From contig NZ_JAKNQJ010000001.1 in assembly GCF_022662335.1 (NCBI RefSeq), forward strand, positions 62,001 through 126,000: a stretch of 64,000 bases of DNA. The letters run 5' to 3'. Below, piece after piece: positions 1 to 64,000 of the stretch (its first letter is position 1; the number at the start of each line of letters is the position of its first letter). Origin of the DNA: Sphingomonas sp. CROZ-RG-20F-R02-07. GTDB taxonomy: Bacteria; Pseudomonadota; Alphaproteobacteria; Sphingomonadales; Sphingomonadaceae. Both the position numbers and the translations under genes were made by a program. A model generated the notes under the pieces. That model was not told where the DNA came from. It made no database searches and saw only the letters and a list, made by a program, of their open reading frames with translations.

Positions 1-1
1 C

Positions 2-298
2 GCCGCCGCGGCCGTTTTCGCCATGCTTTGCATCGCGCCCGCCGTCGCCCAGACTCGCGAGCCGGTGAAGGTCCATGTGTCGAGCGCCGGGCTCGACCTC
101 GCCAATCCGCGCGACCGTACGATCCTGAGCGACCGGATCCGCATCGCGGCCGACCAGGCCTGCGTCTCGATGGCGATCGGCCTCGTTCGCGAGCGCGACG
201 AGCAGCAGTGCCACGCCGAAATGCTCCGCGACGGCGCCACGCAGATCGCGGCGATCGCGGCGCGTTCGGGCGTCGAAGTGGCCGCCATCCAGCGTTGA
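2..298 (+). CDS. UrcA family protein, 5' end cut by window edge
   Basis: The reading frame is open to the left edge, so the true start lies outside the window. What is visible is the end of a hydrophobic signal peptide with a likely cleavage after AVA-Q, then about 80 residues. Family features are a VKV strand, a DLANP segment, a repeated RI-AAD-AC helix and a second cysteine (QQCHAEM). UrcA proteins are small periplasmic alphaproteobacterial proteins with two conserved cysteines and no assigned biochemical role. An internal ATG at 23 would remove most of the signal peptide, so it is not a credible start. The gene converges on rsmD. Confidence 0.75.
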   Translation, partial: AAAAVFAMLCIAPAVAQTREPVKVHVSSAGLDLANPRDRTILSDRIRIAADQACVSMAIGLVRERDEQQCHAEMLRDGATQIAAIAARSGVEVAAIQR

Positions 299-311
299 GG
301 CGGTGGCCGGG

Positions 312-342
312 CCGGGGGCGGAGCCGCCGGCATCGCCCCCGG
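312..342. terminator. Possible shared hairpin terminator between convergent genes
   Basis: A perfect 9-bp stem (CCGGGGGCG with CGCCCCCGG) and a 13-nt loop lies between the 3' ends of the UrcA gene and rsmD. There is no T-run on either side, so it could equally be a stabilising 3' stem-loop. Low confidence. Confidence 0.3.
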
Positions 343-359
343 ATCCGCCGGCGCCCGTG

Positions 360-896
360 TCAGTCGGCGCGCAGCAAGGTGATCCGCGCCTTGCCGTGAA
401 CGCGGCTGGCATCGACCGTGAAGCCGGCGATCACGGGCTCCTCGGCCTTGGCGGTCTCGATGCTGATCCACGTCGCCGGGCTCGTCCAGCCGAGCCGCGC
501 GAGGCGATCGAGCGCGACGACCCCCGCGCCGGTGCCATAAGGCGGATCCATAAGGATCAGGTCGAGCGGCGCGGCGGCGGGCGGCAGCGCCATAACCGAC
601 GTGGCGCGCACGTCCTGCCGCGTGCCCAGCTTCGCCAGATTGGCCTTCAGCGCGTCGAGCGCGGGGCGATCCTGTTCGACGAACAGGCACGCCGCGGCAC
701 CGCGCGACAGCGCCTCGATCCCGAGCGCACCCGATCCGGCGAAGAGATCGGCGACGGTCAGCCCCTCGAAACTGCCGACGCGGCTCGTCAGCATCGAGAA
801 CAGCGCCTCGCGCGTGCGATCGGCGGTGGGGCGCGTGGCCTCGCCCTTGGGCGCGACGAGCGGGCGGCCCCGCCACTGGCCGGCGATGACGCGCAT
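360..896 (-). CDS. rsmD: 16S rRNA (guanine966-N2)-methyltransferase RsmD
   Basis: 178 residues, the normal length for RsmD, which methylates G966 of 16S rRNA in assembled 30S particles using SAM. The N-terminus MRVIAGQWRGRPL and the TADRTREALFSML helix are family signatures. The SAM-binding glycine motif DLFAGSGALG sits at residues 50-59 and the N6/N2-methylase catalytic motif DPPYG at 117-121. The ATG overlaps the stop of rluB by one base (TGATG), so the two rRNA modification genes are probably one transcript with coupled translation. Confidence 0.95.
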   Translation of the reverse strand: MRVIAGQWRGRPLVAPKGEATRPTADRTREALFSMLTSRVGSFEGLTVADLFAGSGALGIEALSRGAAACLFVEQDRPALDALKANLAKLGTRQDVRATSVMALPPAAAPLDLILMDPPYGTGAGVVALDRLARLGWTSPATWISIETAKAEEPVIAGFTVDASRVHGKARITLLRAD

Positions 897-2374
897 CAGC
901 GCTTGCCCCCGCGCGGGGTGCGCGGCGGATGGCCGCGGCCGCCTGCCGGACCCTTGGCCGGCTTTCCGCCGGCGGGCTTGCCGGCCGTGGGGCGGGGGGC
1001 GCCGCGATCGTCCGAGCGGGTGCGATCCGTGCGCACGCGCTCGGTGCCGGCATAGGGCGTGCGCGCCGCGGTGCGCGCGGTGCGGCCGTTCGCGGTTTCG
1101 TCCGCCGGTGCGCGGTCGCGGCTTGCAAAGGCTCCGCGCTCACCCTGGCGACCCGAGCGGCCACCCCCCTCGGGCTTGGCGAAGCCCGTGCGCGGGGCGT
1201 CGCGGCCGGTGCGCTCGGTGCGCGGCGCATCACCGCGGGCATTGCGGTCGCCGAAGCGCGGGTTGGTCGCATCCGTCCGAGCGGGGCGGTCGGTGCGGGT
1301 GTCGCGGTCCACGCCGGGCTTGGCATAGGGCCGGCTCGTGCGGAACCGTTCGTCGGTGGCGACTTCGCGGATGCGGAAGGGCCGCTCGGTGGTGGCGGCG
1401 CGGGGCGTCTGTGGGCGGACGGGCCCGCCCTCGCTCGCCGGGCGGATGCGGAACGGCCGTTCGGGTTCGCGCGCGGGGCGCAGGTCGCGTGCCGGGGCGG
1501 GGCGGGGCGCCCGCGCGGCCGGCGCGGCGCGGCGTGCCTCCACCGTCACGACGGCCGGCGCGACCGGCGCATTGGGCACGTCGAGGCTCGCCGACAGCGC
1601 CGGCGCGCGCCCGAGCGACTTGCGGAAATCGACCAGATCGTGCTGCTTGACCTCGCCGAGCTGCCCCGGCTCCAGTTCGCCCAGCACGAACGGGCCGTAG
1701 CGGATGCGGATCAGCCGCGACACCTGAAGCCCGAGATGCTCCAGCACGCGGCGCACCTCGCGGTTCTTGCCCTCGGTCAGCGTCATCTCGATCCACACGT
1801 TCGCGCCGGTGCGCCGCTCGATATTGGCGTCGATCGATCCGTAGCGGATGCCCTCGATCTCGATCCCCTGGGACAGATCCTCGAGCTGCTGCTGCGTGAT
1901 CGGGCCATAAGCGCGCGCACGGTAGGCGCGTTCGACGCCGGTGGCGGGCAGTTCCAGTTGCCGCTTCAGCCCGCCATCGGTGGTGAGCAGCAACAGCCCC
2001 TCGGTAGCCAGATCGAGCCGCCCCACCGGCACGACGCGTGGCAGATCGTCGGGCAGATGATCGTAGATCGTCGGCCGCTCACGCGGATCGCGCTCCGTCA
2101 CCAGCAGGCCGGGCGGCTTGTGGTAGAGGAACAGCCGCGTCGGCTCGGGCGCCTGGACGGGCTGGCCGTCCACCGTGACGCCGTCGAGCGTCGTCAGGAC
2201 GGTAGCGGGCGTGGTCAGCACGGTGCCGTGGATCGCGATCCGCCCGTCCTCGATCATCCGTTCCACCTCGCGGCGCGAGGCGATGCCGGCGCGGGCGAGC
2301 AGCTTGGCGATGCGCTCTCCGGCGCGTGGCGCGGGGCGTTCGCCGGCGCCGGGATCTCGAGGGGTATCGGTCAT
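896..2374 (-). CDS. rluB: 23S rRNA pseudouridine synthase (RluB/RsuA family) with long basic tail
   Basis: 492 residues from ATG 2374; the frame stays open upstream, but the family similarity begins just after this ATG. An S4 RNA-binding domain covers about residues 20-75 (RIAKLLARAGIASRREVERM). The RsuA-type catalytic domain follows, with GRLDLATEGLLLL placing the catalytic aspartate at D121, and EGKNREVRR near 201. Family members modify U2605 of 23S rRNA. After about residue 258 comes a tail of some 230 residues rich in Arg, Pro, Gly and Asp with repeated FRIR, RTDR and RTER motifs. The tail is low-complexity and presumably disordered and RNA-binding. Such tails are common in alphaproteobacterial RluB. 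Confidence 0.9.
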   Translation of the reverse strand: MTDTPRDPGAGERPAPRAGERIAKLLARAGIASRREVERMIEDGRIAIHGTVLTTPATVLTTLDGVTVDGQPVQAPEPTRLFLYHKPPGLLVTERDPRERPTIYDHLPDDLPRVVPVGRLDLATEGLLLLTTDGGLKRQLELPATGVERAYRARAYGPITQQQLEDLSQGIEIEGIRYGSIDANIERRTGANVWIEMTLTEGKNREVRRVLEHLGLQVSRLIRIRYGPFVLGELEPGQLGEVKQHDLVDFRKSLGRAPALSASLDVPNAPVAPAVVTVEARRAAPAARAPRPAPARDLRPAREPERPFRIRPASEGGPVRPQTPRAATTERPFRIREVATDERFRTSRPYAKPGVDRDTRTDRPARTDATNPRFGDRNARGDAPRTERTGRDAPRTGFAKPEGGGRSGRQGERGAFASRDRAPADETANGRTARTAARTPYAGTERVRTDRTRSDDRGAPRPTAGKPAGGKPAKGPAGGRGHPPRTPRGGKR

Positions 2375-2493
2375 CGCCGCGCTGATAGCCGAATGCGCAC
2401 CCCCATGCGAAAATATTTGCATCCCCGCGCGCAGCGGCGCGTTAGGAGACGGACGCGTAACGAGCCCGCTGGGCGGACGAGGATGAGCAAGGC

Positions 2494-2922
2494 ATGATCT
2501 TCGGACGGAAGAAGCGGCAGATCGTGCGCCTGCTCGTCGTGGAGGACGAGCCGCTGGTGGCGTTCGATACCGAACATTTCCTGTCGGATGCGAATTATAC
2601 GATCGTCGGTACGGTCGACCGCGTGGCCGATGCGGTCGCGGTGATCGGGCGGGGCGAGCCCATCGATCTGGTGCTGGTGGACGTCCGCCTTGCCGACGGA
2701 TCGGGGCTCGACGTGGCCCGCGCAGCGCTCGCGCAGGAGATCCCGGTGTTGTTCGTGACCGGCAATTTCCCGCCCGAGGCGCAGCCTTTGGCCGCGGGCT
2801 GCCTCGCCAAACCCTATGCGCAGCGCGACCTGATCGCCGCGATCGCCGCAATCGAGGCGGCGATCGACGGCCGGCCGGCCAAGCGTATGCCGCCGGGCTT
2901 GACGATCTTTCTGGAAGCCTGA
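2494..2922 (+). CDS. Single-domain response regulator (CheY-like receiver)
   Basis: 142 residues: a short basic leader (MIFGRKKRQIVR) followed by one receiver domain and nothing else. The acidic pocket is in LLVVEDEPLVAFD. The phosphoacceptor aspartate is in LVLVDVRLADGSG. A switch threonine is in VLFVTGN and the conserved lysine in CLAKPYAQRD. No output domain is present, so it probably acts by protein-protein contact. No histidine kinase lies nearby, so its partner is unknown. A Shine-Dalgarno-like AAGG precedes the ATG. Confidence 0.85.
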   Translation: MIFGRKKRQIVRLLVVEDEPLVAFDTEHFLSDANYTIVGTVDRVADAVAVIGRGEPIDLVLVDVRLADGSGLDVARAALAQEIPVLFVTGNFPPEAQPLAAGCLAKPYAQRDLIAAIAAIEAAIDGRPAKRMPPGLTIFLEA

Positions 2923-2932
2923 GTCGTTCCCG

Positions 2933-3529
2933 TTATGCGGGCCGGTCGGCGAGGCACGGGATCTGCGGTGCGGCGTCGCGCGGCAGCGTGCCCGACAGGC
3001 GAGGATCGGGGAACGTCTCCATGGTGCGTGACGTCGCGGTGAAGCCCTGTGCGCGGTAGAAGCCGAGTGCCGACGGATGGTCGAGCGTGCAGGTGCACAC
3101 CGACAACCGCGTCACGCCCGGCGCCCAGGCGCGGGCGAGCGTCTCCGCCATCATCCAACGGCCATGGCCCTGGCCCGCCAGTTCGGGCACGAGCCCGAAA
3201 TAGGCGAGCCTGACCTCGCCCGGCTGGCGGTGATCGAGTTCGACCATCCCCACCTCGATCCCGCGCGGATCGACCGCCGCGAAGACCTGCACGCCGGGGT
3301 CCGCGAGAATGGCGGCGAGATCGGCATCCGCCATCACCAGCCGCGAATACCAGAGCCAGGGCGAGCCCACCTGCGCGAACAGCATGCGATAGCGGGCGAG
3401 CGTCGGCTCGGCCCAGCGCACCAGCCGCAACGGCGAGGGTGGGACGGGGCGCAGCGGCGGCCGCCGCGTCATCTCCAGCGTGGTGACGATCGTGGCGAGA
3501 TCGCCGTTCGGTACCGCGATCAGTCCCAT
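2933..3529 (-). CDS. GNAT family N-acetyltransferase
   Basis: 198 residues. The GNAT acetyl-CoA pyrophosphate loop appears as VPELAGQGHGRWMM (Q/R-x-x-G-x-G/A type) after a β-strand LAYFGLV. The C-terminal part holds the usual helix-strand HPSALGFYRAQGF. The acceptor substrate cannot be told from the sequence. The start overlaps the 3' end of hemF by 10 bp, so it is probably co-transcribed with and coupled to hemF. A link to haem metabolism is inferred from position only. Confidence 0.8.
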   Translation of the reverse strand: MGLIAVPNGDLATIVTTLEMTRRPPLRPVPPSPLRLVRWAEPTLARYRMLFAQVGSPWLWYSRLVMADADLAAILADPGVQVFAAVDPRGIEVGMVELDHRQPGEVRLAYFGLVPELAGQGHGRWMMAETLARAWAPGVTRLSVCTCTLDHPSALGFYRAQGFTATSRTMETFPDPRLSGTLPRDAAPQIPCLADRPA

Positions 3530-4362
3530 GTCGCCACCGGCGGCAAGCTCATCAGGATCGCATCGATATTGCCGCCGGTCTTCAGCCCGAAGAGCGTGCC
3601 GCGATCATAGACGAGGTTGAATTCGGCATAACGCCCCCGCCATGCGCGCATCGCCGCCACATCGGCAGCGTCGAACGGCGCGTCCATCCGCGCCCGCACG
3701 ATCGCAGGATAGGCCGACAGGAAGGCCAGCCCGACGTCGCGCACGAACGCGAAATCGGCGTCGAAGTCGCTCTCCAGATGATCGAAGAAGATTCCGCCGA
3801 CGCCGCGGTGTACCTGCCGGTGTGGGATGTAGAAATACTCGTCGGCCCAGGCTTTGAAGCGCGGATAATAGGCCGGATCATGCGCGTCGCACGCCTCGCG
3901 CATTGCCGCGTGGAAGGCGACCGTGTCGTCGGCGATCGGCAGCGGCGGATTGAGGTCCGCGCCGCCGCCGAACCAGCGTTTGGTGGTGGCGAGGAAGCGG
4001 CAGTTCATGTGCACCGCGGGAACGTGCGGATTGGCCATGTGCGCGACGAGGCTGATCCCGGTGGCGGCGAATTGCGGATGCTCGCCGGCGCCGTGGATCG
4101 ACTTGGCGAAGTCGCCCTCGAACGTGCCGCCGACGGTCGAGACGTTGACGCCCACCTTCTCGAACACCCGGCCCTTCATCACCCCGCGCACGCCGCCGCC
4201 GCCCGGCGCACCGCTCGGGTCCGCGCGGTCCCAGGGCGTGTAGGCGAAGGCGGCGTCCGATCCCGCCTCGCGCTCGATCGCCTCGAATTCGGCGCAGATG
4301 CGGTCGCGCAGGGTTTCGAACCAGGCGCGGGCGGCGGTTTGCTGGGGGTCGGGCGGTGGCAT
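3520..4362 (-). CDS. hemF: Oxygen-dependent coproporphyrinogen III oxidase
   Basis: 280 residues from ATG 4362 (MPPPDPQQTAARAW). An upstream in-frame ATG at 4428 would add 22 residues without family character. HemF decarboxylates coproporphyrinogen III to protoporphyrinogen IX using O2. Family motifs seen: GGGGVRGVMKGRVFEKVGVN, WFGGGADLNPP, the HRGVGGIFFDHL segment, and the C-terminal YAEFNLVYDRGTLFGLKTGG. Conserved histidines lie in VHMNCRF, FYIPHRQ and DPAYY-adjacent segments. Length and motifs are complete. It is first in an apparent two-gene operon with the acetyltransferase. Confidence 0.95.
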   Translation of the reverse strand: MPPPDPQQTAARAWFETLRDRICAEFEAIEREAGSDAAFAYTPWDRADPSGAPGGGGVRGVMKGRVFEKVGVNVSTVGGTFEGDFAKSIHGAGEHPQFAATGISLVAHMANPHVPAVHMNCRFLATTKRWFGGGADLNPPLPIADDTVAFHAAMREACDAHDPAYYPRFKAWADEYFYIPHRQVHRGVGGIFFDHLESDFDADFAFVRDVGLAFLSAYPAIVRARMDAPFDAADVAAMRAWRGRYAEFNLVYDRGTLFGLKTGGNIDAILMSLPPVATWD

Positions 4363-4521
4363 GGCGGTGCCCCTATCAAATCCTGTTTCGCACGGGGAGG
4401 ATTTTAGGCGGGATCGGTTTTCAGCCATGGCGATCGGGTCGGCGCCAAGTTCCGAAGAAACGATGTTCGCTCCGCGCCTCCGTGCGACCCGCTTCGATCT
4501 CCGAAGGCCCGGCGTCCCGGT

Positions 4522-4968
4522 CTAAACCGGCCAACCCATCTGCCGCATCGCCTCGCCGAGCACGATCGCGGTGGTGGCGGCCACGTTCAGCGAGCGGAAC
4601 CCGTCGCGCATCGGCACCCGCACCCGGAGGTCGGCGCGGGCATGGACCGGCTCGGGAACGCCCGCGCCCTCCGATCCCAGCAGCAGCACGTCGTCGGCGC
4701 GAAAGCTGGCGGCGGGCAGGTCGATCGCACCGGTGGTCGTCAACAGCACGATCCGCCCCCCCACCTGCGCCTCGAACGCCGCCCAATCGACATGGCGCAC
4801 CACATCGACGCGGCGCGCATAATCCATGCCCGCGCGCGCCAGCGAACGGTCGCCCCAGGGGAAGCCCATCGGCTCGATCAGGTCGACGCAGGCGCCCAGG
4901 CACGCCGCGGTGCGCAGGATCGTGCCGACATTGCCGGCGATATCCGGCTCGTAGAGCGCGATGCGCAT
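4522..4968 (-). CDS. trmL: tRNA (cytidine34-2'-O)-methyltransferase TrmL
   Basis: 148 residues, typical of the minimal SPOUT methylase TrmL, which 2'-O-methylates the wobble base of tRNA-Leu isoacceptors. The N-terminus MRIALYEPDIAGNVGTILRT is the family signature. The SAM-binding trefoil knot is shown by LLLGSEGAGVPE and VPMRDGFRSLNVAATTAIVL. It is transcribed divergently from petA. The 159 bp between its 3' end and the start of hemF hold no gene that I can support. Confidence 0.93.
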   Translation of the reverse strand: MRIALYEPDIAGNVGTILRTAACLGACVDLIEPMGFPWGDRSLARAGMDYARRVDVVRHVDWAAFEAQVGGRIVLLTTTGAIDLPAASFRADDVLLLGSEGAGVPEPVHARADLRVRVPMRDGFRSLNVAATTAIVLGEAMRQMGWPV

Positions 4969-5143
4969 GATGGATGTTCTCCGCCGACGCGCCGCCCCCC
5001 GCGGCCGCGCAAAATGCCTGTTGGCAAAGCGCCCGTCCGCCGTCTATCACATCATGGCAGCCTTTGGGGACGAAAGGCGCGGCACGGCGGGGGCGCTGTC
5101 TTCCGTACGTGGCTTCGGTATCCGGGGTTATAGGGCGAGTTGA

Positions 5144-5728
5144 ATGGCGAACGTCGACACCATGGTTCCTCCCGGCGAAGATCCCGCGCCGTTCCACGAA
5201 CCGATCGACGATCCGCGCCGCCGCGATTTCATCAACGTCGCCGCGGTGTCCTTCGCCGGCGTCGGGGCGCTTGCCATCGTGCTGCCGCTCATCAACCAGA
5301 TGAACCCGTCCGCCGACGTGCTCGCGCAATCGACCACGGTGGTCGACCTGAGCAAGGTGGAGGCGGGGCAGGGCGTCATCACCTCGTTCCGCAAGCAGCC
5401 GCTGTTCGTGCGCAACCTGACCGCCAAGGAGATTGCCGAGGCCGATGCCGTCGCGCTGAACGAACTGCGCGATCCGCAGACGCTGGAGCAGCGGACCAAG
5501 GCGGGGCACAAGAACTGGCTCATCACGCTCGGCGTCTGCACGCATCTCGGCTGCATTCCGCTCGGCATCCACGAGGGCGAGAACCGCGGCAAATATGGCG
5601 GCTATTTCTGCCCCTGCCACGGCTCGCAATATGACACCGCAGCACGCATCCGACAGGGGCCTGCGCCCAAGAATCTGTTCGTGCCCGAGTATAATTTCAC
5701 GACGCCGACCAGCGTCACGGTCGGCTGA
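5144..5728 (+). CDS. petA: Cytochrome bc1 complex Rieske iron-sulfur subunit
   Basis: 194 residues. An N-terminal RRRDF twin-arginine-like motif (residues 26-30) is followed by one membrane anchor at about 31-51. The [2Fe-2S] ligands are in box 1 CTHLGC (C132, H134, C137) and box 2 CPCHGS (C156, C158, H159). As part of complex III it passes electrons from ubiquinol to cytochrome c1 at the periplasmic face. It is the first gene of petABC; petB follows after 11 bp. The 175-bp gap upstream, shared with divergent trmL, must hold the promoter. A TTATAG at about 5126 is a possible -10 box but I see no convincing -35. Confidence 0.96.
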
Positions 5729-5739
5729 GGAACGAGAAT

Positions 5740-7023
5740 ATGAGCTTTTCCTGGGCCAAGCATTACGAGCCGAAGCAGCCGCTGATGCGGTGGCTCGACG
5801 AGAAGCTGCCGATCCCGCGGCTTGCCTATAACGCCGTGGGCGCGGGCTATCCGGTGCCGCGCAACCTCAACTATTTCTGGAATTTCGGCGTGCTGGCCGG
5901 TGCCGCGCTCGCGGTGCAGATCGTCACGGGCATCGTGCTCGCCATGCATTATGCCGCCAATGCCGGTGTCGCCTTCGACAGCGTCGAGGGCATCATGCGC
6001 GACGTGAACGCCGGCTGGTTCCTGCGCTATGCGCACGCGAACGGCGCGTCGATGTTCTTCATCGTGGTCTATACGCACATCTTCCGCGGGCTGTATTACG
6101 GGTCGTACAAGGCGCCGCGCGAGATGGTGTGGCTGCTGGGCGTCACGATCTTCCTGCTGATGATGGCCACCGCCTTCATGGGCTATGTGCTGCCCTGGGG
6201 GCAGATGAGCTTCTGGGGGGCGCAGGTCATCACCGGCTTCTTCTCGGCGATACCGCTGGTGGGCGAGACGATCCGGGTGTGGCTGCTGGGCGGCTATGCG
6301 CCCGACAATGCCGCGCTCAACCGCTTCTTCTCGCTCCACTATCTGCTGCCGTTCGTGATCGCGGCGGTGATCGTGCTGCACATTTGGGCGCTGCACATCC
6401 CGGGGTCGAACAACCCGACTGGCGTCGACGTGAAGGGGCCGCAGGATACCGTGCCCTTTCACCCCTATTACACCGCCAAGGACGGCGTCGGTGTCGGCGT
6501 GTTCTTCCTGGTGTTCGCCGCGCTGGTGTTCTTCTTCCCGAACCTGCTCGGCCATCCGGACAATTACATCCCGGCCAATCCGCTTTCGACGCCCGCGCAT
6601 ATCGTGCCCGAATGGTATTTCTGGCCCTTCTACGCGATCCTGCGCTCGTTCACCGCGGATTTCATCCTGCCGGCGAAGCTCTGGGGCGTGCTGGCGATGT
6701 TCGGTTCGATCCTGCTGCTGTTCTTCCTGCCCTGGCTCGACTCGTCGCCGGTGCGCTCGAACAACTATCGGCCCAAGGCACGGATCGCCTTCTGGGTGCT
6801 GGTGGTCGACGTGTTGTGCCTCGGCTGGGTCGGCGGCGCGGAGGCATCGCCCGGCTACATCATGCTCGGGCAGATCAGCGCGGCCTATTATTTCGCGCAT
6901 TTTCTGATCGTGCTGCCGATCATCTCGCGTTCGGAGCGGCCCCGGCTGCTGCCCAATTCGATCACCGAAGCCGTGCTGGAAAAGCATGGCGGCACCAGCC
7001 CTGCCAAGACGGCGCTGGCGTAA
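5740..7023 (+). CDS. petB: Cytochrome b subunit of the bc1 complex
   Basis: 427 residues with about eight or nine hydrophobic segments. Seen: the [13 protein letters not shown] helix, haem-ligand histidines in LAMHYAAN and [10 protein letters not shown], and a second pair in [10 protein letters not shown] and [11 protein letters not shown]. The Qo-site PEWY motif is present ([16 protein letters not shown]), as is the [14 protein letters not shown] helix. Cytochrome b carries both haems b and both quinone sites of complex III. Length is normal for the fused bacterial form. It lies 31 bp before petC in the same operon. Confidence 0.97.
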
Positions 7024-7054
7024 GACGAACGAAGACTTAGGGGTAGAACGGGAC

Positions 7055-7924
7055 ATGGTTCGAGCAATTGCAGCTCTGGTCGGCGCGGCGTTCGTCTTCG
7101 TGCTGGCGCTCGCGCTGTTCGGCACGGTGTCGGACCGGATCAAGAATCCGCCGGCGGAAACCGCCGCGGAGTTCGTGCAGGGGCGGATCGAGGCCACGAC
7201 CGGATCGCACCTGCTGAACGCCGGGCTGTCCTCGGACGGCGTGCTCGGCAAATATGACCGGCGCCAGCTTCAGCGCGGGTTCCAGGTGTACAAGGAGGTC
7301 TGCTCGGCCTGCCACTCGATCCGCCTCGTCGCGTTCCGCGACCTCGCGCAGATCGGCTATACCGCACCCGAGGTGAAGGCGATCGCCAACCAGTGGCAGA
7401 TCGAGCAGCCCGCGCCCAATCCCGACACGGGCGAGGCCTCGACGCGCAAGAACATTCCGTCCGATCACTTCCCGCTCGTCTTCGCCAACGACATCGCCGC
7501 GCGCGCCGCCAACAACAATGCGGTGCCGCCCGACCTGTCAGACATGACGAAGGCGCGGCACGGTGGGGCGAACTATGTCTACTCGCTCGTCGCCCATGGC
7601 TATGTGAAGCAGCCGACCGATCTGGTGAAGGAATTCCCCGACATCGCAACCCCCAAGGGGCTGTACTACAACCAGTATTTCGCGAACCTCAACATCGCGA
7701 TGCCGCCGCCGCTGAAGTCCGACGGTCAAGTGCAATATGCCGACGGCACCCGCCCGACGGTGGACCAGATGGCGAAGGACGTGGCGGCGTTCCTGAGCTG
7801 GACGGCCGAGCCCAATCTGGAGGCGCGCCACGCCGCCGGGCTCGCGGCGGTGATCTTCCTGATGATCTTCTGCTTCCTGGCTTGGGGCGCCTATCAGAAT
7901 GTCTGGCGCGACCTGAAGCATTGA
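7055..7924 (+). CDS. petC: Cytochrome c1 subunit of the bc1 complex
   Basis: 289 residues from ATG 7055, which begins a clean signal/anchor segment (VRAIAALVGAAFVFVLALAL). Upstream in-frame codons inside petB would spoil it. The covalent haem site CSACH is at residues 83-87. A distal methionine ligand candidate is in NIAMPPPL. A C-terminal membrane anchor (AAVIFLMIFCFLAWGAY) ends the protein, as in other cytochrome c1 proteins. It passes electrons from the Rieske centre to soluble or membrane cytochrome c. It is the last gene of petABC. Confidence 0.95.
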   Translation: MVRAIAALVGAAFVFVLALALFGTVSDRIKNPPAETAAEFVQGRIEATTGSHLLNAGLSSDGVLGKYDRRQLQRGFQVYKEVCSACHSIRLVAFRDLAQIGYTAPEVKAIANQWQIEQPAPNPDTGEASTRKNIPSDHFPLVFANDIAARAANNNAVPPDLSDMTKARHGGANYVYSLVAHGYVKQPTDLVKEFPDIATPKGLYYNQYFANLNIAMPPPLKSDGQVQYADGTRPTVDQMAKDVAAFLSWTAEPNLEARHAAGLAAVIFLMIFCFLAWGAYQNVWRDLKH

Positions 7925-7989
7925 GGGCCGGATTGCCTGGCGCGGTTTGAAGCACCAAAGCGGCGTTCCGCGTCCGTTCCGGCCGGAAC

Positions 7990-8014
7990 GGAACCGGTAT
8001 CACTACGGTCCGTT
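7990..8014 (+). promoter_or_regulatory. EcfG-type general stress promoter
   Basis: GGAAC at 7990-7994, a 16-bp spacer, then CGTT at 8011-8014. This matches the alphaproteobacterial EcfG (ECF15) pattern GGAAC-N16/17-CGTT exactly. It lies about 50 bp ahead of the ATG of the Gly/Tyr-rich lipoprotein gene, which implies a 5' leader of roughly 40 nt. The match is seen in sequence; its use in vivo is inferred. Confidence 0.6.
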
Positions 8015-8063
8015 GATGGTGTTCGACGGCGCGTCTTGCCGTCCCAAGTATGGGATTATATCC

Positions 8064-8651
8064 ATGAACCTCAAGAGCATCGCTCTCGCCGGTATGGCCG
8101 GTCTGATGGCGCTTGGTACGGCCGGCTGCAACGATGGTTACGGCTATGGCGGCGTCGGTGTCGGCTATGACGCGGCGGGCTATGGCCCCGGCTATTACGG
8201 CGGCGGCTATGGCGGCTATGGCGGCTATGGCTATGACGGGTTCGGCTATGGTGGCTATGGTGGCTCGTATTTCGGCTGGTACGGCGACTATTATTATCCC
8301 GGCAGCGGCGTGTACGTCTATGATCGCTATCGCCGGCCCTATCGCTGGAATGGTAATCAGCAGCGCTACTGGCAGGGTCGCAGCGGCGGCTATCGCGGTG
8401 GCGGCAATTGGGGCGGCTTCGGCCACGGCGATCACGGGGCGAACTTCAACGGCGGTGGCTATCGCGGAAACGGCGCCGGGTTCCAGGGCCGTGGCGGGTT
8501 CGCCGGGCAGGGTGCAGGTGTCCCGGGAGCGAACGGCGCGCCAGGTGGCGGGCAGCGTGGCGGCAATCCGGGTGGGTTCCATGGCGGCGGCTTCCATGGC
8601 GGTGGCTTCCATGGCGGAGGGCACGGCAATGGTGGGCACGGGCATCGCTGA
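8064..8651 (+). CDS. Gly/Tyr-rich low-complexity lipoprotein, function unknown
   Basis: 195 residues from ATG 8064. The first 22 residues form a lipoprotein signal peptide ending LMALGTAGC, a lipobox-like site. The rest is strikingly low-complexity: GYG/GGYGGYG repeats at about 25-75, a YYYPGSGVYVYDRYRRPYRW segment with aromatic and basic residues at about 80-100, then GGG/NWGG and finally repeated FHGGG blocks with a histidine-rich end. The aromatic segment resembles the short core of other YXWXX-containing sphingomonad secreted proteins, but I cannot name a family. An exact EcfG-type promoter upstream suggests stress induction. It is a stand-alone unit after petC. Confidence 0.7.
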   Translation: MNLKSIALAGMAGLMALGTAGCNDGYGYGGVGVGYDAAGYGPGYYGGGYGGYGGYGYDGFGYGGYGGSYFGWYGDYYYPGSGVYVYDRYRRPYRWNGNQQRYWQGRSGGYRGGGNWGGFGHGDHGANFNGGGYRGNGAGFQGRGGFAGQGAGVPGANGAPGGGQRGGNPGGFHGGGFHGGGFHGGGHGNGGHGHR

Positions 8652-8704
8652 GCCGGCGGCGCCCACGGCGTCTTGGGTTTCGCGCTAAGACGCCAGGATG
8701 CGAA

Positions 8705-8737
8705 GAGTGGCGTTCATAGAGTTTGATGACGCCACTC
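8705..8737. terminator. Inverted repeat, possible terminator of the lipoprotein gene
   Basis: A perfect 9-bp inverted repeat (GAGTGGCGT and ACGCCACTC) with a 15-nt loop lies about 55 bp past the stop. No strong T-run follows. It could be a terminator or the outer part of the adjacent repeat element. Confidence 0.3.
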
Positions 8738-8741
8738 TCAT

Positions 8742-8809
8742 CCGATCGCCCTGAGCTTGTCGAAGAGCCTGTTGAGAATAGGAAGGCACGCCTGCGGAGA
8801 GCGTGTTTC
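8742..8809 (+). repeat. Sphingomonad-type palindromic repeat, family B, truncated copy
   Basis: The stretch starting CGCCCTGAGCTTGTCGAAG and containing GGAAGGCACGCCTGCGGAG matches, in order, the reverse complement of the element at 31861-31966. The pairing right arm is missing, so this is a partial copy. It fills most of the 212-bp gap between the lipoprotein gene and the MaoC gene, where I see no gene. Confidence 0.6.
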
Positions 8810-8863
8810 GCCAAGCTTAGCACAGAAGCATCGCGTGATCGGATCACGCGGCTTTATCCAGGT

Positions 8864-9310
8864 CTAGGCCGGTCGTGTCGAGATCAGCCCATTCGACACG
8901 AAGGTCATCACCACCACGTCGTCCTGGTTGAACACGCGCATCCGGCTCTTGAAGATCCCCATTTCGGGGCGGCTGGCAGAGACGCGCTTTTCCAGGATCT
9001 CGGATTCGCACCGCAGCGTGTCGCCGGGATAGACCGGCGTCAGCCATTGCAGCGCATCGATCCCTGGCGAGCCCAGCCCGGCCTGCTGGTTGGTCTTCAT
9101 GTTCTCGACGATCATCCGCATCGTCATTGCGCAGGTGTGCCAACCGCTGGCCGACAGGCGCGCGAAATAGGTCTCCGCCGCCGCTTCGTCGGACAGATGG
9201 AAGGGCTGCGGATCATAGGCTTCGGCAAAGGCGGTCACCTCTTCGCGTGTGACCGCATAGGCGCCGAACCGCGCGACCGAGCCGACGACCAGATCCTCGA
9301 AATATTGCAT
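8864..9310 (-). CDS. MaoC-like hot-dog fold dehydratase/hydratase
   Basis: 148 residues of a single MaoC-type hot-dog domain. Seen: the N-terminal FEDLVVGSVARFGAYAVTREEV, the catalytic-site segment EAYDPQPFHLSDEAA (conserved Asp and His), and the central helix GWHTCAMTMRM. Such proteins hydrate enoyl-CoA thioesters; the exact substrate is not evident. The ATG is preceded by AGGAG and lies 11 bp downstream of the phosphodiesterase gene's stop, so the two are likely co-transcribed. Confidence 0.85.
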   Translation of the reverse strand: MQYFEDLVVGSVARFGAYAVTREEVTAFAEAYDPQPFHLSDEAAAETYFARLSASGWHTCAMTMRMIVENMKTNQQAGLGSPGIDALQWLTPVYPGDTLRCESEILEKRVSASRPEMGIFKSRMRVFNQDDVVVMTFVSNGLISTRPA

Positions 9311-9321
9311 GCGCCCGTCTC

Positions 9322-10653
9322 CTACCGTTGCAGGACCTTGTCGAACGGACGGTCGTCGCCGTCCAGTCCCTGCCCGGCGGGAAGGTGCATCAGGTCGCGG
9401 AGCAGCGGCGCCACATCGACATTGTCGAACGGCGCCAGCCGCCGCCCGGCCGCGAAGCGGGGGCCATTCGCCACGAACAGTGCTGCCATCGCCGGATCGG
9501 CATTGTCATAGCCGTGATTGCCGCGCGCGAAAGCTTTGGTGGGGCTGCTGTTCTCGACCAGCCAGCCGCTTTGCGCGAGGCACAGATAGGGCGGCACGCG
9601 CGGGTTCGTGCCGAAGCGCAGACGCGCGGGAATCGCGTCCTTGCGCCAACAGGTCATGTGCGGGATCGGGCGCAGGATCGCGCGCTCCAGCGCCGCCGCG
9701 TGACCGGGCACGGGCACCAGCGTTGCATAGGGGCCGGTCTCCACCGTGCGGTAGTCGGCGGGGTCGGCGACATCATCCAGCGCCACGACGCGCGTGCTCG
9801 ACGTAGCCGCCATGCCGTGATCCGCCACGATCACCAGATCGGCCGGCTGGTGCAGTGCGGCCAATCCCGCCACGAGCCGGCCGATCTCGCGGTCCACATC
9901 GGCGACCGCCGCGGTGACGGCGGGTGAATCGGGGCCGTTGTCATGGCCTGCGGCGTCCACCGTATCGAAATAGAGCGTGACGAACCCTGGTCGCGTGGCC
10001 GCGGGCCGCCGCAGCCAGTCGATCACCGTATCGACGCGCTGGTCGCCCGACAGATTGGCGTTGTATTGCGCCCAATCGTCGGGTCGGACGCCGCCGGTGA
10101 TGACGCCATGCTCGTTCGCCGTCACGGTGGAGCCCCAGGCGACGTTCGCGCCCGGCCACAGCATCGTCGCGGTGCGGATCCCCGCGCGCTTTGCGGTCAC
10201 CCAGATCGGCTCGGCGGCGTTCCACCAGAAGGGATCGTCCGTGGCCATGGTGAAGACGGTGCCGGGGCGCCGCACATCCTCCATCCGGTTGCCGACGATG
10301 CCGTGATGATCGGGCACCAGCCCGGTGACCAGGGTCCAGTGATTGGGGAAGGTCTTGGTCGGGAAGGACGGCCGCATCGACGCACTGACGCCGGTCGCGG
10401 CCAGCGCGTTCAGATGGGGCGTCACGCCGCGGGTCAGATAATCGGGCCGGAAGCCGTCGATCGAGATCAGGATGGTGACGGGCGCGCGCCGCGCATCGGG
10501 CGTTTCCGCGGTGGCCAAGGGCGCGGCCATGCGGGGACTCGCCGCGCCGAACGGGGCAGGGGTCTCGCCCGCGATCGTCGTCGGCGCCGGCGGGATCGTG
10601 GTGCACGCGGCGGCGAGCGCGAGGAGCGACGCCGCCAGAAGGGGTTTCAGCAT
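9322..10653 (-). CDS. Alkaline-phosphatase-superfamily nucleotide pyrophosphatase/phosphodiesterase (NPP-like lipoprotein)
   Basis: 443 residues. A lipoprotein signal ends LLALAAAC (C17). The NPP family core follows: ILISIDGFRPDYL (metal aspartate), SFPTKTFPNHWTLVTG (nucleophile Thr in the TKTFPNH motif), LYFDTVDAAGHDNGPDS and VIVADHGM (metal-binding Asp/His pairs). The C-terminal RGNHGYDNADPAM supplies the last metal histidine. NPP enzymes cleave phosphodiester or pyrophosphate bonds of nucleotides or lipids using two zinc ions, here presumably in the periplasm or outer membrane. The natural substrate cannot be inferred. Confidence 0.88.
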   Translation of the reverse strand: MLKPLLAASLLALAAACTTIPPAPTTIAGETPAPFGAASPRMAAPLATAETPDARRAPVTILISIDGFRPDYLTRGVTPHLNALAATGVSASMRPSFPTKTFPNHWTLVTGLVPDHHGIVGNRMEDVRRPGTVFTMATDDPFWWNAAEPIWVTAKRAGIRTATMLWPGANVAWGSTVTANEHGVITGGVRPDDWAQYNANLSGDQRVDTVIDWLRRPAATRPGFVTLYFDTVDAAGHDNGPDSPAVTAAVADVDREIGRLVAGLAALHQPADLVIVADHGMAATSSTRVVALDDVADPADYRTVETGPYATLVPVPGHAAALERAILRPIPHMTCWRKDAIPARLRFGTNPRVPPYLCLAQSGWLVENSSPTKAFARGNHGYDNADPAMAALFVANGPRFAAGRRLAPFDNVDVAPLLRDLMHLPAGQGLDGDDRPFDKVLQR

Positions 10654-10714
10654 GATCGCTTCTCCGGCGTCGCGGGTTGGTCGGAAGACCCGGGCATCCG
10701 CCGGGAACGCCGCG

Positions 10715-11815
10715 TCAGACGTTGAAGCGGAACAGCATCACGTCGCCGTCATGGACGACATAGTCCTTGCCTTCCTGGCGCAGCTTGCCCGCATCGCGCG
10801 CGCCGCTTTCGCCGCCCAGCGCCACGTAATCGGCAAAGGCGATCGTCTCGGCACGGATGAAGCCGCGCTCGAAATCGGTATGGATCTCGCCCGCCGCCTG
10901 CGGGGCCTTGGCACCGGCATGGACGGTCCAGGCGCGCGCTTCCTTGGGGCCGACGGTGAAGAAGGTAAGCAGGTGGAGCAGCTTGTAGCCTGCGGTGATG
11001 ACGCGGGCGAGGCCGGTTTCCTCCAGCCCCAGCTCGGCGAGGAAGTCGCCGCGATCCTCGGGCGGCATGGTCGCGATCTCGGCCTCGATCGCCGCCGACA
11101 CCACGACCGCCTCGGCACCCTCGGCCGCGGCCTTCTCGAACACGCGCGCCGAGAGCGCATTGCCGTTCGCCGCATCGCCCTCGTCCACGTTGCAGACGTA
11201 GAGCACGGGCTTGGCGGTCAGCAACTGCGCCTGCGCGAAGACCCGCGCCTCGTCCTCGTCCTTCGGCTTGGTGAGCCGCGCCGGCTTGCCCTCGCGCAGC
11301 AGGTCGAGCGCCTGGCCCAGCACCGATGCCGCGATCTTGGCCTCCTTGTCGCCCTGCATCGCCTTTTTCTGCGCGGCGGGCACGCGCTTCTCCAGGCTTT
11401 CGAGATCGCTGAGCATCAGTTCGGTCTCGACCGTCTCGGCATCGGCGATCGGATCGACCTTGCCCTCGACATGCGTGACATCGGTCTCGGTGAAGCAGCG
11501 CAGCACATGGACGATCGCGTCCACCTCGCGGATATTGCCGAGGAACTGGTTGCCGAGGCCCTCGCCCTTGGACGCGCCGCGCACCAGGCCGGCGATGTCG
11601 ACGAAGCCCAACTGGGTCTCGATGATCTTGGCCGAACCGGCGATCTTGGCGAGCGCATCCAGCCGCTTGTCGGGCACGCCGACATTGCCGACATTGGGCT
11701 CGATCGTGCAGAACGGATAATTCGCCGCCTGTGCCGCCGCCGTCTCGGTCAGCGCGTTGAAAAGCGTCGACTTGCCGACATTAGGCAGACCGACGATGCC
11801 GCAGCGGAAACCCAT
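10715..11815 (-). CDS. ychF: Redox-regulated ATPase YchF
   Basis: 366 residues, the usual length of this universally conserved Obg-family protein, which prefers ATP and binds ribosomes. G1 loop GLPNVGKSTLFNAL at residues 8-21, G3 DIAGLVRGASKGEGLGNQFL, and a YVCNVDE segment in place of the GTP-specific NKxD. The C-terminal TGS-like domain ends with RQEGKDYVVHDGDVMLFRFNV. In many bacteria it follows rplY and pth on the same strand; here another gene separates it from pth. Confidence 0.96.
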   Translation of the reverse strand: MGFRCGIVGLPNVGKSTLFNALTETAAAQAANYPFCTIEPNVGNVGVPDKRLDALAKIAGSAKIIETQLGFVDIAGLVRGASKGEGLGNQFLGNIREVDAIVHVLRCFTETDVTHVEGKVDPIADAETVETELMLSDLESLEKRVPAAQKKAMQGDKEAKIAASVLGQALDLLREGKPARLTKPKDEDEARVFAQAQLLTAKPVLYVCNVDEGDAANGNALSARVFEKAAAEGAEAVVVSAAIEAEIATMPPEDRGDFLAELGLEETGLARVITAGYKLLHLLTFFTVGPKEARAWTVHAGAKAPQAAGEIHTDFERGFIRAETIAFADYVALGGESGARDAGKLRQEGKDYVVHDGDVMLFRFNV

Positions 11816-11930
11816 TCTTCGAACCCTTATCCCTGCGCGAAAGGCGCGCCGCCGCCGGATAGAGCGCGCGCGTCACAAACGCCAGCATCGCTGCGGGTTT
11901 CGTGGTTAATCCACGCCTTACCTCTCACGG

Positions 11931-11956
11931 AGAACGGTTCGTCGCAACGCGACGTT
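11931..11956 (+). promoter_or_regulatory. Possible EcfG-like promoter, one mismatch
   Basis: AGAAC at 11931-11935, a 17-bp spacer and CGTT at 11953-11956 resemble the EcfG pattern with one mismatch in the -35. It is placed about 90 bp ahead of the outer-membrane-like gene. The 233-bp gap between ychF and that gene must hold divergent promoters. Confidence 0.3.
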
Positions 11957-12048
11957 TTACGGGTGCGGAAAGTCCGCGACGGCCCCGTCTCGATCATGAC
12001 GGCCGGGCACGGGGGCGTGACGGCCGGACGATCGCAGGGGAAACGATC

Positions 12049-12747
12049 ATGCGGATGGCATTCGGGATGGCAGCGTTGGTGACGTGCATCGCCGCGCAGC
12101 CAGCCACAGCGCGCGAGGAGCCGGTATTTTCGGGGGAAGTACCGGCTCCCGTCGCTGCCTTTCAGGGCGGCAACCTCTTTCCGATCGGCACGGCCTATCA
12201 ACCGGGCGCGGCGATCCCGGCCGCCGGGGCGCTTCCGCCCGTGACGTTCTTTCCGGCCATCGCGACACTGTCCGCCATGACGGCTCTGCCGATCGCGGGC
12301 GATTTCCGCCTGCACGCCACGATCGCCGTCACGGACCAGGCGCCCATCGTCGATGCGGACAGCCGCCTGCGCCACCGCATCGCCAGCGCGATGATGGAAT
12401 TCTACCCGGTCACCGGCACGGGTTTTCACCTTTCCGCGGGGATGCGGATGTTCTCGCGCACCAATTTCATGGCCGAGGCGGAGAAGTTCACCGGCGGCCT
12501 GCTCTTCGCGCCGCACGGCATGGGCAATTCGGCGGTGCGCACCGGGTTCAAGCGCTACACGCCCGCGATGACGGTCGGCTATACGCGCATGATCCAGCGC
12601 GATCTGAGCCTCGGCCTCGAGGCGGGCTCGCTGCTCGGCCATGCCTATTCGGGGATCCCGGGGCGGATCCATAACGGCGCGTCGCTCGGCGGATCGGGCG
12701 CGGCGATGAACCCGATCATGAACCTGGTGGTCGGCGCGCGGTTCTGA
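12049..12747 (+). CDS. Outer-membrane-like secreted protein of unknown function
   Basis: 232 residues from ATG 12049, chosen because AGGGG precedes it by seven bases and a signal peptide begins here (MRMAFGMAALVTCIAAQPATA). Weaker upstream ATGs are in frame. The mature part alternates hydrophobic and polar residues and ends in an aromatic (NLVVGARF), as β-barrel outer membrane proteins do. The segments FYPVTGTGFHLSAGMRMF, MTVGYTRMIQRDLSLGLEAGSLLG and MNLVVGARF look like transmembrane strands. A FRLHA-x-SRLRHRIAS region may be a plug or linker. I do not recognise a family. It lies opposite to and between pth and ychF. Confidence 0.65.
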   Translation: MRMAFGMAALVTCIAAQPATAREEPVFSGEVPAPVAAFQGGNLFPIGTAYQPGAAIPAAGALPPVTFFPAIATLSAMTALPIAGDFRLHATIAVTDQAPIVDADSRLRHRIASAMMEFYPVTGTGFHLSAGMRMFSRTNFMAEAEKFTGGLLFAPHGMGNSAVRTGFKRYTPAMTVGYTRMIQRDLSLGLEAGSLLGHAYSGIPGRIHNGASLGGSGAAMNPIMNLVVGARF

Positions 12748-12774
12748 GGCGAGGTTCGCGGCGCGGCGCGGTGG

Positions 12775-13341
12775 TCAGGCCAGCCGCTGCGCCACGTCGT
12801 TCATGAAGCGTACGTCGTCGCCGGCCGCCAGCCATGGCGCCTCGGCCGCGATCGCACCCAGCAGGTCGGTCAGCGGATCGATCTCCGCCTTGGCATAATT
12901 GCCGAGCACATGGCCGGTCACCCGGTCCTTGTGCCCCGGATGCCCGATCCCGATCCGCACGCGGCGGAAATCCGGCCCCAGATGCTGGTCGATCGAGCGC
13001 AGCCCGTTATGCCCGGCCAGCCCGCCGCCGGTGCGCACCTTCAGCTTCATCGGCGCGAGATCCAGCTCGTCGTGAAAGACGGTGAGCGCGTCCACACCCA
13101 GCTTGTAGAAGCGCAGCGCGTCGCCGACGCTGCGGCCGCTTTCGTTCATGAAGGTCGCGGGCTTCAGCAGCAGGATCTTCGCGGTGCCGATCCGCCCCTC
13201 CTGCACCCATCCCTGGAACTGTTTGCGGGGCGCCGAGAAGCCATGGACGTCGGCGATCGTGTCCACCGCCATGAACCCGACATTGTGCCGGTGCATCGCA
13301 TATTGCGCACCCGGATTGCCGAGCCCCACCCAGACCTGCAC
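12775..13341 (-). CDS. pth: Peptidyl-tRNA hydrolase
   Basis: 188 residues. Pth frees tRNA from stalled peptidyl-tRNA. The motif VGLGNPGAQYAMHRHNVGF holds the catalytic histidine region; KPATFMNESGRSV and FHDELDLAPMKLKVRTGGG are also family hallmarks, followed by GHNGLRSID and RVRIGIGHPGHKDRV. It is complete. It lies 89 bp downstream of rplY, with a hairpin in between that would reduce but not exclude read-through. Confidence 0.96.
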   Translation of the reverse strand: MQVWVGLGNPGAQYAMHRHNVGFMAVDTIADVHGFSAPRKQFQGWVQEGRIGTAKILLLKPATFMNESGRSVGDALRFYKLGVDALTVFHDELDLAPMKLKVRTGGGLAGHNGLRSIDQHLGPDFRRVRIGIGHPGHKDRVTGHVLGNYAKAEIDPLTDLLGAIAAEAPWLAAGDDVRFMNDVAQRLA

Positions 13342-13364
13342 GTCGCACTCCTTCGATACGAAAA

Positions 13365-13394
13365 GGGCAGGGGAGCGATGCCGCTACCCTGCCC
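13365..13394 (-). terminator. Rho-independent terminator after rplY
   Basis: Read on the minus strand, an 8-bp GC stem (GGGCAGGG with CCCTGCCC) with a 14-nt loop is followed by TTTT. It sits in the rplY-pth gap and would end or attenuate rplY transcription before pth. Confidence 0.6.
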
Positions 13395-13430
13395 CTATCA
13401 ATCCCGCTCCGCCCTGAGACGGCTAAGGGA

Positions 13431-14054
13431 TCAGCCCTGCGGCGTTTCGCTCACGCCGATGCCGGCTTCGGCATCCGCAGCGTCGTCGGCGGCGGTCGGC
13501 ACGGTCGGCGGCACGATCGTGGCGATCGTGAACGTCTCGTCGGCCGAGGCCTTGGCGCCGGCGGGCAAAGTCACGTCGCCCATGTGGATCGAATCGCCGA
13601 TCTCGCGGCCCTTGAGCGAGATGGTGACCGCCTCGGGGATCTCGGCCGCATCGCAGACCAGCTCGACCTCGTGCGCGACGATGTTCAGCACGCCATTACC
13701 CTTGGCGATGCCCGGCGACAGCTCCTCGTCGGTGAACACGACGGGCACCGACACGGTGACCTCGGTGTGTTCGCCGATCCGCAGGAAATCGACATGGAGC
13801 GGACGATCCGTCACGGGATGGAACGCCACGTCCTTGGGCAGCGTGCGCACGCCGTTCACCATCACGACCGAGGTCATGAAATGGCCCGTCGACAGCGCCT
13901 TCACGAGCGCCTTGGCCTCGAGATGGACCGATGTCGGTTCCTGGTTCTGGCCGTAGATCACGGCGGGCACGCGGCCATCGCGACGGAGTGCACGGGAGGC
14001 TCCCTTGCCAACCCGGTCACGCGTCTCGGCTGCGAGCGTCAGCATATCGCTCAT
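13431..14054 (-). CDS. rplY: 50S ribosomal protein L25 (general stress protein Ctc type)
   Basis: 207 residues: the long, two-domain form of bL25. The 5S rRNA-binding N-terminal domain shows [25 protein letters not shown]. The C-terminal TL5/Ctc domain contains PLHVDFLR and [21 protein letters not shown]. The last ~25 residues are acidic ([11 protein letters not shown]). It binds 5S rRNA in the 50S subunit. A 114-bp gap upstream separates it from the TraB-like gene and presumably holds its promoter. Confidence 0.94.
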
Positions 14055-14168
14055 GGTATCACTCCGAAATACGTAAGGTCATTTCCGCCCACGCCTCCAG
14101 GGATGACCATGGCCGGAAGCGGGCGCGCATAGCCCATATGACGGATCGGTGCAACCGGGCGCCCGCGG

Positions 14169-15116
14169 TCAATACTTCACGCGCTTCGCCTTCAGCCCCA
14201 GCTTGGCCAGCTGCGCCTGGACGCTGTCCGCGCCCGCCAGATGGCCGGCGCCCACCGCCATGAAGACCGTGCCGGGCTTCGCCAGCCGCGCCTTGATCCA
14301 CTGCGCCCAGCGGCGGTTGCGGTCGACGAGCAGCGTCTGTGCGACCTCAGGCGATTCCTTCAGGTCGTCGTTCATGTCCTCGGCCAGCGCCTCGGGGCGG
14401 CCCTGCGCCCATTCGTCGACCATCTTGCGCATCTGCGTGCCGACGCTCGGCAGTTCGTCCAGCGTCGAGACGAGGAACTGCACCTGCGCCTTTTGCGACA
14501 GGCCGCCGAAATAGCCGAGCTGCTGCTGCGCGGTCTCCAGCCCGATCACCGGCTTGTGCGCGGCCTCGGCCGCGGCGGTGATGACGTGTTCGGGCCCGTT
14601 CGCCGGATCATAGCCGAGCTTCTCGAGCGGGGTGATCGACAGCGTGGTCGCCGCGAGCCAGGGCTTGTAGCGGTCCAGCGCGTTCGCGGGCAGGCCCAGA
14701 TCGACCACCGCCTTGGTGAAGGCGGCGCGCTTGTCGGGCGGCAATTGTTCGGTGAGGGTCGGGCCGCTGCTCGTCAGGCCGGTTGCCTTGACGATGCCCT
14801 GCATCGTCGTGGCATCGGGCATCACCAGTTCGAGCACCACCTGGTCCGAGCGGTCGAACGCCGTCTTCACCGCCTCGTCGAACCAGGAGAGGCCCGGTTT
14901 CAGCACATGGATCGTCCCGAACAGATACACCGTGCCCCGGTGCGCGCTGGCCGGCCCATGCACCACCCACAGGGCGGGATCGGCATCGTTCGCCGCGCGC
15001 GCGGGCGTCTTCTGCGCGCAGGCGGGAAGCGCGGCGGCGAGCGCCAGCAGCGCGAGCGCGGTGCGGAACGGGGCATGGTTCAAGCGTAGGATCCTCGCGA
15101 ATGGGGCGTCAGCCAT
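14169..15116 (-). CDS. TraB/GumN family protein
   Basis: 315 residues. AGGA lies 5 bases before the ATG. A hydrophobic N-terminal segment ends LAAALPACAQ, so it is either a lipoprotein or cleaved by signal peptidase I. The family core begins GTVYLFGTIHVLKPGLSWF and QVVLELVMPD, and the end has PGTVFMAVGAGHLAGADSV. TraB/GumN (TIKI-like) proteins carry GxxH and GxxH-like motifs, seen here as GTIH and GAGH, and are probable metalloproteases. The target is unknown. It is transcribed divergently from glyQ. Confidence 0.85.
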   Translation of the reverse strand: MADAPFARILRLNHAPFRTALALLALAAALPACAQKTPARAANDADPALWVVHGPASAHRGTVYLFGTIHVLKPGLSWFDEAVKTAFDRSDQVVLELVMPDATTMQGIVKATGLTSSGPTLTEQLPPDKRAAFTKAVVDLGLPANALDRYKPWLAATTLSITPLEKLGYDPANGPEHVITAAAEAAHKPVIGLETAQQQLGYFGGLSQKAQVQFLVSTLDELPSVGTQMRKMVDEWAQGRPEALAEDMNDDLKESPEVAQTLLVDRNRRWAQWIKARLAKPGTVFMAVGAGHLAGADSVQAQLAKLGLKAKRVKY

Positions 15117-15184
15117 GCGGTCCTAACCGCTCGCAGCGCCGGGCACCACTTGCCTGATCGGCGGCACTTCGCCAAAGCCGGCCC

Positions 15185-16048
15185 GTGACCGCACTTTCCT
15201 TCCAGCGCATGATCCTCACGCTCCATGATTACTGGAGCGATCGCGGCTGCCTCATCCTCCAGCCCTATGACATGGAGATGGGCGCCGGCACCTTCCACAC
15301 CGCGACGACGCTGCGCGCGCTGGGGCCCAGGCCCTGGAACGCCGCCTTCGTCCAGCCGTGCCGCCGCCCGACCGATGGCCGCTACGGCGAGAACCCCAAC
15401 CGGCTGCAGCATTATTACCAATATCAGGTGATCCTGAAGCCGAGCCCGGCCGACCTTCAGGACCTGTATCTCGGCAGTCTCGCCGCGATCGGGATCGATC
15501 CGCTCGTCCACGACATCCGCTTCGTGGAGGATGATTGGGAAAGCCCGACGCTCGGCGCATGGGGGCTCGGCTGGGAGGTCTGGTGCGACGGGATGGAGGT
15601 GACCCAGTTCACCTATTTCCAGCAGATGGGCGGCTACGACATGAAGCCCGTCGCGGGCGAGCTGACCTATGGGCTCGAACGTCTCGCCATGTACGTGCAG
15701 GACGTCGACAACGTGTACGACCTGGCGTTCAACGATGCGGGCGTCACCTACGGCGATGTGTTTCTCGAGAATGAGCGCGAGATGTCGACCTGGAATTTCG
15801 AGGTGGCCGACACCGATTCGCTGTTCGACAGCTTCCGCAAGCATGTCGCCGAATGCGAGAATTCGCTGAACGCGAAGCTGCCGATCCCCGCCTATGAACA
15901 GGCGATCAAGGCGAGCCACGTGTTCAACCTGTTGCAGGCGCGCGGGGTGATATCGGTCGCCGAGCGCCAGGCCTATATGGGCCGCGTCCGCGATCTGGCG
16001 AAGGGCGCGTGCGGCGCCTGGATGGACAAGAACGGATGGGCGGCGTGA
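15185..16048 (+). CDS. glyQ: Glycyl-tRNA synthetase alpha subunit
   Basis: 287 residues from GTG 15185 ([17 protein letters not shown]). The family needs the helix before LILTL, so this start is preferred over ATG 15209. Class II catalytic features: [33 protein letters not shown] (motif 2), [10 protein letters not shown], and [12 protein letters not shown] / [13 protein letters not shown] (motif 3). With GlyS it charges tRNA-Gly as an α2β2 enzyme. Its stop overlaps the start of glyS. Confidence 0.96.
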
Positions 16049-18294
16049 GCGACTTCCTTCTCGAACTCCGCTCCGAGGAAATCCCCGCGCGCATGCAGGC
16101 CAAGGCGCGCGAGGATCTCGCGCGGCTGTTCGCGGCGGAGATGGCGCGCGCGGGCGTCGCGACCGGCGCGATCGTCACCTATGCCACGCCGCGGCGCCTC
16201 GCGCTCATCGCGCGCGATCTGCCGCTGGAGACCGCCGCCACCTCGGAAGAGGTGAAGGGGCCCAAGACGTCCGCGCCGCCGCAGGCGCTCGAGGGTTTCC
16301 TGCGCAAGACCGGCCTGGCGCGCGAGCAACTGGTCGAGCGTGACGGCGTTTTCTTCGCCGTGACTCACAAGCCCGGCCGCGCGACCGCCGACGTGCTCGC
16401 CGAGGCGATCCCCGCCATCGTCCGCGGCTTTCCCTGGCCCAAGTCGATGCGCTGGGGCGATGCCTCGCGGTCGACCGAGTCGCTGCGCTGGGTGCGGCCG
16501 TTGCAGGGCATCGTCGCGCTGCTCGGCGAGGAATTGGTGCCCGTCGGGATCGCCGGGATCGCGGCGCGGGCCGCGACACTCGGCCACCGCTTCCACCATC
16601 CCTACCAGATCACGATCGGCGGTGCGCACGACTATGTCGAGAAGCTGCGCGCCTGCCATGTGATCGTCGATCAGGACGAACGCGCCCGTGTGATCCGCGA
16701 CGGCTCGCGCGCGGCGGCGAGCGCGGCGGGGCTGGTGCTGGTGGAGGACGAGGGGCTCGTCGCCGAGAATGCGGGGCTGACCGAATATCCGGTGCCGCTG
16801 CTCGGCCGCTTCGATCCCGCGTTTCTCGACGTGCCGCCCGAGGTGATCCAGCTCACCGCGCGCGTGAACCAGAAATATTTCGTCTGCCGCACCCCGGATG
16901 GCGTGCTGGCGAACGCCTTCGTCTGCACCGCCAACATCGCCGCGGCGGACGGCGGCGCACGCATCGTCGAGGGCAACCGCAAGGTACTCGCCGCGCGGCT
17001 GGCGGATGCGAAGTTCTTCTACGACACCGACTTGAAGGTGCCGCTCGATGCGCAGGCGGCCAAGCTCGGCAAGATCGTCTTTCACGAAAAGCTCGGCACC
17101 GTGGCCGATAAGGTGGACCGTGTGGCGAAGCTCGCGCGCTGGCTGGTCGAGGCGGGGATCGTTCGCGAGACTTTCTCTTCTGCGCTCCCCGGCGAAGGCC
17201 GGGGAACGAAGGGATTGGCGGATCTCGCCGAACGCGCGGCGCGGTTGGCGAAGGCGGATCTCGTCACCGGGATGGTCGGCGAATTCCCCGAGCTCCAGGG
17301 GCTGATGGGCGGCTATTATGCCGCCGCGCAGGGCGAAGATCCGCAGGTCGCCGCAGCGGTGCGCGACCATTACAAGCCGGTGGGGCAGGGCGACGACGTG
17401 CCCGACGCGCCAGTGACGGTGGCGGTCAGCCTGGCCGACAAGCTCGACACGCTGCTCGCCTTCTTCGCGATCAACGAGGCGCCGACGGGATCGAAGGATC
17501 CGTTCGCGCTGCGCCGCGCGGCGCTCGGATTGCTGGCCCTGATCCTGAAGCACGATCTGCGGCTGCCGATGGGGCTGATGATCGAACAGGCTGGCGGCAG
17601 CGTCATCCGTCAGCTCGGCCAGCGCGTGGCGGGCAAGGCGGTGTCGGAAGACATGGCGGCGGCGAACCGGATCGGCGTCGCGCGCGAATCGCTGCTCGGT
17701 CCCGATTACGAGCACCGGATTGCGTTCGAGGGCGAGGGCGGCGCGGCGGTGAAGCTGATGGAGGACGGGCTGCCCAAGTTCGAGCCCTTTCTGCTCGAAC
17801 GGCTGAAGGTGCAGCAGCGCGAGGCTGGCGTGCGCCACGACCTGATCGATGCGGTGTTTGCGCTGGGTGGCGAGGACGATCTCGTCCGCCTGCTCGCGCG
17901 CGTCCGTGCGCTCCAGGCGTTCGTCGGCATGACGGACGGCGCCAACCTGCTCGCCGGCTATAAGCGCGCGGCCAATATCCTGAAAAAAGAAGGTTTCGCT
18001 GCGGCAGAGAACGATGCGGGGCAGGCACCGTCCTATGCCCGCGAGCCCGCCGAGGAGGCGCTCGTCGTCGCGCTCGACGCCGCCGCACCGCGCGCCGCGC
18101 GGGCGATCGCGGCGGAGGATTTCGCCGGCGCGATGGCGGCGCTGGCCACGCTTCGCCATCCGATCGACGCGTTCTTCGAGGCGGTGACGGTGAACGATGC
18201 CGATCCGGCGAAGCGCCTGGGCCGTCTGGCCCTGCTCGACCGCGTGCGGCGCGCGGTGCACGACGTTGCCGATTTCTCGCGCATCGAGGGCTGA
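16045..18294 (+). CDS. glyS: Glycyl-tRNA synthetase beta subunit, with in-frame palindromic insert
   Basis: 749 residues if the GTG at 16045 is used, which overlaps the glyQ stop as GTGA and gives the family-type N-terminus [17 protein letters not shown]. An ATG at 16036 is an alternative. Seen: tRNA-recognition N-terminal region, the central HD-like region ([21 protein letters not shown]), and the C-terminal anticodon-binding domain with [20 protein letters not shown]-like segment. Around residues 376-388 the peptide [12 protein letters not shown] is encoded by a perfect hairpin (17187-17204). It belongs to the same repeat family as the copies at 45.1, 47.5 and 55.9 kb. Family members usually have a short surface loop there. 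Confidence 0.95.
17180..17208 (+). repeat. Palindromic repeat family A, single-arm copy inside glyS
   Basis: CCCCGGC, loop GAAG, GCCGGGG: a perfect 7-bp hairpin flanked by CT and AAC, as in the left arms at 47462 and 55934. It is read in frame as PGEGRG. Confidence 0.75.
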
Positions 18295-18363
18295 GGACCG
18301 CACGGCCCGTACGATTTTCCAGCGCCTCCCCAGCGAAAACAGAAAACACGAAGAGGATCGACC

Positions 18364-21039
18364 ATGACCCAATATGTGTACCGCTTCGGCGGCGGCGTTT
18401 CGGATGGCGGCGCGGGCGACAAGACGTTGCTCGGCGGCAAGGGCGCGAACCTCGCCGAGATGGCCTCGATCGGCCTGCCGGTGCCGCCGGGGTTCACCAT
18501 CTCCACGCCGATGTGCACGCGCTATTACGACGAAGGCGAGCAGTTTCCCGACGATGTCCGCGCGGAGGTGGCCGCCGGGCTGACGCATATCGAGGGGGTG
18601 ACCGGCAAGCGGTTCGGCGATTCGTCGGACCCGTTGCTCGTGTCAGTGCGCAGCGGCGCGCGCGTGTCGATGCCGGGAATGATGGACACGGTGCTGAACC
18701 TCGGGCTCAACGACGAAACCGTCGAGGGCCTCGCCACCGCGAGCGGCGATGCGCGTTTCGCGTGGGACAGCTATCGCCGCTTCATCCAGATGTATGCCGA
18801 TGTCGTGCTCGAGCTCGATCATGGCAGCTTCGAGGAAGCACTGGAAATCGCCAAGGAAGATCGCGGCTTCTATCTCGACACCGAACTCAGCGCCGACGAT
18901 CTGAAGGCGCTGGTCGACGAATATAAGACGCTCGTCGCGCAGCAATGGGGCAAGCCCTTTCCGCAGGACGTGCACGACCAGCTGTGGGGTGCCGTCGGCG
19001 CGGTGTTCGGATCGTGGCAGTCGGAGCGGGCGAAGGTCTATCGCCGCCTCAACGACATTCCCGCAAGCTGGGGCACGGCGGTGAACGTGCAGGCGATGGT
19101 GTTCGGCAACATGGGCGACACCTCGGCCACGGGCGTCGCGTTCACGCGCGATCCGGCCAAGGGCACCAACGCCTATTATGGCGAATTCCTCATCAACGCG
19201 CAGGGCGAGGACGTGGTCGCGGGGATCCGCACCCCGCAATATCTGACCAAGGCGGCGCGCGAGGAGGCCGGCGCGAAGCCCGCCTCGATGGAAGAGGCGA
19301 TGCCCGAGGTCTATGCCGAGCTGGCCACCGTGTTCGACACGCTGGAAACGCATTACCGCGACATGCAGGACATCGAGTTCACGGTCGAGAAGACCAAGCT
19401 GTGGATGCTCCAGACGCGCTCGGGCAAGCGCACCGCCAAGGCGGCGCTGCGCATCGCGGTCGACATGGCGAGCGAAGGGCTCATCACGCGCGAGGAGGCG
19501 ATCGCGCGCGTGGAGCCGATGGCGCTCGACCAGTTGCTGCACCCGACGCTCGATCCCAAGGCGGTGCGCGACGTGCTGACCAAGGGGCTGCCAGCGAGCC
19601 CCGGTGCCGCATCGGGCGCGGTGGTGTTCGATGCCGACACCGCGGAGAAACGCGCGGCGGCGGGCGATGCGGTGATCCTGGTGCGCACCGAAACCAGCCC
19701 CGAGGACATCCACGGCATGCACGCGGCCAAGGGCATCTTGACCGCCCGCGGCGGCATGACGAGCCATGCCGCGGTGGTGGCGCGTGGCATGGGGCGCCCC
19801 TGTGTCTCGGGCGCGGGTACGCTGTCGATCGACGTGAAGGCGCGGGTGATGCGCGTCGGAGACCGCGAGGTGCGCGAGGGCGAGACGCTGACGATCGACG
19901 GCACCACCGGCGAGGTGATGATCGGCAGCGTGGCGACCGTTCAGCCCGAGCTGTCGGGCGATTTCGCGACGCTGATGGAATGGGCCGATGGGGTGCGCCG
20001 GCTGAAGGTGCGCGCCAATGCCGAGACGCCCGAGGATTGCCGCGTGGCGCGCGAGTTCGGCGCCGAGGGCGTCGGCCTGTGCCGCACCGAGCATATGTTC
20101 TTCGACGCGAGCCGCATCACCGCGGTACGCCAGATGATCCTGGCCAGCGACGAGGCCGGCCGCCGCGCCGCGCTCGACAAGCTGCTGCCCGAACAGCGCG
20201 CCGACTTCACCGCGATCCTGGAGGTGATGGCGGGCCTGCCCGTCACCATCCGCCTGCTCGATCCGCCGCTGCATGAGTTCCTGCCGCACGAGGAGGCCGA
20301 GTTCGCCGAGGTGGCGACCGCCGCGGGCGTTTCGGTGGACGTGCTGAAGCGCCGTGCGATGGAGCTGCACGAATTCAACCCGATGCTCGGCCATCGCGGC
20401 TGTCGGCTGGGCGTCACCTATCCCGAAATCTACGAGATGCAGGCGCGGGCGATCTTCGAGGCGGCGATCGACGTGGCCGAGAAATCGGGCTCCGCGCCGA
20501 TTCCCGAGGTGATGATCCCGCTGGTCGCGACGCGGCGCGAGCTCGAATTGATGAAGGCGGTGGTCGACAAGGCCGCGCAGGCGGTGTTCGCCGAGCGCGG
20601 CACGACGATCCAGTATCTGGTCGGCACGATGATCGAGCTGCCCCGCGCGGCACTGCGTGCGGGCGAGATCGCCGAGGTGGGCGAGTTCTTCTCGTTCGGC
20701 ACCAACGATCTGACGCAGACGACGCTGGGCGTCAGCCGCGACGATGCGGCCCGGTTCCTGGGCGTCTATGTCGAGCAGGGCATCTACGCCAAGGACCCGT
20801 TCGTCAGCATCGACGTGGAGGGCGTGGGCGAGCTGATCGAGATCGCCGCCGAACGCGGGCGGGCCACGCGCCCCGACATCAAGCTCGGTATCTGCGGCGA
20901 ACATGGCGGCGATCCGGCGAGCATCGCCTTTTGCGAGACGGTGGGGCTCGATTACGTCTCGGCTTCGCCGTACCGCGTGCCGATCGCCCGGCTGGCCGCG
21001 GCGCAGGCGGCGTTGGCGAAGGCGAACGCGGCCAAGTGA
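18364..21039 (+). CDS. ppdK: Pyruvate, phosphate dikinase
   Basis: 891 residues, full length. PPDK interconverts pyruvate + ATP + Pi and PEP + AMP + PPi. The N-terminal ATP-grasp domain starts FGGGVSDGGAGDKTLLGGKGANLAEM. The swivelling phosphohistidine site is GGMTSHAAVVARGMGRPCVSG. The C-terminal TIM barrel has GLCRTEHMFF, RLLDPPLHEFLPH, NPMLGHRGCRLG, the SFGTNDLTQTTLG segment and the catalytic-Cys region LGICGEHGGDP. It lies 69 bp after glyS, an arrangement common in alphaproteobacteria, and its stop overlaps the start of the DUF1214 gene. Confidence 0.97.
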   Translation: MTQYVYRFGGGVSDGGAGDKTLLGGKGANLAEMASIGLPVPPGFTISTPMCTRYYDEGEQFPDDVRAEVAAGLTHIEGVTGKRFGDSSDPLLVSVRSGARVSMPGMMDTVLNLGLNDETVEGLATASGDARFAWDSYRRFIQMYADVVLELDHGSFEEALEIAKEDRGFYLDTELSADDLKALVDEYKTLVAQQWGKPFPQDVHDQLWGAVGAVFGSWQSERAKVYRRLNDIPASWGTAVNVQAMVFGNMGDTSATGVAFTRDPAKGTNAYYGEFLINAQGEDVVAGIRTPQYLTKAAREEAGAKPASMEEAMPEVYAELATVFDTLETHYRDMQDIEFTVEKTKLWMLQTRSGKRTAKAALRIAVDMASEGLITREEAIARVEPMALDQLLHPTLDPKAVRDVLTKGLPASPGAASGAVVFDADTAEKRAAAGDAVILVRTETSPEDIHGMHAAKGILTARGGMTSHAAVVARGMGRPCVSGAGTLSIDVKARVMRVGDREVREGETLTIDGTTGEVMIGSVATVQPELSGDFATLMEWADGVRRLKVRANAETPEDCRVAREFGAEGVGLCRTEHMFFDASRITAVRQMILASDEAGRRAALDKLLPEQRADFTAILEVMAGLPVTIRLLDPPLHEFLPHEEAEFAEVATAAGVSVDVLKRRAMELHEFNPMLGHRGCRLGVTYPEIYEMQARAIFEAAIDVAEKSGSAPIPEVMIPLVATRRELELMKAVVDKAAQAVFAERGTTIQYLVGTMIELPRAALRAGEIAEVGEFFSFGTNDLTQTTLGVSRDDAARFLGVYVEQGIYAKDPFVSIDVEGVGELIEIAAERGRATRPDIKLGICGEHGGDPASIAFCETVGLDYVSASPYRVPIARLAAAQAALAKANAAK

Positions 21040-21587
21040 GGCGCGGCGCGCGCTATCTGCTGTGCGCGGTCGTCGGCATCGGGACGGGGGTGGGCGTCGC
21101 ACTGTGGCAGGTGCGCGTCGGCCCGCCCGGCCTGGCGATCGGGCCATGGACCACCGACGCGTCAATCGGCACCGCGCAGGCGAGCGCACGCACCCGCGCG
21201 GCGGTGGCGGTGCACGGGCTGCTCGCGCTTCCCGCCGGCGAGGCGCGCTATTATGAGGCCGAAACCGACGATGCCGGTCGCCCGCTCGACGGCCATTGCC
21301 GGTATCGGATCGAAGGCGGCCCGCTGCCCGCGCGGTGGTGGAGCCTCACCGTCTATGATGCGCAGGGCTATCTGATCGCCGATCCGAGCGGCATCCACTC
21401 GCTCGAAAGCGCGGCGGTGGCGCCGGGCGCGCGCTGGGACGCGACGCTCGCGCCCGGCCGGGTCGCCGGCCATTGGCTGCCGAGCGGCGGCCTCGCCCAT
21501 GTCGGGCTGACGCTGCGCACCTATCTGCCGGCGGGCCCGCTCACGCGCGCGCAATTGCCGAGCATCGTCCGCCAGGGTTGCGCATGA
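21036..21587 (+). CDS. DUF1214 domain-containing membrane-anchored protein
   Basis: 183 residues from GTG 21036, which overlaps the ppdK stop as GTGA. One N-terminal membrane segment (YLLCAVVGIGTGVGVALW) is followed by a soluble DUF1214-type β domain: YYEAETDDAGRPLDGHCRYRI, WWSLTVYDAQGYLIADPSG and the C-terminal HVGLTLRTYLP. DUF1214 is usually the C-terminal partner of DUF1254. Here it is a separate gene placed first. No biochemical function is established. Confidence 0.8.
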   Translation: MRRGARYLLCAVVGIGTGVGVALWQVRVGPPGLAIGPWTTDASIGTAQASARTRAAVAVHGLLALPAGEARYYEAETDDAGRPLDGHCRYRIEGGPLPARWWSLTVYDAQGYLIADPSGIHSLESAAVAPGARWDATLAPGRVAGHWLPSGGLAHVGLTLRTYLPAGPLTRAQLPSIVRQGCA

Positions 21588-22099
21588 GGCGCTGGATCGA
21601 TCCGTTGCTGCTCGGCGCGGCGTTCGCGCTCGTCGCGTGGCGGGTGACCTTGGTCGAAACGCCGCGCGTGGTGATGGCGCGGGCGGTGAGCCGGCTGGGC
21701 GAGGGCGGGTTCAACCGCTTCGTCCACGCGCCGCTTGCCACCGCCGCGGCGCGCACGATCGTCCGCCCGAGCCCCGATCTCGCCTATTCGTCCTGCGCGT
21801 TCGATCTGCTGAAAGGGCCGCTGGTCGTCGCGGTGCCGCCGATGCCGTCGCCCTATTGGTCGCTGTCGGTGTTCGATGCGCATACCGACGTCGCCTATGT
21901 GCGCAACGGCGTTCAGGCGCATGGCGGCCCGATCCGGATCGCGGTGGCGCTAGGCGGGCAGCGCGTGCCCGCCGGTGTACCGGTGGTTCGCGTCGGCGGC
22001 CGTCGCGGGGTCGCGTTGCTGCGCATCCTGATCCAGGACCGCACCCGCTTCGCGCCGATCGATGCGGCGCGCCGCAGTGCGACCTGCGCGACAGGTTAG
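21584..22099 (+). CDS. DUF1254 domain-containing membrane-anchored protein
   Basis: 171 residues. The ATG overlaps the stop of the DUF1214 gene (ATGA). An N-terminal membrane segment (DPLLLGAAFALVAWRVTLV) precedes a DUF1254-like domain with FVHAPLATAAARTIVRPSPD, YSSCAFDLLKGPLVVAVPPM and YWSLSVFDAHTDVAYVRNG. The pair probably forms one periplasm-facing complex (inference from coupling and from fused homologues elsewhere). Its 3' end is convergent with the next gene, one base apart. Confidence 0.78.
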   Translation: MRRWIDPLLLGAAFALVAWRVTLVETPRVVMARAVSRLGEGGFNRFVHAPLATAAARTIVRPSPDLAYSSCAFDLLKGPLVVAVPPMPSPYWSLSVFDAHTDVAYVRNGVQAHGGPIRIAVALGGQRVPAGVPVVRVGGRRGVALLRILIQDRTRFAPIDAARRSATCATG

Positions 22100-22100
22100 G

Positions 22101-22469
22101 TCAGGCGCGCGGGGTGGTGCCCCAATCGAACCAGCCGCGGCGTTCGCCCGAGGGATAGGCGGGGCGGGTGGCCATCGTCACGCGCGCCGGCCGGGCCGCC
22201 GTTGCGGCGACGGGCGCCGGCTGCTGCGCCAGACGCGCATTCTCGCGCTCCAGTTCGGCATGGTGCGCGGTGGCCGCCGAGACGCGCGCGTCCGCATCCT
22301 TGCGCGTGGCCGCATGCGCCTCGCGTTCCGCGGCGTGCGCATCGCGCTCGGCAGCATAGCGCGCGCGCCACTTCTTGCCGCCGGGATGGCTCGCGAGTCC
22401 GAGGAACCAGCCGGCGACAAGCATCAGCGCGAGCACGGCGAACTGCGTGGGCGTGGAAAACAACGGCAT
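22101..22469 (-). CDS. Membrane-anchored coiled-coil protein, unknown function
   Basis: 122 residues. AGGAGG lies about six bases before the ATG. One N-terminal membrane segment (FAVLALMLVAGWFLGLA) is followed by an Ala/Glu/Arg-rich coiled coil with a heptad-like AAERDAHAAEREAHAATRKD stretch (about 38-75), then a Pro/Ala linker and a tail ending RGWFDWGTTPRA. The order resembles spacer-type envelope proteins but no family is recognised. It is not clearly part of the Tad operon that lies upstream on the same strand, 54 bp away. Confidence 0.65.
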   Translation of the reverse strand: MPLFSTPTQFAVLALMLVAGWFLGLASHPGGKKWRARYAAERDAHAAEREAHAATRKDADARVSAATAHHAELERENARLAQQPAPVAATAARPARVTMATRPAYPSGERRGWFDWGTTPRA

Positions 22470-22523
22470 CGAAATCCTCCTGTTACGGGAGGATAACGAC
22501 CGACCGCCGCGACGGTTGCCGCC

Positions 22524-23519
22524 TCAATGCGCCTTGAACGCATCCGAGATCGAGCAGGCCGCCGGCCCGAGGATGACGACGAACAGCACGGGCAGGATGA
22601 ACAGGATCAGCGGCACCGTCATGATCGCGGGCAGGCGCGCGGCCTTTTCCTCGGCGCGCATCATCCGCTCGTTGCGGAATTCGGCGGACAGCACGCGCAG
22701 CGCCGATGCAAGTGGCGTACCGTATTTCTCGGTCTGCACCATCGTCGTCACCACGCCCTTGATCGCATCGAGCTTCACGCGCGCGGCGAGATTCTCGAAT
22801 GCCTGGCGCCGCTCGGTCAGGAAGCCCAGCTCGATCGCGGTGAGCGTAAATTCGTCGCCCAGTTCGGGATAGGCGCGGCCCAGTTCGCGCGAGACGCGGG
22901 CGAAGGCGGCATCCACCGTCAGGCCCGCCTCGGCGCAGATCACCAGCAGGTCGAGCGCATCGGGCAGGCCCTTGCGGATCGCGGCGGTGCGCTTCTGGAT
23001 CTTGTTGTTGAGGAAGAGATCGGGCGCCTTGTAGGCGAGAATGAAGCTGACCGCGGCGATGCCATAGCGTTTGAGCGGGCTGTACGTCGCGAAGGTGTCG
23101 GTGCCGTAGACGATGTAGAGCATCAGCCCGCCGAAGACGATCGGCAGCACCAGCCGGCCGAAGATCACCGCGACCGCCCATTCCTTCGACCGGATGCCGG
23201 CCTGCATCAACTTGGTCTGCGCCGCCTTCAACTGGCTGTCCTGCAGCACCTTCATCGACGTCAGCATGCCGCGCATCTTGTCGGCGGTGTCGTTGCGCTG
23301 GACGAGCTTGGCGCGGCGTTTGGTGGAGGCGGTGATGCCCGCCTTCAGCTGCTCGCGCCGGTCGTTCAGCGCCTTGACGCGCTTGGTCATCGGGTCGTGC
23401 ACGGTGGTGACGGCATAGATCGCCATCATCACCGCGAACGCGCCCACGCCTGCGAGAATGGTTGCGATCCAGATCACGTCGAAGCCCAGGATCGTCGGAC
23501 CGGCGGTGGTTCCCATCAT
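22524..23519 (-). CDS. tadC: Tad pilus inner membrane platform protein TadC (type II secretion F family)
   Basis: 331 residues with four predicted membrane segments (ILAGVGAFAVMMAIYAVTTV, VILPIVFGGLMLYIVY-like, AAVSFILAYKAPDLF, LILFILPVLFVVILGPA). The GspF domain is seen in IRKGLPDALDLLVICAEAGLTVDAAF, RELGRAYPELGDEF and KYGTPLASALRVLSAEFRNERM. In Flp pilus systems TadB and TadC form the platform that the TadA ATPase drives. It is the last gene of the operon, 7 bp after tadB. Confidence 0.9.
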   Translation of the reverse strand: MMGTTAGPTILGFDVIWIATILAGVGAFAVMMAIYAVTTVHDPMTKRVKALNDRREQLKAGITASTKRRAKLVQRNDTADKMRGMLTSMKVLQDSQLKAAQTKLMQAGIRSKEWAVAVIFGRLVLPIVFGGLMLYIVYGTDTFATYSPLKRYGIAAVSFILAYKAPDLFLNNKIQKRTAAIRKGLPDALDLLVICAEAGLTVDAAFARVSRELGRAYPELGDEFTLTAIELGFLTERRQAFENLAARVKLDAIKGVVTTMVQTEKYGTPLASALRVLSAEFRNERMMRAEEKAARLPAIMTVPLILFILPVLFVVILGPAACSISDAFKAH

Positions 23520-23526
23520 CCGATCC

Positions 23527-24498
23527 TCAAATCTCGAAGCTGATCATTTTGGCCATGATGAAGGCGCCGATCCCCATCCACAGCAGCCCGCCGCCGCCTG
23601 CGACCATCAGCCGCTGGTCGGTGAAGAAGGTCTGCATATAGGTGCCGTTAATCATCCAGATCATCACGAACACGATGAACGGCAGCGATCCGATGATATA
23701 GGCCGAGGCCTTGGATTCGGACGACATCGCCTTGATCTTCAGCTTCATCTGGCCGCGCATGCGCAACACATTGGCCAGGTTCGCGAGCGTTTCGGCCAGA
23801 TTGCCGCCGGTCTCGCGCTGGATCGCGATCGTGATGACGAAGAACTGGAATTCGGGCGTGCCGAGCCGGTCCGCGGTATCCTGAAGGGCGGCGTCCATCG
23901 TCCGCCCGATCTTCATGCGATCGGATACCAGTCGGAATTCGACCCCCACCGGGCCGTTGATCTCGTGCCCGACCACGCCGATCGTCTCGCTGATCGGCAA
24001 ACCCGAGCGCAGACCGCGCACGAGCAGTTCGATGGCGTCGGGGAATTTGGCGGTGAACTGCGCGATGCGCCGCTTGATGAAGAAGCCGACGACGAAATGC
24101 GGCAGCCCGACGCCCACCATCAGCCCGAGGAACAGCGCCAGCAGCAGCGGCAGGCCGACGACCTTCAGCACGATCAGCATGACGACGGCCAGCACCGCGG
24201 TCGCGATGCCATATTGGCCGACGGTCCAGGTCTTGCCGGTCATGGCCAGCCGCTTGGCGAGTTGCGCGGGGTTGGGCAGGATCCGGCCGAACGCCAGGTC
24301 CATCCGCGTGTTCTGCGCATTGGTGATGCGGCGCATCTGCGAATCGACCGCGAGCGCGCCCTCGACATGGCGGCCGCGCACCGCGACCAGGCGCCGCGTC
24401 TGCGCGCGCGAGGCCGACGGACCGGAAAACGCCATGAACAGCAGGCCGATCATCATCAGCCCGCCCATCGCCACGAGCAGCAGCGGCATCATCGGCAT
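23527..24498 (-). CDS. tadB: Tad pilus inner membrane platform protein TadB (type II secretion F family)
   Basis: 323 residues: an N-terminal membrane segment (MPLLLVAMGGLMMIGLLFMAF), a pair near residues 95-130, the GspF cytoplasmic domain (FPDAIELLVRGLRSGLPISE, GRTMDAALQDTADRLGTPEF, QRETGGNLAETLANL) and a C-terminal pair. The sequence begins 31 bp downstream of cpaE. In most Tad loci the TadA/CpaF ATPase gene would sit between these two genes; here there is no room for it. Confidence 0.9.
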   Translation of the reverse strand: MPMMPLLLVAMGGLMMIGLLFMAFSGPSASRAQTRRLVAVRGRHVEGALAVDSQMRRITNAQNTRMDLAFGRILPNPAQLAKRLAMTGKTWTVGQYGIATAVLAVVMLIVLKVVGLPLLLALFLGLMVGVGLPHFVVGFFIKRRIAQFTAKFPDAIELLVRGLRSGLPISETIGVVGHEINGPVGVEFRLVSDRMKIGRTMDAALQDTADRLGTPEFQFFVITIAIQRETGGNLAETLANLANVLRMRGQMKLKIKAMSSESKASAYIIGSLPFIVFVMIWMINGTYMQTFFTDQRLMVAGGGGLLWMGIGAFIMAKMISFEI

Positions 24499-24529
24499 CG
24501 CGAATCCTCCTGCACCGGGCGGGGCACGA

Positions 24530-25840
24530 TCAGGCCTTCGCCCGCTTGGCCGGCAGCTTGAAGCTGAATTTGGCCATCAGCGACGTGTTCGCGGACGCAT
24601 CCTTGCCGCCCTTGGCCACCTTGCCGGGCCTGCCGCCGGGCTGGGGTGCCACGGCATCGTCGTCGCCCGACACGAGGCCGATCTGCGTTCCGAGATCGAC
24701 GAGCGCGGCGACGGTCTTGGAGTTCTTGCCCGCTTCCACCAGCGGCTTGCCGAGCTTGGCCGCCTGCGCCGCCAGCTTCTGGTCGAACGGCACGACGAAA
24801 TCGATCTTGCGCTCGATCGAGCCTTCGAAATCCTTGCGCGAGATTTCGAGCTGCGCACCGGGATGGACGCGGTTGGCGAGCACCAGCACGCGCGTCTGCG
24901 GTGCGTTCGATTTCATCCACGACAACAGGCGGATCGTGTCGCGCGCCGCTGCCAGCGTGAACTCGGTCACCACGACCGCGACGCCGGCATCGGCGGTCAG
25001 GTGCGGGTGCTGGACGAGCATGCCGCGCGGCAGATCGACGACGGTGCATTCGAACGCCGCGCGCATCTCCTCCTGCAACTGGTAGAAGGCGGCGCCATCG
25101 GTCATCAGCGGCGAATTGATCGGCGCCTCCGCCGACAGCACGGCGAGCTTTTCGGACGCCTTCACCATCGCGCGTTCGATGAACAGCCCGTCGATGCGGC
25201 TCGGATTCTCGATCGCGTCGGTCAGGCCCCGGCCGGGCTCGAGATCGAGCGCCAGCGCGCCGGTGCCGAAATGCACGTCGAGATCGAGCAACGCGGTCGC
25301 GCGCCCCTGTTTTTCGGCGAGGAGCCAGGCCAGCGACGTGGCGACGGTCGATGCGCCCACACCGCCGCGCGTGCCGATCACCACGACCGAGCAATGCGGC
25401 CGGTCGACCGCCGCTTCGGCATGTTTGGGCGCGTTCAGCATCGCATGCGCGTGGGCGAAGGCGTCGCGCAGCATATCGGGATGTAGCGGCTTGAGCAGAT
25501 AATCCTGGATGCCGCTCGCCACGAGATCGCGGTAGAGCCGAACGTCGTTCACCTGGCCGCTGGCGATCACGACAGTGCCGGGCTCGCACACCTCGGCGAG
25601 CGCGTTGATGTCGTTCAGCGGATCGCCGGATTCGGCCAGATCGACGAAGAGGATCATCGGGCTGGCGGAGACCGACAGCGACTGGACGGCGTTGCGCAGG
25701 CCGCCCTTGTGGACCTTGTCCGCCGACCAGCCGAGTTCGATGGCGATCGGGCGGATCGCCTCGGCCGTGGTCTCGTCGCAGACATAGGCGGCGAACGGCT
25801 CGCGGGTGGAGGCGCTGGCGGGTTTCCAGGGTGCGTTCAT
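24530..25840 (-). CDS. cpaE: Tad pilus localisation protein CpaE/TadZ (MinD-like ATPase with receiver-like domain)
   Basis: 436 residues. An atypical receiver domain covers about 15-135 (FAAYVCDETTAEAI, MILFVDLAESGDP, DYLLKPLHPDML). A MinD/ParA-like domain follows: VVVIGTRGGVGASTVATSLAW (deviant Walker A), ATALLDLDVHFGTGALALDL, and CTVVDLPRGM (Walker B). It ends with a basic tail (FSFKLPAKRAKA). CpaE/TadZ places the pilus machinery at a pole in characterised systems. One base separates its ATG from the cpaD stop. Confidence 0.92.
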   Translation of the reverse strand: MNAPWKPASASTREPFAAYVCDETTAEAIRPIAIELGWSADKVHKGGLRNAVQSLSVSASPMILFVDLAESGDPLNDINALAEVCEPGTVVIASGQVNDVRLYRDLVASGIQDYLLKPLHPDMLRDAFAHAHAMLNAPKHAEAAVDRPHCSVVVIGTRGGVGASTVATSLAWLLAEKQGRATALLDLDVHFGTGALALDLEPGRGLTDAIENPSRIDGLFIERAMVKASEKLAVLSAEAPINSPLMTDGAAFYQLQEEMRAAFECTVVDLPRGMLVQHPHLTADAGVAVVVTEFTLAAARDTIRLLSWMKSNAPQTRVLVLANRVHPGAQLEISRKDFEGSIERKIDFVVPFDQKLAAQAAKLGKPLVEAGKNSKTVAALVDLGTQIGLVSGDDDAVAPQPGGRPGKVAKGGKDASANTSLMAKFSFKLPAKRAKA

Positions 25841-25841
25841 C

Positions 25842-26453
25842 TCACTTGGTTCCCTTGGCGCCGGCGGCGATGCTCTTGCGGTAGGCGTCGATCGCGCGTC
25901 CGGCGACGGCGGGATCGGTCACCGCATCGCTGTCGCGGCCGTGGACGAGGTCTTCCGGACGGGCGACCATCGCGGCCAGGTTCTTGTTCGTCGCGCAGCC
26001 GTAATTGGACGAGGTGTTGCTATCGAATTCATGGCTCGCGTCGCGGCTCCAGTCGGCGCAGCCGGGCACGCCCGCGGCCATCCGGCTGACGATCACGCGC
26101 ACGGTGCCGGGCGTGACGGGCGCGGGGCTCACCGGCGCGTCGTCCGAGAGGATCAGGCCGTAGCCTGCGACCACTGCCGCGACCTGCGCGCGTGCGCGCC
26201 GACCCTCGCCCGCCGGATCGTCGATCGCCACATGGTCGCCAAAGCCCAGATGCATCGTGTCCATCCATCCGCGCAGCCGCTGCTGCTCGCCCGAGGCGAG
26301 CGCGTCGCCGGCGGTGCCGATGTCCAGCGCATAGTCGTTGCGCGTCACCACGGGCTGGTGGACCGATTCGATCCCGCGATTCTGCGTGCCCATGCAGCCG
26401 CCGAGCAGCAGCGCGGGCGCCAGCGCGGCGAGGAGAAGCGATCGCGTCGTCAT
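25842..26453 (-). CDS. cpaD: Tad pilus lipoprotein CpaD
   Basis: 203 residues from ATG 26453, preceded by AAGGA at about ten bases and opening a lipoprotein signal (MTTRSLLLAALAPALLLGGC). An in-frame ATG at 26504 overlaps the cpaC stop (ATGA) but would bury the signal. Family traits: NDYALDIGT, GEQQRLRGWMDTMHLGFGD, VIVSRMAAGVPGCADWSRD, and the NYGCATNKNLAAMVARPEDL end. CpaD is an outer membrane lipoprotein that assists the CpaC secretin. Confidence 0.9.
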   Translation of the reverse strand: MTTRSLLLAALAPALLLGGCMGTQNRGIESVHQPVVTRNDYALDIGTAGDALASGEQQRLRGWMDTMHLGFGDHVAIDDPAGEGRRARAQVAAVVAGYGLILSDDAPVSPAPVTPGTVRVIVSRMAAGVPGCADWSRDASHEFDSNTSSNYGCATNKNLAAMVARPEDLVHGRDSDAVTDPAVAGRAIDAYRKSIAAGAKGTK

Positions 26454-26500
26454 CGGGCGAAATCCTTGGGGCGAGACGGAAGGAAGGATGCGGGCGGCGG

Positions 26501-28081
26501 TCATTCGGAAAATCCCGGCGCCGGCAGCGGCTTGGCCGATTTCGCCTGGGGTTTGGCCTCGGGCTGGTCGCGGCGCGCGTCCGCAGCGGCGCTGCGGGCG
26601 GGTGGGGCAGGCACCACCGGAACGCTCGCCGCCGCACCGATCGTCGGGTTCGTCTCCATCGGCGCCGCAGTCGGCACCGGACGCTGACCGCCGCTGGTGC
26701 CCTTCGCCAGATCGCCCATCAGCACGCGGCCGAGATCGGTCGGCGCCTTGTAGCCGTCGCTGGGCAGCGCGATGTCGCGCTGATTGTTCACCGGCTTGAC
26801 GAGATAGGGGGTGATGATGACGACCAGCTCGGTCTCGTTGCGCTGCCAGCTGTTCGACCGGAACAGCGCGCCGATGATCGGCAGGTCGCCGAGGCCCGGC
26901 GCCTTGTCGATCGAATTGTTGTGCGAGTTGGAGAGCAGGCCCGAGATCATCATGCTCTGGCCCGAGCCCAGCTCCACCGTGGTTTCGGTGCGGCGAGTCG
27001 TCAGGCCCGGAACCCGCGTGCCGTTGAGCGTGACGGCGTTCGAATAGTCGAGCTGCGACACCTCGGGCTTCACGCGGAGCGAGATGCGGCCGTCGGACAG
27101 CACCGTCGGCGTATAGGAGAGGCCGACGCCATATTGCTTGTATTCGACCGACACCGCACCCAGCCCCTGTGCGATCGGGATCGGCACCTCGCCACCGGCG
27201 AGGAACGTGCCGGTTTCGCCCGACAGGGCGGTAAGATTGGGATTGGCGAGCGTCGTCACCTGACCCGTCGTTTCGCCTAGATCGATCGCGCCGAGCAGGT
27301 CGAGCCCAAGCAGATGACCCGCAAAACCGAACGTCGATCCCGTTGCGGCGGCGGTGATGACGCTTGTGCCCACGCTGCCGTTGGTGACTCCCGTGCCGAG
27401 TGGGCCGCCAGGCGAGAATTGGCTGCCGGCGGCGCGACCCTGCGCGATGCCGAACTTGAAGCCGCCCGTGCTGTCGGCCGAGGCGAGGTTGACGCCGACA
27501 TTCTTGATGAACGACCGGCTGACCTCGGCGATGCGCACCTGGAGGTTCACCTGAAGCGGCGTCGCGGTCTTCAGCCGGGTGACCACCTTCACGGTATCGC
27601 CGACGAACGCCTGGACGAGGCGCTCCGCCTCCGCGGCGTCCTCGGGGGCGGCGACGGTGCCGGTCAGCAGGACGAGGCCGTTCATCGGCGTCGCCACCAC
27701 ATGCGCCTCGGGCATCGCGAGCCCCAGCATCTGGCCGATCGAATCGAAATTGTTGCCGACGCGCACGGTCGCCGAGAACACCACGCCGCCGCCCTTTGCG
27801 GTCGCCGAGATCGTCGTCTCGCCGCCCTTCTTGCCGAAGACGTAGAGCTGCGTCGGCGAGCGGACCTGGACGTCGGCGATATTGTCGTCCGCCACGAACA
27901 GGTCGCTCATCGGCTGCGCGAGCGTGATGAGCCGGCCGCGCCCGGTGGCCACCTGCACGACGGCGGGCAGCGCGGTGGCGGCCATAGCGGCCGTCGCAGG
28001 GCGGCCGGGGGCGGCGGCCAAGGGGCTCACCACCAGCGCGGCCGCGATCGGCAGGGCAAGGGGGATCAGGCGGTTGCGCAT
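26501..28081 (-). CDS. cpaC: Tad pilus outer membrane secretin CpaC
   Basis: 526 residues. Signal peptide MRNRLIPLALPIAAALVVSPLAAA. The N-terminal pilus-secretin domain has GRGRLITLAQPMSDLFVADD and NIADVQVRSPTQLYVFGKKG; a BON-like region follows (GLVLLTGTVAAPEDA). The secretin domain (about 235-440) contains TLANPNLTALSGETGTFLAGG, the VGLSYTPTVLSDGRI strand and the SGQSMMISGLL / LPIIGALFRS motifs. The tail of about 70 residues is Pro/Ala-rich. It forms the outer membrane pore for the Flp pilus. It lies one base after cpaB. Confidence 0.93.
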   Translation of the reverse strand: MRNRLIPLALPIAAALVVSPLAAAPGRPATAAMAATALPAVVQVATGRGRLITLAQPMSDLFVADDNIADVQVRSPTQLYVFGKKGGETTISATAKGGGVVFSATVRVGNNFDSIGQMLGLAMPEAHVVATPMNGLVLLTGTVAAPEDAAEAERLVQAFVGDTVKVVTRLKTATPLQVNLQVRIAEVSRSFIKNVGVNLASADSTGGFKFGIAQGRAAGSQFSPGGPLGTGVTNGSVGTSVITAAATGSTFGFAGHLLGLDLLGAIDLGETTGQVTTLANPNLTALSGETGTFLAGGEVPIPIAQGLGAVSVEYKQYGVGLSYTPTVLSDGRISLRVKPEVSQLDYSNAVTLNGTRVPGLTTRRTETTVELGSGQSMMISGLLSNSHNNSIDKAPGLGDLPIIGALFRSNSWQRNETELVVIITPYLVKPVNNQRDIALPSDGYKAPTDLGRVLMGDLAKGTSGGQRPVPTAAPMETNPTIGAAASVPVVPAPPARSAAADARRDQPEAKPQAKSAKPLPAPGFSE

Positions 28082-28082
28082 C

Positions 28083-29243
28083 TCAGTTCTTCCCCATGGC
28101 CGAAACGGCCTGCGTCGGAGCGACCGGCATCGGTGCGGTCGCCGTGGTGATGGTCATCGTCGTGCCCGCGGGCAGCGCGGCGCGGCGCGGCACCGACGGC
28201 GGCGCACCCGCACCGACCGCAACATCGGTCACGGAATTGCCGCGCGCGACATGGACGACGGGGCCGGTGTAGACCGGCGCCGCGCCGCCGACGGCTAGGC
28301 CAGGCGCCGCGTTGGTGATCCCGGTGGGGCCGCCGCCGAAGCTGCCGCCGGCCGATTTCGCCGGCACGCTGCTGCGCTGGAAGCGCGACACGTCGGCGCC
28401 CGTCGCAAAGGTCGGGTTTCCGGTCTGCGGCTGGCTCGCGAGCTGGAGCATCATCGCCTTTTCCGCGCGTGGATCGTTGCCGCTCGGCATCTTCACCGAG
28501 CCCGAGGCGATCGCCTCTTCGAGCTGGCTGGAATTGTCCGCGATCGAGCGCAGCGACAGCGAGAGCGAGCCGACCGTCTGCGCCACCGCGAGCTGCTCGG
28601 CGATCTTGGGCGTCGCCTCGACGGTGACCGTGCCGAAGGTGTGCACGACGGTCTTGCCGTCCTCGCCCACGGCGTTGTCGGTGCGCTGGTCGGTCGCGAG
28701 CACGCGGATGTTGCGCATGATCGTTTCGGACACCTTCAGCGGCTGGCCGTCGCCGCCGCCGGGAACGGTCTGCGTCAGCACCAGATCGATCCGATCGCCG
28801 GGAAAGACGAAGCCCGCGACCGAAGTCTGCGCGGAAACGGGGAAGGTGACGGCGCGCATGCCCGGCCCCAGCGCCGCCGCCAGGAAGCCGCGATCGCCGG
28901 GCTTCACCAGCGCGCCCTGGGTCACCGGCTGCCCCGCGGTGATCGCGTTGCGCACCACGGTGCCCTGAAGCGATTTCAGGTCGGTCTTGTCGCGCAGGAA
29001 ATAGGCGTTGTCGACCAGCTCCTTGGGCCAGGGCTGGAACTTCAGCGCGGTCGCATCGAGGATGGTGCCGACGGGCAGCGCGCGGGTGGCGACCAGCACC
29101 ATCGGACCGTCGATCACCGGCGCGGCGACCACCGCACCCGCCTGCGGCGCGGCGCTGCCCGTCATCAGCGAGCGGGCCAGGAACGCGGTCGTCCCCGCGA
29201 CGAACAGGGAGCCTGCCAGCAGAAGGACTTTGCGGCTATCCAT
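28083..29243 (-). CDS. cpaB: Flp pilus assembly protein CpaB (SAF domain)
   Basis: 386 residues. An N-terminal membrane anchor (VLLLAGSLFVAGTTAFLARSL) precedes the SAF domain (VLVATRALPVGTILDATALKFQPW) and the RcpC-like β region (AVTFPVSAQTSVAGFVFPGDRIDLVLTQ, read across 138-165). The last ~120 residues are a low-complexity Gly/Ala/Pro linker ending in a valine-rich tail. It is thought to organise the periplasmic part of the secretin channel. A 48-bp gap separates it from the prepilin peptidase gene. Confidence 0.92.
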   Translation of the reverse strand: MDSRKVLLLAGSLFVAGTTAFLARSLMTGSAAPQAGAVVAAPVIDGPMVLVATRALPVGTILDATALKFQPWPKELVDNAYFLRDKTDLKSLQGTVVRNAITAGQPVTQGALVKPGDRGFLAAALGPGMRAVTFPVSAQTSVAGFVFPGDRIDLVLTQTVPGGGDGQPLKVSETIMRNIRVLATDQRTDNAVGEDGKTVVHTFGTVTVEATPKIAEQLAVAQTVGSLSLSLRSIADNSSQLEEAIASGSVKMPSGNDPRAEKAMMLQLASQPQTGNPTFATGADVSRFQRSSVPAKSAGGSFGGGPTGITNAAPGLAVGGAAPVYTGPVVHVARGNSVTDVAVGAGAPPSVPRRAALPAGTTMTITTATAPMPVAPTQAVSAMGKN

Positions 29244-29291
29244 GGTGAGTCGTGCCTTTCGGGCCGTTGCCGGTTGATCCGGTGTTAAGCA

Positions 29292-29765
29292 TCACGCGAA
29301 TTGATTAAGGATCGGTTCGCGCAGGGACATCAGCGCGGCAAAGGCGATCGCGACGCCATAGGGGATCTCCAGCGGACCCTCGCACCGGCGCCAGCGCTGC
29401 TCGATCAGCATCGCCAGCGTCAGCACGCCGCCTGCCAGCGACATGACGATCAGCATCGTCAGGAACACGCCCGCCGGCAGCCACAGCGCGAGCGCGGCGA
29501 GCAGCTTCACGTCGCCTCCGCCCATCCAGCCCATGTGGAAACAGGCGCAGAACACCGCGAAGACCACGGCGGCGAGCAGCAATTGCTCGGCGATGCCCGG
29601 CCACGGCGTCACGCCCAGCGCCCACCACCAGACCGGCGCGAGCAGCGCGATGGCGGCGTTCTTCCAGTTCGCGATCTCGCGGGTGCGCGCATCCTCGATG
29701 CCCACCCAGACGAGCAGCGCGCCGAGCACGAGCAGCAGCCAAACCTGTAGCGATTCCAAAGTCAT
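29292..29765 (-). CDS. cpaA: Prepilin peptidase (CpaA/TadV type)
   Basis: 157 residues with about five membrane segments. The aspartyl protease A24 signature is visible as GIEDARTREIANW (first Asp) and MGWMGGGDVKLLAALALW (GGGDxK, second Asp). It lacks the N-terminal methylase domain of PilD, as CpaA does. It would process Flp prepilins. It is first in the leftward Tad operon, but no flp pilin gene is visible beside it. The 49 bp to the divergent hydrolase gene must hold promoters for both. Confidence 0.9.
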   Translation of the reverse strand: MTLESLQVWLLLVLGALLVWVGIEDARTREIANWKNAAIALLAPVWWWALGVTPWPGIAEQLLLAAVVFAVFCACFHMGWMGGGDVKLLAALALWLPAGVFLTMLIVMSLAGGVLTLAMLIEQRWRRCEGPLEIPYGVAIAFAALMSLREPILNQFA

Positions 29766-29814
29766 CGGGTTTCGTCATAGACTTCAGGGCTTTCCAAATC
29801 GTAACCATGTGCCG

Positions 29815-30753
29815 ATGCTCATCCCGCCCCGTTCCAACCGCGCGATCCCGCCGGGTGCGACCGTCTCGCACTGGGCGGCGGCGGACGGCTGGCCATTGCG
29901 GCGGATCGACTGGCCGGGCGACGGCCGTCGCGGCCGCGTGCTGTTCCAGGCGGGGCGGGGCGACATGTTCGAGAAATATCTCGAATATCTGGCGCATCTG
30001 CAGGCGCGGGGCTGGGCGGTGACCGCGTTCGACTGGCGCGGGCAGGGCGGATCGGGGCGCTTGGCCGCAGACCCGAACGTCGGCCATGCCGGCGATTTCG
30101 CGGCCTATGTCGCCGATGTTGCGGCGTTCTGGCGCGAATGGTCGGCGACAGGGGCGGGCCCGCGCGTGGCGATCGGCCATTCGATGGGCGGCCATCTCGT
30201 CCACCGCGCGCTGGTCGAAGGCGCGATCGATCCGCAGGCCGCGGTGCTCGTCGCGCCGATGCTCGGACTGAAATCGCCGCTGGGCGCGCGCCTCGGCGGG
30301 TGGCTCGCGCGCGGCATCGCGGCGATCGGCGATCCCGCGCGCCCGGCGTGGAAGGCGAACGAGCGACCGGGCGCGCGGCTCTCGCGTCAGGCGCTGCTTA
30401 CTCACGACGCCGCACGCTATGCCGACGAACTTCATTGGCACGATGCACAGCCGTCGCTGCGGCTCGGGCCGCCGAGCTGGGGCTGGCTGGCGGCGGCGTT
30501 CGCCTCCACCGCGCGCGTCGCGGCCGATCCGCGGCTGGGCGCGGTCGACACGCCGGTGCTGATGCTGCTTGCCGATCGCGACGGTTTGGTGGATTCGGCC
30601 GCGGCGCTGCGGATCGCGGCGCGGATGCGCGATGCCGAGACGCTCCGCTTCGGTTCTGAATCCGCGCACGAGATCCTGCGCGAGGCCGATCCGGTGCGCG
30701 ACCGCGCCATAGCCGCGATCGACGCCTTTCTCGATGACCGCGCCCCCGCATGA
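29815..30753 (+). CDS. Alpha/beta hydrolase (monoacylglycerol lipase / lysophospholipase-like)
   Basis: 312 residues from ATG 29815. The α/β hydrolase fold shows RVLFQAGRGDMFEKYLEYL, FDWRGQGGSGR and the nucleophile elbow AIGHSMGGHLV (Ser). The acid is likely in LMLLADRDGLVDS and the His in GSESAHEILRE. It matches the serine-aminopeptidase/lysophospholipase L2-like group. The substrate is not evident. Its stop overlaps the start of the FAD oxidoreductase (ATGA), so the two are coupled. Confidence 0.85.
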   Translation: MLIPPRSNRAIPPGATVSHWAAADGWPLRRIDWPGDGRRGRVLFQAGRGDMFEKYLEYLAHLQARGWAVTAFDWRGQGGSGRLAADPNVGHAGDFAAYVADVAAFWREWSATGAGPRVAIGHSMGGHLVHRALVEGAIDPQAAVLVAPMLGLKSPLGARLGGWLARGIAAIGDPARPAWKANERPGARLSRQALLTHDAARYADELHWHDAQPSLRLGPPSWGWLAAAFASTARVAADPRLGAVDTPVLMLLADRDGLVDSAAALRIAARMRDAETLRFGSESAHEILREADPVRDRAIAAIDAFLDDRAPA

Positions 30754-31826
30754 CCTATGACATCGCCATCGTCGGCGCGGGGATCGCGGGCGCCAGCCTC
30801 GCCGCCGCGATCGGCGCACGCGCCCGCGTGCTGCTGATCGAGGGCGAGGATGCGCCGGGCTATCACGCCACCGGCCGGTCCGCGGCCTTCTGGTCCGAAA
30901 CCTATGGCGGCCCCGATATCCAGCCGCTCACCACCGCGTCGCGGGCCGCGTTGCAGGCGGGCGGTTTCCTCCAGCCGCTCGGTTCGCTCCATATCGGGCG
31001 GCCGCGGGACGCGGCTGCGATCGACGCCTTCCTCGCCGAGTTCGCGGACACGCCGGTCAGGCTGGAGCGAGTCGATCCGGCCGCGATCGTGCCGGGACTG
31101 CGACCCGAATGGACGCTCGGGGTGAGCGAGCCGAGCTGCGCCTATATCGACGTCGCCACCCTTCATGCCGCCCACCTGGCGACTGCGCGCCGCGCCGGCG
31201 CCGTGCTGGCGACGCGCGCACCGTTCCACGCCGCCACGCGCGCGGCGGACCGGTGGACGATCGAAACCGGCGCAGGTATTTTCCAGGCGCGCGTTCTGGT
31301 CGATGCGGGGGGTGCCTGGGGGGACGTGGTGGCACGCGCCGCGGGCGTCGACCCGATCGGCATCCGCGCCTATCGCCGCACCGTCGTGCAGTTGCGCACC
31401 GATCCGCCCGCGCCTGCCGGGCTGCCGCACGTCGCCCATATCGCCGGCCGCTTTTATTTCAAGCCCGAGCCCGGCGGCCGGCTATGGCTCAGCCCGCACG
31501 ACGAGGCGCCCACCGACCCGTGCGACGCCGCGCCCGAGGAGATCGACGTGGCCACCGCGATCGACCGTTTCGAGCATGTGGTCGACTGGCGGGCAGCGGC
31601 GGTCGAGCGGCGCTGGGCGGGCTTGCGCAGCTTCGCGCCCGATCGGCGGCCCGTCTATGGCTTCGATGCGCGGGTGCCCGGCTTCTTCTGGTGTGCGGGG
31701 CAGGGCGGCTTCGGCATCCAGACCGCACCCGCCGCGGCGTCGCTTGCGGCCAGCCTGTTGCTGGGCGAGGATGTGGCGGTTCCCGTCGATCCGGCGCGCT
31801 ATGCGCCCGGCCGGTTCGGGCGTTAG
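30750..31826 (+). CDS. FAD-dependent oxidoreductase (DAO / glycine oxidase-like)
   Basis: 358 residues. The ADP-binding motif IAIVGAGIAGASLAAAIG opens the protein. The DAO family features are GYHATGRSAAFW, LVDAGGAWGDVVARAAGV and the C-terminal FWCAGQGGFGIQTAPAAASL flavin site. The family oxidises amino or hydroxy acids; the substrate here is unknown. It starts inside the hydrolase stop, so the pair forms a small operon. Confidence 0.87.
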   Translation: MTYDIAIVGAGIAGASLAAAIGARARVLLIEGEDAPGYHATGRSAAFWSETYGGPDIQPLTTASRAALQAGGFLQPLGSLHIGRPRDAAAIDAFLAEFADTPVRLERVDPAAIVPGLRPEWTLGVSEPSCAYIDVATLHAAHLATARRAGAVLATRAPFHAATRAADRWTIETGAGIFQARVLVDAGGAWGDVVARAAGVDPIGIRAYRRTVVQLRTDPPAPAGLPHVAHIAGRFYFKPEPGGRLWLSPHDEAPTDPCDAAPEEIDVATAIDRFEHVVDWRAAAVERRWAGLRSFAPDRRPVYGFDARVPGFFWCAGQGGFGIQTAPAAASLAASLLLGEDVAVPVDPARYAPGRFGR

Positions 31827-31860
31827 AACGGGATGACGTCAGGTTGATCGAACCCCTCAT

Positions 31861-31966
31861 CCGTTCGTGCCGAGCCTGTCGAAGCACGCTCCTCGCAGGC
31901 GTGCCTTCCTCCGCGGGCGTGCCTTCGCATTCCGGACAGGCCCTTCGACAAGCTCAGGGCGAACGG
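31861..31966 (-). repeat. Palindromic repeat family B, full copy
   Basis: The arms at 31861-31884 and 31943-31966 are 24 nt each and pair at about 20 of 24 positions (CCGTTCG...CTGTCGAAG against CTTCGACAAGCT...CGAACGG). The centre carries two copies of a GCGTGCCTTC motif. The reverse complement aligns with 8742-8809. It fills the 162-bp gap between the oxidoreductase and rnhA, where I see no gene. The two flanking genes are convergent. Confidence 0.7.
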
Positions 31967-31988
31967 GTCGAGGGATCGCCGCCCAAGT

Positions 31989-32432
31989 CTAGCCGCGCCG
32001 GCCCGCCATCACCGCGGCGTCGCTCGCGAGTTTGTCGCAGCGTTCGTTGTCGGGGTGGCCGGCATGGCCCTTCACCCATTGCCAATCGATCCGGTGCGGC
32101 GCGGCGGCGGCGAGCAGCGCCTGCCATAGTTCGGCGTTCTTCACCGGCTTGCGATCGGCGGTCTTCCAGCCGTTCTTCTGCCAGCCCTTGATCCACTTGG
32201 TCAGGCCATCCATCACATAGCGGCTGTCGGTCGACAGCGTCACCGCGCAGGGGCGTTTCAGGGCCTTCAGCGCCTCGATCGCGGCGGTCAGCTCCATGCG
32301 GTTGTTGGTGGTCAGCGCCTCGCCACCTGACAATTCCTTCTCGGTCTCGCCCGCGCGGATCAGCGCGCCCCAGCCACCGGGGCCGGGATTGCCCTTGCAC
32401 GCGCCATCGGTGGCGATCTGGACGGGAGTCAT
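31989..32432 (-). CDS. rnhA: Ribonuclease HI
   Basis: 147 residues from ATG 32432. Catalytic residues of RNase H are all present: [17 protein letters not shown] (Asp), [13 protein letters not shown] (Glu), [12 protein letters not shown] (Asp), and [14 protein letters not shown] (His, Asp). It removes RNA from RNA:DNA hybrids. Length is standard. The start overlaps the thrB stop (ATGA), continuing the ispH-thrB-rnhA operon. Confidence 0.96.
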
Positions 32433-33379
32433 GCGAACAAATTCCGGCTTTGGTAGGATCGAAGCCGCCGCCAATAGGCCAGCGGGTCCTTGCGTGTCAC
32501 CAGCGCATCGGCCGGCGTGTTGAGCCAGTCCCAGGCGCGCGTCAGCAGGAAACGCAGGCACGCGCCCTGCGCCAGCACGGGCAACGCCGCGCGCTCGGCA
32601 TAGGACAGGGGAAAGCGCGTCTCGTACCCCGCGACCAGCGCGTTGCCGACGGCCGCGTCATAGCCGTCGCCCCGCGCATCGAACGCCCAGGCGGTGTGCA
32701 TCACCGCCAGATCATAGGCGCGGATGTCGGTGCAGGCGAAATAGAAATCGATCAGCCCGGTCACCCGGTCGCCGAGCATCAGCACATTGTCGGGAAAGAG
32801 GTCCGAATGGATCGCGGCAACGGGCAGGTCGCGCGGCCACGCCGCCAGCACCGCGTCGAGCGCCTCGGCCACGCGGTCGTGGAAACCGGCCTCGATCACG
32901 TCGATGGCGCGGCCACATTGCGCGAGCATCGTGCGCCACCGATCCGCGCCCAGCGGGTTGGCGCGGGTCTGCGCGAAGCCCGCCAGGCTCGCATGGAGCT
33001 GCCCGAGCGCCGCGCCCGCGGCATGCGCCTGCGCGGGCGTGGGGTGCGATACGGAGACGCCGTTCAGGAATTCGATCAGGCAGGCGGGCCGCCCTTCCAG
33101 CGCCTGGATCGCGGCGCCGCCCCGATCGGGCAGCGCGCGCGGCACCGGATTGCCGTCGGCCGCGAGGTGATCGAGCAGCGCGAGGAAGAAGGGCAGGTCG
33201 GCCGTCTCGGTGCGCTCCTCGTAGAGCGTCAGGATGAAGCGGCCGGCATCGGTGTCGACCAGATAGTTGCTGTTCTGGACGCCCTCGGCGATGCCCTTGG
33301 CCGAGACGAGCGCGCCATGATCGTAGCGTTCGAGAAAACGCGTCAGCGCTTCCGCCGACACCTGCGTGTACACCGCCAT
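32429..33379 (-). CDS. thrB: Homoserine kinase (choline-kinase-like ThrB)
   Basis: 316 residues. It belongs to the APH/choline kinase-like homoserine kinases used by alpha- and gammaproteobacteria, not to the GHMP type. Seen: the N-terminal [35 protein letters not shown], the catalytic loop [14 protein letters not shown] (HxDxxxxN) and [11 protein letters not shown] (DFG-like). It makes O-phosphohomoserine for threonine synthesis. It starts 6 bp after ispH and its stop overlaps rnhA. Confidence 0.95.
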
Positions 33380-33385
33380 CGTTGT

Positions 33386-34339
33386 TCAGCCGATCGCTTC
33401 GAGGCTGCGCGGCAGCTTGAACGCGATCGTCTCGCGCGCCGTTTCCAGCTCGTGCTCCGTGATCTGGAACCGCGTCGCGAGCCGGTCGACCAGTTCGCGG
33501 ACGAGCAGCTCGGGCGCCGACGCACCCGCAGTGATGCCGAGCGTCGCCACACCCTCGAGAAAGTCCCAGTCCAGATCGTCCGCGCGCTCGATCAGCGCCG
33601 CGCGCACCCCTGCACGCGCCGCCACTTCGACGAGGCGCACCGAGTTGGACGAATTGGGTGCCCCGATCACGAGCATCGCGTCGCATTCCTCCGCCATCGC
33701 CTTCACCGCCGCCTGGCGGTTCGACGTGGCGTAGCAGATATCCTCGCCGCGCGGGCTTGCGACGTCGGGAAAGCGCGCGCGGATCGCCGCGACGATCGCC
33801 GCGGTGTCGTCCACCGACAGCGTGGTCTGGGTGAGAAAGGCGAGCATCGCCGGGTCGGCGGGCGCGAGTGCCGCGACATCGGCCTCGCTTTCCACCAAGG
33901 TCATCGTGCCCGGCGGCACCTGGCCGAGCGTGCCGATCACCTCGGGATGGCCGGCATGGCCGATGAAGAGGATGTGCCGCCCCGCCGCGACCAGCCGTTC
34001 GGCCTGGCGGTGCACCTTCGACACCAGCGGGCAGGTGGCGTCGAGCCAGTCCAGCCCGCGCCCGTCCGCCTCCGCCGGCACCGTCTTGGGCACCCCGTGC
34101 GCCGAGAAGACGACTGGCGCGCCGTCGGGCACCTCCGACAGATCCTCGACGAACACCGCGCCCTTCGCCTTCAGCGCATCGACCACGAAGCGATTGTGGA
34201 CGATCTCGTGCCGCACATAGACCGGCGCGCCATGTTTTGCGATCGCCAGCTCCACGATCTGGATCGCCCGATCGACGCCGGCACAGAAGCCGCGCGGGGC
34301 GGCGATGGTCAACGCGAGCGGAGGCTTGGCGATTATCAT
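33386..34339 (-). CDS. ispH: 4-hydroxy-3-methylbut-2-enyl diphosphate reductase
   Basis: 317 residues from ATG 34339 ([21 protein letters not shown]). The last enzyme of the MEP isoprenoid pathway, with a [4Fe-4S] cluster held by three cysteines, seen in [22 protein letters not shown] and [26 protein letters not shown] and [10 protein letters not shown] give further conserved histidines. The frame is open further upstream, but the similarity begins here. It is first in ispH-thrB-rnhA and divergent from the lipoprotein gene; the 186-bp gap holds both promoters. Confidence 0.96.
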
Positions 34340-34525
34340 GACAATTTCGCCATCTACGCGATTGCCGGGCCGCGCGGAAGAGGACGGGCGTGCGATCGCC
34401 GCAGCGATCATGGCCATGGGATCACGGGTTCGCTTGCACGCGGCGGAGCCGGTTTCTATGCTCCGCCACCAGTGAGGCACGCGCAGATTCATGCCGGCCG
34501 CCGTTTCGAGAAGGTGCGCGTACCC

Positions 34526-35176
34526 GTGAAAGCCTCCAAATCCGTCCCGATCGCCGTCGCTACCGCGGCCCTGCTGCTTGGCGGCTGTGCCCGCCATCAT
34601 GGCGATATCGACGAAACCGGCGGCATCACCGCGGTGCGCTCGGCCTGCCCGATCGTCGGCCTGCCCGCCAACACGGGCGACGTGACGCTGTTCGATCCGG
34701 CCACCAGCCGCGATTCGACCGCCATCGACCTGGTTGCGACGATGACCAACCTGCGCTCGACCTGCGACGATACGACCGACCAGATCGGCACCACCGTCAC
34801 CTTCGACGTCGACGCTCGCCGCACGCATGCCGAGGGCGCGCGCGACGTGACCTTGCCCTATTTCATCACCGTGGTGCGCGGCGGCAACGTCGTGGTCGCC
34901 AAGCGCGTCGGCGCGGTGGCGCTGCATTTCGACGCCGGCCGGCCGCGCGCGCATACGACCGGCACCGCCTCGAGCGCGGTGTCGCGCGCCGCCGCCACCT
35001 TGCCCGAGGCGGTGCGCGAGAAGCTGACGCGCAAGCGCAAGGCGGGCGACGCCGATGCCGCGATCGACCCGCTGACCCAGCCCGACATCCGCAAGGCGGT
35101 GGCCAGTGCCACGTTCGAGGCGCTTGTCGGCTTCCAGCTCACCGACGACCAGTTGAAGTACAACGCCACACGATAG
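34526..35176 (+). CDS. Conserved lipoprotein, unknown function
   Basis: 216 residues from GTG 34526, with GAGAAGG about 11 bases upstream. A lipoprotein signal peptide runs to [12 protein letters not shown]. The body has a two-cysteine β-rich domain ([34 protein letters not shown]) and a strand-rich segment [22 protein letters not shown], reminiscent of an immunoglobulin-like fold. I do not recognise a named family. It lies between the isoprenoid operon and the gcv operon. Confidence 0.7.
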
Positions 35177-35195
35177 ATTCGCACGCCAAGCCGCG

Positions 35196-35225
35196 TTGAC
35201 ACCCCCGCGCGCACGCGGCAGAGAT
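35196..35225 (+). promoter_or_regulatory. Probable sigma-70 promoter of the gcv operon
   Basis: A perfect -35 box TTGACA at 35196-35201 is followed after 18 bp by AGAGAT, a weak -10. It lies about 30 bp before the first riboswitch aptamer, as a promoter for the leader should. Confidence 0.45.
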
Positions 35226-35258
35226 CGGGGTGTCGATGCCGGGCGACCGGCATGTCAC

Positions 35259-35477
35259 GCGCGGGAGAGCATCCCGGGTCCTTTCAGGGCCCAAGGCTTC
35301 GAAGGCCAGGGATCGCCGAAGGAGCAACCACCCCGGAATCTCTCAGGCAGCAGGGACCGCGCGGGGCCATGACACTCTGGAAAGCGCGGGCCGAGGGTCC
35401 GCCACCGAAGGGGTAAGCCGGCCGCCGCCCGCGCGGACATGCCGGTCAAAGCTCTCAGGTTCCCGTGACAGAGGGGG
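35259..35477 (+). ncRNA. Tandem glycine riboswitch (two aptamers)
   Basis: Two successive copies of the glycine aptamer core are visible. The first has GCCGAAGGAGCAACC, ATCTCTCAGGCA and ACTCTGGAAAGC. The second has CACCGAAGGGGTAAGCC, AAAGCTCTCAGG and TGACAGAGGGG. The spacing and order match known gcvT-type tandem riboswitches, which turn on glycine cleavage when glycine is high. The aptamers end about 57 bases before the gcvT ATG, so control of initiation or of a nearby terminator is plausible. I do not see an obvious T-tract terminator. The gap of 358 bp before gcvT is explained by this leader and its promoter. Confidence 0.93.
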
Positions 35478-35534
35478 TTCGAACCGACGTGGGGCAGCAC
35501 CCCGCCGAGGCCGCGCCTTCGACGGAGACCGTGC

Positions 35535-36686
35535 ATGAGCAGCTCGACCATCATCGACCATGCGGACGACTATGTCGCCCCCGCCGCTGAGCCACTGCCG
35601 CTCGACGCCTGGCACCGGGCGCATGGCGCGCGGATGGTGGAATTCGCCGGCTATCAGATGCCGATCCAGTATGACGGCATCATGGCCGAGCATCTGTGGA
35701 CGCGTGAGCAGGCCGGCCTGTTCGACGTCAGCCACATGGGCCAGCTCCGCTTCACGGGTGCCGGCACCGACGCCGCGCTCGAGACGTTGCTGCCCGCCGA
35801 TATCGCCGGCCTGCCGATGCACCGCGCGCGCTATTCGCTGTTGCTGGCCGACGACGGCGGCATCCTCGACGACCTGATGCTGACGCGGATCGCGCCCGAC
35901 GACGTGTATATGGTCGTGAACGGCGCCACCAAATATGATGACATCGCGCATATCCTCGCCGCGCTGCCCGACGACGTGACGCTGAACCTGATGGAGGATC
36001 ACGCGCTGCTCGCGGTGCAGGGGCCGAAGGCGGTTGCGGCGCTCGACCGGCTGGTGCCGGGCGTCGCGGCGATGGTGTTCATGCAGGGGCAGGCATTCAC
36101 CTGGGAAGGCGCCGATCTCTGGATCAGCCGTTCGGGCTATACCGGCGACGACGGGTGCGAGATTTCGGTGCCCGCCGCGATGGTCGAGCGGCTGGCCGAC
36201 GCGCTGCTCGCCCAGGCGGAGGTGAAGCCGATCGGCCTCGGCGCGCGCGATTCGCTCCGGCTCGAGGCGGGTTTGCCGCTCTATGGCCATGACCTCGATG
36301 CCGAAACGACGCCGGTGATGGCCGATCTGGGCTTTGCGCTGTCGAAGCGCCGCCGCGAGGAGGCGAATTTCCCCGGTGCCGCGCGCATCCTGGCCGAACG
36401 CACCGCGGGGCCCGCGGTCAAGCGCGTCGGCCTGATGGTCGAGGGGCGCCAGCCGGTGCGCGAGGGTGCGAGCGTGATCGACGATTCGAACACGCCCGTA
36501 GGCCGGGTCACCAGCGGCGGCTTCGCCCCCATGGTCGGTGCGGCGATCGCGATGGCCTATGTCCCGCTCGCCGATGCGGTGCCCGGCACCGCCGTGCGCC
36601 TCTATCAGCGCGGCAAGGTCCATCACGCGACCGTGGCCGCGATGCCCTTCGTTCCCCACCGCTATGTCCGTGCAGGAGGAAAATGA
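35535..36686 (+). CDS. gcvT: Aminomethyltransferase (glycine cleavage T protein)
   Basis: 383 residues. T protein transfers the methylene group from the aminomethyl-lipoyl arm of GcvH to tetrahydrofolate and frees ammonia. Family segments: [35 protein letters not shown], the catalytic-region [32 protein letters not shown], and the C-terminal [12 protein letters not shown]. Complete. It is first in gcvT-gcvH-gcvPA-gcvPB, one base ahead of gcvH. Confidence 0.96.
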
Positions 36687-36687
36687 C

Positions 36688-37059
36688 ATGAGCCGTTATT
36701 TCACCGAAGATCATGAATGGGTCGATGTCGACGGCGATGTCGGCACCGTAGGGATCAGCGACTATGCGCAGAGCCAGCTGGGCGACATCGTGTTCGTCGA
36801 CGTGCCCGAGGACGGCAAGCGGCTGACCAAGGGCGACGAGGCCGCGGTGGTCGAATCGGTCAAGGCCGCATCCGACGTCTATTCGCCGGTGTCGGGCAAC
36901 GTGATCGAGGGCAATCCCGCGCTCGCCGACGAGCCTGCGCTGGTGAACAGCGATGCCGAGGCCGAGGGCTGGTTCTTCAAGATCACGCTCAGCGATCCGT
37001 CCGAGCTGGAAGAGCTGATGGACGAGGCCGCCTACGAGGCGTTCGTCGCCAAGCTGTAA
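36688..37059 (+). CDS. gcvH: Glycine cleavage H protein (lipoyl carrier)
   Basis: 123 residues from ATG 36688, one base after the gcvT stop and preceded by AGGAGG. The lipoylated lysine is in [15 protein letters not shown]. Other signatures: [36 protein letters not shown] and [12 protein letters not shown]. It shuttles the aminomethyl group between the P, T and L proteins. No lpd gene for the L protein is in the window. Confidence 0.96.
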
Positions 37060-37070
37060 TCCCTACCGGA

Positions 37071-37160
37071 TCACCCTTGCCCTTCCGGCGCTTGGCGCCT
37101 CCCTTCCTCTCTGGATGCGAGAGGGAAGGGGCACGCCGCCGCAGGCGGTGGGAAGGGTGA
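37071..37160. repeat. REP-like palindromic element between gcvH and gcvPA
   Basis: A 90-bp nested inverted repeat. The outer arms are TCACCCTT...CCCTTCC at 37071 and GGGAAGGGTGA ending at 37160. An inner hairpin pairs CCCTTCCTCTC with GAGAGGGAAGGG. Smaller GC hairpins lie between. This type of element is widespread in proteobacterial intergenic DNA. It is unrelated in sequence to families A and B. It accounts for nearly all of the 119-bp gap. Confidence 0.75.
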
Positions 37161-37178
37161 GGGCGATGGAGAAATGAA

Positions 37179-38537
37179 TTGCGCTACCTGCCGCTTACCC
37201 CGTCCGACCGCCAGGAGATGCTCGGCGTCATCGGCGCCGCCACGATCGACGCGCTGTTCGCCGACGTGCCCGAAGCCGCACGGCTCGCCGGGCCGATCGA
37301 GGGCCTGCCGGCCCACGCCTCCGAACTGAGCGTCGAGCGGCACATGACCGCGCTCGCGCGGCGCAACATGGTGGCGGGCGAGGTGCCGTTCTTCCTCGGC
37401 TGCGGCGCGTATCGGCATCATGTGCCTGCCAGCGTCGACCACCTGATCCAGCGCGGCGAATTCCTGACCGCCTATACGCCCTATCAGCCGGAGATCGCGC
37501 AGGGCACGCTGCAGATGCTCTTCGAATTCCAGACGCAGGTGGCGCGGCTGCTCGGCACCGACGTGGCCAACGCGTCGATGTACGACGGATCGACCGCCTG
37601 CTGGGAAGCGGTCGGCATGGCGCGGCGGATCACGAAGCGCGGCAAGGCGATCCTGTCGTCGGGGCTGCACCCGCATTATGTCTCGGTCGCCAAAACGATG
37701 GCGAAGTACACCGGCGACGTGCTGGAAACGTCCACGCCGACGCTGTCCGCCGACACCGATATCGACGCGCTGATCGCCGCGGTCGACGGCGAGACGAGCT
37801 GCGTGGTGGTGCAATATCCCGACATCCTGGGCCGCATCGCCGACCTGACGCCGCTGGCCGAGGCCTGCCATGCGCACAAGGCGCTGCTGATCGCGGTGGT
37901 GACGGAGCCGGTCGCGATGGGTGCGATCCGTGCGCCCGGCGAGATGGATGCTGACATCGTCGTCGGCGAGGGCCAGTCGCTCGGCGTCGGGCTCCAGTTC
38001 GGCGGCCCCTATGTCGGGCTGTTCGGCTGCAAGGAGAAATATGTCCGCCAGATGCCGGGGCGGCTATGCGGCGAGACGGTGGACGCCGATGGCCGGCGCG
38101 GCTTCGTGTTGACGCTGTCGACGCGCGAGCAGCATATCCGCCGCGAAAAGGCGACGAGCAACATCTGCACCAACAGCGGGCTCTGCGCGCTCGCCTTCTC
38201 GATCCACATGACGCTGCTGGGCGAGGCGGGGCTGCGACGGATGGCGGGGCTCAACCATGCCGGCGCCGTCCACGCCGCGCGGCGTCTTGCGCAGGTGCCG
38301 GGGGTGAGCGTGATGAACGATACCTTCTTCAACGAATTCACGCTGGTGCTGCCGCGCGAGGCGCGCCCGGTGGTGCGCACGCTGGCCGACCGCGGCATCC
38401 TGGCCGGCGTGTCGCTCGGCCGGCTCTATCCCGGCATCGACTCGCTCGCGGGCGGGCTGGTGGTCGCGGTGACGGAGACGACCACCGCGGAGGATGTCGA
38501 GGCACTGGCGACCGCATTGGAGGAGACCCTGGCATGA
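37179..38537 (+). CDS. gcvPA: Glycine dehydrogenase (decarboxylating) subunit 1
   Basis: 452 residues. The only possible start after an in-frame stop at 37158 is TTG 37179, preceded by GGAG at seven bases. The product begins MRYLPLTPSDRQEMLGVIG, as in the family. GcvPA is the N-terminal half of the P protein, as in other split systems; together with GcvPB it decarboxylates glycine. Seen: SVDHLIQRGEFLTAYTPYQ, YDGSTACWEAVGMA, HPHYVSVAKTMAKYTGD, VGEGQSLGVGLQFGGPYVG and TREQHIRREKATSNICTN. The PLP lysine is in the other subunit. Its stop overlaps gcvPB (ATGA). Confidence 0.95.
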   Translation: MRYLPLTPSDRQEMLGVIGAATIDALFADVPEAARLAGPIEGLPAHASELSVERHMTALARRNMVAGEVPFFLGCGAYRHHVPASVDHLIQRGEFLTAYTPYQPEIAQGTLQMLFEFQTQVARLLGTDVANASMYDGSTACWEAVGMARRITKRGKAILSSGLHPHYVSVAKTMAKYTGDVLETSTPTLSADTDIDALIAAVDGETSCVVVQYPDILGRIADLTPLAEACHAHKALLIAVVTEPVAMGAIRAPGEMDADIVVGEGQSLGVGLQFGGPYVGLFGCKEKYVRQMPGRLCGETVDADGRRGFVLTLSTREQHIRREKATSNICTNSGLCALAFSIHMTLLGEAGLRRMAGLNHAGAVHAARRLAQVPGVSVMNDTFFNEFTLVLPREARPVVRTLADRGILAGVSLGRLYPGIDSLAGGLVVAVTETTTAEDVEALATALEETLA

Positions 38538-40102
38538 GCATCAATCCGAGCGGCTGGCGCCCCGAGATGACGCCCGAGCGGCGCGCGCCCGTGCAGAGCT
38601 TCACCGGCAACAAGGCGCTGATGCTGGAGGAGCCGCTGATCTTCGAGATCGGCGACACGAAGACGACGGGCGTCGATTTCGCCGAAGGCGATGTCGCGCA
38701 CGATCGGCTGGGCGACCTGACGCGCAAGGCGCCGATCGGCCTGCCGGGCCTTTCCGAGCCCGAGACGGTGCGCCATTATACGCGGCTCAGCCGCCAGAAT
38801 TACGCGATCGACCTGGGGCTCTTCCCGCTCGGATCGTGCACGATGAAGCACAATCCGCGGCTGAACGAGAAGATGGCGCGGCTGCCGGGCTTTGCCGACG
38901 TGCATCCGCTGCAGCCGGTCGATACGGTGCAGGGCGCGCTGGCGGTCATCAACGAACTGGCGGTGTGGCTGATCCGGCTGACCGGCATGTACGGCGTCGC
39001 GATGAGCCCCAAGGCGGGCGCGCATGGCGAGCTGTGCGGCATGCTGTGCATCAAGGCGGCGCTGGAAAAGCGCGGCGAGGGGCACCGCAAGGTCGTTCTT
39101 GTGCCCGAATCCGCACACGGCACCAACCCCGCGACCGCCGCCTTCGCCGGCTTCACCGTGGAGGACATTCCCGCCACCGCCGACGGCCGCGTGGACACCG
39201 CGGCGCTGAAGGCGCGGCTGGGGCCGGACGTCGCCGCGGTGATGATTACCAACCCCAACACCTGTGGCCTGTTCGAACGCGATCTGAAGGCGATCAGCGA
39301 CGCGGTTCATGACGCGGGCGGCTATGTCTATTGCGACGGCGCGAACTTCAACGCGATCGTCGGCCGGGTACGCCCCGGCGACCTGGGCATCGATGCGATG
39401 CACATCAACCTGCACAAGACCTTCTCCACCCCGCATGGCGGCGGCGGCCCGGGGTCGGGGCCGGTGGTGCTGTCCGAAGCGCTCGCGCCGTTCGGCCCGC
39501 TGCCCTTCACCGCGCGCATGGCCGACGGCCACATCGCGCTGATCGAGGAAGAGACCGCGGGCGACGATCACCCCGACACGTTCGGGCGGATGACCGCGTT
39601 TCACGGCCAGATGGGCATGTTCACGCGCGCGCTCACCTATATCCTCAGCCACGGCGCCGATGGGCTGCGCCAGGTCGCCGAGGATGCGGTGCTCAACGCC
39701 AATTACATCCTGCGCTCGCTGGAGGAAACGCTCGACGCGCCTTTCGCCGGGGCGGGGCCGTGCATGCACGAGGCGATCTTCAGCGATGCGAACCTCGCCG
39801 AGGGCTTCTCGACGCTGGACGTCGCGAAGGGGCTGATCGACGAGGGCTTCCACCCGATGACGGTCTATTTCCCGCTGGTGGTGCACGGCGCGATGCTGGT
39901 CGAGCCGACCGAAACCGAGTCCAAGGCGGCGCTCGACCAGTTCATCGGCGCGCTGCGCAGCGTGGCGGAGCGCGCGAAGGCGGGCGACCCGTCGCTGAAA
40001 TCGGCGCCGCATTTCGCGCCGCGCGCGCGGCTCGACGAGACTCTGGCGGCGCGCAAGCCGGTGCTGGTGTGGAAGGGGGAAGCGGGAGAGACGGCGGGGT
40101 AG
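38534..40102 (+). CDS. gcvPB: Glycine dehydrogenase (decarboxylating) subunit 2
   Basis: 522 residues from ATG 38534, overlapping the gcvPA stop. This half carries the pyridoxal phosphate lysine in MHINLHKTFSTPHGGGGPG. Other marks: LYDLGLFPLGSCTMKHNPR-type segment (IDLGLFPLGSCTMKHNPR), MYGVAMSPKAGAHGELCGM, VLVPESAHGTNPATAAFAG and DDHPDTFGRMTAFHGQMGMF. Complete. It is the last gene of the gcv operon; the AT-rich islet begins immediately after. Confidence 0.95.
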   Translation: MSINPSGWRPEMTPERRAPVQSFTGNKALMLEEPLIFEIGDTKTTGVDFAEGDVAHDRLGDLTRKAPIGLPGLSEPETVRHYTRLSRQNYAIDLGLFPLGSCTMKHNPRLNEKMARLPGFADVHPLQPVDTVQGALAVINELAVWLIRLTGMYGVAMSPKAGAHGELCGMLCIKAALEKRGEGHRKVVLVPESAHGTNPATAAFAGFTVEDIPATADGRVDTAALKARLGPDVAAVMITNPNTCGLFERDLKAISDAVHDAGGYVYCDGANFNAIVGRVRPGDLGIDAMHINLHKTFSTPHGGGGPGSGPVVLSEALAPFGPLPFTARMADGHIALIEEETAGDDHPDTFGRMTAFHGQMGMFTRALTYILSHGADGLRQVAEDAVLNANYILRSLEETLDAPFAGAGPCMHEAIFSDANLAEGFSTLDVAKGLIDEGFHPMTVYFPLVVHGAMLVEPTETESKAALDQFIGALRSVAERAKAGDPSLKSAPHFAPRARLDETLAARKPVLVWKGEAGETAG

Positions 40103-40131
40103 TTGGCGGCTTACGCCCAATAGCGGACCTA

Positions 40132-40542
40132 ATGCTTACCGCAATTAGGGAAACATTTACAGGCATCTCGTATCGCAACGCGATGGGACAAGCTCGTTTT
40201 TTTACCTCGCAATTCAGCGAAGACAATGACGGCGTTGTTTTCCGCGACAGCGGAACAGGCCGCGCATACCGCATCACTTTTTCCGAAAGGGATCAGATGA
40301 TTGCAATATATTCTCGTCTAACCAACCGGAACGGATTGCTAATGGTAGCGCCGATCTTCGTTGCATATGGTTTTTCCCGATTGATGGGCCTTTTGCCTCA
40401 AAGAGTCGTGATCGCACTCATTATAATAGATGCAGTTTTTTTTATTCCAGTTCTTTGCTGGGGAAATTGGGCCAACGCGTCGGCGCGAACCAAAGCAATG
40501 GACGTTCTCGGTAGCCGGCCGTCATTTCCTTCAATATACTGA
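40132..40542 (+). CDS. Small membrane protein in AT-rich islet, unknown
   Basis: 136 residues from ATG 40132; no good ribosome site precedes it, and ATG 40183 is possible. The first ~65 residues are soluble and strand-rich (GVVFRDSGTGRAYRITFSERDQ). Then come two membrane segments (MVAPIFVAYGFSRLMGLL and VVIALIIIDAVFFIPVLCW) and a short polar tail. Base composition and codon use are clearly more AT-rich than the neighbouring gcv genes, which suggests acquisition by transfer. No family recognised. Confidence 0.5.
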   Translation: MLTAIRETFTGISYRNAMGQARFFTSQFSEDNDGVVFRDSGTGRAYRITFSERDQMIAIYSRLTNRNGLLMVAPIFVAYGFSRLMGLLPQRVVIALIIIDAVFFIPVLCWGNWANASARTKAMDVLGSRPSFPSIY

Positions 40543-40772
40543 ACAACTAAAATCCACTCATTTTAGCTGGTGCCGATGGTTTGCTGCGGAAGATCGTAGC
40601 TAATGTGAGCGCCTTGCTTTCGGAAAGATGACCGTCCGCTTTCCACCAGGATGCGAAATTCCACGCTGGCGGCTCCCGCCCAATTTCGGACAATCAGCCG
40701 CGTATGTAGACCGACCGCGTGAATCTTTAACCCTCCGGTGCCATGCATACGCGCGGTAATAACGAGGCGAAC

Positions 40773-41369
40773 ATGGGCGCTCAAAATATACAACGAACTG
40801 CTGCTACCTTTGCAGCCCCTGCCTTACCACTATTGGCAGCTATTTGGGCTGTTCATCAGCCAGAGTTCGTCACCCTTACTAAGTCTGTTCCGCATCCGCC
40901 AGTTGCGCTTACGATTGCGATCATAATCTATTTTGTGGTCTTTGGTGTTATATGCCGGAGGGAAATACCAGCGATAAAAATCGCGGGTGCCCTGTGGATC
41001 ATATCGATATCGGCTAGTCTTTACGGAAGTGGATTTATATATAGAACATATTGTCAAAACAAAATATTTGATAATCGTACTACGGTCTATGTTCGTTCAA
41101 TTGTGATAGTACAAGTCGCGCGTGTAGTGGGCCGTGGAGGGCCAGGCTATTACGCGAAAATCAGTCCCGATGGGCGGGATGCGATGTTAGAGATCAGCAA
41201 GGGGTTATTTGATAGGTGGAATCGGGCTGCCGCCAATTCTGGAATAGCCAACAAAGAGTTCCTTCCTGATTGCAAGATCAGTGTCACCGTTCAGAAGGCA
41301 ATCGGCGGAGCGGAGCGAATCGCCGACCGTCGGCTATTTACCGATCGCGATGTAGTTTCGACATGCTAA
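40773..41369 (+). CDS. Membrane protein in AT-rich islet, unknown
   Basis: 198 residues from ATG 40773, chosen over ATG 40743 because GAGG lies six bases before it. Two or three N-terminal membrane segments (FAAPALPLLAAIWAV, VALTIAIIIYFVVFGVI, AGALWIISISASLYGSGFIY) are followed by a soluble C-terminal domain of about 105 residues with three cysteines in total, ending DRDVVSTC. A 60-base stretch inside it (41041-41100) has only 17 G or C. The 230 bp before it hold no gene that I can support. Family unknown. Confidence 0.6.
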   Translation: MGAQNIQRTAATFAAPALPLLAAIWAVHQPEFVTLTKSVPHPPVALTIAIIIYFVVFGVICRREIPAIKIAGALWIISISASLYGSGFIYRTYCQNKIFDNRTTVYVRSIVIVQVARVVGRGGPGYYAKISPDGRDAMLEISKGLFDRWNRAAANSGIANKEFLPDCKISVTVQKAIGGAERIADRRLFTDRDVVSTC

Positions 41370-41524
41370 CCAGCTGAAGGTGATCGGTTGCACGCGCTCG
41401 CCCGGACTCGGAATGTCTGCTCACCACCACGTCGAGCCGTTAGCGGTCAGCGATGCGTGAGCCCGAAGCAGTCGACCGGCAATCGCCCAGTTGCGGAGAT
41501 TCATGTCACGCTTATAAAGCATCT

Positions 41525-41842
41525 ATGTATGAAGCATGGCTCTCTCTAAAGCGTGAACGGAACGCAATCTTTGGGATCGGCATATTGATCGCGGTCATTA
41601 TTTCGGTCGTTATTCTCTGCCAATCCGGACCGACCCAAATCGAAGCGGGAGTAATCGTCAGATTTGAAAGTCGAGCAGACGTTATAGGTGATCAACCAAT
41701 CGTCGATGTCAAGCTCGCCGACGGACACGTCGAGCAAATAAGGACTACGCAGGATTTGTTGAACCGCTGCAAGACAGGCGGCCGTATTTCACTAATCCGC
41801 AGGCCACACAGCCTACAGGTTTCGCCCGATGGCTGCATTTAA
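41525..41842 (+). CDS. Single-pass membrane protein in AT-rich islet, unknown
   Basis: 105 residues from ATG 41525 (MYEAWLSLKRERN). An in-frame ATG at 41453 would add an unlikely polar leader. A membrane segment (IFGIGILIAVIISVVILC) follows a short basic cytosolic start. The rest is a small β-rich domain (GVIVRFESRADV, PIVDVKLADGHVEQI, GGRISLIRRPHS) that looks OB- or SH3-like by pattern only, with two cysteines. The 155 bp before it and the 158 bp after it show nothing that I can name. Family unknown. Confidence 0.55.
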   Translation: MYEAWLSLKRERNAIFGIGILIAVIISVVILCQSGPTQIEAGVIVRFESRADVIGDQPIVDVKLADGHVEQIRTTQDLLNRCKTGGRISLIRRPHSLQVSPDGCI

Positions 41843-42000
41843 AACTGGCAGTGAATGTCCGCTCTCCACCAACTCCGGCTATTTGCGCCGCTCCCAAAAG
41901 CCGGCCTCGACGCCCCCATTCCAGCGCTCCCACCCACACCCTTCCCATAACTGTATCGTCACGCTAATACACGCGGCACAGACGACGAGGGGGCTCTTCG

Positions 42001-42540
42001 ATGAACACGCACGCGGTTACCGTCCATCAGGCGGGCAATCCGCTCGTCACTTATGCGATCACCGCCGTCGTGATCGCGGTCGTCATGGCGCTGCGCTGGC
42101 GGCGGATGCGGCGGGTGATGCCGTTGAAGCTCGAACGGCTGTGGATCGTGCCGGCGCTCTATCTCGTCATCGCCATCGCGATGTTCGTGGTGGCGCCGCC
42201 GGTGGGGCCGGGCTGGCTCTTCTGCCTCGTCGCGCTGGTGCTGGGCGCGGCGCTCGGCTGGCAGCGCGGGCGGATGATGCGGATCGCGATCGATCCCGAG
42301 ACCCACGCGCTGAACCAGGTGGGCTCGCCCGCGGCGATGCTGTTCCTCGTTGCGATCGTGCTGCTGCGCTCGGGCGCACGCGCGGCGATCGACAGCGGCG
42401 CGGGCACGATGCTCCACCTCAATACGCTGGCCGTCACCGATATGCTGGTGGCGCTGGCACTCGGCCTGTTCACCGCCACGCGGGTGGAAATGTATCTGCG
42501 CGGGCGGCGGATGCTGGAGGCGGCGCGGCGCGTCAGCTGA
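42001..42540 (+). CDS. CcdC/DUF1453-like integral membrane protein
   Basis: 179 residues with four membrane segments (YAITAVVIAVVMALRW, LWIVPALYLVIAIAMFVV, WLFCLVALVLGAALGW, AAMLFLVAIVLLRSGA) and a fifth weaker one near the end (MLVALALGLFTATRVEMYL). The RMRRVMPLKLERLWIVPALY and GWQRGRMMRIAIDPETHAL segments resemble DUF1453/CcdC-type proteins. A GAGGGGG ribosome site precedes the ATG. GC content is back to the genome norm. Its 3' end overlaps that of the convergent transporter gene by 8 bp. Confidence 0.65.
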   Translation: MNTHAVTVHQAGNPLVTYAITAVVIAVVMALRWRRMRRVMPLKLERLWIVPALYLVIAIAMFVVAPPVGPGWLFCLVALVLGAALGWQRGRMMRIAIDPETHALNQVGSPAAMLFLVAIVLLRSGARAAIDSGAGTMLHLNTLAVTDMLVALALGLFTATRVEMYLRGRRMLEAARRVS

Positions 42541-43438
42541 GGCCCTGCGAAGCCGCCTGCCGGGTTTCCTCGCGGCGGCGGACATGTTCGCGCCACACGA
42601 TGTAGAGCCCGCTGCCGATGATGATCGGCGCCCCCGCCCAGGTGGCGGCGGGGGGCAGCGCGCCGAAGATCAGCCAGCCGAACAGCGTCGCCCAGAGCAG
42701 GCTGGAATAATCCATCGGCACGACGAGCGTGACGGGGCCGAGCTTCAGCGACCACGTCATGGCGATCTGCGCGCATCCGCCGAGCAACCCCACGCCCGCC
42801 AGGCACGCCCAGGCCGCCCGGTCGTGCGCCTGCGCGACCTGCGCATAGATCAGCCCCATCGGCACCAGCGACAGCGTGGAGAACCAGAACACCGTCGTCA
42901 GCGGCGCCTCCGTCCGCCCGATCCGCCGCAGCAGGATCGAGACCGCCGCGGTGCCCAGCGCCCCCGCCACCGCGCAGGCCGCGCCGGCGACGGGCACGTG
43001 CGCGCCGCCGGGCTGCGCCACCACCAGCACGCCGACAAAGCCCGTCGCCACCGCCACCCAGCGGTGCCAGCCGGTCGGCTCGCGCAGGATCAGCGCGCCG
43101 AGGATGGTCGCGAAGATCGGCACGCTGAACCCGATCGTGGTCGCCTCCGCCAGCGGCAGCGCCACGATGCCCGAAAAGGTGAACGCCATCGCGCTCAGCC
43201 CGACGATGGCGCGGCCGATATGCGCCGGGATCCGCTGCGTGGCGACCGAGCGCAGCCCGGGCCCGCACGCGATCACGCTGCCCACCAGCAGCGCCGCGCC
43301 GAACTGGCGATAGAACAGGATCTCCGCCACGCTGGCGCCGTGGATCTGCGCCAGCTTGATGACCGCGTTCATCGCGGCGAAGAACACCACCGACACGAGC
43401 CGGAGCACGATCGCGGGGAGCAGGCGGTCGGTGGCCAT
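42533..43438 (-). CDS. DMT family (EamA) transporter
   Basis: 301 residues with ten membrane segments in two EamA repeats. First repeat: FFAAMNAVIKLAQIHGASVAEILFYR-like start (VVFFAAMNAVIKLA) to ATTIGFSVPIFATILGALIL. Second repeat: MTWSLKLGPVTLVVPMDYSSLLWATLFGWLIFG, quoted here in parts MTWSLKLG and VVPMDYSSLLWATL. Such carriers export amino acids, nucleobases or drugs; the cargo is unknown. It is transcribed divergently from proS. Confidence 0.9.
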   Translation of the reverse strand: MATDRLLPAIVLRLVSVVFFAAMNAVIKLAQIHGASVAEILFYRQFGAALLVGSVIACGPGLRSVATQRIPAHIGRAIVGLSAMAFTFSGIVALPLAEATTIGFSVPIFATILGALILREPTGWHRWVAVATGFVGVLVVAQPGGAHVPVAGAACAVAGALGTAAVSILLRRIGRTEAPLTTVFWFSTLSLVPMGLIYAQVAQAHDRAAWACLAGVGLLGGCAQIAMTWSLKLGPVTLVVPMDYSSLLWATLFGWLIFGALPPAATWAGAPIIIGSGLYIVWREHVRRREETRQAASQGLS

Positions 43439-43526
43439 GCGCTCTCCTAGCCACGCCGCCGCACCCCGTCATCCCCTGCGCGGCCGAGGGTGACGGGCTG
43501 CCGGATTGCGGTTACAGCCCGCGGCC

Positions 43527-45059
43527 ATGATAAAGCGCGCACTTCCCGTCACCCGCGAAGCGGATTTTTCCGCCTGGTATCAATCCGTCATCGCCGAGGC
43601 CGATCTGGCCGAGGAATCGGGCGTGCGCGGTTGCATGGTGATCCGCCCGTGGGGCTATGGCATCTGGGAGCGAATCCAGCGGCTGCTCGACGATCGGATC
43701 AAGGCGACCGGCCACGAGAATTGCTATTTCCCGCTCTTCATCCCGCTCTCCTATTTCGAGAAGGAGGCCGAGCATGTCGAGGGCTTCGCCAAGGAGATGG
43801 CGGTCGTCACGCATCACCGGCTGGTGAGCGACGGCAAGGGCGGGCTCGTCCCCGATCCGACCGCGAAGCTGGAGGAGCCGCTGGTCGTGCGGCCGACATC
43901 GGAGACGGTGATCGGCACGGCCTTCGCGCGCTGGGTGCAATCCTGGCGCGATTTGCCCGTGCTCATCAACCAATGGGCCAACGTCGTGCGCTGGGAGATG
44001 CGCACGCGGATGTTCCTGCGTACCACCGAATTCCTCTGGCAGGAGGGCCACACCGCGCACGCCAGCGCCGACGAGGCGCGCGCGGAGACGATGAACATCC
44101 TCGAACTCTATCGCAGCTTCGCCGAGGATTGCCTCGCGCTCCCCGTGATCGCGGGCGAGAAGCCGGAGAACGAGCGCTTCCCCGGCGCGGTCGCGACCTA
44201 CAGTATCGAGGCGATGATGCAGGACGGCAAGGCGCTGCAAGCCGGCACCTCGCATTTCCTCGGCACCAATTTCGCGCACGCGCAAGGCATCCGCTTCCAG
44301 AACAAGGATGGCGAACTCGAATGTGCCAACACCACCAGTTGGGGCATGACGACGCGGATGATTGGCGCGGCGATCATGGTGCACGGTGACGACGACGGCA
44401 TGCGCGTGCCGCCCGCCATCGCGCCGTGGCAGGTGGTGATCGTGCCGATGCTGCGCGATCAGCCGGAGGACGAGGCGATCGTCGCCTATTGCCGCGCCTT
44501 GCAGGTGGAACTGGCGAAGCAGTCCGCGCTCGGCGAACCGGTGCGTGCGCTGCTCGACCTCAAGCCCGCCAAGGCCGCGACCAAGCGTTGGGGCTGGGTG
44601 AAGAAGGGCGCGCCGATCGTGATCGAAGTGGGCGGGCGCGACGTGGCCGGCGGCAACGTCTCGGTGATCCGCCGCGACCGGCTGTACCGTGCGGACGGCA
44701 AGCTCGACAGCGCGGTGGTGCCGCGTGACGGCTTCGTCGACGGCGCATCGGCGATGCTCGCGGCAATCCAGCAGGCGCTCCATGCCGAGGCCACCGCGCG
44801 GCTTCGTGCGGGGATCGTGCCGGTCGCCGATTTCGCCGGCATCGCGGCGCATTTCGCGGACGGCGTCGCCAATCCGGGCTGGGTCGACGTGGCGTGGTCG
44901 AAGCCGACCGGCGCCGCGCTCGACGCGGTGGTCGAGCGGCTGAAGGCCCTCAAGCTCACGATCCGCAACGCCCCGATGGCGCAAGGCGCGATCGACGGCG
45001 TTTGCGTCTTCACCGGCGAGCCTGCCGTGGAACGCGTGCTGGTCGGGCGTTCCTACTGA
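43527..45059 (+). CDS. proS: Prolyl-tRNA synthetase, archaeal/eukaryotic-type
   Basis: 510 residues from ATG 43527. It charges tRNA-Pro. Class II motifs are of the short archaeal/eukaryotic ProRS type: GCMVIRPWGYGIWERIQ, PTSETVIGTAFARWVQSWRDLPVLINQW (motif 2 region, in parts), RTTEFLWQEGHTAHAS and NTTSWGMTTRMIGA (motif 3). There is no bacterial-type insertion (editing) domain between motifs 2 and 3, and the C-terminal zinc-domain-like extension ends VLVGRSY, as in that type. The proton of evidence is the motif set and length, not a search. Confidence 0.92.
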   Translation: MIKRALPVTREADFSAWYQSVIAEADLAEESGVRGCMVIRPWGYGIWERIQRLLDDRIKATGHENCYFPLFIPLSYFEKEAEHVEGFAKEMAVVTHHRLVSDGKGGLVPDPTAKLEEPLVVRPTSETVIGTAFARWVQSWRDLPVLINQWANVVRWEMRTRMFLRTTEFLWQEGHTAHASADEARAETMNILELYRSFAEDCLALPVIAGEKPENERFPGAVATYSIEAMMQDGKALQAGTSHFLGTNFAHAQGIRFQNKDGELECANTTSWGMTTRMIGAAIMVHGDDDGMRVPPAIAPWQVVIVPMLRDQPEDEAIVAYCRALQVELAKQSALGEPVRALLDLKPAKAATKRWGWVKKGAPIVIEVGGRDVAGGNVSVIRRDRLYRADGKLDSAVVPRDGFVDGASAMLAAIQQALHAEATARLRAGIVPVADFAGIAAHFADGVANPGWVDVAWSKPTGAALDAVVERLKALKLTIRNAPMAQGAIDGVCVFTGEPAVERVLVGRSY

Positions 45060-45082
45060 TCGGGGGTAATTGCGGGCATCTT

Positions 45083-45122
45083 CCCCTGCCGTACCCCGGC
45101 CTTCGCGGGGGAACGGCAGGGG
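45083..45122. repeat. Hairpin of repeat family A after proS
   Basis: A perfect 10-bp outer stem (CCCCTGCCGT at 45083-45092 with ACGGCAGGGG at 45113-45122) encloses a CCCCGGCCTTCGCGGGGG core related to the family A arm. It could also serve as the proS terminator, though no T-run follows. Confidence 0.6.
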
Positions 45123-45174
45123 AGCGATCGCATGGGAGGGTGACGCGGGCCCCCCGTGCGCCTATCTCCGGGCG

Positions 45175-47400
45175 ATGCCCAAAATCAGAAATGCCGGCCT
45201 GCCCTCGCGCGAACAGATCCTCGACTTCATCGCGCAATCCGACACTCCCGCGGGCAAGCGCGAGATCGCCAAGGGCTTCGGGCTCAGCGCGCAGGACAAG
45301 ATCGGCCTCAAGGCGCTGTTGAAGGACATGGCGGACGAGGGGCTGATCGACAGCGCCCCCGGCCGTGCCTTTCACAAGATGGGCGGGCTGCCCAAGGTGA
45401 CGGTGCTGCGCATCGCCGATGTGGACGATGGCGGCAATGTCTGGGCGGTGCCCGAGAATTGGCAGGCGGACGGCGTGCCGGTGCCGCGCCTGCGCGTGCG
45501 CGAACGGCGCAAAGGCGCGCTCGGCATCGGCGAGCGCGTGCTGGCGCGCACCGAAGAGGCGGGCCAAGGCTGGATCGCGCACCCGATGAAGGTGCTGGCG
45601 CCCGCGTCCGAACAGGTGCTGGGCGTGCTGCGCGAAGAGGCCGGGCGGATGTGGCTGACGGGCGTGGACAAGAAGGAGCGGCGCGAGTTCGGCGTGTCCG
45701 ATGCCGGAAATGCGCGCGCGGGCGATCTGGTGCTCGCCGAGAAGACCGGGCGGCCGCCGCGGATCACGGTGCGCGTCGTGCAGGTGCTAGGCGATCCCTT
45801 TGCGCCGCGCAGCTTTTCGCTGATCGCGATTCACAAGCTGGGCATTCCGGACGTGTTTCCGCCTGAGGCGCTGGACGAGGCGCGGGCGGTGTCCGCGACG
45901 CCGTTGGGCGACGACCGCGAGGATCTGCGCGACCTCCCGATCGTCGCGATCGATCCGGTCGATGCGCGCGATCACGACGATGCGGTGTGGGCCGCGCCCG
46001 ACGACGACCCCGCCAATGCCGGCGGGTGGAAGGCGATCGTCGCCATCGCCGATGTCAGCTTCTACGTCCGGCCGGGCTCGGCGATCGACAAGGAGGCGCG
46101 GCGCCGCGGCAATTCGGTGTATTTCCCCGATCGCGTCGTGCCGATGCTGCCCGAGATCCTGTCGGCGGACATGTGTTCGCTGAAGCACGGCGTCGATCGC
46201 GCGGCGCTCGCCTGCCACCTGACGATCGCGGCCGACGGCAGCCTGAAGGATCACCGCTTCACCCGCGCGGTGGTGCGGCTGGCGGCGAACCTGGCCTATG
46301 AAGAGGCGCAGGCGATCGCCGACACCGGGTTCTTGGGCGGCGAGCGCACGGATCTGAACGCACCCCTGTCGCATCTCTGGGACTGCTGGCATGCGCTGGC
46401 CAAGGCCCGCGACGCACGCGAGCCGCTCGAGCTCGATCTGCCCGAACGCCGCGTGGTGCTCGACGAGACCGGCCGGATCATGTCGGTGGCGCCGCGCGAG
46501 CGGCTCGACGCACACCGGCTGATCGAGGATTACATGATCGCCGCCAACGTCGCCGCCGCCAAGGCGCTGGAGCGCAAGAAGGCGCCGGTGATGTACCGCG
46601 ACCACGAGCCGCCCAGCCGCGAAAAGCTGGTCGCGCTGAAGGATTATCTCGAGACGTTCGGCGTGAACTTCGCGCTCGGCCAGGTGGTGCGGCCGAAGAC
46701 GTTCAACCACATCCTCGAGCGCGTGGGCGATGCCGATTTCCGGCCGCAGGTGATGGAGCAGGTGCTGCGCACCCAGACCCAGGCCTATTATGCGCCCGCC
46801 AATCACGGCCATTTCGGCCTCGCGCTCGGCAGCTATGCGCATTTCACCTCGCCGATCCGGCGTTATGCCGATCTGCTCGTCCACCGTTCGCTCGTCGCGG
46901 CCTATGGCCTTGGCCCTGGCGGCCTGTCCCCCGCCGAGGCCGAGCGGATGGAGGCGATCGGCCAGTCGATCAGCCAGTTCGAGCGCCGCGCGATGGAGGC
47001 CGAGCGCGACACGATCGACCGCTATGTCGCCGCCTTCCTGGCCGAACGCGTCGGGCAGGTGATGGACGTGCGGATCACCGGCGTTACCAATTTCGGCTTC
47101 TTCGCGACGGTCGAGGGGATCGGCGGCGACGGGCTGATGCCGGTGCGCGATCTAGGCGGCGATTATTTCCGCTTCGACGAGGCCGCACGCACCCTGACCG
47201 GCGAACATGGCGGCGAGCAGTTCGCGCTCGGCCAGCGGTTGCAGTTGCGGTTGGCGGAGGCGAACCCGGTATCGGGCGCGCTGCGCTTCGAGATGCCGGA
47301 AGGGAAGGGCGCTGCCCCCGCCGCCGGCCGCAAGCCGCCGCGTGAGATCAAGCGGCGCGGTCGCCCCGCGAACATCCGTCACCAGGGCCGGAAGCGCTGA
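45175..47400 (+). CDS. rnr: Ribonuclease R
   Basis: 741 residues from ATG 45175; an upstream in-frame start at 45070 would run through the repeat. RNase R is a 3'-5' exoribonuclease that degrades structured RNA. Order: N-terminal winged helix (LPSREQILDFIAQ...GKREIAKGFGL), cold-shock domains (about 80-230), RNB catalytic domain with the metal aspartates in AIDPVDARDHDDAVW, YRDHEPPSREKL and HFTSPIRRYADLLVHR, then the S1 domain (VRITGVTNFGFFATVEGIGGDG region). The basic tail (KRRGRPANIRHQGRKR) fits RNA binding. Confidence 0.96.
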   Translation: MPKIRNAGLPSREQILDFIAQSDTPAGKREIAKGFGLSAQDKIGLKALLKDMADEGLIDSAPGRAFHKMGGLPKVTVLRIADVDDGGNVWAVPENWQADGVPVPRLRVRERRKGALGIGERVLARTEEAGQGWIAHPMKVLAPASEQVLGVLREEAGRMWLTGVDKKERREFGVSDAGNARAGDLVLAEKTGRPPRITVRVVQVLGDPFAPRSFSLIAIHKLGIPDVFPPEALDEARAVSATPLGDDREDLRDLPIVAIDPVDARDHDDAVWAAPDDDPANAGGWKAIVAIADVSFYVRPGSAIDKEARRRGNSVYFPDRVVPMLPEILSADMCSLKHGVDRAALACHLTIAADGSLKDHRFTRAVVRLAANLAYEEAQAIADTGFLGGERTDLNAPLSHLWDCWHALAKARDAREPLELDLPERRVVLDETGRIMSVAPRERLDAHRLIEDYMIAANVAAAKALERKKAPVMYRDHEPPSREKLVALKDYLETFGVNFALGQVVRPKTFNHILERVGDADFRPQVMEQVLRTQTQAYYAPANHGHFGLALGSYAHFTSPIRRYADLLVHRSLVAAYGLGPGGLSPAEAERMEAIGQSISQFERRAMEAERDTIDRYVAAFLAERVGQVMDVRITGVTNFGFFATVEGIGGDGLMPVRDLGGDYFRFDEAARTLTGEHGGEQFALGQRLQLRLAEANPVSGALRFEMPEGKGAAPAAGRKPPREIKRRGRPANIRHQGRKR

Positions 47401-47461
47401 GCCGCTGTCCTGCACGGCAAGATGGTGGCGTGCGGGGTGCGTTCGGCTCCCCGAGCGCTCC

Positions 47462-47567
47462 TGTTCCCCGGCGAAGGCCGGAGCCCAGTCGGGCGAGGTT
47501 GGTAATGACGCGCTGTCCCGCATCACCCGGGACGTTCCAACTGGGCCCCGGCCTTCGCCGGGGAACA
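47462..47567. repeat. Palindromic repeat family A, full intergenic copy
   Basis: 106 bp. The left arm starts TGTTCCCCGGCGAAGGCCGG; the right arm ends GGCCTTCGCCGGGGAACA. The arms are near-perfect reverse complements over about 25 bases. It matches the 107-bp element in putA in arms and length; the centres differ. It lies in the 198-bp gap between rnr and the saccharopine-dehydrogenase-like gene, which holds nothing else. Confidence 0.8.
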
Positions 47568-47598
47568 TATAGAACACCCACTCCCGGTCGCTAGATCT

Positions 47599-48762
47599 TC
47601 ACCCCGCGGTGAACGTCAGCCCCGCCTTCGCCGCCAGCCGGTTGCGCAGCGCCGTGCCCATCAGCGCCCCCGGCGTCCAGATCCCGCCTTCGCCGGCCAC
47701 GTCCTGCACCAGGCACAAGGCGGCCTCCGCGATCATCCGGCTGGTGGAGCCATAGCCCGGATCGCGATTCCCCGTGACGACCGCGTCGATCCGCTCGCCG
47801 TCCGGCATCAGCGCGGCGAACAACAGGTCGTAATGGCCGGCGTCGCGTTCGGCCTTGGACGGGCCTTCGCCGGGCTTGGGCCCCTTGTCGCCCGCGAGCG
47901 GGTTGATCCGCGCGATCGCCTCCGCCGCGGCGCGGCCCATGTCGCCCAGCCCCGGCGCGATCATCATCTCGTCATAGACGAAATCGGCGCCATACGCCTG
48001 GCCGAGCAGAAAATTGGTCCGGTGGACGTTTTTGGTGTTGATCGGCGCCATGATGAACGGCGCGACCCAGGCGCAGAGCGTCGTATCATATTCGGGCAGC
48101 ATTCCCATCGGCTGGTGCGGGCCGGCAAAGCCCGGCGTCAGCGCGAACGGGCTCGCCAGCAGCGCGACGATGCGCGGGTCGTGCGCCGCCGCCGCCAGCG
48201 TCGCCTTCAGGCTGGCCGCGGTGCCGCCCGAAAAGCCGCCCTGCATTTGCCGCACCCGGCCCTTCACGCGCGGGGCGGGCCGGCCGAACCGCGCCTTCGC
48301 CGCCTCCTGCACGCTCAGCACACCCAGATCGAACGGGATCGAATCGAAGCCGCAGGAAAACACGATTCGCGCGCCACTCGCCCGCGCCGTGTCGTGATGC
48401 GTATCGATCATCTGGCGCATCCAGGCGGGCTCGCCGCACAGATCGACATAGGCCGTCCCGTTCGCGGCACACGCAGCCACCAGCGCGGCGCCGTAGAGCT
48501 GATAGGGGCCGACGGTGGTGAGCACGACGCTCGTGCTTTCGCAAAGCCGTCTCAGCGCGGCGGCGTCGTCGGCATCGGCCGTCACCAGCGGGGTGTCGGC
48601 GGGCGCACCGATCAACTCGCGCACTTCCTCCAGCTTGGCGCGCGAGCGGCCCGCCATCGCCCAGCGCACGCCGTCCGGATAGGTGGTGGCGATATATTCC
48701 GCGACGAGCCGGCCGGTGAAGCCGGTGGCGCCATAGACGATGATGTCGAACTCGCGGGCCAT
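47599..48762 (-). CDS. Saccharopine dehydrogenase-like NADP-binding oxidoreductase
   Basis: 387 residues. N-terminal Rossmann motif FDIIVYGATGFTGRLVAEYI and GRSRAKLEEVRELIG, then VVLTTVGPYQLYGAALVAAC, AYVDLCGEPAWM and the FSCGFDSIPFDLGVL segment. These mark the saccharopine dehydrogenase / trans-acting enoyl reductase-like group. The substrate is probably a lipid or polyketide-like intermediate, but that is inference. It lies 28 bp downstream of the ABC exporter gene, so both may be one unit. Confidence 0.85.
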   Translation of the reverse strand: MAREFDIIVYGATGFTGRLVAEYIATTYPDGVRWAMAGRSRAKLEEVRELIGAPADTPLVTADADDAAALRRLCESTSVVLTTVGPYQLYGAALVAACAANGTAYVDLCGEPAWMRQMIDTHHDTARASGARIVFSCGFDSIPFDLGVLSVQEAAKARFGRPAPRVKGRVRQMQGGFSGGTAASLKATLAAAAHDPRIVALLASPFALTPGFAGPHQPMGMLPEYDTTLCAWVAPFIMAPINTKNVHRTNFLLGQAYGADFVYDEMMIAPGLGDMGRAAAEAIARINPLAGDKGPKPGEGPSKAERDAGHYDLLFAALMPDGERIDAVVTGNRDPGYGSTSRMIAEAALCLVQDVAGEGGIWTPGALMGTALRNRLAAKAGLTFTAG

Positions 48763-48790
48763 GTCCGTCTCCTCGCGGCCGTCCGGCGGA

Positions 48791-50572
48791 TCAGGCGGCC
48801 TCGCTGAATTGTAGGCTCGCGAGCCGCGCGTACAAGCCGCTGCGTGCCATCAGCGCGCCGTGGTTGCCCTCTTCGATGATGCGGCCATGGTCCATCACCA
48901 CGATCCGCTCGGCGGCGCGCACGGTGGCGAGCCGGTGCGCGATGACGAGCGTGGTTCGCGTGCGCATCAGCCGCTCCAGCGCCTCCTGCACCAGCCGTTC
49001 GCTTTCGGCATCGAGCGCGCTGGTGGCCTCGTCGAGCAACAGGATCGGCGCGTCGCGCAGCAGCGCACGGGCGATGGTGATGCGCTGACGCTGCCCGCCG
49101 GAAAGCCGCGCGCCGCCTTCGCCGAGGAACGTGTCGAGCCCGTCGGGCAGGCGGTGCAGGAACTCGGCGGCGTTGGCGGCCTCGGCCGCTGCCCAGAGTT
49201 CGTCGTCTTGCGCATCCCACCGGCCGTAGCGGAGATTGTCGCGTGCGCTGGCGCCGAAGATCACGGTTTCCTGTGGCACCATCGCGATCCGCGCACGGAC
49301 GGCGGCGGGATCGGCGTCGCGCAGATCGACGCCGTCGAGCGTTACGCGGCCCGCATCCGGATCGTAGAAACGCTCGGCCAATTGGAACAGGGTCGTCTTG
49401 CCTGCGCCGGAGGGGCCGACCACCGCGACCGTCTCGCCCGGCCGCACCGCAAGGCTGAAGCCCTCCAGCGCCGCGACCTCCGGCCGGGTCGGATAGTGGA
49501 AGCGCACCTCCTCGAATGCGAGCGCGCCGATCGCCGGCACGGGCAACGCCACGCACTGCGCCGGGGCGGCGATCTCGGGCCGCTCCTCCAGCAGTTCGGC
49601 CAGCCGCCCCGCCGCGCCAGCGCCGCGCAACAGATCGCCATAGACTTCGGTCAGCGCGCCGAACGCGCCGGCGACGATGCCCCCGGTCAGCACGAACGCT
49701 GCGATCGAGCCGCCGGTGATCCGCCCCGCGGCGACGTCGATCGCGCCTTCCCACAACACCATCGTGATCGATCCAAACACGAGGCCGATGACGATGGCGG
49801 TCATCACCGCCCGCAACGCGATGCGGCTGCGCGCCGCCGCGAAGGTGGCGCTCACCGCGTCGGCGAAGCGGCGCGCCTCGCGCGGTTCCTGGCCGAACGC
49901 CTGCACGATCCGCATCGCGCCCAGCGTCTCGGTGGCGATCGCGCCGACATCGGCGATCCGGTCCTGCGAGGTGCGCGAATGGTTGCGTACGCGGCGGCCG
50001 AGCAATGTGATCGGCGCGATGATGAGGGGGATGCCCAGCATCAGCATGCCCGCCAGCTTAGGCGAGATCGCGAACAGATAGATCACCCCGCCGATCCCGG
50101 TGAAGCTGTTGCGCAGCGCGATCGACACGGTGCTGCCGACCACGCCCTCGATCAGCGCGGTGTCCGAAGTGAGGCGCGAGGCGATCTCGGACGGGCGGTT
50201 CTCCTCGAAGAAGCGCGGCGTGAGCGTGAGGAGATGCGCCTGAACCCGCGTGCGGATATCCGCCACGACCCGCTCGCCGAGCCACGACACGTAATAGAAG
50301 CGGATCGCGGTCGCGATGGCGAGCACGGCCACGATCATCAGCAGATAATGGAAGGAGGTCGCGACCGAGCCGGAGGCGCCCGGCCCGAAGCCGCGATCGA
50401 TCACGCGCTTGAAGCCGTAGGGGATGCCGATGGTGGCCGCCGAGGTGGTGGCGAGCGCCGCGCCGGCAAACGCGATCTGCCGCGGATAGGCGCGCGCGGT
50501 GCGCCACACCATCGCGAGATCGCCGATGCGGCGGCGGCCCTTCGGTTCGACGAGCGGTGTGCGATCGGCCAT
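48791..50572 (-). CDS. ABC transporter, fused permease and ATP-binding protein (MsbA-like half-transporter)
   Basis: 593 residues from ATG 50572; an upstream ATG at 50608 would add 12 residues. The N-terminal half is a six-helix exporter domain (about 40-320). The ATPase domain has Walker A VVGPSGAGKTTLFQL, Q-loop MVPQETVIFG, signature ARLSGGQRQRITIARAL, Walker B PILLLDEATSALD and the H-loop VIAHRLATVRAAE. It presumably works as a homodimer exporting a lipid or drug. Divergent from phaZ. Confidence 0.93.
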   Translation of the reverse strand: MADRTPLVEPKGRRRIGDLAMVWRTARAYPRQIAFAGAALATTSAATIGIPYGFKRVIDRGFGPGASGSVATSFHYLLMIVAVLAIATAIRFYYVSWLGERVVADIRTRVQAHLLTLTPRFFEENRPSEIASRLTSDTALIEGVVGSTVSIALRNSFTGIGGVIYLFAISPKLAGMLMLGIPLIIAPITLLGRRVRNHSRTSQDRIADVGAIATETLGAMRIVQAFGQEPREARRFADAVSATFAAARSRIALRAVMTAIVIGLVFGSITMVLWEGAIDVAAGRITGGSIAAFVLTGGIVAGAFGALTEVYGDLLRGAGAAGRLAELLEERPEIAAPAQCVALPVPAIGALAFEEVRFHYPTRPEVAALEGFSLAVRPGETVAVVGPSGAGKTTLFQLAERFYDPDAGRVTLDGVDLRDADPAAVRARIAMVPQETVIFGASARDNLRYGRWDAQDDELWAAAEAANAAEFLHRLPDGLDTFLGEGGARLSGGQRQRITIARALLRDAPILLLDEATSALDAESERLVQEALERLMRTRTTLVIAHRLATVRAAERIVVMDHGRIIEEGNHGALMARSGLYARLASLQFSEAA

Positions 50573-50629
50573 GACGCCGTGCCTAGCAGGGGCGGCAGGC
50601 GCGCTCAACTCCGCTGCCGAGCCGCGATG

Positions 50630-50657
50630 TTGCGCTGCACCATGATGCGCCTATAGG
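50630..50657 (+). promoter_or_regulatory. Possible sigma-70 promoter of phaZ
   Basis: TTGCGC at 50630-50635, a 16-bp spacer and TATAGG at 50652-50657 give a reasonable promoter about 45 bp before the TTG start of phaZ. Confidence 0.4.
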
Positions 50658-50700
50658 TGGAGGCAAGCGGCTTGAGCACCGGCCGCAGCGGAGAGAATCC

Positions 50701-51918
50701 TTGCTCTACGACATCTATGAAATGCAGCGGTCGATGCTGGCCGGCGCCAGCGCGATGGCGGATTATACTGCGGGCCTGCTCCAGAACCCGGCCAACCCGT
50801 TCGCCTATCTCGGCGGCGGCGCGGTGGTCGGTTCCGCACTCGAGGTGTTCGCGCATGCTTCGGCGCCGCGCGGCAAGCCGGCCTTCGGGCTTGACAGCAC
50901 CGTGATCGATGGCCGTACCATTCCGGTGCGTGAGGAGATCGTGCTGCGCCGCCCGTTCGGCCAGCTCAAGCGCTTCGTGCGCGAGGGCGTCGAAAGCGGC
51001 CCGAAGCTGCTGATCGTCGCGCCGATGTCGGGCCATTACGCGACGCTGCTGCGCGGCACGGTGGAGCGGATGCTGCCCGTCGCCGACGTCTACATCACCG
51101 ATTGGCGCGATGCGAAGCGCGTGCCGCTTGCCGATGGCCGTTTCGATCTCGACGACTACATCGACTATCTGATCGCCTATCTGGAGGCGATCGGGCCGGG
51201 CGCGAACATGCTCGCGGTGTGCCAGCCGTCGGTGCCCTGCTATGCGGCGGTGGCGCTGATGAGCGCGGACGGGCATCCCTGTCTGCCCCGCACGCTGACG
51301 ATGATGGGCGGCCCGATCGACACGCGCGAGGCCCCCACCGCGGTCAACACGCTGGCGACCGAACGGCCCTATGCCTGGTTCGAACAGAATGTCATCGCCA
51401 CCGTGCCGTCCAGTTATGCGGGCGCTGGTCGCAAGGTCTATCCCGGCTTCCTGCAACTCGCCGGCTTCATGTCGATGAACCTCGGCAATCACATGAACTC
51501 GCATTGGGAGATGTTCAAACATCTCGTCCAGGGCGATGGCGAGGGCGCGGATACGACCAAGGATTTCTACGAGGAATATCGCTCGGTCTGCGACATGACC
51601 GCGGAATTCTACCTCCAGACGATCGATCTGGTGTTTCAGCGCCACGCGCTGCCGAACGGCACGATGACGCATCGTGGTCGCCCGGTGGATCCCGCGGCGA
51701 TCACCGACGTCGGGCTGCTGGCGATTGAAGGTGAGCGCGACGATATCTCGGGACTGGGGCAGACCCGTTCGGCGCTGACGCTGGCGACTGCGTTGCCCGA
51801 CGGCAAGAAGCGCTACTTCATGGCGCCGGGCGCGGGGCATTACGGCATCTTCAACGGCTCGAAATGGCGCAACACGATCGCGCCGATCGTGGAGGAATGG
51901 ATCGCCGCGAACGCGTGA
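50701..51918 (+). CDS. phaZ: Intracellular polyhydroxyalkanoate depolymerase
   Basis: 405 residues from a TTG start with GGAGAG about six bases upstream. The product begins MLYDIYEMQRSMLAGASAMA, as in intracellular PHB depolymerases. The lipase-box-like site is AVCQPSVP with the nucleophile as cysteine (C174), characteristic of this family. The rest matches the PHB depolymerase C-terminal domain, including MGGPIDTREAPTAVN, MNLGNHMNSHWEMFKHL and GAGHYGIFNGSKWR (His). It would mobilise storage granules. No PHA synthase lies in the window. Confidence 0.92.
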   Translation: MLYDIYEMQRSMLAGASAMADYTAGLLQNPANPFAYLGGGAVVGSALEVFAHASAPRGKPAFGLDSTVIDGRTIPVREEIVLRRPFGQLKRFVREGVESGPKLLIVAPMSGHYATLLRGTVERMLPVADVYITDWRDAKRVPLADGRFDLDDYIDYLIAYLEAIGPGANMLAVCQPSVPCYAAVALMSADGHPCLPRTLTMMGGPIDTREAPTAVNTLATERPYAWFEQNVIATVPSSYAGAGRKVYPGFLQLAGFMSMNLGNHMNSHWEMFKHLVQGDGEGADTTKDFYEEYRSVCDMTAEFYLQTIDLVFQRHALPNGTMTHRGRPVDPAAITDVGLLAIEGERDDISGLGQTRSALTLATALPDGKKRYFMAPGAGHYGIFNGSKWRNTIAPIVEEWIAANA

Positions 51919-51960
51919 ATTTGCCGCCCGGCCGATCTGGCCGGGCGGCGAACCGATGGC

Positions 51961-52443
51961 TTATGCCAGGCTGTCGACCACGGCGTGGCTGCTGCTTTCG
52001 TCGGAACGGATCGTGCCGCCGAACAGCATCTTGACGCGCCCGCCGAGCGAGATGTCGGTTTCCCACAGTTCCGCGCTGTCGATGTCGAAGCGGAGCAGCG
52101 TGAGGTTGGGATCCTCCTTGCCGCCCGGAAACCAGGCCTCGACCTGCTTGTTCCAGAGCCGGTCGATCTGCGCGCGATCATTGTCGACCGCGACATTGCC
52201 GGCCATGCACGCGAAGAAGTCGTGACCCTTGCCGACGAACTGCGCCATCGCCTGACCGCCGCCCGCGATGCGGTTGTCCTTGCCCGAAAAGAAGAACAGC
52301 GTGTTGGGACGATCGTCGTCGATCTGCGCCGTCATCGGCTCGGAATGCTCGCCGTCCATCAGGCCGATCATCACGAACGGGCTGTCCTTCAGCTTGGCGA
52401 TGAACTTCGCAGCGACTTCCTGCGGGGTATCCTTGTCGGCCAT
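51961..52443 (-). CDS. Pyridoxamine 5'-phosphate oxidase-fold protein (general stress protein 26-like)
   Basis: 160 residues of one FMN-binding split-barrel domain: FVMIGLMDGEHSEPMTAQI, NTLFFFSGKDNRIAGG, AMAQFVGKGHDFFACMAGN, and LWNKQVEAWFPGGKEDPNLTLLRF. This is the general stress protein 26 pattern. Members bind flavin or F420 and reduce small molecules; the substrate is unknown. It is convergent with phaZ. I see no EcfG motif upstream. Confidence 0.88.
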   Translation of the reverse strand: MADKDTPQEVAAKFIAKLKDSPFVMIGLMDGEHSEPMTAQIDDDRPNTLFFFSGKDNRIAGGGQAMAQFVGKGHDFFACMAGNVAVDNDRAQIDRLWNKQVEAWFPGGKEDPNLTLLRFDIDSAELWETDISLGGRVKMLFGGTIRSDESSSHAVVDSLA

Positions 52444-52567
52444 CGTCGGTCTCCTGGTTGGTTGCCGGGAGAACGGGCGGAGGCGGGGTTGGTTGCGCCG
52501 CCGAAATCAAGACGACGAACGACGAAGCCCCGGACGCCGAAACGCCCGGGCCCACGCAAGCCTCAGT

Positions 52568-53743
52568 TCACAGCACCTCGAACAGGCCGGCAGCGCCCAT
52601 GCCGCCGCCGACGCACATCGTGACGACGACATATTTGGCGCCACGGCGCTTGCCCTCGATCAGCGCATGGCCGGTCATCCGCGCGCCGCTCATCCCGTAG
52701 GGATGGCCGATCGAGATCGCGCCGCCATTGACGTTCAGCAGCTCGTCGGGAATGCCGAGCTTGTCACGGCAATAGAGCACCTGGACAGCAAAGGCTTCGT
52801 TCAGCTCCCACAGGCCGATATCGTCCATCTTGAGGTCGAAGCGCTCGAGCAGCTTGGGGATCGCGAAGACCGGGCCGATGCCCATCTCGTCGGGAGCGGT
52901 ACCGGCGACCGCCATGCCGACATAGCGGCCGAGCGGGGTGAGGCCGCGTGCGGCGGCGACCTTTTCCTCCATCAGCACCGAGGCGGACGCGCCGTCGGAA
53001 AGCTGCGAGGCGTTGCCCGCGGTGATCGTGCCGCCCTCGATCACGGTCTTCAGGCCGCTCAGACCCTCGATCGTGGTGTCGGCGCGATTGCCCTCGTCCT
53101 TGGTGAGCGTCACTTCCTTGTGGGTGACCTCCTTGGTCTCCTTGTTCACGATGGCCATCGTCGCGGTGACGGGGACGATCTCGTCGTCGAACCTGCCCGC
53201 CGCCTGCGCCGCCGCGGTGCGCTGCTGCGACTGGAGACCATAGGCGTCCATCTGCTCGCGCGTGATGCCGTAGCGATCGGCCACGATCTCGGCGGTCTGG
53301 AGCATCGGCATGTAGATGTCCTTGTGCATCGCGACCAGCTCGGGATCGGGCGCGACGTTCATCCGGGGCGTCTGGACGAGGCTGATGCTGTCGACGCCGC
53401 CGCCGATCGCGACGTCCATCCGGTCGATCACGATCTCCTTGGCGGCGGTGGCGATCGCCATCAGCCCCGAGGCGCATTGGCGATCGAGCGACATGCCCGA
53501 CACCGTCGTCGGCAGGCCGGCGCGCAGCAGCGCGGTGCGGGCGATGTTGTTCGCCTGGTGGCCCTGCTGGAGCGCGGCGCCGAACACCACGTCCTGCACC
53601 TCGGCGCCGTCGATCCCGGCGCGCTCCACCGCGGCCTTGATCGCATGGCTGGCGAGCGTGGGCGAGGGCAGGTTGTTGAACGCGCCGCGATAGGCGCGGC
53701 CGATGGGCGTGCGTGCGGTGGAGACGATGACGGCGGAACGCAT
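52568..53743 (-). CDS. Acetyl-CoA C-acyltransferase (thiolase)
   Basis: 391 residues. The catalytic cysteine is in [18 protein letters not shown], the general-base histidine in [17 protein letters not shown] and the C-terminal cysteine in [15 protein letters not shown]. Thiolases cleave or condense acyl-CoAs; both degradative (FadA) and biosynthetic (PhaA) roles are possible. The neighbouring MaoC hydratase (upstream, 61 bp) and phaZ suggest fatty acid or PHA metabolism, but this is not proven. Confidence 0.93.
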
Positions 53744-53804
53744 GGCGGGTCCTCTCGGGCGAAGTTGACGAAGTTGGCACGCAAACGCGCGTGCGGGGAT
53801 CGGG

Positions 53805-54263
53805 TCAGACGAAGATCAGGCTGATCCATTCGGCGATCAGCGCGGGCTTGGGCAGGCCGGCGATCTCGACGGTGAATTCCACCGTCTGTTGCCACTGGCC
53901 CGGCCTTTTCTCGTCGAAAGACAAGAGCTTGAAGCGGCCGCGCACCTGCGAGCCGGAGCGTACGGGGTGAAGGAAGCGGACGCTGTTGCCGCCATAATTC
54001 ACCCCCATCTTCACGCCCGCGAGCATCGGTGCGTCGGCCACTTTCGACGACAGCAGCGGCATCAACGACAGCGTGAGGAACCCATGCGCGATCGTGCCGC
54101 CGAAGGGGGTCTGCGCGGCGCGTTCGGGATCGACATGGATGAACTGGTGATCGCCCGTCGCCTCGGCGAAGGTGTCGATCATCGCCTGAGTCACCTCGAC
54201 CCAGTCGGACACGGTTTCCTGTCCGATACGGTTCTGCATTTCCTCTGGGCTCAGATCGGCCAC
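53805..54263 (-). CDS. MaoC family enoyl-CoA hydratase
   Basis: 152 residues from GTG 54263, with AGGGG six bases upstream; a longer in-frame ATG at 54293 has no such site. The hot-dog domain has [22 protein letters not shown] (Asp and His of the catalytic pair, in parts), [15 protein letters not shown] and [16 protein letters not shown]. It resembles R-specific enoyl-CoA hydratases. It lies upstream of the thiolase and divergent from putA. Confidence 0.87.
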
Positions 54264-54279
54264 GGCATTCCCCTCGACG

Positions 54280-54298
54280 GCGCTTTGCGGCAAAGCGC
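54280..54298. promoter_or_regulatory. 8-3-8 palindrome in the putA/maoC divergent promoter region
   Basis: GCGCTTTG-CGG-CAAAGCGC is a perfect inverted repeat with a 3-bp centre, placed about 63 bp before the putA ATG and 17 bp before the maoC GTG. It may be an operator for a dimeric regulator of one or both genes. The regulator is unknown. Confidence 0.35.
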
Positions 54299-54360
54299 TC
54301 GGATCGCTCTAGGCACCTTGCCGCCTCTATCGCAAGCCTCAACCGACCGGATCCTCCAAA

Positions 54361-57300
54361 ATGGCCACCTCCCTTGTGTCAGACCCTCGCAAGACCATGG
54401 CGTCGCTGTATCGTGCAGCCGAACCCGATGTTCTAAAACCGCTGCTCGAGCGGGCCGCGCTCGACCCTGATTCGCGCGAGCGCGTGATGGGCCATGCGCT
54501 GGGGCTGCTGGCCGATCTGCGTGCCGCGCAGTCCAGGGGATGGGTCAACCAGTTCCTCCAGGAATATCGGCTGAATTCGTCCGAGGGCGTCGCGCTGCTC
54601 AGCCTCGCCGAGGCGTTCCTGCGCGTGCCCGATCCCGAGACCGCGGACCTGTTGATCGCCGACAAGCTGGGCGACGCGGACTGGCGCGCGCATGCGGGGC
54701 GTTCCAATTCGAAGCTCGTCAATTCGGCGACCTGGGGCCTCGTCGTCGGGCGCGTGCTGGTGGGAGAGGGCGCGCAGGGCCCCTTGCCCCGGCTGATCTC
54801 GCGCGCGGGCGAGCCGTTCGTGCGTCAGGCAGTGGGCGCGGCGATGAAGATGATGGGCGAGATCTTCGTGATGGGCCGCACCATCGACGAGGCGATGCGC
54901 CGAATGAAACGCCCGGAAAACAAGGGCTTCACCGCCAGCTTCGACATGCTGGGCGAAGCTGCGCGGACCTATGACGATGCCGATCGCTATTTCCGCGCCT
55001 ATGTCGGCGCGATCGATGCGGTGGGCAGCGATCCGGCGGCAGGCCATTCGGTGTCGGTGAAACTGTCGGCGCTCCACCCGCGCTACGAGGTGGCGCGGTG
55101 GAGCGAATGCGTGCCCGCGCTGACCGGCATGCTGGAGGCGCTGGCGGTGCAGGCCGCCGCCAAGGGGATCGCGCTCACCGTCGATGCGGAGGAATCCGAG
55201 CGGCTGGAGATGAGCCTCGACATCATCGGCGCGGTCGCCGCGCTGCCGGCGCTGAAGGGCTGGGACGGCTTCGGCATGGCGGTGCAGGCCTATGGCAAGC
55301 GCGCGCGGCCGGTGGTCGCCTGGGCCAACGGGCTCGACCGGGTGATGAACGTGCGGCTGGTGAAGGGCGCCTATTGGGACAGCGAGATCAAGCGTACCCA
55401 GGTGGAGGGCCTGGCCGATTATCCGCTGTTCACGCGCAAGGCGGCGACCGACGTGTCGTATCTGGCGGTGGCCAAGGACATGCTGGATGCGGAGAATATC
55501 CGCCCCGCCTTTGCCAGCCACAACGCGCTGACCGTCGCCACGATCATGGAATGGGCGGGCAATTCGCGCGATTTCGAGTTCCAGCGGCTGCACGGCATGG
55601 GTGACGGGCTGTACGAGCGGCTGGTGCGCGAGAATGGCTATCATTGCCGCGTCTATGCCCCGGTCGGCGGGCACCGCGATCTGCTCGCCTATCTCGTCCG
55701 CCGGCTGCTGGAGAATGGCGCCAATTCCAGCTTCGTCCACCAATTGGCCGACGCGCGGCTGACCGAGGCGGAGATCCTCGCCGACCCCGTCGCGCGGATC
55801 GCCGCAGTAGGCGGCCAGCGCCATCCGAGCATCCCGCTGCCGGTGGATCTGTTCGGCGCGGGGCACCGCAATTCGGCGGGGCTCGACCTGAGCGACGTGG
55901 ACACGCTGGCGCGCACGGTGCGCGCGGTGGCGCTGTTCCCCGGCGAAGGCCGGGGCCCGGTCGGGGGCGGGGCGTTGGCGGAGGACGGCGCGTCGTCGCG
56001 GGAGCCTTCCCAACTGGACCCCGGCCTTCGCCGGGGAACAGAAGAGGGGCTGGGAACGGAAGGAGACGTAACCAACGCCATCGCCCGCGCGCACGCGGCG
56101 TTCCCCGCATGGTCCGCCACGCCCGTCGACCAGCGCGCGGCATGTCTCGACCGGCTCGCCGACCTGCTGGAGGCGAATCGCGACGAACTCATGGCGATCT
56201 GCGTGGCGGAGGCGTTCAAGACCCTCCCCGATGCGATCGGCGAGGTGCGCGAGGCCGCCGATTTCTGCCGCTATTATGCGAACGAGGCGCGCACGAAGCT
56301 GCACGCGGTCGAGCTGCCCGGGCCGACGGGCGAGCGCAACACGCTGCATCTGGACGGTCGCGGCGTCTGGGCGACGATCGCGCCGTGGAATTTTCCGCTC
56401 GCGATCTTCCTGGGGCAGACCGTGGCCGCGCTGGTGACGGGCAACAGCGTGGTGGCCAAGCCCGCGCCGCAAACCCCGGAAATCGCGGCCGCCGCGGTGC
56501 GGCTGGCGCACGAAGCGGGCATCCCGCGCGACGTGCTGGTGCTGGTGACCGGAGGCCCCGAGACGGGCGCTGCGCTCACCCGCGATCCGCGGATCATGGG
56601 TGTGGCGTTCACCGGCTCCACCGCGACCGCGCGCCGGATCGCACGCACGCTGCTGGAGGACGATGCCCGGCCGATCGTGCCGCTGATCGCGGAGACGGGC
56701 GGGATCAACGCGATGATCGTCGATTCCACCGCGCTGCCCGAACAGGTGGTGGCGGACGTGATCGCGTCGTCGTTCCGCTCGGCGGGGCAGCGTTGTTCGG
56801 CGCTGCGGCTGCTGCTGGTGCAGGAGGATGTGGCGGACGGCGTGATCCGGATGCTGGGCGGCGCGATGGACACGCTGCGGCTGGGCGCCCCCGGCGATCC
56901 CGCGACCGATGTCGGCCCGGTGATCGACCGCGCCGCCTATGACCGGCTGATGGCCTATCGCGAATCGGTGCGCGACCGCTGGATCAAGACGCTCGACGCG
57001 CCCGCCGACGGGCTGTTCGTGCCGCCGACGCTGATCCGGCTCGACGCCGTGGAGGCGCTCGACCAGGAATGGTTCGGACCGCTGCTCCATGTCGCGACGT
57101 GGAAGGCGGGCGCGTTGTCCGAGACGATCGCGCGCGTGAACGCCAAGGGATACGGCCTCACCATGGGCCTGCACAGCCGCATCGCGCGCGCCGCCGAACT
57201 GGCCGAGGCCGAGGCGGCGGTGGGCAATCTGTACATCAACCGCTCGATGATCGGCGCGGTGGTCGGATCGCAGCCCTTCGGCGGCGAGGGGCTGTCGGGC

Positions 57301-57426
57301 ACCGGGCCCAAGGCGGGCGGCCCGCATTACCTGTTCCGCTTCGTCTCCGAACGCGCGGTGTCGGTCGATACGACCAGCGCGGGCGGCAACGCGACCTTGC
57401 TCAGCCTGGACGAAGGGGGGATCTGA
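54361..57426 (+). CDS. putA: Bifunctional proline dehydrogenase / L-glutamate gamma-semialdehyde dehydrogenase, with in-frame palindromic insert
   Basis: 1021 residues: type A PutA, without the N-terminal ribbon-helix-helix repressor domain. It oxidises proline to glutamate in two steps. The FAD-dependent PRODH barrel covers about 50-505 (VSVKLSALHPRYE, VDAEESERLEMSLDII, YGKRARPVVAW, MNVRLVKGAYWD, ASHNALTVATIM). The ALDH domain covers about 570-1000, with NAD-site IAPWNFPLAIFLGQ, VVAKPAPQTPEIAAAAV, FTGSTATAR and catalytic cysteine C812 in SAGQRCSALRL. Residues about 525-560 are encoded by a 107-bp palindromic repeat (55934-56040) placed where the first ALDH strands would be expected. Confidence 0.95.
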   Translation: MATSLVSDPRKTMASLYRAAEPDVLKPLLERAALDPDSRERVMGHALGLLADLRAAQSRGWVNQFLQEYRLNSSEGVALLSLAEAFLRVPDPETADLLIADKLGDADWRAHAGRSNSKLVNSATWGLVVGRVLVGEGAQGPLPRLISRAGEPFVRQAVGAAMKMMGEIFVMGRTIDEAMRRMKRPENKGFTASFDMLGEAARTYDDADRYFRAYVGAIDAVGSDPAAGHSVSVKLSALHPRYEVARWSECVPALTGMLEALAVQAAAKGIALTVDAEESERLEMSLDIIGAVAALPALKGWDGFGMAVQAYGKRARPVVAWANGLDRVMNVRLVKGAYWDSEIKRTQVEGLADYPLFTRKAATDVSYLAVAKDMLDAENIRPAFASHNALTVATIMEWAGNSRDFEFQRLHGMGDGLYERLVRENGYHCRVYAPVGGHRDLLAYLVRRLLENGANSSFVHQLADARLTEAEILADPVARIAAVGGQRHPSIPLPVDLFGAGHRNSAGLDLSDVDTLARTVRAVALFPGEGRGPVGGGALAEDGASSREPSQLDPGLRRGTEEGLGTEGDVTNAIARAHAAFPAWSATPVDQRAACLDRLADLLEANRDELMAICVAEAFKTLPDAIGEVREAADFCRYYANEARTKLHAVELPGPTGERNTLHLDGRGVWATIAPWNFPLAIFLGQTVAALVTGNSVVAKPAPQTPEIAAAAVRLAHEAGIPRDVLVLVTGGPETGAALTRDPRIMGVAFTGSTATARRIARTLLEDDARPIVPLIAETGGINAMIVDSTALPEQVVADVIASSFRSAGQRCSALRLLLVQEDVADGVIRMLGGAMDTLRLGAPGDPATDVGPVIDRAAYDRLMAYRESVRDRWIKTLDAPADGLFVPPTLIRLDAVEALDQEWFGPLLHVATWKAGALSETIARVNAKGYGLTMGLHSRIARAAELAEAEAAVGNLYINRSMIGAVVGSQPFGGEGLSGTGPKAGGPHYLFRFVSERAVSVDTTSAGGNATLLSLDEGGI
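55934..56040. repeat. Palindromic repeat family A, full copy inside putA
   Basis: 107 bp, with 24-25-nt arms (TGTTCCCCGGCGAAGGCCGG and its complement ending CGCCGGGGAACA) and a centre unlike the 47.5-kb copy. It is translated in frame as ALFPGEGRGPVG at the left arm and LDPGLRRGTEE at the right arm. The reading frame of the left arm is the same as in glyS. Confidence 0.8.
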
Positions 57427-57432
57427 CCCCCG

Positions 57433-58698
57433 TCACTCCAGGTTGCTGGTGCCCTCGCCGCCGTCCTGATCCACCGCCGACCGATCGGTGGAGGGGGGCA
57501 GCGGCGCGGTCGGGGCGGGGGTTTGCGCGACTGCGCGGCTGAGCGGCTCGAGCGAGGCATAGGGCATGATGAGCCCGCCCTCGGGCCGCGCGGTGAAGCC
57601 CGTCTGCGTGGGGTAGGCCAGTTCGATGCCGTCGTCGTTCAGCCGGCGGACCAGCGCCACGCCCACCTTGTGGCGCATGTCGTAATAATCCTGATAGGCG
57701 GCACTCGGCGAATCGAACTCGACGCCGAAATCATAGCTGGAATCGCCGAACGCGGCGAAGCCGGCGCGGACGAACTTGGCGCCGCACGCCTCGACCACCT
57801 CCTTCACCAGCGCCGGCAGCCGCTCCATCGTGTCGATGCTGCTCCACTGGACGAGGCCGAGCGTGAAAGTGATGCGGCGATATTCGCGCTTGGTGTTGTT
57901 GAGGATCTCCTTGTCGAGCAGATGCTTGTTCGAGATGATCCGCTCCTCGCCGGTGGGCGCGCGGATGCGGGTGGATTTCAGCCCGATCGCCTCCACCGTG
58001 CCCGACGACTTGTCGTAGGTGATCGCATCGCCGCGGCGGAACGGCCGGTCGAAGATGATCGCCAGCGCCGCGAACAGATCGGCGAAGATGCCCTGCGCGG
58101 CGAGGCCGATCGCGATGCCGCCGACGCCCAGGCCCGCGACGAGCCCGGTGACGTTCACGCCCAGATTGTCGAGCACCACGATGAACGCGATGGCAAACAG
58201 CGCGAAGGTGACGAGCAAGCGAATCAGCCCCATCGCGCTCAGCAGCGCCTCGCCCGAATAATGTTCCGATTTGGTGCGATGCTCGATCGCGCCGAGGATG
58301 ATCTCGCGCGCCCAGATCGCCGCCTGGAACACCGAGGCGACGGTCCACAGGAAGTTGATCGTGGTGTTCACCTCGCCCGGCGTGGCGGCGTATCCCGCGA
58401 CGAGCTTGGCCGCGAGCATGACGATGAAGAAATTGTTGGTGCGCACGACCGCGCGACCGAACACGCTACCCCAGCCGGCGAGGCGGCGATCCTGCGCGCA
58501 CAGCCGGTTGCCCAGCCGGCGCAGGACGTGCAGCGCGAAGACGATCGCCGTGCCCGCACCGATGGCGATCAGGATCTGCAGCCAGTTGGTGTGCAGCCAT
58601 GCGGCGCTGGCGGCGAACAGCGACTCGATCTGGCCCTTCACGTCGACGGGCTGGATCAGCGGCGTATGCCGGGCGGCGGCCGCGGAGGAATTGGGCAT
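57433..58698 (-). CDS. Mechanosensitive ion channel (MscS family)
   Basis: 421 residues. Several N-terminal membrane helices precede the pore region LVAGLGVGGIAIGLAAQGI. The conserved β domain follows with FDRPFRRGDAITYDKSSGTVEAI, RIRAPTGEERIISNKHLLDKEI (quoted in parts) and YRRITFTLGL. The last ~70 residues form a Pro-rich tail. Such channels release osmolytes when membrane tension rises. It is convergent with putA, 6 bp apart. Confidence 0.92.
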   Translation of the reverse strand: MPNSSAAAARHTPLIQPVDVKGQIESLFAASAAWLHTNWLQILIAIGAGTAIVFALHVLRRLGNRLCAQDRRLAGWGSVFGRAVVRTNNFFIVMLAAKLVAGYAATPGEVNTTINFLWTVASVFQAAIWAREIILGAIEHRTKSEHYSGEALLSAMGLIRLLVTFALFAIAFIVVLDNLGVNVTGLVAGLGVGGIAIGLAAQGIFADLFAALAIIFDRPFRRGDAITYDKSSGTVEAIGLKSTRIRAPTGEERIISNKHLLDKEILNNTKREYRRITFTLGLVQWSSIDTMERLPALVKEVVEACGAKFVRAGFAAFGDSSYDFGVEFDSPSAAYQDYYDMRHKVGVALVRRLNDDGIELAYPTQTGFTARPEGGLIMPYASLEPLSRAVAQTPAPTAPLPPSTDRSAVDQDGGEGTSNLE

Positions 58699-58709
58699 GG
58701 TAACCTTCG

Positions 58710-59714
58710 TCAGGCGGCCTTTTCGAGTACGGCGCTGCCGCGTTCGAGAAAGGCGATGAGGCCGCGTTCGCTGCGGCTCAGATAGCGCCCGGCACGCGGC
58801 AGGCGCAGGGCGTCACGGAATTTCGCCTGCCCCTCTTTCACGAGCCCGATGAGCGTGGGGTGAACATAGCTTTTTCGCGCGATCGCGGCGGTGTTGCCGA
58901 GCTTCATCGTGACGGGTTCGAGCAAGGTCTTCAGGCTCAGGTCGTGTTCGGCCGAAGCGAGCGCCTCGAACGCCGTGACGCTGGCCGCCCAGGTGCGGAA
59001 ATGCTTGGCGGTGAAATCCTCGCCGGTGGCCTTGCGGATATAGGCGTTGACGTCGCAGGACGTGACGGGGTGCGCGACGCCGGCATCGTCCAGCCAGGCG
59101 AACAGATGCTGTTCGGGCAGATCCTGGCATTTCTTCACGAAGCGCACGAGCGCCTTGTCGGTCATGGTCAATTGGCAGGTTTTGCCCGATTTGGCCTTGA
59201 ATTCGAGCTTCAGCCGCGATCCCTTCAGATCGGCGTGACGCTTGCGCAGCGTCGTCGCGCCGAAACTGGCGTTCGCGTCGGCATAGGTCTCGTTGCCGAC
59301 GCGGATATGGCTTTCGTCGAGCAGGCGAACGACGGCGGCGACGGCGCGGTCCTTGGTCAGCGCGCGTCCGGCGAGATCGGTCTCCACGTGCTTGCGCAAC
59401 GCCGGCAGCGCATGGCCGAATTCGGCGCAGCGCTCGTATTTCGCCGCTTCCTGCGCCTCGCGGAAATCATTGTGGTAGCGATATTGCTTGCGACCCTTGT
59501 CATCCCAGCCGACCGCCTGGATATGGCCGTTCGCCTTGGGGCAGAACCACGCGTCGACATAGGCGGGGGGCAGGCCGATCGCGTTCAGCCGGTCGATCTC
59601 CTCGCGGTCGGTGATCCGCTCGCCATGCCGGTTGAAATAGGCCCAGTGGCCGCGCAGCTTGCGGCGGGTGATGCCGGGTTTGGAATCGTCGCAATATACG
59701 ATGCTCGCGGCCAC
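58710..59714 (-). CDS. DNA topoisomerase IB (poxvirus/bacterial type)
   Basis: 334 residues, the length of bacterial TopIB. N-terminal domain: GITRRKLRGHWAYFNRHGERI. Catalytic domain: ESHIRVGNETYADANASFGATTL (Arg and Lys of the active site), KTCQLTMTDKALVRFVKKC, KHFRTWAASVTAF and the tyrosine nucleophile in ARKSYVHPTLI (Y283). It relaxes supercoils through a 3'-phosphotyrosine link. It starts divergently from the DJ-1/PfpI gene, 110 bp apart. Confidence 0.94.
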   Translation of the reverse strand: MAASIVYCDDSKPGITRRKLRGHWAYFNRHGERITDREEIDRLNAIGLPPAYVDAWFCPKANGHIQAVGWDDKGRKQYRYHNDFREAQEAAKYERCAEFGHALPALRKHVETDLAGRALTKDRAVAAVVRLLDESHIRVGNETYADANASFGATTLRKRHADLKGSRLKLEFKAKSGKTCQLTMTDKALVRFVKKCQDLPEQHLFAWLDDAGVAHPVTSCDVNAYIRKATGEDFTAKHFRTWAASVTAFEALASAEHDLSLKTLLEPVTMKLGNTAAIARKSYVHPTLIGLVKEGQAKFRDALRLPRAGRYLSRSERGLIAFLERGSAVLEKAA

Positions 59715-59741
59715 GCGGTGCTCCTTCGGGTTGCCTGAAGA

Positions 59742-59792
59742 AATGCGCGCGCGCGCGCTTCGTTCCGGAACGCGGCGGCGGGGCGCGGGGTT
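59742..59792. promoter_or_regulatory. Divergent EcfG-like promoter centre at palindrome 59761-59772
   Basis: The palindrome CGTTCCGGAACG supplies a GGAAC -35 on each strand. Rightward it is followed after 17 bp by GGTT at 59789-59792 (one mismatch to CGTT). Leftward it is followed after 16 bp by CATT at 59745-59742 (one mismatch). This could drive both the DJ-1/PfpI gene and topoisomerase IB as stress genes. Confidence 0.4.
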
Positions 59793-59824
59793 GAGCGCTT
59801 CGAGCTGACCCCAAGGAGCATATC

Positions 59825-60385
59825 ATGGCCGACCTGTCCGAAGCCCGCGTGCTGATCCTCGCCACCGACGGTTTCGAGAATGACGAACTGTTCAAGCCGC
59901 GTCAGGCGCTGCTCGATGCCGGCGCCAAGGTGACGCTCGCCTCGATCAAGACCGATCCGATCCAGGGCGAGAAGGCCGGCGAGAAGGCCGACAGCATCAC
60001 GCCGGACATGACGCTCGATTCGGTCGATACCGACGATTACGACATGCTGCTGCTGCCGGGCGGCGTCTCCAACCCCGACACGATGCGGATGGAGGATCGC
60101 GCGGTCGAGATCATCCAGGAATTCGCCGAGGACGAGAAGATCGTCGCCGCGATCTGCCATGCGCCGTGGCTGCTGATCGAGGCCGATGTGGTCGACGGGC
60201 GCCGGATGACGAGCTGGCCGTCGGTGCGCACCGACCTGGAGAATGCCGGCGCCGAGGTCGTGGACGAGCAGGTGGTCGTCGACGGCAATTTCATCACCAG
60301 CCGCAAGCCAGACGACATCCCCGCCTTCAACCAGGCGATCATCGAGGCGCTGGAGGAAGAGCTGGCGGACGAAGAGGTGGATTGA
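59825..60385 (+). CDS. DJ-1/PfpI family protein (type 1 glutamine amidotransferase-like)
   Basis: 186 residues with CAAGGAG before the ATG. The nucleophile elbow is AAICHAPWLLIEADVVDG (Cys) with the preceding YDMLLLPGGVSNPD (Gly-rich oxyanion turn). The N-terminal strand is VLILATDGFENDEL. This matches the YhbO/PfpI subgroup, known for stress-protection and proposed deglycase or protease activity; which applies here is open. Its last 47 bp overlap the 3' end of the acyltransferase gene on the other strand. Confidence 0.92.
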   Translation: MADLSEARVLILATDGFENDELFKPRQALLDAGAKVTLASIKTDPIQGEKAGEKADSITPDMTLDSVDTDDYDMLLLPGGVSNPDTMRMEDRAVEIIQEFAEDEKIVAAICHAPWLLIEADVVDGRRMTSWPSVRTDLENAGAEVVDEQVVVDGNFITSRKPDDIPAFNQAIIEALEEELADEEVD

Positions 60386-61409
60386 TCCGCGTCGCCCCGC
60401 GCCGGCCGAGCCAGGCCTGCGCGGGGCGCTCCACCCCATGGTGGAGCACGACGGATGCCGCCAGCACCAGCAGCAGGTACAGCGCGATCAGCGGCGCGCT
60501 CACCCGCGCGGCGTCGCTCACCGCCACCAGCTTGAACGATTTCCACAGCAGGAAGTGCGACAGATAGGTCGCATAGCTGATCGTACCCAGATAATGGACC
60601 GCCCGCCACCGCGGCGCGGGCACCGCCGCCAGCACGAGGAGCGCAGCGGCGAGCGCCACGGGGGCGGCGAGCGTCTCGGGCGCGCCCATCGCCCAGGCGG
60701 CCAGCGCCAACGCGGCGACGATGGCCGGGCCCGCGATCCGCATCGGACGCCGCAGCCACAGCGCGCACAGCAGCGTGCCCGCGCCGAATTCGGCGAGGCA
60801 GCGCACCACGCCGAACCGCGCGATATCGCTGCCGAGCGTCGGCATGGCGGCCATGGCCAGATGCAGCGCCATCAGCACGGCACCCGTGACGGCGAGGAGC
60901 AACCAGCTCGGCACGCGGCGCCAGTCCACCAGCATCGCGGAGAGCGGGAACAGCAGATAGGCGGCGAACTCCGCGCTGATCGACCAGGCCGGGTCGTTCC
61001 ACGCCAGCGGATCGGACCATCCCCATGCCTGGACGAGCAGCAGGTGGCGCGGCAGCGCGGCGAACGGAAAGGCGGGATCGGCATGCCCCGCCAGCGCCAG
61101 CACCGCCGCCAGCACGGCCGCATAGCCGAGCATCACCGCATGCAGCGGCCAGACGCGCGCGAACCGCTTGCGCAGGAACGGCAGCACGGCGCGCCAGCGC
61201 TCGGCATGCAGCCGCGGCCCCCAGCTGAGCGCCATGACGAAGCCCGAAAGCAGGAAGAAGAAATCGACCGCCAGATAGCCCTTGCCGAGCACGGCGCGGA
61301 CGGATTCGGGCAGCCCGGCGACCGACAGGCGGATGTGGAAAAGCACCACGCCCCACGCCGCGATGCCACGGGCGCCGGTGAGCATCCGCAGTTCGGGCAC
61401 CCGGCTCAT
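60339..61409 (-). CDS. Acyltransferase family protein (OafA/YrhL-like)
   Basis: 356 residues from ATG 61409, overlapping the ligase stop; upstream codons in that frame belong to the ligase shadow. About ten membrane segments. The family core is LRMLTGARGIAAWGVVLFHIRLS (quoted in parts; catalytic His in VVLFHIR), GYLAVDFFFLLSGFVMAL, and AWSISAEFAAYLLFP. Such enzymes O-acylate polysaccharides or lipids in the inner membrane. With the ligase and the glycosyltransferase it fits an exopolysaccharide locus. Confidence 0.88.
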   Translation of the reverse strand: MSRVPELRMLTGARGIAAWGVVLFHIRLSVAGLPESVRAVLGKGYLAVDFFFLLSGFVMALSWGPRLHAERWRAVLPFLRKRFARVWPLHAVMLGYAAVLAAVLALAGHADPAFPFAALPRHLLLVQAWGWSDPLAWNDPAWSISAEFAAYLLFPLSAMLVDWRRVPSWLLLAVTGAVLMALHLAMAAMPTLGSDIARFGVVRCLAEFGAGTLLCALWLRRPMRIAGPAIVAALALAAWAMGAPETLAAPVALAAALLVLAAVPAPRWRAVHYLGTISYATYLSHFLLWKSFKLVAVSDAARVSAPLIALYLLLVLAASVVLHHGVERPAQAWLGRRGATRINPPLRPPALPPAPR

Positions 61410-62752
61410 GAGGGCATGGGGTCGCCGGTCGCGCGCTGCATCGGCTGGAAGCGCATCGCGCTGCGCTTGCGCGCGAGATAGGTGTCGAGCCCGATCTGCG
61501 CGCCGATCAGCATGTAGATGAACGGCTGGAAGGCGATCGCGATGAACCCCGCGCCCAGCAGATAGACGATCTGCGCGCTCTGCAGCGCGCCGGCGAGGGG
61601 CCCCGCCCAATCATCCTCGCCCGATCGATAGCGCCGCCGCAGCACCTCCATCCGGACGATGCCGACGAGATTGATGACCAGCCACAGCAGGAGGCCGGGA
61701 TAGCCCTGTTCCCCCAGCATCTCGAAATAGGCGCTGTGATAGGCGCGCGCCTTGTCCATCTCGGTCTTGTCGACCGGTCCGCTCGCCTTGCCGCCGGTGT
61801 CGATCAGGTCGTAGCGGATATGGTTCTGGCGATAGGCCTCGAATCCGCCGCCGAACGGGTGAGTCTTCGCGTAATCCCAGGTCCATTGCCACACCGCCAG
61901 CCGGGTGGAGGCGGATTCGTCGGCCTGATACGACTTGATCGTGTTCATCCGCTCGGTGAAGGCCGATGGCAGGAACGGCACCGCGCAGAGCGCCAACAGG
62001 ACGAGCATCGCGACGTAGCGCGCCTTCTTCTTCACCGCACGGATCGACAGCACCGCCACCAGCACGATGCAGAGCAGCCCGGTGCGGGTCGAGGTGCCGA
62101 TCGGGATCAGCAGGCACGCGAAGATCAGCGCGAGGCCATAGGCCTTCACCCGCCAGTCCGGGCGGAATACGGTGCCGTGCGTCATCAGCCACGCGATGAT
62201 CGGGATGATCGCGATCGCGACGGTGGAGATCGTGCTGCCCTCGTAGAGGCCGCTGTTGTTGTCGACCATCAGGTTGAGCTGGCCATATCCGCCACCGCCG
62301 CTCGCCAGCGTCTTGATGCCGCCGACGATGATGATCGACGAGGCGGCGAGGATCATGAACAGCAGCAGCGCCTCGATCCGCAGCCGCGTACGCAGCGTGA
62401 GCGGCAGGAAGGCGGCGAACAGCAACGCCTTCCACACCCAATCCCATTTATCGAGCGCCTCGATCGGAAAGTCCGCGCCGATCGTCGTCACCCAGCAATA
62501 GACGAGCAGCAGCAGGATCAGCGCCTGGCGCGGCGCCACGCGCATGTCGCGCTTGTCGTCCGCCAGTGCCCAGCCACCGACCGCCAGCCCTACCGCGATC
62601 AGCGAGATCGGCACCGTGTTGAGCAGATAATAGGTCAGACGCTGCGGCGAGACGATGTCGATATAGACATAGGCGAGCACGAACAGGAACGGCCGACGAA
62701 ATCCCATGCCGAGCAGCGCGACCAGAAAGCCGATAAAGGCGAGATCACGCAC
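61406..62752 (-). CDS. O-glycosylation ligase / polymerase, exosortase A system-associated
   Basis: 448 residues from GTG 62752, with GGAGG about 11 bases upstream. About eleven membrane segments (starts LAFIGFLVALLGMGFRRPFLFVLAYVYID, in parts). The Wzy_C/O-antigen ligase region contains IGTSTRTGLLCIVLVAV, TRLAVWQWTWDYAKTHPFGGGFEAY (in parts) and AYHSAYFEMLGEQGYPGLLLWL. This sequence style matches the exosortase-A-associated ligases. It would polymerise or transfer a sugar chain at the periplasmic face. Its start overlaps the stop of the small upstream ORF by 8 bp. Confidence 0.9.
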   Translation of the reverse strand: MRDLAFIGFLVALLGMGFRRPFLFVLAYVYIDIVSPQRLTYYLLNTVPISLIAVGLAVGGWALADDKRDMRVAPRQALILLLLVYCWVTTIGADFPIEALDKWDWVWKALLFAAFLPLTLRTRLRIEALLLFMILAASSIIIVGGIKTLASGGGGYGQLNLMVDNNSGLYEGSTISTVAIAIIPIIAWLMTHGTVFRPDWRVKAYGLALIFACLLIPIGTSTRTGLLCIVLVAVLSIRAVKKKARYVAMLVLLALCAVPFLPSAFTERMNTIKSYQADESASTRLAVWQWTWDYAKTHPFGGGFEAYRQNHIRYDLIDTGGKASGPVDKTEMDKARAYHSAYFEMLGEQGYPGLLLWLVINLVGIVRMEVLRRRYRSGEDDWAGPLAGALQSAQIVYLLGAGFIAIAFQPFIYMLIGAQIGLDTYLARKRSAMRFQPMQRATGDPMPS

Positions 62753-62882
62753 CCGGCGGCCTCCGCCGGCGGATCCCGGAGGGGCGTTCGCCTTCCTGAT
62801 CGAGATCGGGACGGCGCAGCAGCAGGATGGCGACCAGCATCAGCAGGCCGTGGCTGAGCCCGAGCGCGAGATTGTCGATCAT
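62745..62882 (-). CDS. Small hydrophobic protein upstream of the ligase
   Basis: 45 residues, too short for many gene callers. It is almost one membrane segment (LALGLSHGLLMLVAILLLRR) and a polar, arginine-rich tail (PDLDQEGERPSGIRRRRPP). Its stop overlaps the GTG of the ligase gene, which suggests translational coupling. No clear ribosome site precedes the ATG, so the start is uncertain. Function unknown. Confidence 0.45.
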   Translation of the reverse strand: MIDNLALGLSHGLLMLVAILLLRRPDLDQEGERPSGIRRRRPPGA

Positions 62883-62972
62883 GGCGCATGCTGCTCCGCT
62901 GGTGTCGCCGGGCCCTAGCGCGGTTTCGGTTGACGGCCCGTTAAGCGCTTGTGACCTAAACCGGAAACCACG

Positions 62973-64000
62973 ATGCGCATCCTCCATATCCTCGATCACG
63001 GATTGCCGCTGCAAAGCGGTTACACCTTTCGCACGCGCGCGATCCTGAAGGCGCAGATCGCCCGCGGCTGGCAGGTCGCCGCCGTCACCGGCCCGCGCCA
63101 GGCGCAGCCGGGCGCTGCAGAGGCGGGTGGGGGGGCGCTGGTCGAGACGATCGACGGGTTGACCTTTCATCGCACCCGCGGCGCGGCGCCTGCCGGGCTG
63201 TTGGGCGAGGCGGCGGGGCTTGCGGCCTTTGCGCGGCGGATCGATGCGGCGGTCGAGTCGTTCCGGCCCGACATCCTCCACGCGCACTCGCCCGTGCTCG
63301 ACGCATTGGCGGCTTTGTGGGTGGCGCGGCGTCGGTGCCTGCCCCTGATGTACGAGATCCGCGCCTTCTGGGAGGATGCCGCGGTCGGCAACGGGACGGG
63401 GCGGGAGGGTTCGCTGCGCTATCGCACGACGCGCGCGCTCGAAAGCTGGGCGGTGGCGCGGGCGGATGCGGTGGCGGTGATCTGCGAGGGGCTTCGCGGC
63501 GATCTCGTCGCGCGGGGCATTCCGGTCGAAAAGATCCTGGTGTCGCCCAACGGCGTCGACATGGATCTTTTCGGCACGCCACCACCCCGGGACGCGGCGC
63601 TGGCCGCCGAACTGGGGCTCGACGGCGCCGATGTCGTCGGCTTCATCGGCAGCTTCTACGATTACGAGGGGCTGGACGACCTGATCGCGGCGATGCCCGC
63701 ATTGATCGCTGCACGGCCTGCCGCGCGACTGCTGCTCGTCGGCGGCGGCCCCATGGAGGTGGCGCTGCGCGCGCAGGCCGCGGCGTCGCCGGGGGCTCAC
63801 GCAATCCGCTTCGTCGGGCGCGTGCCGCACCAGATGGTCGAGCGCTATTACGGCTTGGTCGACATCCTCGCCTATCCGCGCAAGCGGATGCGGCTGACTG
63901 ATCTCGTCACGCCGCTGAAACCGCTGGAGGCGATGGCGCAGGGCCGGCTGGTGGCGGCATCGGACGTCGGCGGCCACCGCGAACTCATTCGCGATGGCGA
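62973..64000 (+). CDS. Glycosyltransferase, exosortase A system-associated (3' end cut by window edge)
   Basis: 342 residues are visible; no stop before the window end. N-terminal GT4-type domain: MRILHILDHGLPLQSGYTFR, then ILHAHSPVLDALAALWVARR and LMYEIRAFWEDAAVGNGT. The C-terminal nucleotide-sugar part has ILVSPNGVDMDLF, VGFIGSFYDYEGLDDL, RLLLVGGGPM and VTPLKPLEAMAQGRLVAAS (EX7E-like). The TFRTRAI and EIRAFWEDAAV motifs are typical of the exosortase-A-linked group. It transfers a sugar to a lipid-linked chain in the cytoplasm. It diverges from the ligase operon. Confidence 0.9.
   Translation, partial: MRILHILDHGLPLQSGYTFRTRAILKAQIARGWQVAAVTGPRQAQPGAAEAGGGALVETIDGLTFHRTRGAAPAGLLGEAAGLAAFARRIDAAVESFRPDILHAHSPVLDALAALWVARRRCLPLMYEIRAFWEDAAVGNGTGREGSLRYRTTRALESWAVARADAVAVICEGLRGDLVARGIPVEKILVSPNGVDMDLFGTPPPRDAALAAELGLDGADVVGFIGSFYDYEGLDDLIAAMPALIAARPAARLLLVGGGPMEVALRAQAAASPGAHAIRFVGRVPHQMVERYYGLVDILAYPRKRMRLTDLVTPLKPLEAMAQGRLVAASDVGGHRELIRDG

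Follow-up and report, generated by a model that had tools for sequence, protein, structure and literature searches.

A repeated palindrome read in frame within putA of a Sphingomonas genome, at a linker filled by unrelated repeat families in relatives

The putA gene of Sphingomonas sp. CROZ-RG-20F-R02-07 contains a palindromic element that belongs to a multi-copy family and lies in frame at the junction between the proline dehydrogenase (PRODH) and aldehyde dehydrogenase (ALDH) domains. The element is absent from relatives, palindromes of unrelated families are found at the same junction, and the occupant of that junction changes frequently. We think it quite probable that the putA element is a mobile palindrome, akin to REP doublets and to Rickettsia palindromic elements (RPEs), that is tolerated in an unstructured linker. 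In-frame palindromes are in themselves a kind already known, as RPEs in Rickettsia (passages of PMC10969869) and as REPs inside genes of some REP-rich genomes (passages of PMC3733652). What seems new here is that unrelated families come repeatedly to one linker and switch between near-identical orthologues.

An in-frame palindrome at the domain junction of PutA

The window, a stretch of 64,000 nucleotides of contig NZ_JAKNQJ010000001.1, contains the following features:

54361..57426, + strand: putA, bifunctional proline dehydrogenase / glutamate semialdehyde dehydrogenase (1021 aa; open reading frame, Pfam, NCBIfam)
55933..56041, no strand: family-A palindromic element, read in frame in putA (inverted repeat and genome-wide family)
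47462..47567, no strand: intergenic family-A twin (arms 47462-47492 and 47537-47567, 31 nt, 94%)
45096..45113, - strand: solo family-A arm (1 mismatch)
17185..17202, + strand: solo family-A hairpin in glyS beta (1 mismatch, one frame on both sides)

The putA product matches PF18327, PF14850, PF01619 and PF00171, with Pro_dh at residues 178-461 and Aldedh starting at 565, and scores 1320.7 bits against the NCBIfam equivalog PRK11904.1 (cut-off 747) over residues 7-1017. The arms of its element (55933-55965 and 56009-56041) are 33 nt each, 91% complementary and separated by a spacer of 43 nt; the element codes for residues ~526-560, the peptide FPGEGRGPVGGGALAEDGASSREPSQLDPGLRRGT. The reading frame has no stop inside it, and coding scores favour one frame on both flanks. 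The predicted RNA fold of this copy (-89.6 kcal/mol, z -6.5) is equalled by none of 200 shuffles. The first-pass annotation had described, at the PRODH/ALDH junction, a repeated palindrome that is part of the reading frame, and both the open frame and the genome-wide recurrence of the arm bear this out. Its arms of 24-25 nt are indeed shared with the intergenic twin, but represent only the best-matching part of longer arms, of 33 and 31 nt. An Rfam scan of the window gave no match at the element; its sole match was a glycine riboswitch aptamer (RF00504, 35252-35369, + strand, 59.2 bits).

Judged by its sequence, the protein looks intact in both catalytic parts, as had been supposed: besides the PRK11904.1 match, an alignment of 31 PutAs has many invariant columns, among them C812 and E778, which we take to be the ALDH catalytic residues. 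An alternative that makes putA a pseudogene, with the insertion as a sign of decay, is thus very improbable, given 1021 open codons, coding composition on both sides of the element and similarity to the PutA model over the whole length. Junctions whose length is not divisible by 3 do occur in three relatives (L168, L169 and L176), which would fit decay; however, the L176 junction contains Ns, and the deletion in L168, a close relative of L033, falls in a run of G, a usual place for sequencing errors. In L169 (S. albertensis) a B element (see below) is reduced to one hairpin, leaving a junction of 22 nt and a lost frame, either because the assembly collapsed the palindrome or because of a true deletion.

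An AlphaFold2 model of PutA, built on the 31-row alignment, gives residues 529-565 a pLDDT below 50, between helices at 513-525 and 567-586. The model is moderate overall (mean pLDDT 72.7, pTM 0.67), since other stretches are also low in pLDDT; it predicts that the element peptide lies in a disordered stretch between the two domains. It had been proposed that the repeat replaced the NPA..VG hairpin with which the ALDH domain usually begins. By eye, the long-type PutAs L090-L092 have this hairpin and so does a Beijerinckiaceae PutA (L178), in the form SPIDARSVG; it is not recognised in short-type sphingomonad junctions, whether they hold an element or not. A replacement of the hairpin by the repeat is therefore not supported; we infer that it probably extended a linker from which the hairpin had already been lost.

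Family A across the genome

An 18-nt arm core occurs seven times in the window at up to 3 mismatches, where 0.31 matches are expected and none of 100 shuffles reaches seven. Over the whole genome (3.90 Mb, 63 contigs) it has 58 matches at up to 1 mismatch, against 0 for a backwards control. The 39 sites of our family-A set, taken from the window and from 29 stretches around genome matches, comprise 30 inward-facing arm pairs, 8 solo arms and 1 reversed pair. Paired copies are 63-104 nt long, the commonest length being 102 nt (11/30), and the consensus of 23 full-length copies forms one near-perfect palindrome of ~106 nt.

Several copies lie outside clear coding DNA. Three stand in probable operons: between an atpA-like gene and the gene for ATP synthase gamma (L204 2930-2992), between a glgC-like gene and starch synthase (L207 2953-3054), and between an E2 acyltransferase and an lpd-like gene (L210 4885-4986), the '-like' names being read from sequence. 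Solo hairpins are found at L203 3017-3034, L203 5199-5216 and L191 3009-3026; these are perhaps remnants of doublets that lost their middle. The intergenic twin sits downstream of an rnr-like gene, likewise named from its sequence. Among the 14 genomes searched for this region, including the window's own, nine relatives have both flanks in one locus, and motifs of families A, B, C, D and F (defined below) are absent from their orthologous intergenic region; as this region differs in the relatives, it provides no clean empty site. In one genome, G093, the corresponding region downstream of the rnr-like gene (L305 / L321) holds a different palindrome, starting TTTCCCCGCGAAGGCGGGGACCCAG.

Family-A copies inside genes

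When each upstream coding frame was traced into the element at all 39 sites, it met a stop inside the element at none of them (0/39). At 6 of the 39 the copy lies in frame within coding sequence: in putA, in the genes for a Sua5/TsaC-type threonylcarbamoyl-AMP synthase (Sua5), NAD(P)H-hydrate epimerase/dehydratase (nnr) and an E2 acyltransferase, and in fmt; glyS beta (stop-to-stop reading frame 15898-18291; Pfam tRNA_synt_2f at 53-654) holds the sixth, a solo hairpin. Three of the five paired genic copies fall between Pfam domains, namely those of putA (461|565), Sua5 (one match ending at 197, the next resuming at 241) and E2 (lipoyl domain to 79, E3-binding domain from 167). The other two lie within domains, YjeF_N for the epimerase and Formyl_trans_C for fmt (L188 6101-6177, reading frame 5940-6974 on the - strand, 3 kb from the epimerase copy), and linkers are therefore not the sole targets. 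The likeness to RPEs drawn in the first-pass annotation is well founded in this respect: palindromes sit in frame in genes unrelated to one another, much as in Rickettsia.

At two further sites an in-frame copy runs through the 3' end of a reading frame. One is an Rrf2-type regulator (Pfam Rrf2; L200, element 2969-3044, reading frame 2955-3641 on the - strand), with the stop 4 codons past the element; the other, in L209, is a reading frame without Pfam match, with the stop 41 codons past it. The L200 copy provides the final ~30 residues of the regulator, a possible C-terminal fusion. A ninth and weak case is a single arm at the end of a reading frame in L185, read in frame c. The L211 site scored the same frame on both sides, yet is located between two genes. 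Same-strand coding flanks in different frames were scored at 6 sites, of which five are boundaries between genes and the sixth is L200; the solo arm at 45096-45113 is no clean in-frame case, because the coding frames scored on its two sides differ.

The paired genic copies use frame a or b. Among 26 paired copies then classed as intergenic, a set that included the fmt copy and both 3'-end cases, the Arg-rich frame c (VPRRRPG) is the one most often open (42/52; a and b are open in 33 and 28). The contrast between the genic frames and frame c is only suggestive.

Unrelated families at the putA junction of relatives

A search with the PutA protein gave a match in 101/101 genomes of the genus, in some of them only to other aldehyde dehydrogenases or to a long-type PutA. 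The junction was read in 59 of the 62 loci L031-L092 (L086, L087 and L089 having no anchor) and in 80 named loci (L103-L182). Counting identical junctions once, this yields 117 distinct junctions, of which 103 are short-type. Palindrome-free rows L059-L085 hold 9-13 residues where this PutA has 43, and no segment homologous to the 36 residues that the first reading had ascribed to the element was seen in them. Four deeper rows (L054, L056-L058) have palindrome-free stretches of 36-40 residues, which by eye do not resemble the element peptide.

Palindromes at this junction belong to unrelated families: A CCCCGGCGAAGGCCGGGG, B CCCTCCCGCnnGCGGGAGGG, C CGTTCGTnTCGAGCGnAGTCGAGA and D CCCCTTCAGGGGAGGGG, with one further family (label E) in L040. 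A motif of A-D is present in 36/103 distinct short-type junctions (A 10, B 15, C 8, D 3); these labels depend on motif thresholds, 14 of the 36 junctions show fewer than two full arms, and three labels were set by hand (L040 as E, L132 as D, L107 as none). Among cultured species, S. jinjuensis carries A and Sphingomonas aerolata a divergent A. Families A, B, C, D and F, the last found in the E2 linker, recur genome-wide in many of the genomes examined. Family-A arms number 64 in this genome (G000), 218 in G061 and 271 in G092. Family B has 60-77 copies in six carriers, 23 in a seventh (G082) and 0 in G000; family C has 121 arms in G079, 156 in G010 and fewer (24-31) in G028, G073 and G003; and family D has 59 copies in G031 and 48 in G002. 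Backwards controls gave 0 matches save 1 in G072 (A) and 1 in G017 (D).

These counts bear on the idea that the palindromes are chance products of ordinary linkers. The genome is GC-rich, Pro/Gly/Ala linkers are of low complexity, and the shuffles used for putA junctions and for other linkers preserve base composition only, all of which leaves some room for chance. Yet 21/59 putA junctions have an inverted repeat that none of 300 such shuffles matches, the arm core of family A contrasts with an empty control, and the copy numbers of families A-D argue against the idea; we find it scarcely credible.

Turnover at the junction

A tree of 98 PutAs was computed with the junction left out (IQ-TREE quick search, LG+G4, SH-aLRT support only). 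Seventeen rows were dropped, 14 of them long-type or distant PutAs and 3 with junctions not divisible by 3, as were L085 and L088, which have short ends. On this tree the family label changes at least 24 times (C 8, B 9, A 6, D 3), a change being a gain, a loss or an exchange alike. Family C requires 8 changes for its 8 rows, and still 8 when only the starred branches are trusted. The label differs even between PutAs that are 99.3-99.4% identical (L033 with A; L036, L038 and L121 with B), and L051 (B), L052 (D) and L082 (none) share 98.0-98.4% identity.

Local events are visible at two junctions. Compared with L052, L132 has an extra in-frame insert of 60 nt nested in its D element; by eye the insert lies in the first hairpin of D and has two hairpins of its own within the outer stem. 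In L053, compared with L135, a C element adjoins the apparent start of a B element. Part of the variation may have another origin: the family differences of close species might mostly be recombined putA segments rather than new insertions. A and B each occur in two subclades, the centres of B are similar and the DNA flanking A/B pairs is 91-96% identical, and allele exchange between close species could account for part of the A/B mixing. As a general explanation, homologous exchange is a serious possibility, albeit one we doubt: it fits poorly with the scattered family C, and the nested insert of L132 and the C/B junction of L053 are local events, not allele swaps.

A comparison of L031, L032 and L033 found 43 arm nucleotides identical, whereas their 600-nt flanks differ by 11.6-17.6% and their centres at 5-14 of 56 positions (Fisher p 0.00057, 0.00057 and 0.011); locating the arms by exact match biases this comparison towards conservation. 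In L168 the right arm has one substitution and one deletion. Given both points, homogenisation of or constraint on the arms is suggestive, not proven.

The nested insert, the truncated remnant beside a new family and the change of family between 99%-identical orthologues lead us to a tentative idea, against which we would sooner bet: certain protein linkers of sphingomonads may be self-renewing landing pads, in which a resident palindrome draws in or yields to others. If so, linker length and sequence would evolve through cassette turnover and not through point mutation.

Linkers of Sua5, E2 and nnr

We surveyed three further sites in 30 genomes taken from the PutA set, calling a palindrome significant when it beat all 200 shuffles (base composition only). 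The three are not a random sample, because they were picked for carrying an element in this genome. A significant palindrome is found in 24/30 E2 linkers, of several families, in 11/30 Sua5 rows (29 genomes, G050 appearing twice and G019 having no match) and in 8/28 measured rows of the nnr loop (L299 and L301 being left out as they have no anchors). In putA and in the other linkers surveyed, relatives without an element have short linkers. Family F (CCCTCTCCCCnnnGGGGAGAGGG), found in E2, is itself repeated, with 75-86 copies in six genomes. Several nnr matches have one internal TGA, and in the four cases that could be placed this TGA is the gene's own stop. Over whole linkers, the frame used was the richest in disorder-favouring residues in 31/33 putA, 14/19 Sua5, 30/30 E2 and 8/10 nnr cases; we give this no weight, because a control from ordinary GC-rich genes is lacking.

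Occupancy of the E2 linker is so high that tolerance alone may be insufficient to explain it. Different palindromes could have been recruited for one job, as stem-loops in the mRNA at domain boundaries that slow the ribosome or protect the message. Consistent with this are the position of three of the five paired genic copies between domains, the very stable fold of the putA copy, the identity of the 43 arm nucleotides despite diverged flanks and centres, and the filled E2 linkers. Selection for such a hairpin is nevertheless unlikely, since 63/98 PutA rows carry no family, no significant palindrome is found in 19/30 Sua5 rows or in 20/28 measured nnr rows, the nnr and fmt copies lie within a domain, and the arm changes in L168, along with the exact-match location of the arms, weaken the conservation argument.

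Relation to known mobile repeats

REPs are short hairpins present in high copy number, often as inverted doublets, mostly intergenic and in some cases inside genes, in sphingomonads too (passages of PMC3733652). Family A resembles REP doublets, or REPINs, in its short hairpin unit, its high copy number (58 arms when 1 mismatch is allowed, none in the control) and its inverted pairs at a near-fixed distance (30/39 sites). It differs at the hairpin foot, where no GTAG or CGTC tag is seen and TGTT (22) and CGTT (21) together account for 43/60. It also differs in the mobilising enzyme: the Y1 (RAYT) transposase, PF01797, was not found in this genome, and RAYT was accordingly rejected as mobiliser of family A. 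PF01797 matches occur in 6/56 genomes and in 5/14 control genomes, E. coli included. Family A shares with MITEs a non-autonomous character, terminal inverted repeats and many copies; unlike them, it has no target-site duplication in 30 paired copies (a direct repeat of at least 3 nt in at most 1/30 at any offset of 0-4 nt per end, counts no better than for shuffled pairs). The search for a transposase source covered PF01797 and identified no parent transposon.

The same source, as far as its available passages go, names S. wittichii and S. chlorophenolicum as carriers of CGTC REPs and S. alaskensis and E. litoralis as having REPs within genes for tRNA synthetase and truB, and describes different REPs at about the same site in recB of two Xanthomonas species; it proposes that flexible linkers and loops tolerate REPs, and its main text does not name putA. 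In view of the sphingomonad REPs given there, some of them inside genes, the earlier statement that sphingomonads had no equivalent was too strong. RPEs are multi-copy, ~150 bp long and in frame in unrelated metabolic genes, with several families per genus (passages of PMC10969869). They resemble family A in being read in frame in unrelated genes (putA, Sua5, NAD(P)H-hydrate epimerase, E2, fmt) and differ in host, the likeness being one of description; filling of one linker by unrelated families, as seen here, does not appear in the RPE passages of that paper. Enterobacterial RU / ERIC repeats, small and MITE-like, also lie in annotated genes with the reading frame kept (Delihas 2007, PMC2759123), in other hosts; the abstract does not mention a linker that is filled recurrently. 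Literature searches among open-licence PMC papers turned up none about putA or about one linker being occupied repeatedly.

A proposed history and its meaning

We propose that the ~106-nt palindrome belongs to a non-autonomous, multi-copy mobile repeat built like a REP doublet, whose two head-to-head hairpins could also pair as one long stem. It would have entered the putA linker in an ancestor that this genome had in common with the clade of G061 and G092, as the shared centre suggests, and would have been retained for two reasons: the linker lacks structure, and the frame in use is open and encodes much Pro, Gly, Ala, Ser and Glu. Further copies, sometimes of unrelated families, would have reached the putA linkers of other lineages and the linkers or loops of Sua5, E2, NAD(P)H-hydrate epimerase and fmt. 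Such copies may move by template switching or, in trans, as single strands that fold, would presumably be translated as part of the protein, and may be nearly neutral to selection.

For annotation, strings such as FPGEGRGP.., PLPLAGG.. and PFVSSEVE.. at these positions flag DNA repeats, not conserved protein motifs. More broadly, this group includes many named and cultured species, and in it one linker can be traced over about a hundred distinct junctions, with several families as well as losses and replacements. This makes it testable whether coding palindromes are merely tolerated parasites and whether mobile DNA is a source of protein linkers. In sphingomonads, selfish-looking DNA seems to have been turned into protein linker repeatedly, and by unrelated palindromes.
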